In this document: positions 1 to 36,778 of the stretch, piece after piece
How positions within the stretch are numbered: position 1 is the stretch's first letter
Layout: each line of letters opens with the position of its first letter
IMG/VR virus record: IMGVR_UViG_3300009033_000002
Location: 1 to 36,778 of that record
DNA from: a virus
Reading direction: 5' to 3' (one strand)
Length of the DNA stretch: 36,778 nucleotides
The notes under the pieces: generated by a model
What the model saw: the letters and a program-made list of their open reading frames with translations, nothing else
Databases searched by the model: none
What the model was told of the DNA's origin: nothing
Made by a program: the position numbers and the translations under genes

Positions 1-207
1 GCAGGCTGCAAAAATAACGGGCGCTTTATAGCACACGTCCGCGACAATAGCGAGAAAAATCGTGCGGAGCCCCCCTGCGGGGGGCCGTTTGCAGGGCAAT
101 ACCCCACGGCCGGCCCCGCCCCCGAGCCGGCCCGGGGGCGAATGCCGCCCCCCTGTAGGACTCGTCCGTCGGCGCCCCGGGACAAGTGGCCCGGCGGGCG
201 CAAGTGT
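1..207. other. Left flank outside the element (probable host DNA)
   Basis: No convincing gene is visible here. The stretch is very GC-rich with G and C runs. It contains a perfect 7-bp hairpin, GCCCCCC-tgc-GGGGGGC, at 69..85, not followed by a T run. The five bases before the terminus, AGTGT at 203..207, would be the predicted target-site duplication if the element transposes like Mu, which makes 5-bp duplications. The flank is too short to identify the host. Confidence 0.5.
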
Positions 208-390
208 TGTGGGGCGACAGATGGTCTGAGAGGTGGGAAGTTCCGGGATGAGGCGGGCTCAAACGGGACGAGAGCCCCTCTTTATAAGGGTTTGAGGCGA
301 ATTCAATAATAAAAGCGGCGCCCGGTGTGGCGACACATGGATCCGCGCCGCGGGAGCGGCCGCGCCGAATGGTTTGATAGTGCCCAATGG
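208..390. other. Left end (attL) with transposase-binding sites
   Basis: A non-coding end region of about 180 bases precedes the stop of the repressor gene. L1 has the core ATGGTCTGAGA at 221..231. A near-perfect match to the right-end sites, ATGGTTTGATA, lies at 369..379 (L3-like). Weaker matches are GGGTTTGAG at 288..296, an inverted CTCAAACGG at 258..265, and a terminus-like GGCGACACATGG at 329..340. MuA binds three left-end sites, with the second and third displaced about 100 to 170 bases inward, so this layout agrees with the family. Which weaker match is the real L2 is uncertain. Confidence 0.7.
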
Positions 391-972
391 CTACTCATCG
401 TCGTCCTCCCGAGAATATTCCCGTTCCGGCGGCGTCGAGTGACCGTCATCCCAGCCATCCTCGTACGCCTGGTCCACGAGGGAGACAAGCTCCTCGATTG
501 CCTCCTGCTCCAAGCCGGCCGCGAACGCGATCGCCTGGATACGCCCCAGGATTCTCTCGCTCGCCCGTACATTCAAGCGTTTCGCCGATTCCTGAAGCGT
601 CTCATTCACCTCCTGGAGCCGGGCGATGCGCTCCTGGAAGGTCTCGGGTAGCTCATACCGAACCTTTTCCTCCGCGGCAGCGGCCGCCTCGAGCATCGGG
701 CCGCGCCCGGTGGCCAACCACTCGATCCGCACGCCCTTTGCCTCGCAGAGTCGTAAAAGTGGTCCAAGCGGCACTTTTGACGTTTCGCCCCGGATGTAGC
801 GCGCCAGCTGCTCCTTAGATATCTCGGCCTCGGAGGCCGCCGCCACCCTGCTTTCGAACAGCCCCGTCAGCGCGTCAATCCGCTGTGCAAGTTCGAACTC
901 CGAACCTGAACGTCCATGTTCAACTTCACGGCCAATGTGCATCTTCCCAGATTTGCCTTGTTTTTCAACCAT
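391..972 (-). CDS. XRE-family lysogeny repressor (c/CI-like)
   Basis: This leftward gene is transcribed divergently from the early operon and is the candidate maintenance repressor. The protein is 193 aa. Residues about 26 to 91 form a Cro/CI-type helix-turn-helix that ends in the characteristic ...IEWLATGRGPM segment of CI-like repressors. Residues 105 to 145 look coiled-coil or helical, and the tail is very acidic. No LexA-type serine peptidase domain is seen, so RecA-driven self-cleavage is unlikely. I chose the ATG at 972 because AGGTG sits six bases upstream; an in-frame GTG at 981 lies over that same site. The gene ends 12 bases inside the L3-like transposase site. Confidence 0.85.
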   Translation of the reverse strand: MVEKQGKSGKMHIGREVEHGRSGSEFELAQRIDALTGLFESRVAAASEAEISKEQLARYIRGETSKVPLGPLLRLCEAKGVRIEWLATGRGPMLEAAAAAEEKVRYELPETFQERIARLQEVNETLQESAKRLNVRASERILGRIQAIAFAAGLEQEAIEELVSLVDQAYEDGWDDGHSTPPEREYSREDDDE

Positions 973-989
973 TTGTGTCACCTATGCCA

Positions 990-995
990 CTTATA
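990..995 (-). promoter_or_regulatory. Candidate repressor promoter (-10 TATAAG)
   Basis: On the minus strand TATAAG lies about 18 bases upstream of the repressor ATG at 972. No canonical -35 at 17 bases is visible, although AT-rich sequence precedes it. The element lies in the divergent repressor/ner control region (973..1067), where operators for both regulators are expected. Clear repeated operators were not resolved by eye. Confidence 0.4.
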
Positions 996-1030
996 GAGTC
1001 ATCTTTGAACATGAACACAACAAAAAAGAC

Positions 1031-1059
1031 TTGACTTACAACGAAAACGACACTATGTT
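1031..1059 (+). promoter_or_regulatory. Early promoter (Pe-like), sigma-70 consensus
   Basis: TTGACT at 1031..1036, a 17-base spacer and TATGTT at 1054..1059 give a near-consensus sigma-70 promoter driving the early operon. The expected start point, about 1065..1068, coincides with the ATG of the Ner-like gene at 1068, and no Shine-Dalgarno sequence precedes that ATG. The first message may therefore be leaderless. The local AT-rich block contrasts with the GC-rich surroundings, as usual for a phage control region. Confidence 0.8.
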
Positions 1060-1067
1060 TATTTCGT

Positions 1068-1397
1068 ATGAGCAAGCAGACATACCGAAAAAAGGCCAGT
1101 CCACGGGACTGGCACCGGGCCGACATCAAGGCGGCTCTGGAAAAGGCCGGCTGGTCCCTGGCTAGCCTTTCGCTCGCGCACGGCTTCAGCCGCCGCTCGG
1201 TCGGGATGGCACTCGATCAGCAGTGGCCACGCATGGAGGCCATTATCGCCCGTGCCCTTCACCTTCCGCCGGAGGCCATCTGGCCGAGCCGCTATAACCC
1301 GGACGGGACACCCACCCGCGGGCGTTTCCGACCATCACAGCCGAAGCCTAGCAGGGTTAAGCGGAAAGGCGATATACAAGATCGGAGGGTCGCGTAG
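1068..1397 (+). CDS. ner: Ner-like DNA-binding regulator
   Basis: This is the first gene of the rightward early operon, 109 aa. The N-terminal half contains the Ner/Nlp signature: DWHRADIKAALEKAGWSL, then a helix-turn-helix (LSLAHGFSRRSVGMAL), then WPRMEAIIARALHLPPEAIWPSRY. In Mu, Ner is a small Cro-like protein that represses both the early and repressor promoters. The basic C-terminal extension of about 30 residues is longer than in Mu Ner (about 75 aa). The start lies only nine bases after the -10 element, so translation may be leaderless. Position, size and motif together make the assignment firm. Confidence 0.9.
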   Translation: MSKQTYRKKASPRDWHRADIKAALEKAGWSLASLSLAHGFSRRSVGMALDQQWPRMEAIIARALHLPPEAIWPSRYNPDGTPTRGRFRPSQPKPSRVKRKGDIQDRRVA

Positions 1398-1399
1398 AT

Positions 1400-1840
1400 A
1401 TGCCCGCGCGCCGCCGCGACGCGCTGACGGGCGATCTTTTCGCCATTCCGGAAGCCCACGTCCAGGCCCCGGCCGCCTACGACTTCCGCGAGAACATCGC
1501 CGAGCTGGTGGCCGACATGTTGCGCCACGCCGAGGGGGACCGTTTCGACATCGCCGCACGCGTGAGCCGGCTGACCGGAAAGGAAGTCAGCAAGTGGATG
1601 CTCGACGCCTATACGAGCCCGGCGCGCGAGGAGTTCAACCTTCCATTCTGGCTCGCCGCGGCCATCGAGGTCGCCTGTGAGAGCCACACCCTCACCAACT
1701 GGCTGACCACAATCCGCGGCGGCCGCCTGCTGGTCGGCCGCCAGGCGCTGGACGCGGAGCTGGGCAAGCTCCAGCGTGTCCACGACGAGACCTCGCGGCG
1801 TATCCGGGACCTCAAGCGCCAGATGGGGCGCTCCGAATGA
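1400..1840 (+). CDS. Early phage protein, possible DNA-binding regulator
   Basis: The protein is 146 aa, two bases after ner and overlapping the next gene by 4 nt. Residues 35 to 110 are helical and contain DIAARVSRLTGKEVSKWMLDAY, which looks like a regulator-type helix-turn-helix, followed by a hydrophobic helix (FNLPFWLAAAIEVACES). The C-terminal 30 residues are a basic/acidic coiled coil (LDAELGKLQRVHDETSRRIRDLKRQM). The overall architecture recalls CII-type phage regulators, but I do not recognise a named family with certainty. Its position between ner and the transposase suggests control of the early switch or transposition. Confidence 0.8.
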   Translation: MPARRRDALTGDLFAIPEAHVQAPAAYDFRENIAELVADMLRHAEGDRFDIAARVSRLTGKEVSKWMLDAYTSPAREEFNLPFWLAAAIEVACESHTLTNWLTTIRGGRLLVGRQALDAELGKLQRVHDETSRRIRDLKRQMGRSE

Positions 1841-2112
1841 AGATTAACGGGCAGCCCCGCAACGTCCGTCTCCGTACGGAGGCGATCCGCTATCGCATCC
1901 TCGCCGCGCTTCTGACCGCGAGCATTCTCCCCGAGAAGGCCCTTGTCGAGGTCGTCGGTGGCCCCGACCTGCCGCTCACAGCCCTCGCGGTTTCCAACCA
2001 GGTCAACGCACTCGAGCAGCTGCACCTCGTCCGGACGCGTGAGTTCCACGGCATGCGCCTGGTGGCGATCGTTGCGCCCAATCCGCTCGGGCACCGGAGT
2101 CACGACGCATGA
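1837..2112 (+). CDS. Small winged-helix-like early protein, paralogue of the late protein at 14032
   Basis: The protein is 91 aa, overlapping both neighbours by 4 nt (ATGA). Its central part (RTEAIRYRILAALL ... VVGGPDLPLT ... QVNALEQLHLV) aligns well with the late protein at 14032..14352 (RREVLRWRILQTLN ... AVSGPDMPLT ... EIEYLELRELV). The predicted helix-helix-helix-strand pattern is that of a winged helix. The paralogy is seen directly. The DNA-binding role is inference. Confidence 0.82.
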   Translation: MKINGQPRNVRLRTEAIRYRILAALLTASILPEKALVEVVGGPDLPLTALAVSNQVNALEQLHLVRTREFHGMRLVAIVAPNPLGHRSHDA

Positions 2113-4262
2113 ACACATGGATCGGTTCTGCGGAGCTGGCCGAGATTCTCGGCATCCGCCAACAGAGTGTTTCTCGCCGTGCCACGGCCGAAAATTGCCA
2201 GAGCCGCCGGCGCCAGGGACGTGGCGGAGGCCGCGAGTACCACCTGGCGTCGTTGCCCACGGAATGGCGCCAGCGCATCGCCGCGCACCGCGTTTCGCTT
2301 GCCCGGGAGACGCGCGACCCACAGCTCGAAGCGTACGCCAGGCGCCGGCATATCACCGGGCAGATCGCCGAGCGTGTGGCGCTTCGTGTCGCCGCCCAGG
2401 GACTCGCCAGGCTCGCGCACCTGGACGGTGCAGACCGCGCCCGCGCGGAGGCGAAGCTCTCCATTTTGGAGGCAATCGAGGACTTCACGGCGCACTCTCA
2501 CCTAACGAAAACCGCGGCCTTAACGGCCTTCTGCGCGGCCTACAACGACGGTTCACTCAAGATCGAAGAAGAGGCACGCGAAGTCGTCGAATCCCTCAAT
2601 GCGACCACGGTTTACCGTTGGCGCCGCGAACTCAAGGAACGCGGCGCCGCGGCGCTCGCAGGCTCCTACGGCAACCGCAAGGGCTCCGGCGTCATCGACA
2701 GCCAGGAGGCGCTGCATGACTTCTGCGTCGCGATGCTCACCCAGCATCCGCACACCTCCGGAGCGAACCTGTTCAAAGCCGTCCGTGCCCGGTTTCGATC
2801 CAGCGAGGAGGTTCAACTCCCGAGCAAGCGTGCCGTGCAGCGGTGGCTCGCGACCTTCCGCGACGAAAACGCCGAGCTGATCACGGCCATCGCGAATCCC
2901 GACGGCTGGAAGAACAAGTACATGACGGCCTACGGAAGCGCGGACGAAGACGTCGTGCGGCTCAACCAGCGCTGGGAGGGCGATGCGACGCCCGCCGACG
3001 TGATGCTGCTCGACGGCCGCCACCACATCATGGGCTGGGTCGATATTTTCAGCCGCCGCGGGAAGCTCCTGGTCACGAAGACCAGCACTGCGCAGGCGGT
3101 GGCCACGTCCCTGCGCCGGTCAATCCTCCACTGGGGCGTTCCCGACCAGGTCAAGACCGACAACGGCAGCGACTACAAGTCCAAGCGAATCCGGCGTGTG
3201 TTCGACCAGCTCGGCGTCGAGCACCTGGTCGCCGATCCCTTCAGTGGCTGGCAGAAGCCACACATCGAGCGCTTCTTCCGCACTTTCTCCCACGGCATCG
3301 TGGAATACCTGCCGGGCTACAGCGGCCACAACGTCGCCGAGCGCAAACAGATCGAGGCTCGCAAGAGTTTCGCCGACCGATTGATGAAGAAAAACGAGGT
3401 CATCGAGATCCGCATGACCTCCGCCGAGTTCCAGGACCTGTGCGACCGGTGGGTCGAGGACATATACCACAACGACACGCACGGGAAGCTCGGCGTGTCT
3501 CCGAACGTTAAGGCCGCGGGGCAGCCCGCCCGGCGCATCGAGGACGAGCGCGCGCTCGACATCCTGCTCGCGGACTGCGGCGTGCGCACGGTCACCAAGA
3601 GCGGCATCACAATCGACCGCATCGACTACATCAGCGCCGAGCTTGACTGCGTCGGCGCGAAGGTCCACGTCCTGAAGGACCCGGAGGACCTTGGCCGCAT
3701 CTTCGTCTTCCGCGATGGCGAGTTCCTGTGCATCGCGGAGAACCCCGTTTACGCCGGCATCAGCCGTCGCGAGGTGGCGATCCGCGCGCGCGAACGGCAG
3801 AAACAACGCATCCAAGACGAGCGCCGGCAGCTGCGCGCGGCCGCCCGCAAGGAACGGGTAGTCGACATCGCACAGGAGATTCTTTCGGAGGCCGGGAAGG
3901 CGCGCGAAGGATCAAACATCCACGCGTTCCCGACGCGCGACGAGACCTATACCACACCGGCGCTCGGGGCAGCCAGCGCAGCTGCCGACGCGCGCGATCG
4001 CGCGGGCGCCGAACCCGAGGCGCCCGAGGTGACGCGCCGAGCGCTCGAGACCGTCACCCGAATGATTCGCGAGGAGCAGCTCGAGGACGAGACGGCCGAG
4101 GACCGCTTCCGTCGCTGGATCCGGGTCGACCGGGCGCGTGCAGCCGGCGAGGAGATCAACGACATCGACGCCGCCTTCGCTTCCCGCTACGAGGAAAGCG
4201 CCGAGTTCAAGGGGAGATATTTGATTTACGAGGAGTTCGGAGCCTCGGCCTTCGGGTTGTGA
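2109..4262 (+). CDS. A: MuA-like DDE transposase
   Basis: This enzyme pairs the phage ends and catalyses cleavage and strand transfer during replicative transposition. The protein is 717 aa. Residues 1 to about 55 are a MuA-type winged helix (WIGSAELAEILGIRQQSVSRR). The integrase-like core shows D292 (GDATPADV), D351 (KTDNGSDYKS) and E387 (KPHIERFFRTFS). The D351 to E387 spacing is 35, as in retroviral-type cores, and shorter than in MuA itself. Around 495 to 550 lies the MuA C-terminal beta-barrel-like segment. It is followed by a very basic helix (RARERQKQRIQDERRQLRAAARKERV), which in MuA corresponds to the domain III segment that interacts with B and ClpX. The start overlaps the previous gene by 4 nt. 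Confidence 0.96.
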   Translation: MNTWIGSAELAEILGIRQQSVSRRATAENCQSRRRQGRGGGREYHLASLPTEWRQRIAAHRVSLARETRDPQLEAYARRRHITGQIAERVALRVAAQGLARLAHLDGADRARAEAKLSILEAIEDFTAHSHLTKTAALTAFCAAYNDGSLKIEEEAREVVESLNATTVYRWRRELKERGAAALAGSYGNRKGSGVIDSQEALHDFCVAMLTQHPHTSGANLFKAVRARFRSSEEVQLPSKRAVQRWLATFRDENAELITAIANPDGWKNKYMTAYGSADEDVVRLNQRWEGDATPADVMLLDGRHHIMGWVDIFSRRGKLLVTKTSTAQAVATSLRRSILHWGVPDQVKTDNGSDYKSKRIRRVFDQLGVEHLVADPFSGWQKPHIERFFRTFSHGIVEYLPGYSGHNVAERKQIEARKSFADRLMKKNEVIEIRMTSAEFQDLCDRWVEDIYHNDTHGKLGVSPNVKAAGQPARRIEDERALDILLADCGVRTVTKSGITIDRIDYISAELDCVGAKVHVLKDPEDLGRIFVFRDGEFLCIAENPVYAGISRREVAIRARERQKQRIQDERRQLRAAARKERVVDIAQEILSEAGKAREGSNIHAFPTRDETYTTPALGAASAAADARDRAGAEPEAPEVTRRALETVTRMIREEQLEDETAEDRFRRWIRVDRARAAGEEINDIDAAFASRYEESAEFKGRYLIYEEFGASAFGL

Positions 4263-4274
4263 CTCCAGACAAGC

Positions 4275-4305
4275 GGACGGCGCCGGGTAGCAGCCGACGC
4301 CGTCC
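4275..4305 (+). promoter_or_regulatory. Stem-loop between transposase and ATPase genes
   Basis: GGACGGCG at 4275..4282 pairs perfectly with CGCCGTCC at 4298..4305 around a 15-base loop. It lies in the 73-base gap between the transposase stop and the ATPase start, the largest gap in the early operon before 10.9 kb. No T run follows, so a simple terminator is unlikely. It could be a message-stability or translation-control element that sets the A:B ratio. Confidence 0.45.
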
Positions 4306-4335
4306 TCGCACCAACCAACGATGTGGAGATGATCG

Positions 4336-5067
4336 ATGCGCTACAAAATTGTACCCATAAAGAACGTCGCCCGCCTCGCCGAGGCGGGTAATGCACTCAT
4401 CGAGCGTCCGCTCGGGATGCCCGGCATGGGCCTCGTCGACGGGCACACGGGTTACGGCAAGACCACGGCCGTCACATGGTTCGTCACCCGCTGCCACGGC
4501 GTCTTCGTCCGGGCAATGGCCACCAGCTCTCCGCTGAGCCTGCTCGGATCCATTCTTCGCGAGCTCGATGTCGAGCCCCGCGGCAGTTGCGCGGAGATGG
4601 TCGAGCGCATCGTCGGAAAACTCGCCGAATCCAGGCGGCCGCTATTCGTGGACGAGGCCGACTACCTGGTCGAGCAGCGGCGTCTGGTCGACACGCTTCG
4701 CGACATCCACGACCTCGCCACGGTGCCGGTCGTGATGATCGGCATGGCTGGAATCCAGCGCAAGATCGCGGCCCGCGAGCAGCTCTCCGGCCGGATCGCG
4801 CAACGGGTGCAGTTCTACCCGATCGACATGGACGACGCGCGGCTCATGGCGCGCGAACTCTGCGAGGTCGAGGTCGAGGACGACCTGCTCGAGCAGATCC
4901 ACACCAAGGCCGCCGGAAGTACGCGGCTTCTGGTCGTCGGGCTCTCGTCCGTCGAGGATCTGGCGAAGACGCGCCGCAAATCGAAGGTCGGGCTCGCCGA
5001 CTGGCCGCGGGAACGTGACTTCTTCATCGAGCCGGTGCGGCGCAAGGGCCCGAGGAGGGTTGCCTGA
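4336..5067 (+). CDS. B: MuB-like AAA+ ATPase, target DNA activator
   Basis: The protein is 243 aa. It shows a Walker A motif GHTGYGKTT at residues 36 to 44 and a Walker B motif RPLFVDEADYL at about 101 to 111, followed by sensor-type segments (VPVVMIGMAG, and RIAQRVQFYPID near 155). In Mu, B binds target DNA non-specifically as an ATP-dependent filament, delivers it to the transpososome, and provides target immunity. Here it lacks a clear N-terminal helix-turn-helix, so it resembles the shorter AAA version found in D3112-type phages. GGAG lies nine bases upstream of the ATG. Confidence 0.93.
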   Translation: MRYKIVPIKNVARLAEAGNALIERPLGMPGMGLVDGHTGYGKTTAVTWFVTRCHGVFVRAMATSSPLSLLGSILRELDVEPRGSCAEMVERIVGKLAESRRPLFVDEADYLVEQRRLVDTLRDIHDLATVPVVMIGMAGIQRKIAAREQLSGRIAQRVQFYPIDMDDARLMARELCEVEVEDDLLEQIHTKAAGSTRLLVVGLSSVEDLAKTRRKSKVGLADWPRERDFFIEPVRRKGPRRVA

Positions 5068-5408
5068 TGGCGCCGCGCCGCTCGCGCGCCCGGCGTAATC
5101 GGCGCCCATCCAACACGGGGCTCGATCGCGCGTGGCAGGCCATGAGGATCCTGCGTGAGTTCACCACGCCGGATGTTGTTGCCACCGCCGAGTGCAACCG
5201 ATCGATGCTCAGCGCCTACATGAAGGCGCTCCAGCGGACAGGTTATCTCGTCGTCACACACAGCAAGGCGACGCTCGTGCATAGGCCGATCGGATGGCGC
5301 CTGGTGCGGGACACCGGGCCGCTTCGCCCGCACGTCCAGACGGATCGGATCGTGTGGGATCGCAACCTCGGGCGCGAGTTTGTGCCCCAGGAGGTGCCCC
5401 GTGGCTGA
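5067..5408 (+). CDS. Small early protein, possible winged-helix regulator
   Basis: The protein is 113 aa. Its start overlaps the ATPase stop (TGATG). After a very basic N-terminus (RRSRARRNRR), residues 22 to 70 look like a winged helix: RAWQAMRILREFTTPDVVATAECNRSMLSAYMKALQRTGYLVV. Genes of this kind directly follow B in many transposable phages. The role is unknown, and DNA binding is inferred from the fold pattern. Confidence 0.78.
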   Translation: MAPRRSRARRNRRPSNTGLDRAWQAMRILREFTTPDVVATAECNRSMLSAYMKALQRTGYLVVTHSKATLVHRPIGWRLVRDTGPLRPHVQTDRIVWDRNLGREFVPQEVPRG

Positions 5409-5721
5409 TCGTCATCCTGCATGGATCGAGCGCCTCGCCGAGGAATGCGATCGCACCAGCCAGAAGGCGGTCGGGCAGCGCATCGGCTACTCACCGAGCG
5501 TCGTCAACCAGGTCCTCAAGGGCACATACGGCGGCAATTTGAGCCGGGTTCAAGCGCGGGTCGAAGGCGCCTTCATGGGCGCGACCGTCGACTGCCCGGT
5601 GATCGGGGAGCTGGCAAGGAACCGCTGCGAGGAATACCAGCGCCGCAAGCCGGCCGCCACCAATCCGCTGCGGGTGCAGCTGGCGATTGCCTGCCCCGTC
5701 TGCCCGAACCGGAGGCACTGA
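5401..5721 (+). CDS. Small HTH-containing phage protein
   Basis: The protein is 106 aa from a GTG at 5401, chosen because AGGAGGT lies five bases upstream; it overlaps the previous gene by 8 nt. Residues 14 to 45 (EECDRTSQKAVGQRIGYSPSVVNQVLKGTYGG) form a helix-turn-helix of XRE type. The C-terminus has two clusters of cysteine (CPVIGELARNRCEEY and IACPVCPNRRH) that could bind a metal. It is an early operon protein of unknown target. Confidence 0.8.
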   Translation: MADRHPAWIERLAEECDRTSQKAVGQRIGYSPSVVNQVLKGTYGGNLSRVQARVEGAFMGATVDCPVIGELARNRCEEYQRRKPAATNPLRVQLAIACPVCPNRRH

Positions 5722-5724
5722 ACC

Positions 5725-6129
5725 ATGTACAGCGACGAAGCACTTGAGCAATGGGGCGACATGTTCGTCCTGCTCGGAATCGGGGAGGCGCTCCAGATCA
5801 CCTTCGCCCAGTTCCTGGCGTTCCCGCGCCGGTATCTGCGCGAGCTCGACCTGATCGGAGTGCCGACGAGATTCCGCGACGCGGGAGAAGCCGCTGCCTC
5901 GCGGATCGCCGTGACGGACTACGAGAAGCTCCTGCCCGCGCAGGACGCCGTGCGGCTTCGCCTGCAGATGGAAGAGCACCTGGAGCGCGAGATTCCGGCC
6001 GCGCGCGAGATCGAGCACCTGCCGCGCCGCAACGGCACGGCGGTCGAATCGCTCTCGCACCACCGGCATCCGCGCCACTTCAACGCATCCATGTTCCACC
6101 CGAAGAAAACCGTGGAGGGCCAGTCGTGA
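5725..6129 (+). CDS. Hypothetical early protein
   Basis: The protein is 134 aa, three bases after the previous stop and overlapping the next gene by 4 nt. It is predicted mostly helical, with a hydrophobic N-terminal part (GDMFVLLGIGEALQITFAQFLAFP) and a His-rich stretch near the end (LSHHRHPRHFNASMFHP). I do not recognise a family. Coding is supported by tight packing and GC-rich third positions. Confidence 0.7.
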   Translation: MYSDEALEQWGDMFVLLGIGEALQITFAQFLAFPRRYLRELDLIGVPTRFRDAGEAAASRIAVTDYEKLLPAQDAVRLRLQMEEHLEREIPAAREIEHLPRRNGTAVESLSHHRHPRHFNASMFHPKKTVEGQS

Positions 6130-6326
6130 ACCGGAGCATCGAGACCATCGGCGAATGCGAGGTGTGCGGGATCGTCGACCACCACCTGGTGGCCGCCGAA
6201 TGCCCGCAGTGCCGCGAGCGGCGCGAAACCTCGGAACGCGAGTACGCGCGGCATCGGATCGCCGCGAAGGCACGCCATCCACGCTCGGCGTACGCGCCGA
6301 GCCTTTCCCTTGAGGCGGCGAAGTGA
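6126..6326 (+). CDS. Small zinc-ribbon protein
   Basis: The protein is 66 aa from a GTG that overlaps the previous stop (GTGA), and it overlaps the next gene by 4 nt. C11, C14, C26 and C29 (CEVC ... CPQC) form a compact zinc ribbon, and the remainder is basic. Coding is supported by the overlaps at both ends and by the cysteine spacing. It is one of several small Cys-pair proteins in this phage; the target is unknown. Confidence 0.72.
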   Translation: MNRSIETIGECEVCGIVDHHLVAAECPQCRERRETSEREYARHRIAAKARHPRSAYAPSLSLEAAK

Positions 6327-7036
6327 GCGCCGTCAACGACACCGTGCTCAAGGCGCTCGCCGGGATCGGCGAGCGCTGCGAGGTGGCCGATGTGATGGAA
6401 CGCACCGGCTTCGGGCACCGTGTCGTGCAAGCCGCCCTTGAGAGCCTGGTCGCCGAGGACAAGGTGCGCCAGGACGAAGTCGGCGACGTGCCGCTTTTCC
6501 GCCTGGAGAAGGGCGTCAAGGTGCCAGCGCCGTCCGCTCCTGCGGTCACGCCCGGATCTGCCCGCAAGACTGACGGATGGCGCCACGAGCTCGTCGCCTT
6601 CCTCCGGCGGTTCGATGGATGCGCGCGCCCGGCGGAAATCCGGGAAGGATTGTCCTGGACGAACAATCAATATCGGAACCGCATTTCCACGGCGAAAAAA
6701 GAGGGGCTGATCGAGGCACGCGGCGCGGGCGGCGCTTGGGGAAGCACGCGTGAGATCGGTCTGCCCGGCGTTTTCTCCAGGGATGTTCCGCCGCCCCAAA
6801 GCCGCCCGCGGCGCCAGCGCGGGCCCGGCAACGCGCACCAGAAGATCGCACGGTCCGGGGGACGAAACCCCGTCATCGGGGCGTCGGTGGTCGGCGACAT
6901 GCTGAAGCGTGATGCGGAGCAGGCCCAAGCCGCGCTCGACCAGTACGTCGTCGCCTGCTGCGATCCGCAGAAGCTCGCCGTCCTGAAGGCCCACCGGGAC
7001 GCGGCCCGCGCCGCCGTCCAGGAGTTCGCAGCGTGA
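6323..7036 (+). CDS. Two-winged-helix early protein
   Basis: The protein is 237 aa with a GTG start overlapping the previous stop. Residues 1 to 60 look like one winged helix (VLKALAGIGERCEVADVMERTGFGHRVVQAALESLVAEDKV). Residues 85 to 130 look like a second (LVAFLRRFDGCARPAEIREGL ... RNRISTAKKEGLIEA). A basic Pro-rich linker and a helical C-terminus follow. I infer nucleic-acid binding. No named family is recognised. Confidence 0.78.
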   Translation: MSAVNDTVLKALAGIGERCEVADVMERTGFGHRVVQAALESLVAEDKVRQDEVGDVPLFRLEKGVKVPAPSAPAVTPGSARKTDGWRHELVAFLRRFDGCARPAEIREGLSWTNNQYRNRISTAKKEGLIEARGAGGAWGSTREIGLPGVFSRDVPPPQSRPRRQRGPGNAHQKIARSGGRNPVIGASVVGDMLKRDAEQAQAALDQYVVACCDPQKLAVLKAHRDAARAAVQEFAA

Positions 7037-7377
7037 GCCGGCTGACGCGCGACCAGCTGCTGTGGGCGCTCTCCCGGCACATCGGGCGCGAGAACGGCGC
7101 AAGCGTGCGACGCCTCGTCCAGGAGATCCGTCACGACCTTCTCCCGGACCCGGCTGCCGAACGCCAGGTGCGACACCTGGTCGAGGAGCTGCGCCTCGAG
7201 GGCCACCACGTCTGTGCTCATCCGTCGAGCGGCTACTTCCTCGCGGCGACGGACGCCGAGCTGCAGGACTCCTGCGCCTACCTCACCGAACGGGCGATGA
7301 AGAGCCTGCGCCAGGTCTCGGCGATGACCAAACAGGCCATCCCAGACCTGGTGGGCCAACGGAGGCTGCCGTCGTGA
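7033..7377 (+). CDS. Hypothetical early protein with winged-helix-like fold
   Basis: The protein is 114 aa with a GTG start overlapping the previous gene by 4 nt (GTGA). The pattern LLWALSRHIGRENGASVRRLVQEI ... QVRHLVEELRLEGHHVCAHPSSGYFLA is that of a winged helix with a beta-hairpin wing. A C-terminal helix (LTERAMKSLRQVSAMTKQAI) follows, as in several phage HTH proteins. The function is unknown. Confidence 0.76.
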   Translation: MSRLTRDQLLWALSRHIGRENGASVRRLVQEIRHDLLPDPAAERQVRHLVEELRLEGHHVCAHPSSGYFLAATDAELQDSCAYLTERAMKSLRQVSAMTKQAIPDLVGQRRLPS

Positions 7378-7565
7378 AGGCGGATGCCTTCGGGACCTGG
7401 GACGAGCAGCGCCGTCACCGCATCGGCTGGCAGCCGGGTGTCGGCGCGGTCACCTGCCGCTCCTGCGTGCACTTTCGCGCGGACGGCACCCGCAAGCGTT
7501 GTGTCCTGTTCGGCTTCGCGACGCGCGCGTTTGCTGTCTGCGCCCGCTGGGAGCCGCTGCCATGA
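7374..7565 (+). CDS. Small four-cysteine protein
   Basis: The protein is 63 aa from a GTG overlapping the previous stop by 4 nt; its own stop overlaps the next start. C28, C31, C43 and C56 (CRSCVHF ... RCVLFG ... VCARW) make a likely Zn or Fe-S site. The aromatic residues flanking each cysteine are typical of a small metal-stabilised fold found in many phages. No function is known. Confidence 0.7.
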   Translation: MKADAFGTWDEQRRHRIGWQPGVGAVTCRSCVHFRADGTRKRCVLFGFATRAFAVCARWEPLP

Positions 7566-7855
7566 GCCGGCGTGATCCGCGAGCCGCCGCGGGCCTGCTC
7601 GGCCTGGTCATCGGCTGCGCCTTCGCGGCGGGGGCCCTCTTCGGGGCGACGCTCGCGCCGCAGGACGTCCCGTCTTTCACACCCACCGCGATCGCGCTGA
7701 CCGAGTGCCGGCGCCCGGAGTGGGTCATTTTCGTCTCGCCGAAAGGCTGGCACGCGATTCGCTGGGCACGCCTCCAGGCCGAACCGCGCTTGCGCCGCGC
7801 CTACGGCGAGCTTGCCAGGCGCCGGCTTGAGGCCGGCTGTGGAGGGAATCCGTGA
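7562..7855 (+). CDS. Small membrane-anchored protein
   Basis: The protein is 97 aa with an ATG overlapping the previous stop by 4 nt. The N-terminus is basic, followed by a single hydrophobic segment at about residues 10 to 32 (GLLGLVIGCAFAAGALFGATL), fitting a signal anchor. A soluble C-terminus contains two cysteines. It sits just upstream of gam, where Mu carries kil and other host-takeover genes. A takeover role is possible but not shown by sequence. Confidence 0.7.
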   Translation: MSRRDPRAAAGLLGLVIGCAFAAGALFGATLAPQDVPSFTPTAIALTECRRPEWVIFVSPKGWHAIRWARLQAEPRLRRAYGELARRRLEAGCGGNP

Positions 7856-8388
7856 GTAGACCCGCTGAAAAGATGAACCCGATGGAGGAGATGGAGCTCG
7901 TCGCGCGCGCGTTCGCGCAGGCCCGCACCGAGCTCGCGGCCGCGGCCACGGAGGCCGAGCGCGAGCTCCAGGCGGTGCGCGAGAAACACGGTGATCACCT
8001 GCGTTGCCTGCTCGGGCAGACGGTCGATCACAAGACGGTGCTCGAGCAGCTGATCGCCGACAACCCGGGATTCTTCGACAAGCCGAAGACGCGCGTCGTC
8101 GACGGCATCAAGTTCGGCCTGCGCAAGAAGCAGGGGAAGGTCGAGGTGAAGGACCCGGAGCGCACGATCGAGCGCATCCGCAGGTTCCTTCCCGAGGAAC
8201 AGGCCGAGCTCCTCGTGCGCGTACGCGAGGAAGTGGACCTGCAGGCCGTCAAGGACTTGCAGGTGAGCGACCTCAAGCGCCTCGGCATCGGAATCATCGA
8301 AGACACCGACGTCCCCGTCGTGAAGCCGGTCGACCCCGACGTCGACAAGCTCATTGCGGCCGCCACGCGCGACCTGGAGGTGAAGTGA
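7852..8388 (+). CDS. gam: Gam-like host-nuclease inhibitor
   Basis: The protein is 178 aa with a GTG start overlapping the previous stop. It shows the Mu Gam layout: a long N-terminal coiled coil (residues 10 to 65), a strand pair (VDGIKFGLRKKQGKVEV), a helix (ERTIERIRRFLPEEQAELLVRVREEVDLQAV) and a C-terminal strand-helix unit (LKRLGIGIIEDTDVPVVKP). Gam is a Ku-like dimer that coats DNA ends and blocks exonucleases such as RecBCD. Its position between the A/B genes and gemA agrees with this. Confidence 0.86.
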   Translation: MSRPAEKMNPMEEMELVARAFAQARTELAAAATEAERELQAVREKHGDHLRCLLGQTVDHKTVLEQLIADNPGFFDKPKTRVVDGIKFGLRKKQGKVEVKDPERTIERIRRFLPEEQAELLVRVREEVDLQAVKDLQVSDLKRLGIGIIEDTDVPVVKPVDPDVDKLIAAATRDLEVK

Positions 8389-8768
8389 TGGCCTTCCTGC
8401 ATGTCCTGGACAGCGCCGCGTACGTGGCCGGCTGGTTCACCCTGGTGGTCTGGGCGCTCGCGATCCTTTTCATCCTCGCCTGCCTCGTCATCGGCTGGGC
8501 CGCGGACATCCGCAAGGCCGTCGCCAAGCGGCGCCCCGTCGGCGGCTGGCTTCATCCGGCGCGGCGCCTGCGCAAGCGCGCGAAGTGCTTCCTGCGCGGC
8601 CATGACGTCAAGGTCGATCTGACGCTGGAGGTCGGAGCGCTGCGAGCGATCAAGGCGCACTGCGAGCGCTGCGGGGATGTCGTCGGTATCACGGCCGACC
8701 TTTACCACCTGGTGGGCGGACAACGGCTTGCTGCCGGTGGCACCGTGCGGAGGCGTCATGTCCACTGA
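8388..8768 (+). CDS. TM protein with C-terminal CHCC zinc site
   Basis: The protein is 126 aa, with its ATG overlapping the gam stop. One membrane segment lies at about residues 15 to 37 (GWFTLVVWALAILFILACLVIGW). A basic cytosolic part follows, with C67, H72, C92 and C95 arranged as CFLRGH ... CERCG. The next gene carries the same C-F-x2-G-H ... C-x-R-C-G pattern without the membrane anchor, so the two look like tandem relatives. Function unknown. Confidence 0.75.
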   Translation: MAFLHVLDSAAYVAGWFTLVVWALAILFILACLVIGWAADIRKAVAKRRPVGGWLHPARRLRKRAKCFLRGHDVKVDLTLEVGALRAIKAHCERCGDVVGITADLYHLVGGQRLAAGGTVRRRHVH

Positions 8769-8982
8769 GCGCCTGCAGAAGGCGCTGCGACGGGCGACGT
8801 GCTTCGTGCTCGGCCACTCGCGCGGCTTCTATCTGCAGCTCTTCCTCGCGAAGAAGGACGGCTCCTGCAGCGCGTCGGTCTACTGCGCGCGCTGCGGCGA
8901 GTCCGTGCAGCACCGCCTGAAGGGCGCCGGGCTGACCTACACCTACCGGCCGATCCCGGTCCACAAGCGCGGGGCGAAGTAA
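8758..8982 (+). CDS. Small CHCC zinc-binding protein
   Basis: The protein is 74 aa. The ATG lies 11 bases inside the previous gene, and the stop overlaps the next start. C15, H20, C43 and C46 (CFVLGH ... CARCGE) match the metal site of the preceding membrane protein, which suggests duplication with loss or gain of the TM segment. The rest is short beta-rich sequence. No function is known. Confidence 0.74.
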   Translation: MSTERLQKALRRATCFVLGHSRGFYLQLFLAKKDGSCSASVYCARCGESVQHRLKGAGLTYTYRPIPVHKRGAK

Positions 8983-9560
8983 TGGGCGCCGACCTCACCG
9001 CAAAGATCGCCGCGATGCGCGACGGGCTACGCCGGGCGGAGGCCGCCATCCCGTTCGGCGGCTACTCCGCCGCGGACCGCGAACGCCTGCGGCGGATGCG
9101 CGACGACATCCACATGCTGGAGAAGGTCATGGCCGAGCCGCAGAACAAGCGCCACCGGGAACTCGGGCACATCCACGCGCTGAAGCGCGACTTGCGACTG
9201 CTCGAGGACGACTACCGGGCGCTGATCTCCACTTTCAGCCGCGGTCGCACACGTACCGCTGCGGAGATGGACAGCCACGAGCGCCGGCAGCTGATCTCGC
9301 ACCTGGAAAGTCGCCGGCCGCGGCGCACCTGGGTTCGCCATTGGATCGAGCCGCGCATCACGCTGCCTGAGGGGCGGCGGCGCATGGGCAAGAAGGTCTG
9401 CGCCATGCTCGCCGCGCGTGATCGCGGCCACGGTTACGCCGACGCGATGGCCAAGCACATGTTCCATGTGGATCGGTGGGAACACCTCAACGCCCTGCAA
9501 TTGCACGACCTGGTCGCGGCGCTGGAGACCGATCAGCGGCGTCGTGGAGAGACGACCTGA
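8982..9560 (+). CDS. gemA: GemA-like regulatory protein (DUF1018)
   Basis: The protein is 192 aa, with the ATG overlapping the previous stop. Residues 57 to 190 match the GemA/DUF1018 layout: HIHALKRDLRLLEDDYRALI, a middle segment SHERRQLISHLESR, then a C-terminal domain with KVCAMLAARDRGHGYADAMAKHMFHVDRW and a final helix LNALQLHDLVAALE. Mu GemA (E16/E17 region) alters host gene expression and DNA supercoiling. The first 55 residues are an extra charged helical extension not usual for the family. Confidence 0.82.
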   Translation: MGADLTAKIAAMRDGLRRAEAAIPFGGYSAADRERLRRMRDDIHMLEKVMAEPQNKRHRELGHIHALKRDLRLLEDDYRALISTFSRGRTRTAAEMDSHERRQLISHLESRRPRRTWVRHWIEPRITLPEGRRRMGKKVCAMLAARDRGHGYADAMAKHMFHVDRWEHLNALQLHDLVAALETDQRRRGETT

Positions 9561-9724
9561 TGGGAGAGATGGAGAGGCTTGCCCTCCTGCGCGCCGGCGC
9601 ATTGCGCCTGGTCGGGCGCCAGCGTGCGCGCAAGCTGCGCCGCCGCGGCGAGAGGGTCTATTGGGATCCGGACCTCGGGCGTCTGGTGTGGGAGCCGAAG
9701 GCACCGACCGGAGGTAAGAAGTGA
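9560..9724 (+). CDS. Small basic hypothetical protein
   Basis: The protein is 54 aa, with an ATG overlapping the gemA-like stop and a stop overlapping the next start by 4 nt. It is strikingly Arg-rich (RLVGRQRARKLRRRGERVYW). Coding is supported by the overlaps at both ends. It may bind nucleic acid; no family is recognised. Confidence 0.62.
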   Translation: MGEMERLALLRAGALRLVGRQRARKLRRRGERVYWDPDLGRLVWEPKAPTGGKK

Positions 9725-10014
9725 AGGTCACCGTCAACAAAGGCATCCAGCTCACGAGGGCTGAGCGGCTTCTCCTGCCCGGTTACCAGGCGAAGTTTGA
9801 TAACCGGCGCGTGCGCGTGGCGGAGCTCGCTGACGGAAGTGGCGTCTTCTTCTGGTTCCGGCGCCTCGGGAAGGAAGGCGAAGGCCGAGTGGTCGACACC
9901 CGGTTCGTCCTCTCCCGCGAGGCGGTCGATCTCGTGGAGCGGATGCTGCTCCAAATACAGCTCGATCGGATGGAGCGAGCAGAGAAAGAAGCCGAGGACG
10001 CCGCATGCAAGTGA
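9721..10014 (+). CDS. Hypothetical early protein
   Basis: The protein is 97 aa with a GTG start overlapping the previous gene by 4 nt. The N-terminal 60 residues look beta-rich (VRVAELADGSGVFFWFRRLG), and the last 35 form an amphipathic coiled coil ending in an acidic tail (VERMLLQIQLDRMERAEKEAEDAA). It overlaps the next gene by 10 nt. The function is unknown. Confidence 0.72.
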   Translation: MKVTVNKGIQLTRAERLLLPGYQAKFDNRRVRVAELADGSGVFFWFRRLGKEGEGRVVDTRFVLSREAVDLVERMLLQIQLDRMERAEKEAEDAACK

Positions 10015-10538
10015 CCTGCCCCGTGTGTTTCGCCCGCTTCGCCCTAGAGGCCGCGCTCAACGACGCCGACGCGCGCCGGGCCTGCCAGGCGGTGGCCGCG
10101 CTGCCGCCTCAGCTGGGCGAACTGGCGCTCCAGTACGCGGGCCTCTTCCGCCACGAGGGCCGGGCGCTGTCCTGGCGACGCGTTGCAATGATCGTGGAGG
10201 AACTTTCGAAGGCGATTCAAAGCGGCGTTATCCGCCGGGCCCGCCAGCAGGTGCCGGCGCCGGGCGCCGTGTGGCGCCAGGCCCTGGAGCAGATGGTCAC
10301 GCGCCGGGATCTCCTCGACCTGCCGCTCACCGGACACGGCTACCTGTATCAGACCGTTTTCTCGCTCGCGACGAAGCGCGCCGAGAGCGCGCCGACGCAG
10401 CCGCGCCCCGAGACCGAGTCCGAGGAAGCGCGGGGCCACGAGGCAGCCGATGCGCGGCTCGAGGCGTTGTACCGCCGGAGCGTGGAAAAGGCGAACGCTC
10501 GACTCTCGCGCCAAGGCGAAGGGGGAAACCGTGACTGA
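10005..10538 (+). CDS. Early phage protein with N-terminal CPVC motif
   Basis: The protein is 177 aa. It begins MQVTCPVCFARFALEAALNDADARRACQAVAALPPQLGELALQYAGLFRHEGRALSWRR. This opening pattern is common to a family of proteins placed near replication or regulatory genes in many siphophages and transposable phages. Only one Cys pair is present, so full zinc binding is not assured. The C-terminus is charged and helical. The role is not established. Confidence 0.78.
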   Translation: MQVTCPVCFARFALEAALNDADARRACQAVAALPPQLGELALQYAGLFRHEGRALSWRRVAMIVEELSKAIQSGVIRRARQQVPAPGAVWRQALEQMVTRRDLLDLPLTGHGYLYQTVFSLATKRAESAPTQPRPETESEEARGHEAADARLEALYRRSVEKANARLSRQGEGGNRD

Positions 10539-10932
10539 GGCCGATCTGGAGCTGCCGGGGATCCTCGGCGAACTCACGGATTCGCACGGCGTCTCGCCGG
10601 CGTTGGCGCTGGCGCGTTGGCTCGGTGGTCGGCGCCTCTACGTCCCGGAGCGCTACGTGGCGGGACACGAGATCGAGCGTCGCCTTGGGCGTCACGCCTT
10701 CCGCTGGCTGATCCAGAAATACCCGCGCGAGACCGTCGAGGTTCCGCGCGTCAGAAAGCTCGTCCAGGCGATGCGCGACCGCGCGATCGCGGAGGAGCAC
10801 GAAGCGGGCCGGAGCATCTCCGAGCTCGCCGCAAAGCACGAGCTGACCATGCGCGGCGTAACGCTCGCCATCCAGCGCGCGCGGGAGAGAGGGTACGATC
10901 CTCAGTTCGATCTCTTTGCTTCATCGAGCTGA
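10531..10932 (+). CDS. mor: Mor/C-family transcriptional activator
   Basis: The protein is 133 aa from a GTG that overlaps the previous gene by 8 nt. It has the Mor/C layout: a helical dimerisation part (LPGILGELTDSHGVSPALALARWLGG), the strand RRLYVPER, and a C-terminal helix-turn-helix (AGRSISELAAKHELTMRGVTLAIQRARERG). Mu Mor activates the middle promoter and C activates the late promoters. Only one member of this family is visible here, so it may drive late transcription directly. It probably binds the dyads at 11861..11873 and 20025..20037. Confidence 0.88.
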   Translation: MTEADLELPGILGELTDSHGVSPALALARWLGGRRLYVPERYVAGHEIERRLGRHAFRWLIQKYPRETVEVPRVRKLVQAMRDRAIAEEHEAGRSISELAAKHELTMRGVTLAIQRARERGYDPQFDLFASSS

Positions 10933-10995
10933 GGGAGGGACGGCCGCAAGGCCGATGTGTGAACGCCGGCAATCCGGCATTGGGGGTATGAAACC

Positions 10996-11766
10996 GTGAA
11001 TACGATCTTCAAGAGAGCACTGATCACCGTCGTGGCGTCGATCGCCGTCGGCGCCCTGGTCTCCGCCTGCAATGGTGGGACGAGCCACGCCGATGACGAC
11101 TCGGGCTATGTGACCGTCGCCCAGGCCAAGCAGATCGCCGCTCAGGCGGCGGCTTCGGCGGTGTCCGCGGCCGTGGCGCCGCTGAACGCCCGGCTGAAAC
11201 GCCTGGAGGCGTTGCGGCTCGCGGTGTCTCATGGCGGATCGACCGTCATAACGCGTGGCGTCACGCATGCGGCCGCGAGCTCGACGACGAGCTCCTGGAC
11301 CCGCGCGAACCTGCAGGTTCAGCAGGGCATGCTGTGGATCATCTCCGGCACCGGGTGCTACGCCCGCATCAGCGAGGCCGTGAGCGGAGACTACGGCTAC
11401 GTCCAACCTCTGTCGGGCGGCATCACGATCGGGTTTACCGGATCGGGGTGCACCGGGACCGGCTACGTCATGGGGATGAGCGTCGGCGCGGCAGCGTCGG
11501 GCATCGTCTTCACGCTGAATCCGCAGAACTCGCAGGGCATGTCGGGCAGCGACTGGAACAATGCCGCCTATTACTGGTACATCGCCTCGGGAAGCGTCTA
11601 CACGAGCTTCCAGGAGATGTCGTACTGGCAGCCGGGCGGCGGCTGCATTGGCGCCGGCGGGACCGCGGTCTCCAACACCGGCATGCAGATGCTCCAGAAC
11701 GACGCGACGGTGACGAATGTCCCGTCCGCTCCCGTCCTCGGTCCGCTGCTGCCGAGCAATGTGTGA
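10996..11766 (+). CDS. Predicted outer-membrane lipoprotein
   Basis: The protein is 256 aa from a GTG preceded by GGGGGT. The lipoprotein signal is clear: basic n-region (NTIFKR), hydrophobic stretch (ALITVVASIAVGALVSA) and lipobox VSAC with C25. Asn at +2 favours the outer membrane. Residues 38 to 72 form an Ala-rich coiled coil. The remainder is Gly/Ser/aromatic-rich and probably beta-structured, with cysteines that could form disulfides. It lies 63 bases after mor and just before a strong terminator. Superinfection exclusion or lysogenic conversion is plausible but not shown. Confidence 0.8.
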   Translation: MNTIFKRALITVVASIAVGALVSACNGGTSHADDDSGYVTVAQAKQIAAQAAASAVSAAVAPLNARLKRLEALRLAVSHGGSTVITRGVTHAAASSTTSSWTRANLQVQQGMLWIISGTGCYARISEAVSGDYGYVQPLSGGITIGFTGSGCTGTGYVMGMSVGAAASGIVFTLNPQNSQGMSGSDWNNAAYYWYIASGSVYTSFQEMSYWQPGGGCIGAGGTAVSNTGMQMLQNDATVTNVPSAPVLGPLLPSNV

Positions 11767-11791
11767 CCGAAGCCACTTAGCTGGAGCAAGG

Positions 11792-11821
11792 AGAGGGCCG
11801 CATCTTGCGGCCCTCTTTTTT
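11792..11821 (+). terminator. Intrinsic terminator of the early/middle operon
   Basis: AGAGGGCCGCA at 11792..11802 pairs perfectly with TGCGGCCCTCT at 11806..11816 around a TCT loop, and a run of six T residues (11816..11821) follows. It is a textbook Rho-independent terminator. It separates the lipoprotein gene from the late lysis cassette. Confidence 0.93.
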
Positions 11822-11860
11822 GGCGTTATGATTGGCCCTGCGGCATGACAGCAACCGATT

Positions 11861-11883
11861 AGAAGCCGCTTCCCACTTACGCC
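11861..11883 (+). promoter_or_regulatory. Late promoter element upstream of the lysis cassette (Plys-like)
   Basis: AGAAG-CCG-CTTCC at 11861..11873 followed by CACTTACGCC recurs almost unchanged at 20025..20047, upstream of the protease gene. These are the two places where Mu has its C-activated Plys and PI promoters. The dyad is the likely activator site, and the shared ACTTA[C/T]GCC may be part of the core promoter. No sigma-70 -35 consensus is present, as expected for an activator-dependent promoter. Confidence 0.6.
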
Positions 11884-11911
11884 CTCGTGATGCGGCCCGT
11901 AGCCTTTCCGC

Positions 11912-12475
11912 ATGGCACAGGCAAGCAACTCCGTAAGCCCCGCCGACATCGCGCAGTGCTCCCGTGCGTACGGTCTTCCCGCGTCCCTGATTGCGGCGAT
12001 CGTCGCCACCGAGTCGAGCGGCGTGCGCGGCGCCGTGCGCGCCGAGCCGGGATATCGCTACATGTGGGACGTGGCGAAGAAGGCCCCGTTCCGCAAGCTC
12101 ACCGACGAGGAGCTCCACGCGGCTGCGCCGCCGGACGGATTCCCGGCGATCGAGGACGAGTCCGTTGCGACGGAGTGGTGGGGCCAGCGTATGAGCTGGG
12201 GCCCGATGCAGGTCATGGGCGCCGTGGCGCGCGAGCTCGGGTTCCGGCGTCCCTTCGGCGCGCTCTGCGATGCGTACATCGGTCTGCAGTGGGGCTGCCA
12301 GCACCTGCTGAGCCTCAAGACGCGCTTCCTGTCCGGATACGGCTGGGAGGGCGTGGTCGCCGCGTACAACGCCGGTAGCCCGCGCCGCGGCGATGACGGC
12401 AAGTGGGTGAACCAGGACTACGTCGACACCGTGCGCAAGCACGGCGGCTTCAAGGCGCTCCAGGGGGACCGATGA
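11912..12475 (+). CDS. Endolysin: SLT-family lytic transglycosylase
   Basis: The protein is 187 aa. It cleaves peptidoglycan glycan strands to lyse the host. The SLT fold is seen in SRAYGLPASLIAAIVATESSG with catalytic E34, in the central MSWGPMQVMGAVARELGF (the GLMQ-type motif), and in WEGVVAAYNAGSPRR near 145 to 160. No signal peptide or membrane segment is present, so release depends on the holin. It is the first gene of the late transcript, followed by an overlapping membrane-protein gene. Confidence 0.92.
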   Translation: MAQASNSVSPADIAQCSRAYGLPASLIAAIVATESSGVRGAVRAEPGYRYMWDVAKKAPFRKLTDEELHAAAPPDGFPAIEDESVATEWWGQRMSWGPMQVMGAVARELGFRRPFGALCDAYIGLQWGCQHLLSLKTRFLSGYGWEGVVAAYNAGSPRRGDDGKWVNQDYVDTVRKHGGFKALQGDR

Positions 12476-13017
12476 TCGAGCTCGCAATCGCGGCCCTGGT
12501 GCTCGTGTTCGTCACGCTCTGCAGCTATGTCGAGCTTGCCCGCGACGGCAGCGTCGACGTCACCCAGGAGCCGATCTCCTATTTCCTGACCGGCCCGCAC
12601 CACCTGGCGGAAGACGCGGGATTCTGCGCGCTGGCGCTTGCGCTGCTACTCATGGGCTGCCAGCTCGGGATTGTGGCCTTCGCCCTCGCGGCGCTGATCG
12701 CCGCCGCCGTGATCATGGCGATGGTGAGCGACACCTGGGCGTTCCTGTTCGGGCGCGAGCACCGCGTCGTGCATCTCACCTCGGCCGGCGTCGCTTTCTC
12801 CGGCGTCGCAGTCCTCGAGTTCCTCGTCGCGGTCCAGGCCGGGAGCGCGCTGCTCCTCGGACTCGCGGTCGCCTATCCCGCATCGGTCGCGTTCGTGTGG
12901 TGGAAGTGGCGCGAGGAAACCGCCTGGCAGGAGAAGATCGCGACCGCCTGTGTGTGCACGTTCGTCGTCACGTGGGCGATTCGCGCCTACATGCTGTACT
13001 GGAGGTCCTACCTGTGA
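12472..13017 (+). CDS. Multi-TM membrane protein in the lysis cassette (DUF998-like)
   Basis: The protein is 181 aa, overlapping both neighbours by 4 nt. About six membrane segments are visible, starting with LAIAALVLVFVTLCSYVEL and including FCALALALLLMGCQLGIVAFALAAL. A polar loop DGSVDVTQEPISYFLTGPHHLAEDAGF between TM1 and TM2 recalls DUF998-type proteins. It lies between the endolysin and the 3-TM holin, where an auxiliary holin or a membrane moron would fit. The function is unknown. Confidence 0.75.
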   Translation: MIELAIAALVLVFVTLCSYVELARDGSVDVTQEPISYFLTGPHHLAEDAGFCALALALLLMGCQLGIVAFALAALIAAAVIMAMVSDTWAFLFGREHRVVHLTSAGVAFSGVAVLEFLVAVQAGSALLLGLAVAYPASVAFVWWKWREETAWQEKIATACVCTFVVTWAIRAYMLYWRSYL

Positions 13018-13463
13018 GCATCCTCTCGGACCTGAACCCCATCGGGATCATCGGCGACATCGGCTCCAAGCTGATCGATCATTTCTTCCCCGACCCCGAG
13101 AAGGCAAAACAGGCGAAGCTCGAGCTGCTGAAGATGCAGCAGACCGGCGAGTTCAAGCAGATCGATGCCTACACCACCCTCGTGCAGGCGCAGACCGCGA
13201 TCAATGCCAAGGAAGCGGCCAGCGGGAATCTGTTCGTCGCTGGATGGCGTCCTTTCGTCGGCTGGGTCTGCGGCGTCGCTCTTGCCTGGAACTTCGTCGC
13301 GCTGCCGATGCTGAACTGGGCGATCGTCGAGTTCGGACTCACCTTCCACGCGCCGCCCAGCATCGACATGTCCCAGCTGTGGGTGGTTCTGACGGGGATG
13401 CTCGGCATCGGCAGCATGCGCACCTTCGAGAAGTTCAAGGGCGTCAACGCGCGGCATGGCTGA
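13014..13463 (+). CDS. Holin, 3-TM family (GTA-type)
   Basis: The protein is 149 aa with a GTG start overlapping the previous stop. The N-terminus (NPIGIIGDIGSKLIDHFFPDPEKAKQAKLELLKMQQ) is the amphipathic helix typical of the 3-TM holin family. Then come AGWRPFVGWVCGVALAWNFVALPML and a C-terminal TM ending GMLGIGSMRTFEKFKGV. The family forms the membrane lesion that lets the endolysin out. Its place directly after the lysis enzymes supports the call. Confidence 0.9.
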   Translation: MSILSDLNPIGIIGDIGSKLIDHFFPDPEKAKQAKLELLKMQQTGEFKQIDAYTTLVQAQTAINAKEAASGNLFVAGWRPFVGWVCGVALAWNFVALPMLNWAIVEFGLTFHAPPSIDMSQLWVVLTGMLGIGSMRTFEKFKGVNARHG

Positions 13464-13704
13464 CGAGGCGTACTTCGAGAGCGCGGCGCGCATCGAGGAA
13501 AGCGACCGGGAGCGGGCGCTTTCCCTGCGTGCGGCGCGACGCGCGGAAGAGGCGCGGATCGCCCAGCGGCTGCGCGACTCCGGCGTCCTGGTCCGTCACT
13601 GCATCGACTGCGGGGACGCGATTCCGCCGGAGCGGATCCGCTTCGTGCCCCATGCCGAGCGATGCGCGGACTGCGAGAGCGACCACGAGCGGAGGCGTCG
13701 ATGA
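13456..13704 (+). CDS. DksA/TraR-family zinc-finger protein
   Basis: The protein is 82 aa, overlapping the holin gene by 8 nt and the next gene by 4 nt. A charged coiled coil (residues 8 to 42) precedes a four-Cys zinc finger with C49, C52, C70 and C73 (CIDCGD ... CADCE). TraR-like proteins bind the RNA polymerase secondary channel and alter promoter output. They are common in the late regions of Mu-like phages. A role in late gene control is possible. Confidence 0.9.
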   Translation: MADEAYFESAARIEESDRERALSLRAARRAEEARIAQRLRDSGVLVRHCIDCGDAIPPERIRFVPHAERCADCESDHERRRR

Positions 13705-14048
13705 CCGCGGCAACCGGAGGCTGGGACTGGCACTACATCGCCGCGATGGTCGGGACTCTGGCGGCGCTGCTGGCGGTCTACTCGGCCATCCTCCTGTGGG
13801 CGGTCAAGGCGCTGCTGAAGCGCCAGAGCGACGAGACAGCCGCCAAGCTCCTGGAGCTCATGGAGCGCGACACCTCCCAGGACGACGAGATCGACGCGGT
13901 GCGACGCGAGCTGAACGACCACAAGGTCGACGTGGCGAAGAACTACATCCGGCGTGAGGACGCACTCGTGTACTTCGCTCGCTTTGAGCAGAAGGTCGAT
14001 GCAATCTGGACATTCCTACACGAGAGGTTCAATGGCCGTGGATCGTGA
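13701..14048 (+). CDS. DUF2730-like membrane/coiled-coil protein
   Basis: The protein is 115 aa, overlapping neighbours on both sides. One TM segment lies at residues 12 to 33 (IAAMVGTLAALLAVYSAILLWAV), followed by a long charged coiled coil (ETAAKLLELMERDTSQDDEIDAVRRELNDH). The layout and position match the DUF2730 (Mu gp25-type) proteins between the lysis and terminase genes. A spanin-like (Rz) role is a possible alternative. The function is unproven. Confidence 0.75.
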   Translation: MTAATGGWDWHYIAAMVGTLAALLAVYSAILLWAVKALLKRQSDETAAKLLELMERDTSQDDEIDAVRRELNDHKVDVAKNYIRREDALVYFARFEQKVDAIWTFLHERFNGRGS

Positions 14049-14352
14049 TCACATCGAGAAGACTCGCAGGGAGGTACTGCGCTGGAGGATTCTCCAGACG
14101 CTGAATATTGGGCGACCCTTCGCGGTATCGGAAGACACGCTGATGCAGGCCGTCAGCGGCCCCGATATGCCGCTGACGCAGCACGATCTGCGGCGAGAGA
14201 TCGAGTACCTTGAACTGCGCGAGCTTGTGAACGTGCAGGGACGCGGGAAGCAGCCGCAGTGGGACTGCAAGCTCACCCGCACCGGCGTCGACATCGCCGA
14301 GTACGAGGTCGAGTGCGAACCCGGAATCGCCCGGCCTCCGATGTACTGGTAG
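14032..14352 (+). CDS. Winged-helix-like late protein (Mu gp26 position)
   Basis: The protein is 106 aa, starting 17 bases inside the previous gene. TRREVLRWRILQTLN ... AVSGPDMPLTQHDLRREIEYLELRELVNVQ ... LTRTGVDIAEYEVEC is a winged-helix pattern. It is clearly homologous to the early protein at 1837..2112 through the R-x-RIL and GPD[L/M]PLT segments. The location just before the small terminase matches Mu gp26. A DNA-binding role in late control or packaging is inferred. Confidence 0.82.
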   Translation: MAVDRDHIEKTRREVLRWRILQTLNIGRPFAVSEDTLMQAVSGPDMPLTQHDLRREIEYLELRELVNVQGRGKQPQWDCKLTRTGVDIAEYEVECEPGIARPPMYW

Positions 14353-14358
14353 CCCGCA

Positions 14359-14871
14359 ATGGCACAGCGCAGCGCCGTCGCTCAGTTGCCCGACGAGGTC
14401 CGCGAGGAGCTCGAGCGGCGGCTGCTGCGCAGTTCCTTCTCCGGGTACGAGGATCTCGCCTCCTGGCTCCAGGAGGCCGGCTTCGAGATCTCGAAGAGCT
14501 CCGTGCACCGCTACGGGCAGCAGTTCGAGCAGCGCATGGCGGCGCTCAAGGTCGCGACCGACCAGGCAAAGACGCTCGCCGCGGAGGCCGACGACGACGA
14601 GGGCGCCATGAACGAGGCGCTCCTGCGCCTGGTGCAGACGAAGACGTTCGAGATCCTGATCGAGCTCGAGGACGAAAAGGTCGAGGCCAACCTGCCGAAG
14701 ATCGGCCGCATGGTCGCCGAGCTCGCCCGCGCGAGCGTCACGCAGAAGAAGTGGGCCGAACAGGTACGCGCGAAGCTCCAGCAGAAGGTGGACGCCTACG
14801 CCAGCCGCAACGGCCTGTCGGGCACGCAGGCCGAGGATCTGCGCCGGGAGCTGCTGGGCGTCGTCGCATGA
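14359..14871 (+). CDS. Terminase small subunit (Mu gp27-like, DUF3486)
   Basis: The protein is 170 aa. The N-terminal helix-turn-helix (QLPDEVREELERRLLRSSFSGYEDLASWLQEAGFEISKSSVHRYGQQFEQRM) is typical of DUF3486. A long helical part for oligomerisation follows. In Mu-like phages it recognises the pac site near the left end and recruits the large subunit for headful packaging. Its stop overlaps the large subunit start. Confidence 0.92.
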   Translation: MAQRSAVAQLPDEVREELERRLLRSSFSGYEDLASWLQEAGFEISKSSVHRYGQQFEQRMAALKVATDQAKTLAAEADDDEGAMNEALLRLVQTKTFEILIELEDEKVEANLPKIGRMVAELARASVTQKKWAEQVRAKLQQKVDAYASRNGLSGTQAEDLRRELLGVVA

Positions 14872-16436
14872 GCACGCTCGCCGAGGGGATGCTGCTCCGC
14901 GGCCAGCGGGAGTGGATCGCCGATCCCTCCCCGCTCAAGGTCGACGAGAAGGGCCGGCGCACGGGCATCACCTGGGCGGAGGCCGCGGACGACGTCCTCA
15001 TTGCCTCCACCAACCGGTCCGAGGGCGGCCAGAACGTCTACTACTTCCCCCAGGCGAAGGAAGACGCCATTGAATATGTGGAGACCTGCGCCAAGTGGGC
15101 GAAGGTCTTCAACAAGGCCACGAGCGAGCTGGAGCTCGGCAGCTGGGAAGACGAGCTCGGCGTGGTGCTCCCGAAGGACGATCCCGACAAGGGCATCCAG
15201 ACCTACCGGATCCGCTTCCCCTCCGGGAACCGCATCGTCGCGCTCTCCTCGGCGCCGAGCCGGGCCCGCGGCAAGCAGGGCGTGTTCGTCCTGGACGAAG
15301 CGGCCTTCCACCCGGACTTAAAGGGCGTTCTAAAGGCGGTTCTGGCGACGATTCTCCGCGGCGGAAAGGTCCGCGTGATCTCGACCCACAACGGCGAGGA
15401 CAATGAGTTCAACGAGCTCGTCACCGAGATCCGCTCCGGGCGCCGCAAGGGCACCGTGCACCGCTACCCGTTCAAGAAGGCCGTCGCCGACGGCATGTAC
15501 AAGCGGATCTGCGAGCTCGCCGGCGAGACCTGGTCCCAGGAGAAAGAGGACCGGTGGGTCGCCGACGCCTACGCCTTCTACGGCGACGACGCCACCGAGG
15601 AGCTCGACGCGATCCCGAAGTCCGGATCCGGGAGCTTCCTCTCGGGCGTGCTGATCGAGTCCTGCATGCAGCCGGGGCCCGTGCTGCGCTACGAGTGCAA
15701 GGACGCGTTCGCGGCGCTTTCGAAGGCCGAGCGCCACAGCGAATGCCAGGCGTGGATCGATGACCACCTGGCGCCGCTCCTCGCCGAGCTCGACCCGAAC
15801 CTCGAGCACGGCTACGGCATGGACTTCGGCCGTTCGGGCGACCTCTCGGGCATCGCGCCGTGGGAGCGCCAGCAGGACCTGACGGTGCGCTTCCCATTCC
15901 TGGTCGAGATGCGCAATGTCCCCTTCGACCAGCAGGAGCAGGTGCTCTTTTATGTGATCGATCACCTTCCGAAGTTCCAGTGCGGGGCGAACGACGCGCG
16001 CGGCAACGGCCAGATGATCGCCGAGCACGCCTGGCAGCGCTACGGCATGAGCCGGATCGTGCCGGTGATGCTCACCACGGAGTGGTATCGCGAGAACGGG
16101 CCGGCGTTCAAGGCCGCCTTCGAGGACGGCACCGTGATCATCCCGAAGGATGCGGACGTGCGATCGGATCTGCGCGCCATCCGCATGGACAAGGGCGTTG
16201 CCAAGGTCCCGGACAATGCGCGGATGAACGGCACCGATGGCAAGCCGCGCCACGCGGACTCCGCAATCGCGCTCTGGCTGGGCCACTTCGCGAGCCGCCA
16301 GGACGTGGTGCCGATCGAGTTCCAGACGCTCGGGCCGCGCCAGTCAATGGGCGTCGAGAACCTTCCCGGACGCCGGGTCGTCGATGACGCCGGCTTTGGC
16401 GTGGTGGGCGGATTGAACGACTTCGGAGGCTTCTGA
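14868..16436 (+). CDS. Terminase large subunit (Mu gp28-like)
   Basis: The protein is 522 aa. The ATPase half carries an atypical Walker A-like KGRRTGIT (residues 28 to 35), a Walker B motif VFVLDEAA (D143, E144) and the coupling motif STHNGEDNEF. The RNase H-like nuclease half shows D319 (GMDFGRSGDLSG), D376 (NDARGNGQ) and D464 (RHADSAIAL). It powers DNA translocation into the prohead and makes the headful cuts, taking host DNA at the ends in Mu-like phages. The start overlaps the small subunit by 4 nt. Confidence 0.95.
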   Translation: MSTLAEGMLLRGQREWIADPSPLKVDEKGRRTGITWAEAADDVLIASTNRSEGGQNVYYFPQAKEDAIEYVETCAKWAKVFNKATSELELGSWEDELGVVLPKDDPDKGIQTYRIRFPSGNRIVALSSAPSRARGKQGVFVLDEAAFHPDLKGVLKAVLATILRGGKVRVISTHNGEDNEFNELVTEIRSGRRKGTVHRYPFKKAVADGMYKRICELAGETWSQEKEDRWVADAYAFYGDDATEELDAIPKSGSGSFLSGVLIESCMQPGPVLRYECKDAFAALSKAERHSECQAWIDDHLAPLLAELDPNLEHGYGMDFGRSGDLSGIAPWERQQDLTVRFPFLVEMRNVPFDQQEQVLFYVIDHLPKFQCGANDARGNGQMIAEHAWQRYGMSRIVPVMLTTEWYRENGPAFKAAFEDGTVIIPKDADVRSDLRAIRMDKGVAKVPDNARMNGTDGKPRHADSAIALWLGHFASRQDVVPIEFQTLGPRQSMGVENLPGRRVVDDAGFGVVGGLNDFGGF

Positions 16437-17998
16437 TGGCTGACCAACACGTAAAGCGCCCGAGCGGCGTGCTGGTGCCGGCGGACTTCGCCGACCCGGC
16501 GATCGGCGAGCTGAAGCCGACCCGGACCGTGCGCCCGGACCCGAACCAGATCGCGACCACCCTGGATGGCCGCGACATCACGCGGGGCTATGTCACGCCG
16601 CAGATCCTCATGCTGCCGCAGGACCAGGTGCTGCGCCAGCGAGGCGGCGGCGACCTTCGGCTCTACGAGGACCTGCTACGCGACAGCCAGGTCGCCGCGA
16701 CCTTCCAGCAGCGCCGCGGGGCGGTGGTCTCGAAGGAGTGGTTCGTCGAGCCCGGAGGCACCCGGGCGATCGACAAGAAGGCCGCCGAGTCGCTGAAGGC
16801 GCAGCTCGCCGACCTGAACTGGGATGCGGTCACCGACAAGATGCTCTACGGTCGCTTCTACGGCTACTCGGTCGCGGAGCTCCTGTACGGCCGCGACGGG
16901 CGCGAGGTCGTGATCGATCGCATCAAGGTGCGCAAGGCGCGCCGCTTCCGCTTCGACGGCGCGCAGCGGCTCCGGCTGCTGACCTTCGGCGATCTCATGG
17001 GCGAGCTGCTCCCCGAGCGCAAGTTCTGGCTCTACACCGCCGGCACGGACAACGACGACGAGCCCTACGGCCTCGGCCTCGGGCACTTCCTCTACTGGCC
17101 GGTACTGTTCAAGCGCAACGGCCTGCGGTTCTGGCTGATCTTCCTGGAGAAGTTCGGCATGCCGACGGCCAAGGGCACCTATCAGGCCGGCGCGACCTAC
17201 GAGGAAAAGCAGCGGCTCCTCCAGGCGCTCTCGGCGATCACGACCGACTCGGGCGTCATCATCCCCGACGGCATGGCCATCGAGCTGATCGAGGCGGCGC
17301 GCTCCGGTACGGCGGACTACGAGTCCCTCGAGAAGCGCATGGACGATTCGATCAGCAAGATGGTCGTCGGTCACACCGGCGCGGCGGATGCGACACCTGG
17401 ACGCCTCGGTGGCGAGAGCATGGCCGAGGAGGTGCGAAGCGACCTGGTGAAGGCCGACGCCGATGAGATGTGCTCGAGCTTCAATGCCGGGCCCGCGCGC
17501 TGGCTGACCGACTGGAATTACCCCGGTGCGGCCTACCCGCGCGTGTGGCGGCAGACAAAAGAGCCGACCGACTGGGTGAACATGTCGACGGCCATCTCGA
17601 ACCTTGCCAAGGCGGGCTATCGCCCGACGCGCGCAAAGATGGAGGAGATGTTCGACACCGAGTTCGAGGACATCAAGTCCCAGGGCGCTCCCGGCGCCAC
17701 GCCGCCTCCGGAGCCGCCGAGCGATCCAAGCGCCGCGCCGGCGCCGAGCTTCGCGGAGCACGCGCCGGAGGACCGGCTCGCGTCCCAGCTCGATCGGCGC
17801 GCGCAGCCGGTGGTCGACAAGTGGGTGCGCCAGATCCATGCGATCGCGGCGGACGCGACGAGCCTGCCAGATCTATCGCGCCGGCTGACCGCGGCCTTCT
17901 CCGAGCTCGACTCGAAGGAGTTCGCCGCAGTCATGAGCCACGCGCTGACGGTGGCGAACCTCCAGGGCCGCGCGGACGCTTCTGACGAGGCCGAGTAA
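16436..17998 (+). CDS. Portal protein (DUF935, Mu gp29-like)
   Basis: The protein is 520 aa, starting on the last base of the terminase stop (TGATG). The segments YVTPQILMLPQDQVLRQRGGGDLRLYEDLLRDSQVAATFQQRRGAVVSKEW, FYGYSVAELLYGRDG and FLEKFGMPTAKGTY are characteristic of DUF935 portals. The dodecameric portal is the DNA channel and packaging docking site at one capsid vertex. A Pro/Ala-rich linker near 420 to 445 precedes a helical C-terminus. Confidence 0.95.
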   Translation: MADQHVKRPSGVLVPADFADPAIGELKPTRTVRPDPNQIATTLDGRDITRGYVTPQILMLPQDQVLRQRGGGDLRLYEDLLRDSQVAATFQQRRGAVVSKEWFVEPGGTRAIDKKAAESLKAQLADLNWDAVTDKMLYGRFYGYSVAELLYGRDGREVVIDRIKVRKARRFRFDGAQRLRLLTFGDLMGELLPERKFWLYTAGTDNDDEPYGLGLGHFLYWPVLFKRNGLRFWLIFLEKFGMPTAKGTYQAGATYEEKQRLLQALSAITTDSGVIIPDGMAIELIEAARSGTADYESLEKRMDDSISKMVVGHTGAADATPGRLGGESMAEEVRSDLVKADADEMCSSFNAGPARWLTDWNYPGAAYPRVWRQTKEPTDWVNMSTAISNLAKAGYRPTRAKMEEMFDTEFEDIKSQGAPGATPPPEPPSDPSAAPAPSFAEHAPEDRLASQLDRRAQPVVDKWVRQIHAIAADATSLPDLSRRLTAAFSELDSKEFAAVMSHALTVANLQGRADASDEAE

Positions 17999-18001
17999 GC
18001 C

Positions 18002-18343
18002 ATGCGGATCGCGCTCGTCGACCTCGAACCGGAATGGCTGTTTAGTACCGGTGATCCTTCTTTCTATCGCCGAGTGGACTCCCTTGAGGAGGCGAATGGG
18101 ATCTTCTTCGTCTGCCCGCTATGCTTCGAGCGCAATGGCCATAACCGTGTCGGCGTGCACGGCGTCATTTGCTGGGGGTGCGACGTCCCGCAGCGCGTGG
18201 CGCCGCGCCCCGGGCGCTGGAGGCTTCAGGGGACAGGCTTTCACGACTTGAGCCTTCAGAGCTGCCCCGGCAAGAGTCGGTCGGTCCTTCTTCTGGACGG
18301 CTGCCGCTGGCACGGATTCGTCACCGACGGCTGGGTAACCTGA
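18002..18343 (+). CDS. DUF6527-like protein inserted between portal and F genes
   Basis: The protein is 113 aa. C38, C41, C57 and C60 (CPLC ... CWGC) suggest a zinc site, and the C-terminal part SLQSCPGKSRSVLLLDGCRWHGFVTDGWV resembles the DUF6527 ending. In most Mu-type head modules portal and F genes are adjacent, so this looks like a later insertion. Its codon use is more mixed than that of its neighbours, and it is set apart by small gaps instead of overlaps. The function of the family is unknown. Confidence 0.75.
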   Translation: MRIALVDLEPEWLFSTGDPSFYRRVDSLEEANGIFFVCPLCFERNGHNRVGVHGVICWGCDVPQRVAPRPGRWRLQGTGFHDLSLQSCPGKSRSVLLLDGCRWHGFVTDGWVT

Positions 18344-18352
18344 GCAGTCCTC

Positions 18353-19228
18353 ATGGCTAGCTACGGAAGCCTCCCGTTCCGCGAGCAGATCGCCTTCTTC
18401 CTGCGGAAGGTCAATGTCCCGACCGCGTCCTGGACGGATCTGTGGCAGGCCGACCACGACACCGGCTTCATGGTCGCCGGCGCCGCGAAGGCCGAGCTCC
18501 TCCAGGATCTGCGCGACGCGGTGGACAAGGCGATCCGCGACGGCACCACGCTCCAGGAGTTCCGCAAGGACTTCGACAAGATCGTCGCGCGCTACGGCTG
18601 GAGCTACACGGGCGGCCGGAACTGGCGCACGCGCGTGATCTACGAGACAAACCTGCGGACCAGCTACGCCGCCGGCCGCTATGCGCAGCTGAAGGCGAAC
18701 ACGAAGGCGTTCCCGTACTGGCGCTACAAGCACTCGCACCTGGACAAGGTGCCGCGCCCGCTGCACATCGCACATCCGCCGGAAGGCTGGAACGGCCTGG
18801 TGCTGCGCCATGACGATCCCTGGTGGGACACGCACTTCCCGCCGAACGGCTGGGGCTGCACCTGCTACGTCGAGGGCGTGAGCGAGCGCAAGCTGCGGCG
18901 CCTGGGGAAAGACGGTCCGGACGAGGCCCCACCGACGAAGATGCGCACGGTCACCGTCGGCACGCAGGGCCCGAGCCCGCGCACCGTTTCCGTCCCCGAA
19001 GGGATCGACCCGGGTTTCGGCTATGCGCCGGGTGCGACGGCATACAAGGAGACGCAGCGCGCGGTCGAGGAGATCCTGCAGCACGAGCTCGACCACGACT
19101 TCGCGACGGCGCTCGCCCGCTATCTTTCCTCGATGCCGAGCGCGCCGCCGGCGCCGTCCCTCCAGGAGCTCGGCGCCGGCGCGGCCGCGCGCCCGCAGGG
19201 CAAGCCGCCGCAGGACGGGGGCGGCTGA
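18353..19228 (+). CDS. F: Minor head protein (Mu F-like)
   Basis: The protein is 291 aa. The F-domain is seen as RTRVIYETNLRTSYAAGRYAQLK ... FPYWRYKHSHLDKVPRPLHIAHPPEGWNGLVLRHDDPWWDTHFPPNGWGCTCYVEG, including the conserved H-R/P-xH and PNGWGCTC segments. F-type proteins are minor capsid components ejected with, or bound near, the portal. The C-terminus is low-complexity Ala/Pro/Gly. It overlaps the next gene by one base. Confidence 0.93.
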   Translation: MASYGSLPFREQIAFFLRKVNVPTASWTDLWQADHDTGFMVAGAAKAELLQDLRDAVDKAIRDGTTLQEFRKDFDKIVARYGWSYTGGRNWRTRVIYETNLRTSYAAGRYAQLKANTKAFPYWRYKHSHLDKVPRPLHIAHPPEGWNGLVLRHDDPWWDTHFPPNGWGCTCYVEGVSERKLRRLGKDGPDEAPPTKMRTVTVGTQGPSPRTVSVPEGIDPGFGYAPGATAYKETQRAVEEILQHELDHDFATALARYLSSMPSAPPAPSLQELGAGAAARPQGKPPQDGGG

Positions 19229-19680
19229 TGGCCGGCGCGCGCATCGAGCTCCAGTACGTCGACGCCGGCGTCCAGGACGAGCTCAAGCGCCTCCTCGCTC
19301 GCCTGGAGGATCCGCAGCCCGCGCTCGCGGAGATCGGCCAGTACGGCGTGGAATCGACGCGTGAGCGCATCGAGAGCCAGAACGCCGACAATCCCATCGC
19401 CGCATGGGAACCGCTCACCGAGCGTTACCTCAAGAGCAAGCGCAAGCGCGAGCACCACCCCGACGAGATCCTGGTGCTCTACGGCTTCCTGGTCAGCACC
19501 TTTGCCTGGCAGGCGACGAAGGACACCGTCGAGTGGGGCAGCAACCAGGTGTACGCCGCCGCGCAGCAGTTCGGGCGCCCCGAGATCAACCTGCCGCCGC
19601 GGCCATTCCTCGGCGTCACCGAGCGCGACCGGACGGAGATCCTGGACATCCTCCACGCGTGGCTCTCCGACGCCGCCTGA
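19228..19680 (+). CDS. G: Virion morphogenesis protein (Mu G-like)
   Basis: The protein is 150 aa. It starts in the F stop (TGATG). ALAEIGQYGVESTRERIESQNADNPIAAWEPLTERYLKSK and LPPRPFLGVTERDRTEILDIL are typical of the phage virion morphogenesis family (Pfam PF05069, Mu gpG). Members act at the head-tail joining stage. The gene is followed by a 468-base non-coding region. Confidence 0.93.
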   Translation: MAGARIELQYVDAGVQDELKRLLARLEDPQPALAEIGQYGVESTRERIESQNADNPIAAWEPLTERYLKSKRKREHHPDEILVLYGFLVSTFAWQATKDTVEWGSNQVYAAAQQFGRPEINLPPRPFLGVTERDRTEILDILHAWLSDAA

Positions 19681-19869
19681 TCGCTGGCGCAAAAGTGTCC
19701 AGTCGAGCCTCTCAGATCGCCTGAGCCGGTTTCAGACCTACTGCCCCCCGTCCAGACAGGCGCTCGCGCCGCCTGCGGAAATTTAAACGCCATTTAAACG
19801 ATTCAGGAGACTCCCCGACGGGCCGTTTTACGCCTCCCGAGGTGGGAACCCCCAAATCGGGCCCCGATT

Positions 19870-19890
19870 GCGCCGGGAGACGCCCGGCGC
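19870..19890 (+). terminator. GC hairpin downstream of the G-like gene
   Basis: GCGCCGGG at 19870..19877 pairs with CCCGGCGC at 19883..19890 around AGACG. It has no T run, so it is at best a weak or factor-assisted terminator. It falls between the end of the first late transcript and the second late-promoter element, where Mu has a terminator. Confidence 0.35.
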
Positions 19891-20024
19891 TATGCTCAGT
19901 TCCCCAGCCCGGCGCTGGCGCTCCTAATCAGGAAGCGTGACAGCCGGAGCCACCATCGCCCAGGCGCGTCCGCGCCTCGATGCTCCGGGCCGGATTCCCC
20001 TCCCCGCGACCCGCTTCCGAGATG

Positions 20025-20047
20025 GGAAGCGCCTTCCAACTTATGCC
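20025..20047 (+). promoter_or_regulatory. Late promoter element upstream of the protease gene (PI-like)
   Basis: GGAAG-CGC-CTTCC at 20025..20037 followed by AACTTATGCC matches the element at 11861..11883 in both arms, in spacing and in the following block. It sits about 100 bases before the protease start. By analogy with Mu PI it should be activated by the Mor/C-like protein. Confidence 0.6.
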
Positions 20048-20148
20048 GCGCTGCCCCCGTCGGCAGACTGCTGCCCCATGAGCGTTTTTCATCGAATCCG
20101 CGCCGACGAAGTTCCGTTCTACGAGCGCGCAGGGGGCATTCACCAGGC

Positions 20149-21423
20149 ATGAAGCGCATTCCCATCTTCCGCCCGGGGCGGCACACGTCCCGCCAGGGCG
20201 AGGCGATCGAGTTCACCGAGGCCCGTCTGCGGGCCTCGGCCGCAGCCTACGATCCGGCCAAGCACGAGGCGCCGATCGTCGTCGGGCACCCGAAGACGGA
20301 CGCGCCCGCCTACGGCTGGGTGCGCTCGCTCGAGTATGGCGAGGACGGCCTGGCGGCCATCCCTGACCAGGTCGACACCGATTTCGCCGAGATGGTCCAG
20401 GCCGGGCGCTTCAAGAAGGTGAGCGCGAGCTTCTACCCGCCGGGTCACCCCAGCCATCCCATCCAGGACGGTCCGGGCTCCGACGCGTACTACGTGCGCC
20501 ACGTCGGGTTCCTGGGCGCGCAGCCGCCGGCGGTGAAGGGGCTCAAGGCCGCGGAGTTCGCCGACGACGAGGAAGGCGTCGTCGAGGTCGAGTTCTCCGA
20601 GGAGGAGCCGGGCCTCGTCTCGCTCGTGGCTTCCGGGCTGCGCCGAATCCTGCGCGGTTTCGAGTTCGCGGATCCCGAGTACGCCGGCCCGCACGACAGC
20701 TTCCCGATCAAGGGCCCGGCGGACGTGGGCGACGCCTGGGATCTTGCCGGCCACGCCAATGATCCGGACGCCGTGCGCCGCCGGATCGTCGACATCGCCA
20801 AGCGCCACGGCTGGACGGACGCGTTGCCGCAGACGGCTCGCGACTGGTGCCGAGCGCATTCCATTTCCTTTTCCGAGGAGAGCACCACCGTGTTGACCGA
20901 ACAGCAGATCAGGGAGCGCGAGGCGAAGATTGCCGAGCGCGAGAAGGCCGTCGAGGCGAAGGAGGCGGAGTTCTCCGAGCGCAGCGAGGCCATCACCGCC
21001 CGCGAGCGCGAGGCCGAGAAGGCCGCCGCCGAGGCCCGCAAGCGTGACGCGGTCGAGTTCGTCGAGGCGCTCACGCAGGAAGGCAAGGTGCTCCCGCGCG
21101 AGAAGGCCCCGCTCACCGAGCTCCTGGCCTCTTTCGGCGAGGGCGCCGAGGTCGAGTTCGCCGAGGGCGACGGGACGGTCAAGAAGCCGTCGGCGGAGAT
21201 CCTGCGCGATCTCCTGAAGTCGCTGCCCTCGCGCGTGGACTACGCCGAGCGCGGCGCCGCCGGCGAGGACGAAGGCACCCGCGCCGCGGCCTCGTTCACC
21301 CACGAGCCGGGCCTCAACGTCGATCCCGAGCGCGCCGCCCTGCACCGCAAGGCGAAGGCGTACGCAACCAAGCACGAGTGCAGCTTCGCCGAGGCGGTGG
21401 CTGCCCTGGAAACGGAGGAGTAA
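20149..21423 (+). CDS. I: Prohead protease with C-terminal scaffold (Mu I-like)
   Basis: The protein is 424 aa. Residues 1 to about 145 match the Mu I protease family (PIFRPGRHTSRQGEAIEFTEARL ... APIVVGHPKTDAPAYGWV ... FKKVSASFYPP); S92 or S94 in KKVSASF is the probable nucleophile. Residues about 180 to 240 hold an extra DUF6582-like segment (YAGPHDSFPIKGPADVGDAWDLAGH). From 248 a charged coiled coil forms the scaffold. An internal GTG at codon 248 with GAGGAG upstream probably makes scaffold alone, as Mu gene Z does inside I. Confidence 0.92.
   Translation: MKRIPIFRPGRHTSRQGEAIEFTEARLRASAAAYDPAKHEAPIVVGHPKTDAPAYGWVRSLEYGEDGLAAIPDQVDTDFAEMVQAGRFKKVSASFYPPGHPSHPIQDGPGSDAYYVRHVGFLGAQPPAVKGLKAAEFADDEEGVVEVEFSEEEPGLVSLVASGLRRILRGFEFADPEYAGPHDSFPIKGPADVGDAWDLAGHANDPDAVRRRIVDIAKRHGWTDALPQTARDWCRAHSISFSEESTTVLTEQQIREREAKIAEREKAVEAKEAEFSERSEAITAREREAEKAAAEARKRDAVEFVEALTQEGKVLPREKAPLTELLASFGEGAEVEFAEGDGTVKKPSAEILRDLLKSLPSRVDYAERGAAGEDEGTRAAASFTHEPGLNVDPERAALHRKAKAYATKHECSFAEAVAALETEE
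20890..21423 (+). CDS. Nested scaffold protein (Mu Z-like), internal start
   Basis: In frame within the protease gene, GAGGAG at 20875..20880 lies nine bases before a GTG at 20890. This start coincides with the beginning of the coiled coil (LTEQQIREREAKIAEREK). It would give a 177-aa scaffold without protease. Mu makes its scaffold Z from an internal start in gene I, so the arrangement fits. Expression is inferred from the ribosome-binding site only. Confidence 0.6.
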   Translation: MLTEQQIREREAKIAEREKAVEAKEAEFSERSEAITAREREAEKAAAEARKRDAVEFVEALTQEGKVLPREKAPLTELLASFGEGAEVEFAEGDGTVKKPSAEILRDLLKSLPSRVDYAERGAAGEDEGTRAAASFTHEPGLNVDPERAALHRKAKAYATKHECSFAEAVAALETEE

Positions 21424-21429
21424 CCACCA

Positions 21430-21846
21430 ATGGCACGCCAGTCACTTGTCAATCTCGCGCTCACCCTCAAGGCGTCGGGCGCGATCACGCAGTACCGGGC
21501 CGTCGGCTTCGACGGCGCGCAGGCCACCGTCGCAGGCCAGAAGGTCCTCGGCGTGGCGGCCTACGACGCCGCGGACGGGGACGAGTTCCCGGTCAATGTC
21601 GACGACACCGTCCTGGTCGAAGCGGGCGCCGCGATCGCCGTGGGCGATGCGCTGACCGTCGACGCCCAGGGCCGCGCGGTCCCGGCCTCGCAGCTGGACG
21701 TCGCCGCCGGGGGAACCGCCGTCACGTCGACCGCGGCCAACGGCGGAATTCTCACGGGCTCGATTCTGCCCGAGTACATCTTCGCGGATGCGCTGGAGGC
21801 GGCAGCCGCCGCCGGCGACATCATCGAAGTCATCACCCGGCGCTAA
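21430..21846 (+). CDS. Head decoration protein (DUF2190-like)
   Basis: The protein is 138 aa. The sequence is beta-rich and low in charge: LTLKASGAITQYRAVGFDGAQATVAGQKVLGVAAYDAADGDEFPVNVDDTVLVEAGAAIAVGDALTVDAQGRAVPA. This is the pattern of DUF2190 capsid-cementing proteins, which coat and stabilise the expanded head. Its place between protease/scaffold and major capsid agrees. Confidence 0.87.
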   Translation: MARQSLVNLALTLKASGAITQYRAVGFDGAQATVAGQKVLGVAAYDAADGDEFPVNVDDTVLVEAGAAIAVGDALTVDAQGRAVPASQLDVAAGGTAVTSTAANGGILTGSILPEYIFADALEAAAAAGDIIEVITRR

Positions 21847-21861
21847 GGAGGTATGCACGCC

Positions 21862-22935
21862 ATGCGCAGTCAGCAGTTCCAGCGCGTCTTCCTGGCGGTG
21901 GCCATCGCGGCCATCGGCCTGGTAACGGCGACGCATCCGGCCTTCGCGGCCATGTCCCCCGCAGCGGGCCACGGGCTCGGTGGTCTCGGGATGCTCTTCG
22001 GGATCGGACAGCTCTCGCCAGCCGGCGCGCGCGTCATCGACCCGATCATCACCGAGGTCGTCCAGGGCTACAGGTTCCCGAACCTCGTGGGCTCCGTGCT
22101 CTTCCCCGAGGTTCCGGTCTCGACCCGCGGCGGCCAGGTGATCCAGTTCGGGCCCGAGGCATTCCGCCGATACAACGCGCGGCGTGCGCCTGGTGCGGCC
22201 ACGAAACGAGTCGACTTCGGTTATCTCGGCGACAAGTTTGCGCTCGTCCAGGACGCGCTCGAAGGCAAGGTTCCCTTCGAGGTCATGGAGGATGCGCAGC
22301 GCGTGCCGCACATCAACCTCGCCCAGGTGTACCTGCGCGGGACGGTGAACATCCTTAAAAAGAGCCTCGAGGCAGACCAGGCGGCGCTTGCGCTCGATCC
22401 CAACAACTACGACGCGAACCACAAGGTGGCGCTCGCGGGCACCAGCAAGTGGAGCGATCCGTCGAGCAACCCGACGCAGGACATCGACGACTACAAGGAG
22501 ACGGTTCGCACCGGCATCGGCGTGCGCCCGAACGTGCTCGTGATGTCGGCCCAGGCGTACAAGGCCGCGCGCACGAACCCGAACATCGTCGACCGGTTCA
22601 AGTACACGTCGAAGGAGTCGATCACCGCGGACATGCTCGCCCAGCTGTGGGACCTCGACAAGGTGGCCATCGGCGACGACATCTACTGGGATGACTCGAC
22701 CGGCCAGATGGTCGACGTGTGGGGCAACAACGCGGTGCTCGCGTACAGCGCGCTTGCGGCGAGCTCGAACCAGGAGCCGTCCTACGGCTACACGTACCGG
22801 ATGATCGGGCACCCGATGGCGGAGATCCCCTACCAGGACCGCAACGCCCGGAGCTGGATCTACCCGGTGAACTACGAGCGGGTTCCGGTCAACTCGGCCT
22901 TCAGCGCCGGGTTCCTGATCCAGACGCCCGCGTAA
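21862..22935 (+). CDS. Major capsid protein
   Basis: The protein is 357 aa. I chose the ATG at 21862 because AGGAGGT (21846..21852) lies nine bases upstream; the ATG at 21853 touches that site. The body (PIITEVVQGYRFPNLVGSVLFPEVPV ... VIQFGPEAFRRYNARRAPG ... NVLVMSAQAYKAARTNPNI ... MIGHPMAEIPYQDRNARSWIY) is an HK97-fold major head protein of the siphophage transposable group. Oddly, residues 1 to 29 look like a Sec signal peptide: a basic start, the hydrophobic core VFLAVAIAAIGLVTA, and AFA-A. It may be a cleaved leader or a delta-domain substitute. Confidence 0.9.
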   Translation: MRSQQFQRVFLAVAIAAIGLVTATHPAFAAMSPAAGHGLGGLGMLFGIGQLSPAGARVIDPIITEVVQGYRFPNLVGSVLFPEVPVSTRGGQVIQFGPEAFRRYNARRAPGAATKRVDFGYLGDKFALVQDALEGKVPFEVMEDAQRVPHINLAQVYLRGTVNILKKSLEADQAALALDPNNYDANHKVALAGTSKWSDPSSNPTQDIDDYKETVRTGIGVRPNVLVMSAQAYKAARTNPNIVDRFKYTSKESITADMLAQLWDLDKVAIGDDIYWDDSTGQMVDVWGNNAVLAYSALAASSNQEPSYGYTYRMIGHPMAEIPYQDRNARSWIYPVNYERVPVNSAFSAGFLIQTPA

Positions 22936-22964
22936 CGCTGATGCCCGCAAGGGCTTAGCCAGGG

Positions 22965-22992
22965 AGCGGCCGGCCACGCGGCCGGCCGCTTT
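22965..22992 (+). terminator. Strong hairpin after the major capsid gene
   Basis: AGCGGCCGGCC at 22965..22975 pairs perfectly with GGCCGGCCGCT at 22980..22990 around ACGC, followed by only TTT overall. A smaller GCCC-GCAA-GGGC hairpin lies just upstream at 22943..22954. Together they could end part of the transcripts or protect the 3' end of the abundant capsid message. Confidence 0.65.
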
Positions 22993-23052
22993 CCGAAGCG
23001 GCCCGAGGGCCGGACCGTTTCGGAAAGCGAACCACCCACCACGGAGACAGTC

Positions 23053-23418
23053 GTGGCAGAGCAGACACCGAATCCGAAGGACACCGTCACCATCACGCCG
23101 AAGACGTCGCCGGTGAAGCACGAAGGAATCTTGCACGAGATCGGCAAGCCGTTCGAGGCCCTGTGGCACGAGGTCGAGGACCTGGTGCACGAGGGCATCG
23201 CCGAGATCGAGGGCGTCAGCAAGGACATCCTGGACGGCACGAACGCCGAGATGCAGAAGTGGCTCCAGGACCACCAGGTCGACTTCCCGTCCAACGCGAA
23301 CAAGGCGAAGCTCCAGGAGCTCGTCCAGGAGACGCGCCAGAAGGAAGCCGAGGGCGCGGCCGCTGGCAACGGATCCGGCGGCGGCGAAGGCGCCGGCGCG
23401 TCGACCGACGCCAACTGA
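23053..23418 (+). CDS. Hypothetical protein after capsid
   Basis: The protein is 121 aa from a GTG preceded by GGAG. The middle is an amphipathic helical region (ILHEIGKPFEALWHEVEDLVHEGIAEIEGVSKDILDG), followed by a Gly/Ala/Ser-rich tail. I do not recognise a family. The position between capsid and connector genes suggests a head-associated role. Confidence 0.7.
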   Translation: MAEQTPNPKDTVTITPKTSPVKHEGILHEIGKPFEALWHEVEDLVHEGIAEIEGVSKDILDGTNAEMQKWLQDHQVDFPSNANKAKLQELVQETRQKEAEGAAAGNGSGGGEGAGASTDAN

Positions 23419-23445
23419 TTACCCCCGAAGCAAAGGGCATTCGCG

Positions 23446-23541
23446 ATGACGACGACTGAACTGCGGATAACGGTCGCCCAGCGTGGCCCGATCGATCAGG
23501 CCCGGCGCGCCGCAGCGCGTCGGGAACCCGGAGATCGCTGA
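23446..23541 (+). CDS. Very small ORF (31 aa)
   Basis: A short frame runs from ATG 23446 to TGA 23539..23541, and its stop overlaps the next ATG (TGATG), the coupling seen throughout this phage. The peptide begins MTTTELRITVAQRGPIDQ and ends Arg-rich. There is no strong ribosome-binding site. It may serve only to couple translation of the next gene. Confidence 0.4.
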   Translation: MTTTELRITVAQRGPIDQARRAAARREPGDR

Positions 23542-23801
23542 TGCCAGAACGCAAGTTCCACGTCGTCTTCCGGTTCCGGGACCCAGTCGGGACTGTCGGC
23601 GCCGCGTGGGTGATCGACGGAATCTATTCGAAGGAAGGAGACGCGGTCGAACATGCCAAGGAGATCGAGGGCACCCCGATCCTTATGACGGCCGACGAGA
23701 TCGGGGGCCACTTCATCCAGGAGCGGCTGCGCCCGATCAGCGAGGCGCTTGAGTCGTTCGTGCGCTCCGTCGATCAGCTGAAAGGGATGAAAGTCGCGTG
23801 A
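23541..23801 (+). CDS. Hypothetical protein (connector region)
   Basis: The protein is 86 aa, with an ATG inside the previous TGATG and a stop overlapping the next GTG by 4 nt. It shows a strand-rich start (RKFHVVFRFRDPVGTVGAAWVIDGIY) and a helical end (ISEALESFVRSVDQLKGM). It lies before the gp36-like connector gene. No family is recognised. Confidence 0.72.
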   Translation: MPERKFHVVFRFRDPVGTVGAAWVIDGIYSKEGDAVEHAKEIEGTPILMTADEIGGHFIQERLRPISEALESFVRSVDQLKGMKVA

Positions 23802-24241
23802 CATACGCAACCCAGCAGGATCTATACGATCGCTTCGGGCAGTCCGAGATCGATACGCTCGCCGATCGCAACAACGACGGGACGCCGGACCCGGGCGTGA
23901 TCGACGGCGCGATCGCCGACGCCGGCGACACGATCGACAGCTACATCGGCGCGCGCTACGAGCTGCCGCTCGCCTCGACGCCGCCGCTTCTCACGCGGAT
24001 CTGCTGCGACCTCACCCGCTTCGAGCTCTACAGCGACGCGGTGCCCGAGCTCGTGCAGAAGCGCCACGACGCCGCGATCAAGCTGCTGCAGGCGATCCAG
24101 TCGGGGAAGGCGACGCTCGGCCTCGCCGAGGCGAGTCAGCCGGTGCCCTCCGATGCGCCGCAGACGGATCCGAACGCGCCCGGGCGCACGTTCACCACCG
24201 GTTCGCTCGAGGACTTCACCAGTGACTGGCCGGAGTACTGA
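23798..24241 (+). CDS. Head-tail connector (Mu gp36-like, DUF1320)
   Basis: The protein is 147 aa from a GTG overlapping the previous gene. YATQQDLYDRFGQSEIDTLADRNNDGTPDPGVIDGAIADAGDTIDSYIGARYELPLASTPPLLTRICCDLTRFELY is the DUF1320 signature. Members form the adaptor ring below the portal. The stop overlaps the next start (TGATG). Confidence 0.92.
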   Translation: MTYATQQDLYDRFGQSEIDTLADRNNDGTPDPGVIDGAIADAGDTIDSYIGARYELPLASTPPLLTRICCDLTRFELYSDAVPELVQKRHDAAIKLLQAIQSGKATLGLAEASQPVPSDAPQTDPNAPGRTFTTGSLEDFTSDWPEY

Positions 24242-24702
24242 TGCTCGCGCACTTTCTCGCGCTGGGGGACCTGGTCATCGAGCGGGTCAAGACCGAGCTG
24301 CCGTCCGACTTCCAGCTCGTGGCGCACGCGGCGGACCTCGCCGGCGTGAAGGATTCGGCGCAGATCACGCCGGCCTGCCACATCGTCTACCTGGGCGCGC
24401 GCATCGGTACGCAGCTGCAGGCCGCCGCGCCTCCGCCGGCCGGGAAGGTCGCCTGGGACCAGGACTGGATGACGGTCGTGGTCGTGCGATCGGCCAAGGA
24501 CCCGAAGCGCCTCACCGGCGCGATGGAAGTCGCCGGACCACTCTGCGGGCGCCTGGTCACGACGCTCACCGGCTGGAAGGCGGACGACGGCGTCATGCCG
24601 CTCCAGGCCGAGCCGCCGGGCGTTCCGCCGCTGCCGAGCGCGGCGGGCACCTTGTACGTGCCGCTGCGGTGGCGCGCACGCATCACCAAGTTCACCACGT
24701 AG
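24241..24702 (+). CDS. Tail terminator/completion protein (Mu gp37-like position)
   Basis: The protein is 153 aa. Strand-rich sequence (ELPSDFQLVAHAADLAGV ... ACHIVYLGARIG ... WMTVVVVRSAKD ... LYVPLRWRARITKF) fits the tail-terminator fold that caps the tail tube and joins it to the head. It follows the gp36-like gene directly, as Mu gp37 does. The family call rests on position and fold pattern. Confidence 0.75.
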   Translation: MLAHFLALGDLVIERVKTELPSDFQLVAHAADLAGVKDSAQITPACHIVYLGARIGTQLQAAAPPPAGKVAWDQDWMTVVVVRSAKDPKRLTGAMEVAGPLCGRLVTTLTGWKADDGVMPLQAEPPGVPPLPSAAGTLYVPLRWRARITKFTT

Positions 24703-24712
24703 GAGACCTGTC

Positions 24713-24961
24713 GTGAAGAAGGACGAGAAGTCGACGACGGACGACGCCACGGGGGCGGACCCGAAGCCGGGCTCGACTTCCGCTCCGGCTCCGGCTCCCG
24801 CGCCGTCCAGGAAGAAAAGCGCCATCGATCGGGAGATCGATCGATGGTTCCAGGAACAGATCCACGGAAGCCCGGTGTCACGGCACACCCCTTCCTACAA
24901 CCACCTGCGCCAGGCGATCGACGACCTCAAGGTTCGCCTGGCCTCGGCGACGAAGGAGTAA
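24713..24961 (+). CDS. Small hypothetical protein before tail tube
   Basis: The protein is 82 aa from a GTG with AGGAG about nine bases upstream. A disordered N-terminus (lysine and acid, then repeated Ala-Pro) precedes a helical C-terminus (AIDREIDRWFQEQIHGS ... HLRQAIDDLKVRLASA). The function is unknown. Confidence 0.7.
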   Translation: MKKDEKSTTDDATGADPKPGSTSAPAPAPAPSRKKSAIDREIDRWFQEQIHGSPVSRHTPSYNHLRQAIDDLKVRLASATKE

Positions 24962-24967
24962 TCAGCG

Positions 24968-25732
24968 ATGGCAGCCGATGCAGTTTTCCAGGAACAGGCG
25001 ATCTTCGGGTCCGGGCGCCTCTACGGCGTCGGGGGCGACACGCTTTCCACGCCGACCGAGTTCGGCACCCTCCAGGACGTGAGCATTGACTTCAGTCTCA
25101 CGAAGAAGGAGCTCCGCGGTCAGAACATCTTCCCGGAGAAGATCGGCCGCGCCGAGGCGAAGATCACGGGCAAGGCGAAGATGGGCCGGATCAACCCGAT
25201 CCTCTTCCAGAAGCTCTTCTTCGACTTCGGGACGATGGCCACGGGGCGCGAGCTCCTGGCCGCGGGCGAGGCGGCGTCGGTGCCGGCCTCCGCGGGTCCG
25301 TACACGATCGTCGTCGCCAACGGCGCGAACTTCAAGACCGACCTCGGCGTGAAGGATGCGAACACCGGCGCGGTCTTCGAGAAGGTCGCGGCGGGCTCGG
25401 AGGCGACCGGGGCCTACAGCGTGGATCCCACGACCGGCACCTACACCTTCGACGCGAGCGACGCGAACCGGGCCGTGCTCATCTCCTATACCTACAGCGA
25501 CACCTCCGGGCACACGCTGTCGGTCGGGAACACGCTCGCCGGCGTCGCCCCGACCTTCCAGATCATCGTCTGGAACGAGGACGACGAGGGCAAGCACGGG
25601 ATCCGTCTGTACGCGTGCTCGAGCGACAAGCTCGCGTTCGCCACGAAGATGGGCGACTTCAACATTCCCGAGCTCGATTTCGCCGCGCAGGCGGATCCGG
25701 CGGGGAAGGTCTTCGACGAATGGTTCGAGTGA
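24968..25732 (+). CDS. Major tail tube protein
   Basis: The protein is 254 aa. GTLQDVSIDFSLTKKELRGQNIFPEKIGRAEAKITGKAKMGRINPILFQKLFF is the beta-sandwich pattern of siphophage tail tubes. The middle and C-terminus (TGAYSVDPTTGTYTFDASDANRAVLISYTYSD) look like an added Ig-like or tail-surface domain. Position before the G/T chaperones and tape measure supports it. Confidence 0.88.
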   Translation: MAADAVFQEQAIFGSGRLYGVGGDTLSTPTEFGTLQDVSIDFSLTKKELRGQNIFPEKIGRAEAKITGKAKMGRINPILFQKLFFDFGTMATGRELLAAGEAASVPASAGPYTIVVANGANFKTDLGVKDANTGAVFEKVAAGSEATGAYSVDPTTGTYTFDASDANRAVLISYTYSDTSGHTLSVGNTLAGVAPTFQIIVWNEDDEGKHGIRLYACSSDKLAFATKMGDFNIPELDFAAQADPAGKVFDEWFE

Positions 25733-25745
25733 GGGGCGTTAAACC

Positions 25746-26156
25746 ATGATTGAAGGCGTTTCAATCTCGCTGGGTGGCCGGGACTTCACAGTCCCGGCCC
25801 TCAATTTCAAGGGCATCCGCGCGCGCGAAGAGGACATCGACCGGATCTCGAAGCCAGCCTCCGATGAGAGCGAGGCATTCGGGGCCGATCGGATGGGCGC
25901 CGTTTGTCGGATTGTGCACACGGCACTCGTTCGCAACTATCCGGACGTGACGCTTGAGCAGGTCGAGGACTGGGTGGACCTCAACAACGTCACCTACGTG
26001 ATCGACGCGGTGCTCGGGCAGTCGGGACTCAAGAAGAACGCCGGCGAGGAGGGCTCCGCGCCGGGGGAAGCGCCGAGCCCGTCGACTGGGACGGGCTCTA
26101 CGCCACCCTCGCCATCGACACCGGATGGACCTGGGAGTACATCGACGAGTGCATGA
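25746..26156 (+). CDS. Tail assembly chaperone G
   Basis: The protein is 136 aa. The N-terminal 100 residues (SISLGGRDFTVPALNFKGIRAREEDIDRI ... VRNYPDVTLEQVEDWVDLNNVTYVIDAVLGQSGL) resemble the G-type chaperone that wraps the tape measure during tail assembly. The last 35 residues are low-complexity Ser/Pro/Thr/Gly, as expected for reading past a frameshift site. A -1 shift near 26063..26069 would give the GT fusion. Confidence 0.87.
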   Translation: MIEGVSISLGGRDFTVPALNFKGIRAREEDIDRISKPASDESEAFGADRMGAVCRIVHTALVRNYPDVTLEQVEDWVDLNNVTYVIDAVLGQSGLKKNAGEEGSAPGEAPSPSTGTGSTPPSPSTPDGPGSTSTSA

Positions 26157-26329
26157 CGCTGCCCCGGCTCGCTGCCATGAACCGCGAGTGGCGGCAATGC
26201 CCGCCCGCGCGCGTTCTCATCGCCGCGTATGTCGGGTACAAGCCAAAGCCGAAGGCGCGACGCCTGAAGCGAGGAGAACTGAGCGGTCTGTTGGGCCGGA
26301 TGCGATCGGCAGCGCAGCCGAGGGGTTAG
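26063..26329 (+). CDS. T domain of the GT tail chaperone, made by -1 frameshift
   Basis: In the -1 frame the sequence is open from the slip region to TAG at 26327..26329. It encodes an 86-residue domain: DWDGLYATLAIDTGWTWEYI, then ECMTLPRLAAMNREWRQCPP and VLIAAYVGYKPKPKARR. It has no in-frame start of its own near its beginning. The heptamer G-GGG-GAA (26063..26069), in the G frame, is the likely slippery site. The GT product would be about 194 aa. Lambda G/GT works by the same shift at GGGAAAG. Confidence 0.8.
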   Translation, partial: GGSAEPVDWDGLYATLAIDTGWTWEYIDECMTLPRLAAMNREWRQCPPARVLIAAYVGYKPKPKARRLKRGELSGLLGRMRSAAQPRG

Positions 26330-26634
26330 CCGTGATGCCACCAGGCGTAAAGACGTGCGCCGAGCAGCCAGAAGAATCCGGCCGCGATCCCGAGCGCGCC
26401 AACTATGACGCCGCCGCTTCCGCGGGCGCCGGCGCCGGCCAGCATCACGACGAAGCTGACGAGCATAAGGATTACGGCGGCAACCATTTGCCCCTTGTAG
26501 CGCTTCGAGGTCGCCTGGATGGTCGTCGGGTGCGCTGCCGCTACCGTTTCTCCAAGCGGTGCCCCGCATCCCGGACAGCTGCTCGCCTGGTCGGAGATCT
26601 GTCGTCCGCATTCGGTGCAATTCGTCAGGGCCAT
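26326..26634 (-). CDS. Antisense zinc-ribbon two-TM protein (moron)
   Basis: This leftward gene of 102 aa is the only minus-strand gene in the late region. It encodes a zinc ribbon (C6, C9, C20, C23: CTECGRQ ... CPGCGAPLG) followed by two TM segments at about 50 to 68 and 74 to 93. GGAGGG lies eight bases before the ATG and TATACT about 33 bases before it. Its stop overlaps the convergent T-domain stop. Own promoter, opposite strand and a position between module genes are typical of morons expressed in lysogens. Confidence 0.8.
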   Translation of the reverse strand: MALTNCTECGRQISDQASSCPGCGAPLGETVAAAHPTTIQATSKRYKGQMVAAVILMLVSFVVMLAGAGARGSGGVIVGALGIAAGFFWLLGARLYAWWHHG

Positions 26635-26663
26635 CGCCTGAACCCTCCCGTAAGTGTCTTCGG

Positions 26664-26669
26664 AGTATA
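26664..26669 (-). promoter_or_regulatory. Candidate moron promoter (-10 TATACT)
   Basis: On the minus strand TATACT is followed by a short leader, GGGAGGG and the ATG at 26634. No good -35 is seen at 17 bases. The element lies immediately before, and partly under, the start of the tape-measure gene. Confidence 0.4.
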
Positions 26670-26673
26670 GCCA

Positions 26674-29600
26674 ATGGCCACCGAGATGGAGCTGGCACTC
26701 AAGATCAAGGCGAGCGTCGACCAGGCGACGGCGGCACTGCGCTCGGTCTCGGACCAGCTCAAGGGCATTGGAACTTCGGGCGAGAGTGCCGATACCGGGG
26801 CGGCGTCCGCCTCGGCGGGCCTCGACTCGGTCACCGCCAGCGCGAACGCGGCGGCCGCCGCAGTCGAGAGGGCGAATGCCTCGCTGGGGATGAGTGGGAC
26901 CCGTGGATATGGCGGCCCGAACACGCCGTGGCCGGCCGGGAAGATCGTCCGAGGAGGAACGCCAGAGGCCGAAGCTGAGGACGCCGTTGCTTCCGGCGGC
27001 GGCGCGGCGGCGGGGACGGCCCTCGAGGAGACGAACCGCGCGGTCGCTGACTCCGCGCAACAGGCTACTGCGGCGATCGACTCGGTCGCACTGTCGGCGC
27101 GTGGCGCGGCGGCGATGGAGGCCGAGGCATCCGGAGAGGCGGCGGCGCTTCGCGAACGTTGGGACCGCATTGCCGAGGCGTCCCAAACGGCGACAGCCGC
27201 CGCCAGTGGCGACGCGGTCGCTCTCCAAGCCCTTAAAGACGAGCAGAACGGCGTCCGCAATTCGCTCTCCGCCTATATCGTCGAACAACGCGCGGCAGCA
27301 GTCGCGCAGGAAGAAGGCGCGGCCGCGGCCGGGACAGAAGCCGCTGCAATGGAGGGGCTCAAAATCTCCAGCGGCGGCGCGATGAGAGAGTACAGCGCGC
27401 TGGTCGACGAGATGCTTTCCGGCCGCACCAGAAGGATCCCCGGAACCTTGGCCACGTTGAGCAACCGTCTCGGCCTGATGAAGTATCTGTTCAGCGGCGT
27501 CGGACTTGCGGCCATTGGGACGATCGGCGCGATCGCCGCGGTGGGAATCGAAGCCTACAAGGCGGAAGAGGAGGATGCGGCCTTCAATCGCGCCCTGGAG
27601 AAGACCGGCGGATACCTCGGTGTCACCATCGGCGAGTTCCGCCAGATGGCGAATGAGATCGCCGGCGGCTCCATTTCGATTGGACAGGCACGGGACAGCC
27701 TCCAGGCGGTCGCCGAGACGGGCCGGTTTACTGGCGATGAACTGCGCCAGGTCGGGCTCGGGGCAGCGGCTATGGCGCAGCTGACCGGCGAGAGCATCAA
27801 GAAGGCGGTCGGTGAATTCGCGAAAATTGGCGACAACCCGGAACAGGCCGCGCGTAAGCTCAATTCTCAGCTCCACTTCCTTACTGCCTCCACCTACGAA
27901 CAGATAGCAGCTCTACAACGGGAGGGCGACACCGAGCAGGCGACGCGGGTACTCGTCGAACAGCTTTCCCAGGCTATGGCGCAACGGGCTGACAAGGCGC
28001 ACTCGCAGGAGCACGGGATCCTCGCGCTCCTGCATGCCGAGGCGCATGGCTGGAGCATCATCGGAGAAAAGATCAAGAGCGCTTTCTCCTCTACCACCCC
28101 GCAGGAAGAACTAGACAAGATCGACAAGAAGATCCACGCGACTTTCGAAGAGCTGCAGCGCGTCAAGAAGGCAGGTGGTGCGATCGCGATAGGTCGTGAC
28201 ACTTACGAGACCGCGAGCCAGCTCGAGGCAGCGCTGCATAAGCTCGGCGCACGGCAGGCTGCGCTCTCAAAGCAGATCGTCGGATCGCATGACAGGGCCA
28301 AATCGAAGGCCGCGGTCGATGCGGAGACTCAGGCCGTCATCGAGCAGAGCCATTGGCTGGACAACGAAAAGGCGTCCCTCGACAAAAAGGTCCGCATGGA
28401 GCAGGAGCTCGCCCACCTGGCCAGGGTCCGCGCTGACGCAGAGAAGCTAGCGAACGACTCCCACGCGAGCGCCGCTGACCGCGCGGGCGCGAGAAAGGTG
28501 GTCGAGGGCACCGATTGGTCCAAGCTCCAGCAGGACATCCGTAACAAGTACAGCCAGCACAGCCAGGACATTGTTGCCGTCGATGAACAGACGCTCTCCG
28601 AGCTCGAGGCGCGGGAGAAAGTCTCCTACAACAAACGCTCGGGATTCGAGCTCGATTTCTGGAAGAAGAAGCTGGCCGGGATGCGTGAAGGGACCGCCGA
28701 ATATGCCCAGGTCTATCACCGCGTCGCGGCGTTACAGCAGCAGGTTCAGCAGAAGGAAGAGCAGCAGGCGCGCCAGCACGAACAGAAGATGGCCGAGATT
28801 CGCCAGCTCGACATCGAAAGCGTCCGTTCGGCTGGGCTCTCTCAGATTCAAATTTCCGAGATGATGGTGCGTCATCGCCTATCGATGGGCTTGATCGGTG
28901 GTCGTCAGGAGGTGGCTCAGCTCAAGTCTCTCGAGGACGCGAAGCTCCGCGTCCAGCTCAAGGCCCTGGACGACCAGCTGGCCGCGGCCAAGGGCGACGA
29001 GGTCGAGCGCCGGCGTATCCTGCGCCAGATCCAGCAGGCCGAACAGCAGCATGCCACGACCATTGAGCAGCTGAATGAACGCATGCAGCTCTCCGTGCGC
29101 AAGAAGTGGATCCAGAGTTTCGGGGTTGTCACCAATGCGATCGACCAGTCGGTCAAGGGGATGATCCGCGGCACGCTCACCTGGCGAAACGCCGAGCGGA
29201 ACTTCCTGCAGTCGATGACCGGCGAGTTCATCGACATGGCCATGAAGCGCGTCTCGCACTGGGTGGCCACGCAGATCGCACTGACGACCGTCACCGCGGC
29301 CGGCGAGAGCTCGCGCGCGGCGATCGAGGATGCGGCCAACAAGCAGAGCCTGCTGAAGACGGCGGCGACCGTCACGAAGAAGATCCTCATGAAGATGTGG
29401 GACGTCATGGCGAGCGTCTACTCGGCGATCGCGAGCATCCCCTACGTCGGCCCGTTCCTCGCGCCGGTCATGGCGATCGCGGCTGGCGCATTGGTCGCCT
29501 CCTGGGCCGGGCGCGTGGCCTCCGCCGCCGGCGGCTGGTGGGAGATCCCGAACGACCAGATGGCGATGGTCCATAAGCAGGAGATGGTGCTCCCGGCCCG

Positions 29601-29769
29601 CGAGGCCGAGGGCATCCGCAACCTGGTGCGCGGCGGCGGTAATGGCGGCAGCAACACCTACCACATCCATGCGATGGATGCCGAGAGCTTCCGGGACTAC
29701 GCCCGACAGAACCGCGACATCCTGGCCGAGGCGCTCGGGATGGCGCACCGTGACGGTGCCTTCGCATGA
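26674..29769 (+). CDS. Tape measure protein
   Basis: The protein is 1031 aa. It sets tail length; about 1.5 angstrom per residue suggests a tail near 150 nm. The N-terminus (ELALKIKASVDQATAALRSVSDQLKGI) and the block LSGRTRRIPGTLATLSNRLGLMKYLFSG followed by a hydrophobic segment are typical of lambda-type tape measures. Long coiled coils fill 300 to 800. A C-terminal hydrophobic stretch (IASIPYVGPFLAPVMAIAAGALVASWAG) could insert into the membrane during DNA entry. Codon use in the first half is less GC-biased than nearby. Confidence 0.93.
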   Translation: MATEMELALKIKASVDQATAALRSVSDQLKGIGTSGESADTGAASASAGLDSVTASANAAAAAVERANASLGMSGTRGYGGPNTPWPAGKIVRGGTPEAEAEDAVASGGGAAAGTALEETNRAVADSAQQATAAIDSVALSARGAAAMEAEASGEAAALRERWDRIAEASQTATAAASGDAVALQALKDEQNGVRNSLSAYIVEQRAAAVAQEEGAAAAGTEAAAMEGLKISSGGAMREYSALVDEMLSGRTRRIPGTLATLSNRLGLMKYLFSGVGLAAIGTIGAIAAVGIEAYKAEEEDAAFNRALEKTGGYLGVTIGEFRQMANEIAGGSISIGQARDSLQAVAETGRFTGDELRQVGLGAAAMAQLTGESIKKAVGEFAKIGDNPEQAARKLNSQLHFLTASTYEQIAALQREGDTEQATRVLVEQLSQAMAQRADKAHSQEHGILALLHAEAHGWSIIGEKIKSAFSSTTPQEELDKIDKKIHATFEELQRVKKAGGAIAIGRDTYETASQLEAALHKLGARQAALSKQIVGSHDRAKSKAAVDAETQAVIEQSHWLDNEKASLDKKVRMEQELAHLARVRADAEKLANDSHASAADRAGARKVVEGTDWSKLQQDIRNKYSQHSQDIVAVDEQTLSELEAREKVSYNKRSGFELDFWKKKLAGMREGTAEYAQVYHRVAALQQQVQQKEEQQARQHEQKMAEIRQLDIESVRSAGLSQIQISEMMVRHRLSMGLIGGRQEVAQLKSLEDAKLRVQLKALDDQLAAAKGDEVERRRILRQIQQAEQQHATTIEQLNERMQLSVRKKWIQSFGVVTNAIDQSVKGMIRGTLTWRNAERNFLQSMTGEFIDMAMKRVSHWVATQIALTTVTAAGESSRAAIEDAANKQSLLKTAATVTKKILMKMWDVMASVYSAIASIPYVGPFLAPVMAIAAGALVASWAGRVASAAGGWWEIPNDQMAMVHKQEMVLPAREAEGIRNLVRGGGNGGSNTYHIHAMDAESFRDYARQNRDILAEALGMAHRDGAFA

Positions 29770-30335
29770 ACGTCTACCCGACGCTCGCGGGCCTCACCTG
29801 GCCGATCACGCGCAACGTCATCATGACCAGCATTGGCGGCGAGTCCGTGTCGGGCCGCTACGTCGGCGGCACGTACTTCCAGTACCCACTCTTCGAGTTC
29901 ACCCTCACCTACAACTGGTTCGAACCGGGCGACATTGACCAGCTGCTCGGGCTTTTCCTCCAGAGCGCCGGCGGCGCGCCCTTCCTCTTCGATGCCGGGC
30001 CCGGTGACGATTCGGCCTCGAACGCATCGTTCGGCGCGGGCGACGGTTCGACGAAGACCTTCCAGCTGCTGCGCTCGATCGGTGGCTTCGTCCTTCCTGT
30101 CGACGAGACGTTCGGCGCCCGCACCGCCTATGTGGCAGGCGCGGCGGCGACGGCGACCTTTGACAGCCCGAATCCCGGCTATGTGACCTTCGGCGCCGCG
30201 CCTGCGAATGGCGCCGCGCTCACCTGGACCGGGAGCTACTACTACAAGGTCCGCTTCAAGAATGACCACCTGAGTGCGGATGAATTCCTCTCGCAACTCC
30301 ACCAGGGCAACGTCGTGCTGAGGACACATCGATGA
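29766..30335 (+). CDS. Distal tail protein (DUF2460, GTA gp12-like)
   Basis: The protein is 189 aa, overlapping the tape measure gene by 4 nt and the next gene by 4 nt. YPTLAGLTWPITRNVIMTSIGGESVSGRY, YFQYPLFEFTLTYNWF and GGAPFLFDAGPGD ... GDGSTKTFQLLRSIGGF identify DUF2460. In the Rhodobacter gene transfer agent this family forms the distal tail ring. Confidence 0.92.
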   Translation: MNVYPTLAGLTWPITRNVIMTSIGGESVSGRYVGGTYFQYPLFEFTLTYNWFEPGDIDQLLGLFLQSAGGAPFLFDAGPGDDSASNASFGAGDGSTKTFQLLRSIGGFVLPVDETFGARTAYVAGAAATATFDSPNPGYVTFGAAPANGAALTWTGSYYYKVRFKNDHLSADEFLSQLHQGNVVLRTHR

Positions 30336-31288
30336 AGACGGTTCCAGCTGCGATGCAGACAGTTCTCGACGCCGGCGGTCCGTTCAAGATCGCCGATCTT
30401 TACACCTTCACCCTCGCCGACGGGACCGTGCTCCGCTGGACCAGCTCGCAGGCGCCGCTTACTGCCGGCGGCGTTACCTTCGCGCTCGGGCCGCCCGTCT
30501 CCCGGAACAAGATCAGCTGGAAGCTCGGGCTGTCGGTGGACACGGTGGACATCACGCTTGCAGACGACGGGGCTACCACCATCAACGGAGAGCCATTGAT
30601 CTCGGCGGCGTGGAAGAACCTCTTTGACGGCGCGAAGGTCGAAGTCGATCGTTTCATCTCCGACAGCTGGGACCATGACACGGGAAGCGTGAACATGTTC
30701 ACCGGCAAGGTTGGCGACGTCCGGGCGCAGGGCAAGAAGGTCAAGATCACCGTCGAGTCCGCGCTCGCGGAGCTCAAGGCCACGATGCCGAGGACTCAGG
30801 TGCTGCCGCACTGCGCTAACACGCTCTTCGACAGCGTGTGCGCCCTCGTCGCGGCGAACTTCACCTTTGCGGGATCCGTCGGCGCGGGCCCGACGGCGAC
30901 GAGCTTCACGCTTTCCGGCGTCTCGCAGCCGGACGATTATTTCGCGCAGGGCAAGGTCGAGTTCACCAGCGGACCGAACAGTGGCCAGGTGCGCCAGATC
31001 AAGAGCTTCAAGAGCGGGGTGGTGACGCTTCTCTACCCGCTCTACGACATCCCGGCCCAGGGCGACACGGTCTCGATCGTCGCGGGCTGTGACAAGACGC
31101 GAGCGACCTGCCAGTCGCGCTTCAACAACCTGACCCACTTCCGCGGTTTCCCCTACGTTCCGGATCCATCGACGCAGTACAGCGGCAGCAATTCCGACGG
31201 CGGCGGCAATGGAGGCGGTTCCGGTGGTGGCGGCGGCGGCCCGGCCCGCGGCGGCAGAGGACGACATGGCATCATCCGTCTCCGCTGA
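30332..31288 (+). CDS. Tail hub protein (DUF2163, GTA gp13-like)
   Basis: The protein is 318 aa. LYTFTLADGTVLRWTSSQAPLTAGGVTFA and the following beta-rich part match DUF2163. C161, C170, C253 and C260 (last pair in GCDKTRATCQSRFNN) are the four cysteines that in GTA and lambda L proteins hold an iron-sulfur cluster. A Gly-rich tail ends the protein. It overlaps the peptidase gene by 23 nt. Confidence 0.92.
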   Translation: MKTVPAAMQTVLDAGGPFKIADLYTFTLADGTVLRWTSSQAPLTAGGVTFALGPPVSRNKISWKLGLSVDTVDITLADDGATTINGEPLISAAWKNLFDGAKVEVDRFISDSWDHDTGSVNMFTGKVGDVRAQGKKVKITVESALAELKATMPRTQVLPHCANTLFDSVCALVAANFTFAGSVGAGPTATSFTLSGVSQPDDYFAQGKVEFTSGPNSGQVRQIKSFKSGVVTLLYPLYDIPAQGDTVSIVAGCDKTRATCQSRFNNLTHFRGFPYVPDPSTQYSGSNSDGGGNGGGSGGGGGGPARGGRGRHGIIRLR

Positions 31289-31709
31289 GCGGGCCGAATC
31301 GGCCACGCGCGTGGCGATCGTCGCCGAGGCGCTCTCCTGGACGGGGACGCCCTTCCACCACGCGCAGTGCGTGAAGGGCGTCGGCGTGGACTGCGCGCAC
31401 CTGCTGATCGGGGTCTACTCGGCGCTCGGCCTGGTGCCGGCGTTCAAGCCGGACCCGTATCCGAAGGACTGGCATGTGCACCGGAACGAGGAGCGGTTCC
31501 TGCAGACGGTCGAGCGCTTCGCGCGGCCGACGGAGCGCGCGCTCCCGGGCGACGTCGCCCTCTACCGCTTCGGCCGGTGCGTGAGCCACGGCGCGATCGT
31601 CCTGAACGATGACTTCATCATCCACGCCTACGTGGAAGCCGAGGCCGTCGAGCGTCTCGAGCGCGATGTGCTTGAACACCGCCTCGTGGGCTATTGGAGC
31701 GTGCTTTGA
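31266..31709 (+). CDS. NlpC/P60 tail peptidase (GTA gp14-like)
   Basis: The protein is 147 aa from an ATG with AGAGGA upstream. The catalytic Cys is C43 in GVDCAHLLIGVY, and H108 in CVSHGAIV is the probable catalytic His, as in NlpC/P60 cell-wall peptidases. It is thought to open peptidoglycan locally during DNA injection. It overlaps both neighbours. Confidence 0.92.
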   Translation: MASSVSAERAESATRVAIVAEALSWTGTPFHHAQCVKGVGVDCAHLLIGVYSALGLVPAFKPDPYPKDWHVHRNEERFLQTVERFARPTERALPGDVALYRFGRCVSHGAIVLNDDFIIHAYVEAEAVERLERDVLEHRLVGYWSVL

Positions 31710-34700
31710 GCGGGCTGTTCGGCAGCGGCCAGGGCAAGCCGCTCGCGACCCAGGCGCAACGTGCGAATGGCATCCAGGTCCAGGCGTCGAACTGGGGCAA
31801 GGGGCTGCCGATCGTCTACGGCCGGGCGCGGGTCAGCGGGAACCTGATCTGGTACGGCGACTTCCAGGCGGTGGAGCACAAGCAGCAGGTCGGAAAGGGC
31901 GGCGGCGGCGGCGCGTCCACCTCCTACACCTACAGCTCGAGCTTCGCGCTCGCGCTCTGCGAGGGCCCGATCCAGAAGCTCGGGACCATCTGGAAGGGAA
32001 GCGGGACGCTCGCGCTCGGCGACATCAACGGCACGCTCAAGACGGGCGCGGCCGGACAGTCGCCCTGGTCGCACTGGAGCGGCAACGAGGCGCTCTCCTA
32101 TCCGTATGTCGCCTATGTCGGCTGCCTCAACATCAAACTCGGCTCGAGCCCGCACGTCCCGAACCTGAATTTCGAGGTCTACGGGCTCCTCCCGTTCAAC
32201 AGCGGGACCGTCGACGATGCGGAGCCCTCGGCGATCCTGCAGGACCTGCTCACGAGCGCCACGCACGGCATCGGCTTCGGGGCACTCGGCGACCTGAGCC
32301 TCTTCCGTGACTACTGCGTCGCGAACAGCATCTTCATCAGCCCGGTGGTCGACCAGGAAACGACCATGCTGCAGCTGATCAAGAAGCTGCTCGCCGTCAC
32401 CAACTCCAACGCGGTATGGTCCGGCGGGACGCTGGAGATCATCCCCTACAGCGACCAGACCGCGACCGGGAACGGCGTCACCTATACGCCCGACTTCACC
32501 TCCAAGGCGGACCTGGGCCCCGACGACTTCAAGAAGCCGCTCCGGATCGAGCGCAAGCCGCTCTCCTCGGCCTACAACTGCATCCGCGTCGAGTACGTCG
32601 ACCGCAGCAACAACTATGTCACGAGTGTCGCCGAGGCGAAGGACCAGGCGGACATCGACCGGCGCGGCGTGCGATCGATGGAGACGATCCAGGCGCACGC
32701 GATCAAGGACGGCGCGCTCGCGCAGCGCGTCGCGCAGTGGGCGCTCCAGCGCAATCTCTACATCCGGAACACGTTCCGGACGACGATCGACATGCGCCAC
32801 TTTGCCCGCTCGCCAGGCGAAATCGTCACCCTCACGGATCCGCAGCTCAACCTGGACCACTTGCCGGTGCGCCTCACCGAGGTGCACGAGTCCTCCGACA
32901 ATGAGCTCGAGATCGTCGCCGAGGAATTCGCCGAGGGCGTGAGCGAGAGTGCCGGCTACGCGATCGAGCCGGCCGCGGGGTTCACGCCGAACACCGAGGG
33001 CGCTCCCGACACCACCCAGGTTCCCGTACTCTTCCGCGCGCCGCAGTTCCTATGCGACCAGCCTGAAGTGTGGATGGGCGTGGCCGGCACCGGCAAGAAC
33101 TGGGGCGGCGCACATGTGTGGGTCAGCTACGACAACGTCTCGTACACGCAGGTCGGAACCGTCTACCCGGGATGCCGTTACGGGACGCTCTCCGCCGGTC
33201 TCGCGACCTCTGCGTCCGACCCGGACACCGCGAACAACTTCGGGGTCGCGCTCGATGGCCCAGGCGAGCTGAACGGTGGATCCCAGGCCGACGCCGACGA
33301 GATGGTCACGCTGATGCTGGTCGACCAGGAGCTCGTCGCCTATTCCTCGACGACGCTCAACGGCGACGGCACCTACACGCTCGGCGGCGGCTACCTGCGC
33401 CGCGGATGCTACAACACGGCGATCGCGGCCCACGCCGCCGGCGCGCCGTGGCTGCGCCTCGATGATCACTTCTTCCGCTGGCCATTCGACCCGGGCGATG
33501 CCGGGAAGACGGTTTACATCAAGCTGCAGGCGTTCAATCTCTACGGCGGCGGCACGGAGGATCTGGCGAATCTCACGGCCGTGACCTACACGCTCGGGCA
33601 GGCCGAGGAGATCCCCGACGTGCCGGCCGACCCGATCGATCTCGCGGTGAGCCCGCGGGCGAACGGTAACCACATCGCCTGGAAGCTGCCGAACCCGGCC
33701 GCCGTCGTCGAGTCAAGCGTGCAGTACTCGACCGACGGCAACACCTGGTCGGATCTGCGCGTCGTGGGCGGCGAATCAGTCGATCATCACTTCGACGGCC
33801 CCGCCGCCTACTACTACCGCGTCGCATCGAGGGGGAACAGCTACCAATTCAGCAACTGGACGACGACGCCGGGCGCCACGACCGGCGGCTCCGCGGACAA
33901 TGTGCCGGACGGTAACAGCCGCGGCACGACTGATGTCACCTTCCTCGACACGGGGCGCCCGATCAAGCTGCACCGCCCGACCGGCGGCATTGACGTGTCA
34001 GCGGATGACTTCTCGCAGCACTCCGAGGTCACGAACCACATCGGCGGACTCGGCCAGAACTGGATCGGGCTCGACACGCAGGCGCATGACGGCTCGACCT
34101 ACGGGCGTTTCGCCATGAGCCACCGCGACAGCGCCGGGCGCCCGATCAAGCTCTGGCGCCAGACGGGCGGCATTGATGTCTCGGCGGATGATTTTTCGCA
34201 GCACTCCGAGGTCACGAACCACATCGGCGGACTCTACCAGAACTGGATCGGCCTCGACACGCAGGCGCATGACGGTTCGACCTACGGGCGTTTCGCCATG
34301 TCGCACCGAGACAGCTCCGGCCGCCCGGTCAAGCTGCACCGCCCGACCGGCGGCATCGATGTCTCGGCGGATGATTTTTCGCAGCACTCCGAGGTTACCA
34401 ATCATATCGGCGGTCTGAACGTCAACACCGTGAACATGGATTCGCAGGTAACGGATGGCTCTAGCCGCTTCGCATGGAAGGCCAGCCAGCAGACAGCCTT
34501 GCTGACACACGTGGGGGCAGCAAACTGCGTACACGACCCAATGGGTAAAAGTGCCGATTTTTGGGCGGGGATGTACATGCCTAACGGTGACGGTACATTT
34601 ACCGGCCCGTCTCGTGCTGCTAATCAGAATGGGTATGGGTACAGCATGGATGGGCGCGGAAATTTTGCCCAATACAGCATTGATGCCGGTGATGTTGCGG

Positions 34701-35755
34701 TAATCAAGTTCGGCATCGTCACAGCCGCTACCGGAACCGCAAGTGGAGGCGCCTATGGTGTCTTCAAGGATGCTAATGGGAATATGACAGGGTATTGCGG
34801 TGGGGTGCAGTGCTCTGCCGTTGGTTCTTATTCTTCCGGCGCTGTGCCTGCTCCTGCTAATACCGTCTCTCTACAATTTCAATTCGGTTGTGGCGGAGGC
34901 TCCAGCGGCGGAACGGCTCCGAAGATCGGGAACATACAACTGTTAATTGGGCACCAGACCATAGGTGAACCCGGCGGCCAGCGCGTCGGCGATGGGCGCA
35001 GCTTGATCGCGCTGAACACCGGCGGCTACGCGACCCAGTACCAGGTGAGCGGCGGCTGGAGCGAGACCTACAACAGCGGTGACGAAACCTACACTGTGAA
35101 CGAGGGCGCATCCGTCTACCAGATCGGAAGCGCGCAGGTTGATTACAACAGCTGGGCGAGCCCGCATCTGGCGCCGGGCACTAAGTTCCACTTCGCCGCG
35201 AACGACCCCGGCTACGCCGGAGGCGCGGTGACGCTCGTCTACTCGACCGATCCCAAGCAGGTGATGAATCAGGACGGCCTATTTTATCTGGGCGACTGGA
35301 CGACCGGCGCCTCGGGAGGTGGCGGCGGTGGTGGTGGCGGCGGCAAGATATGCGTCGGCGCCTCGATGCTGCTCAACCACGCCTTCCGCGCTTCGCGCGC
35401 CTGTCCCGGGGCACGCCTCGTGCTCGCCCACGGTTTCAAGCTTCGCGGTGTCTGCCGCGCCTCGGCTACCCATCCGCGCTCGGGCCCTGCGGTGCGCCTC
35501 GTCGCCGAGAACGGCGCGGCCTGCGTCTGGGCGAAGGGCACCGGCTTTGAGCAGCCTGACGGCTCGACGGTGCTCGCCGAAGACATGCTCGGCAAACCCG
35601 TGCTGACGGCCAAGGGCGAGTCCGTGGTCACCGGCGTCGAGGACCTCGGCACGCAGAAGCTGATGACGATCACCACCACCCCGCCCGGGATGAGCTACGG
35701 CGCCGGCGAGGATTGGGGCAACTTCATGATCGGGCATAACACCGTTTGCCCGTAG
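31706..35755 (+). CDS. Tail tip/host-specificity protein (J-like) with Hint-like C-terminus
   Basis: The protein is 1349 aa from a TTG at 31706, chosen because GGAG lies six bases upstream and the start overlaps the peptidase stop. Residues 1 to about 420 are the J/GTA hub region (LPIVYGRARVSGNLIWYGDF). About 637 to 725 is a fibronectin III domain. Residues 750 to 910 hold three 61-aa repeats. About 910 to 1090 is encoded by AT-richer DNA. After a poly-Gly linker near 1205, the last 135 residues look Hint/intein-like (C1216 to H1344-N1345). It recognises the host surface. Confidence 0.92.
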   Translation: MSGLFGSGQGKPLATQAQRANGIQVQASNWGKGLPIVYGRARVSGNLIWYGDFQAVEHKQQVGKGGGGGASTSYTYSSSFALALCEGPIQKLGTIWKGSGTLALGDINGTLKTGAAGQSPWSHWSGNEALSYPYVAYVGCLNIKLGSSPHVPNLNFEVYGLLPFNSGTVDDAEPSAILQDLLTSATHGIGFGALGDLSLFRDYCVANSIFISPVVDQETTMLQLIKKLLAVTNSNAVWSGGTLEIIPYSDQTATGNGVTYTPDFTSKADLGPDDFKKPLRIERKPLSSAYNCIRVEYVDRSNNYVTSVAEAKDQADIDRRGVRSMETIQAHAIKDGALAQRVAQWALQRNLYIRNTFRTTIDMRHFARSPGEIVTLTDPQLNLDHLPVRLTEVHESSDNELEIVAEEFAEGVSESAGYAIEPAAGFTPNTEGAPDTTQVPVLFRAPQFLCDQPEVWMGVAGTGKNWGGAHVWVSYDNVSYTQVGTVYPGCRYGTLSAGLATSASDPDTANNFGVALDGPGELNGGSQADADEMVTLMLVDQELVAYSSTTLNGDGTYTLGGGYLRRGCYNTAIAAHAAGAPWLRLDDHFFRWPFDPGDAGKTVYIKLQAFNLYGGGTEDLANLTAVTYTLGQAEEIPDVPADPIDLAVSPRANGNHIAWKLPNPAAVVESSVQYSTDGNTWSDLRVVGGESVDHHFDGPAAYYYRVASRGNSYQFSNWTTTPGATTGGSADNVPDGNSRGTTDVTFLDTGRPIKLHRPTGGIDVSADDFSQHSEVTNHIGGLGQNWIGLDTQAHDGSTYGRFAMSHRDSAGRPIKLWRQTGGIDVSADDFSQHSEVTNHIGGLYQNWIGLDTQAHDGSTYGRFAMSHRDSSGRPVKLHRPTGGIDVSADDFSQHSEVTNHIGGLNVNTVNMDSQVTDGSSRFAWKASQQTALLTHVGAANCVHDPMGKSADFWAGMYMPNGDGTFTGPSRAANQNGYGYSMDGRGNFAQYSIDAGDVAVIKFGIVTAATGTASGGAYGVFKDANGNMTGYCGGVQCSAVGSYSSGAVPAPANTVSLQFQFGCGGGSSGGTAPKIGNIQLLIGHQTIGEPGGQRVGDGRSLIALNTGGYATQYQVSGGWSETYNSGDETYTVNEGASVYQIGSAQVDYNSWASPHLAPGTKFHFAANDPGYAGGAVTLVYSTDPKQVMNQDGLFYLGDWTTGASGGGGGGGGGGKICVGASMLLNHAFRASRACPGARLVLAHGFKLRGVCRASATHPRSGPAVRLVAENGAACVWAKGTGFEQPDGSTVLAEDMLGKPVLTAKGESVVTGVEDLGTQKLMTITTTPPGMSYGAGEDWGNFMIGHNTVCP
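33953..34430 (+). repeat. Three tandem 183-bp repeats in the tail tip gene
   Basis: Units begin at 33953, 34136 and 34319, with a period of exactly 183 bases (61 residues). Each encodes GRP[I/V]KL, TGGIDVSADDFSQHSEV and TNHIGGL; the first two also encode NWIGLDTQAHDGSTYGRF. The third is cut off after about 37 residues, where the foreign-looking segment begins. Such repeats allow recombination that changes tip length or swaps binding modules. Confidence 0.9.
34431..34975 (+). other. AT-richer, foreign-looking module in the tail tip gene
   Basis: Codon use changes abruptly: TTT, GCT, AAT, GGT and TAT codons appear, with T and A third positions, against the GC-rich surroundings. It changes back near 34975. 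The frame stays open. The encoded part (ADFWAGMYMPNGDGTFTGPSRAANQNGYGYSMD ... GYCGGVQCSAVGSYS) resembles no head or tail core protein I know. It is probably a receptor-binding module gained by transfer. Confidence 0.75.
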
Positions 35756-35770
35756 ATCACAGGTAGAGCC

Positions 35771-36142
35771 ATGAGCTACAAGACCGCGACGATCCAGAAC
35801 CTGGCCGATGGCGAGACCGGCTACCAGCTGACGAGCGATCCTGGCAAGGGCACCTATGTCGCCTGCCGGTGGGAGTGCAAGCGCCGCAAGAACCAGGTGC
35901 TCGACTGCATCTGGTACGCGCGCCAGGTGAGCACCGACGGGAGCGCCGTGACCGACGCGATGGGCAAGCCCATCACCGCTATGCGCGTCCATCCTCACGC
36001 GCCGCCCGACATCGTGGCCGACGGCGGCATCGACGCCGTTAAGAAGCAGATGCTCGAAGTTGTCCTCGGCGAGCCCGACGCGGTGGTAGACATCGACGAC
36101 GACATCCGCGACGCGATCACCGCCGCGGCCTTTGTAACCTGA
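35771..36142 (+). CDS. Hypothetical late protein
   Basis: The protein is 123 aa, 15 bases after the tip gene, with AGGTAGAG upstream. It is beta-rich with two cysteines (VACRWECKRRKNQVLDCIWYARQ) and a helical acidic C-terminus. Small proteins follow the tip gene in many transposable siphophages. I do not recognise the family. Confidence 0.72.
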   Translation: MSYKTATIQNLADGETGYQLTSDPGKGTYVACRWECKRRKNQVLDCIWYARQVSTDGSAVTDAMGKPITAMRVHPHAPPDIVADGGIDAVKKQMLEVVLGEPDAVVDIDDDIRDAITAAAFVT

Positions 36143-36156
36143 CCGGAGAAGCAACC

Positions 36157-36447
36157 GTGAAGCTCAAAATCATCGGCTCTCAGAGCTACAGCACCCCGCA
36201 GCCCATCCACGACGCCAAGACGGGGCAGCAGACCGGTACCCGCGAGGTCGAGCAGTTGCGCGTGACCGCGATCCCGGAGGGCGGCAACCCGCAGCAGGCG
36301 CTCATGCGCTTCGACATCCTGATCCACGCTCCCAGCGACAGCGACGTAACTAAGTACCGCCCCGGCAAGGTGCTCGATGCAACCGACCTCGCGAGCGAGG
36401 CGGTGGCGAAGGAGCAGGCGGCGACGAAGGCGTCCTCCGGGAGCTGA
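36157..36447 (+). CDS. Hypothetical late protein
   Basis: The protein is 96 aa from a GTG with GGAG about nine bases upstream. Beta-rich N-terminal sequence (KIIGSQSYSTPQPIHDAKTG ... VEQLRVTAIPEGGN) is followed by an Ala-rich helix. The function is unknown. Confidence 0.68.
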   Translation: MKLKIIGSQSYSTPQPIHDAKTGQQTGTREVEQLRVTAIPEGGNPQQALMRFDILIHAPSDSDVTKYRPGKVLDATDLASEAVAKEQAATKASSGS

Positions 36448-36451
36448 CCAA

Positions 36452-36643
36452 ATGCGGCTCGGGCCGCTTTTCGTAGGCTGGGTGCCGATTACCGAATCCG
36501 AGCGCATCGAGGCCGGGCTCGACGCCGTCATGGGCGGCTGGGAGCTTCTCTGTGTCGAATGGAGCGGCCGCGGTTTCGGCTTTCTCGCCCGGCCGGCGGA
36601 GGCTGGAGCAGCTGGCGGCCACGGGTGGCGGCCGCGAGGGTGA
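36452..36643 (+). CDS. Small hypothetical protein at the right end
   Basis: The protein is 63 aa, five bases after the previous stop. It begins MRLGPLFVGWVPITESERIEAGLDAVMGGWELLCVEW and ends in Gly/Ala/Arg-rich sequence. It is the last gene before the right end. No family is recognised, and no Mom-like or fiber-assembly gene is seen here. Confidence 0.6.
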   Translation: MRLGPLFVGWVPITESERIEAGLDAVMGGWELLCVEWSGRGFGFLARPAEAGAAGGHGWRPRG

Positions 36644-36676
36644 GCGGTGGGCTGCTATGATCGGGCCGAAAAGGGA

Positions 36677-36695
36677 CCTTCAGAGCGTTTGAAGG
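36677..36695 (+). terminator. Hairpin at the end of the late operon
   Basis: CCTTCA at 36677..36682 pairs with TGAAGG at 36690..36695 around a seven-base loop. TTTAAAT follows after a few bases. It could terminate late transcription before the right end. A 12-base palindrome AATCGGCCGATT lies just beyond at 36704..36715. Confidence 0.4.
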
Positions 36696-36724
36696 AGCGT
36701 TTAAATCGGCCGATTGGTGAAAAA

Positions 36725-36778
36725 TGCACCACTATCAAACCAAGCGGCACCGTTTCTCAAACCATGTGGCGCCTTACA
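36725..36778. other. Right end (attR) with two transposase-binding sites
   Basis: Read inward on the minus strand, R1 has the core ATGGTTTGAGA (36755..36765) and R2 has TTGGTTTGATA (36733..36743). They are spaced 22 bases, as R1 and R2 are in Mu. The element ends with CA at 36778. A clear R3 was not found. The sites match L1 and the L3-like site at the left end. Confidence 0.85.

What the first reader, a model, noticed from the sequence alone, without database searches (positions are those of the whole stretch)
26326..26634. Antisense zinc-ribbon/two-TM moron in the tail module
A leftward gene with its own ribosome-binding site and -10 element is wedged between chaperone and tape-measure genes that are normally adjacent. 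It would be transcribed in the lysogen and is convergent with late transcription. Its zinc-ribbon plus TM layout suggests a membrane sensor or defence function.
Basis: partly seen in the sequence, partly recalled or inferred. Interest (0 to 1): 0.75.

Follow-up and report, generated by a model that had tools for sequence, protein, structure and literature searches.

The report
Antisense zinc-ribbon membrane moron, polymorphic tail
A Mu-like phage carries, back to front inside its tail genes, a small membrane-protein gene whose zinc-binding head is shared with hundreds of viral contigs while its membrane tail is swapped between relatives, and which most likely protects a bacterium carrying the dormant phage from rival phages.

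Summary
ORF 26326-26634(-) encodes a 102-aa protein: a C4 zinc ribbon (PF13240 above cutoff) plus two TM helices. It has a good RBS and starts 39 bp from the divergent tape-measure (TMP) start. It is a real gene: two close relatives and a distant phage lineage (L120/L121) keep an antisense zinc-ribbon gene at this junction.

In the close relatives only the 25-residue ribbon head is kept; the C-terminus is replaced by a non-homologous one (one TM plus ectodomain). An independent lineage (L039/L041, ~97% identical flanks) shows the same head-kept, tail-swapped geometry.

Zinc-ribbon-headed membrane proteins recur beside TMP (11 of 42 dereplicated clusters) and directly downstream of prophage repressors. 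Most sense-strand copies carry their own terminator (13/17, against 2% of random segments); antisense copies do not (0/6). This looks like a prophage-expressed moron at the site of the HK97 gp15 superinfection-exclusion moron, to which it is not homologous.

Superinfection exclusion at DNA entry is the best-supported function but is inferred. The -10 hexamer exists without a -35. Nobody appears to have described the family in the papers searched. New variant of a known kind.

The parts
26326..26634 (-). Zinc-ribbon two-TM protein gene, 102 aa (the moron)
   Evidence: same-site antisense homologues in L029, L030, L120, L121
26554..26634 (-). Zinc-ribbon head, residues 1-27, Cys 6/9/20/23 (CxxC-x10-CxxC); the part conserved with L029/L030
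   Evidence: PF13240 26.5 bits (cutoff 25); motif unique in the window
26428..26499 (-). Predicted TM helix 1 (about residues 46-69)
   Evidence: hydropathy; AF2 helix 39-69
26350..26418 (-). Predicted TM helix 2 (about residues 73-95); C-terminus ends WWHHG, W98/W99 invariant in the 12-member subfamily
   Evidence: hydropathy; AF2 helix 73-101; alignment A4
26643..26649 (-). Ribosome-binding site GGGAGGG, 8 nt before the ATG
   Evidence: sequence, (conserved in L029/L030)
26664..26669 (-). TATACT hexamer, possible -10; no -35; lies in the TMP RBS-to-ATG spacer
25746..26156 (+). Tail assembly chaperone (first ORF)
   Evidence: PHROG 7947 (2e-13, no function given) and weak tail PHROG 2115; position
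26153..26329 (+). Small second chaperone-type ORF, overlaps the moron stop by 4 bp (convergent)
   Evidence: PHROG 8018; conserved in L029/L030
26674..29769 (+). Tape-measure protein, divergent from the moron (39-bp gap)
   Evidence: PHROG 24, 6e-50
25746..27750 (.). Approximate cassette (chaperone + moron + TMP N-terminus) shared 99-100% by L029 and L030 although L029 equals the window from about 27870 on

Best explanation
The gene is a moron: a small inner-membrane protein made by the prophage, with a cytoplasmic zinc ribbon and a two-helix membrane hairpin, sitting at the chaperone/TMP junction where HK97 keeps its gp15 exclusion moron. Most likely mechanism: in the lysogen it sits in the inner membrane and interferes with the DNA-entry step of incoming siphophages (the TMP-dependent channel through the inner membrane), giving superinfection exclusion. 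The ribbon head is a constant part, perhaps a cytoplasmic docking or zinc-stabilised anchor. The membrane or ectodomain tail is the variable, specificity-giving part and is replaced as a cassette between related phages, the head and the flanking tail genes providing homology. Antisense orientation does here what a terminator does for sense-strand copies: it keeps prophage transcription of the moron from running into TMP. Shown: gene, domains, conservation of the antisense arrangement, head-kept tail-swap, junction recurrence, terminators on sense copies, homologues in repressor operons. Inferred: lysogen expression of this copy, membrane topology, exclusion.
For: (1) Same-site antisense zinc-ribbon genes in L029/L030 and in the distant L120/L121: same two-TM subfamily at 40% identity, divergent from a TMP with 43% identity over its first 42 aa, 42-bp gap, independent RBS. 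(2) Head kept, tail replaced twice independently: window vs L029 and L039 vs L041, flanks about 94-98% identical with divergence starting at about codon 31. (3) Zinc-ribbon genes lie within 107 bp of a TMP gene in 11 of 42 dereplicated clusters; binomial p 6e-7 if 4% is expected, 4e-4 if 8%. (4) 13 of 17 sense-strand copies next to TMP have an intrinsic terminator within 150 nt of the stop, against 42/2040 random segments; antisense copies 0/6. HK97 gp15 carries an annotated putative terminator at the same place. (5) Zinc-ribbon genes directly downstream of, and co-oriented with, prophage repressors: L122, L129, L062, L139, L144, and in the cI operon direction in phage D14O, with HTH genes also in L093, L070, L008 and L102. 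The same ectodomain occurs in TMP-side copies (L039, L048, L105, L059, L088) and repressor-side copies (L062, L093, L008), which argues against a virion role. (6) The junction exchanges whole genes: zinc-ribbon, GDSL esterase or a one-TM protein between Acinetobacter phages with 82-94% identical flanks. (7) HK97 gp15 at this junction is a predicted inner-membrane exclusion protein whose block is escaped with other tail-tube/TMP genes (PMC10883804). (8) The phage looks temperate: Mu-type transposase, transposition protein and a leftward repressor-like ORF at 391-981.
Against: No exclusion activity is known for any zinc-ribbon member; PADLOC gives no convincing hit. No two-hexamer promoter or terminator is seen at this copy, so expression is unproven. 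L039 and L041 have nearly the same TMP but different moron tails, so the tail does not simply track the phage's own TMP. The family also sits at head-tail connector genes (L126, L128) and elsewhere (L002, L125), so the TMP neighbourhood is not obligatory.
Confidence: 0.5

Rival explanations
1. Lysogenic-conversion membrane protein unrelated to exclusion: a prophage-expressed zinc-ribbon protein that alters host envelope or stress physiology. The chaperone/TMP junction is only a tolerated insertion site.
For: Zinc-ribbon heads on membrane domains are common in bacterial genomes. Family members sit at several moron sites, not only TMP. A GDSL esterase occupies the same junction in a relative.
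Against: Enrichment beside TMP, rapid tail exchange, and precedent of membrane exclusion proteins at this junction and downstream of repressors.
Confidence: 0.27
2. Defence acting late in infection rather than at entry: a Tab-like product that binds a competitor TMP or chaperone and blocks tail assembly.
For: Tab of P. aeruginosa phage JBD26, also a Mu-like phage, is a prophage-expressed moron acting on TMP (PMC10884400). Linkage of the gene to the TMP N-terminus in the L029/L030 cassette.
Against: The two TM helices put most of the protein in the membrane, while tail assembly is cytoplasmic; in relatives the variable part is an ectodomain (L029, L039), out of reach of cytoplasmic TMP if topology is as predicted.
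Confidence: 0.08
3. Regulatory role: leftward transcription through the divergent 39-bp region dampens TMP or chaperone expression, the protein being secondary.
For: Antisense, overlapping control regions of moron and TMP.
Against: Protein-level conservation of the head (9 of 15 changes at third positions) and of the subfamily across phages in sense orientation and in repressor operons.
Confidence: 0.05
4. Chance open frame in GC-rich antisense DNA.
For: The frame is open far beyond the gene (26326-27876).
Against: Pfam hit, unique ribbon motif, RBS, homologues at the same site in independent contigs.
Confidence: 0.01

Closest known systems
Escherichia phage HK97 gp15 moron (superinfection exclusion)
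   Same: Same position, between tail chaperone and TMP genes; small predicted inner-membrane protein; moron inserted in the tail operon.
   Different: HK97 gp15 is 62 aa with one hydrophobic segment, no zinc ribbon, a different PHROG (5031), sense strand with its own terminator. No sequence relation.
Zn_Ribbon_1 (PF13240) headed bacterial and phage membrane proteins (PHROGs 38187, 6586, 10292, unknown function)
   Same: Same ribbon head above the Pfam cutoff, PHROG E-values 5e-7 to 2e-6, same head-plus-TM layout.
   Different: Those families have no assigned function; the two-TM tail ending WWHH forms a subfamily (A4) with no named Pfam domain.
Tab (tail assembly blocker), P. aeruginosa phage JBD26
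   Same: Prophage-expressed moron of a Mu-like phage; action depends on TMP (PMC10884400).
   Different: An 83-residue protein encoded between the terminase genes and acting on virion assembly; a zinc ribbon or TM helices were not looked for in Tab.
SNIPE membrane-bound nuclease
   Same: Membrane protein that meets siphophage TMP at the inner membrane during injection (PMC13190303); a model for how an inner-membrane protein can act there.
   Different: SNIPE is a nuclease with a DUF4041 domain; this 102-aa protein has no nuclease domain.

Membership tests
Zn_Ribbon_1 (PF13240) | C4 ribbon (CxxC...CxxC) scoring above the gathering cutoff | tested here: met
   26.5 vs 25 bits, residues 6-27
Phage moron | Extra gene between genes that adjoin in a relative | tested here: met
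   Brevundimonas phage Polewnik has chaperone-side ORF and TMP overlapping with nothing between; Acinetobacter relatives carry other inserts there
Phage moron | Own promoter | tested here: inconclusive
   Conserved TATACT only, no two-hexamer sigma70 site; host promoter types unknown
Phage moron | Own terminator | tested here: not met
   None after the window copy or 5 other antisense copies; present after 13/17 sense TMP-side copies. Orientation may replace it
HK97 gp15-type exclusion protein | Position between tail chaperone and TMP genes | tested here: met
HK97 gp15-type exclusion protein | Sequence homology to gp15 | tested here: not met
   gp15 is PHROG 5031 with no ribbon; P0001 does not match PHROG 5031
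HK97 gp15-type exclusion protein | Blocks superinfection at DNA entry | not testable with these tools
   needs infection assays
Known anti-phage defence family (PADLOC) | Profile match | tested here: not met
   only chance-level hits, best 0.046 for P0001

The most novel reading that the evidence does not exclude
Zinc-ribbon-headed membrane proteins form one large, polymorphic prophage exclusion system. A constant cytoplasmic ribbon, possibly docking to one conserved host inner-membrane target, carries interchangeable membrane and ectodomain modules that are exchanged at the chaperone/TMP junction and the repressor operon and that block TMP-dependent DNA entry by different competitor phages.
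Probability: 0.3. Interest if true: 0.82.

Novelty: new variant of a known kind. Interest (0 to 1): 0.62.

Why it matters
Morons at the chaperone/TMP junction are known from HK97, but a recurring zinc-ribbon head with exchangeable tails, found at both the TMP junction and repressor operons across unrelated phages, appears undescribed in the papers searched. If these are exclusion proteins, hundreds of 'zinc ribbon domain-containing' phage proteins of unknown function (506 head relatives in IMG/VR) become candidate prophage defences. The natural allele pairs (window/L029, L039/L041) give ready tests of what head and tail each do.

Tried and rejected
Chance ORF: rejected (homologues). Virion structural or assembly role: disfavoured, because the same ectodomain occurs in repressor-side copies. 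Strict co-variation of moron tail with own TMP: suggested by the L029/L030 cassette but not general (L039/L041). Structure search: PDB Foldseek gave nothing at E <= 0.001, only short zinc-finger pieces; PDB sequence profile only generic zinc fingers. PADLOC: nothing. Literature searches joining zinc ribbon with TMP, moron or exclusion found no paper on this. The original HK97 gp15 paper is not held, so I relied on the gene table and on PMC10883804. Host and genome relatives: not available for a virus record. My first phmmer TMP detection missed divergent TMPs; PHROG scans added L074, L085, L107, L120 and L124.

Full report
What is there. The window is an IMG/VR virus record, 67% GC, of a Mu-like transposable phage: Mu-type transposase at 2109-4262, DNA transposition protein at 4336-5067, a leftward repressor-like ORF at 391-981 and a repressor-family gene at 1068, with long tail genes of the DUF2460/DUF2163 type. 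The leftward ORF 26326-26634 lies between the second chaperone-type ORF (26153-26329, convergent, 4-bp overlap) and TMP (26674-29769, divergent, 39-bp gap). Its product is MALTNCTECGRQISDQASSCPGCGAPLG... with a C4 zinc ribbon (PF13240 above cutoff) and two hydrophobic helices.

Is it more than chance. Antisense frames are long in GC-rich DNA (this one is open to 27876), so openness is no evidence. The C4 motif is unique in six frames against 0.04 expected. The RBS GGGAGGG is conserved. Between window and L029 the head shows 15 substitutions in 25 codons, 9 at third positions, with all cysteines kept. The -10 TATACT is conserved but overlaps the TMP RBS-to-ATG spacer, and no -35 or terminator is found; I treat the promoter as unproven.

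Same site in relatives. L029 and L030 carry an antisense gene starting at the same place with the same head, but after about residue 25 the protein is unrelated: one TM then a roughly 90-residue domain, 151 aa in all. L029 and L030 are 99-100% identical over about 25.7-27.7 kb (window coordinates: chaperone, moron, TMP N-terminus), after which L029 switches to 100% identity with the window, so the moron has moved inside a cassette. L120 and L121 are much more distant (adaptor 48% and TMP N-terminus 43% identical, tube and chaperone not recognisable), yet have the same arrangement with the same two-TM subfamily: moron and TMP divergent, 42 bp apart, moron 40% identical (TMP confirmed). The antisense arrangement is therefore maintained over long evolutionary distances.

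A wider family. A scan for the head alone gave 506 relatives in viral contigs. Of the best 80 loci plus the window, dereplicated to 42 protein clusters, 11 have the gene within 107 bp of a TMP gene; with about 50 genes per phage, chance gives about 4%. In most of these the gene is sense-strand and just upstream of TMP (Acinetobacter-type L068-L092 and L116; HK97-like-TMP phages L039, L041, L052, L105; L059/L088; L085); L074 and L107 lie just downstream of TMP. The two-TM subfamily also occurs sense-strand between chaperone and TMP (L124, L127), directly downstream of CI-like repressors (L122, L129), antisense in tail modules (L123, L130) and among head-tail connector genes (L126, L128). The L127 TMP is assigned by position only. 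Other zinc-ribbon proteins lie downstream of repressors in L062, L139, L144 and (two small genes further on) Pseudomonas phage D14O, next to HTH genes in L093, L070, L008 and L102, and antisense in the baseplate region of Klebsiella phage ST405-OXA48phi1.2.

Transcription-unit evidence. An intrinsic terminator follows the stop within 150 nt in 13 of 17 sense-strand copies beside TMP and in 6 of 10 repressor-side copies, against 2.1% of random segments from the same loci; none of six antisense copies has one. HK97 gp15, at the same junction, also has an annotated terminator. A sense-strand moron needs a terminator to keep prophage transcription out of TMP; an antisense one does not. This reading is inference but fits both classes.

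Constant head, exchangeable tail. Besides window/L029, the pair L039/L041 is about 97% identical on both sides and through the first 94 bp of the gene, then differs (158 vs 73 aa), and identity resumes just downstream. In Acinetobacter phages the whole junction gene is exchanged for a GDSL esterase or a one-TM protein with flanks 82-94% identical. One ectodomain type is shared by TMP-side and repressor-side copies, which argues for a role in the lysogen rather than in the virion.

Mechanism. Known exclusion proteins of long-tailed phages act at the inner membrane on DNA entry; HK97 gp15 exclusion is escaped by phages with other tail-tube and TMP genes (PMC10883804), and SNIPE shows that an inner-membrane protein can meet TMP during injection (PMC13190303). 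By position, anatomy and genetic company I judge superinfection exclusion the most likely function (0.5), general lysogenic conversion next (0.27), Tab-like late interference (0.08; PMC10884400) and antisense regulation (0.05) less likely. That it is a real, membrane-located moron I hold at about 0.9, and that it is lysogen-expressed at about 0.75.

Limits. No RNA or phenotype data; the sampled loci are the best-scoring 80 of 506, so the enrichment figure is approximate; the null of 4% is a simple one; ORF calls in loci are mechanical; clusters are by protein, and some share phage ancestry.

Noticed in passing
window 25746-27750 with L029 and L030: A cassette of chaperone, moron and TMP N-terminus is 99-100% identical in L029 and L030, with an abrupt switch of L029 to window identity near 27.75-27.87 kb inside TMP (recent recombination in the tail module).
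   Followed up: yes
L072 4939-5564 vs L034 and L035: The chaperone/TMP junction in Acinetobacter phages exchanges zinc-ribbon, GDSL-esterase and one-TM genes with flanks highly similar: a moron hotspot.
   Followed up: partly
L062, L139, L122, L129, L144, L119 (phage D14O): Zinc-ribbon membrane genes lie downstream of prophage repressors in the same direction, the classic place for lysogen-expressed exclusion genes.
   Followed up: partly
L039, L048, L105, L059, L088, L062, L093, L008: A ~45-aa C-terminal ectodomain (FCExRYKEMNxDRxY..KMRxDYRxKWGRxP) is shared by TMP-side and repressor-side zinc-ribbon proteins; no Pfam family was found for it in L105.
   Followed up: partly
L038 6413-6736 (Pseudomonas phage KT1): The same junction holds a 107-aa protein with a signal-peptide-like start and no zinc ribbon, by eye resembling the C-terminal domain of the zinc-ribbon protein in L020.
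   Followed up: no
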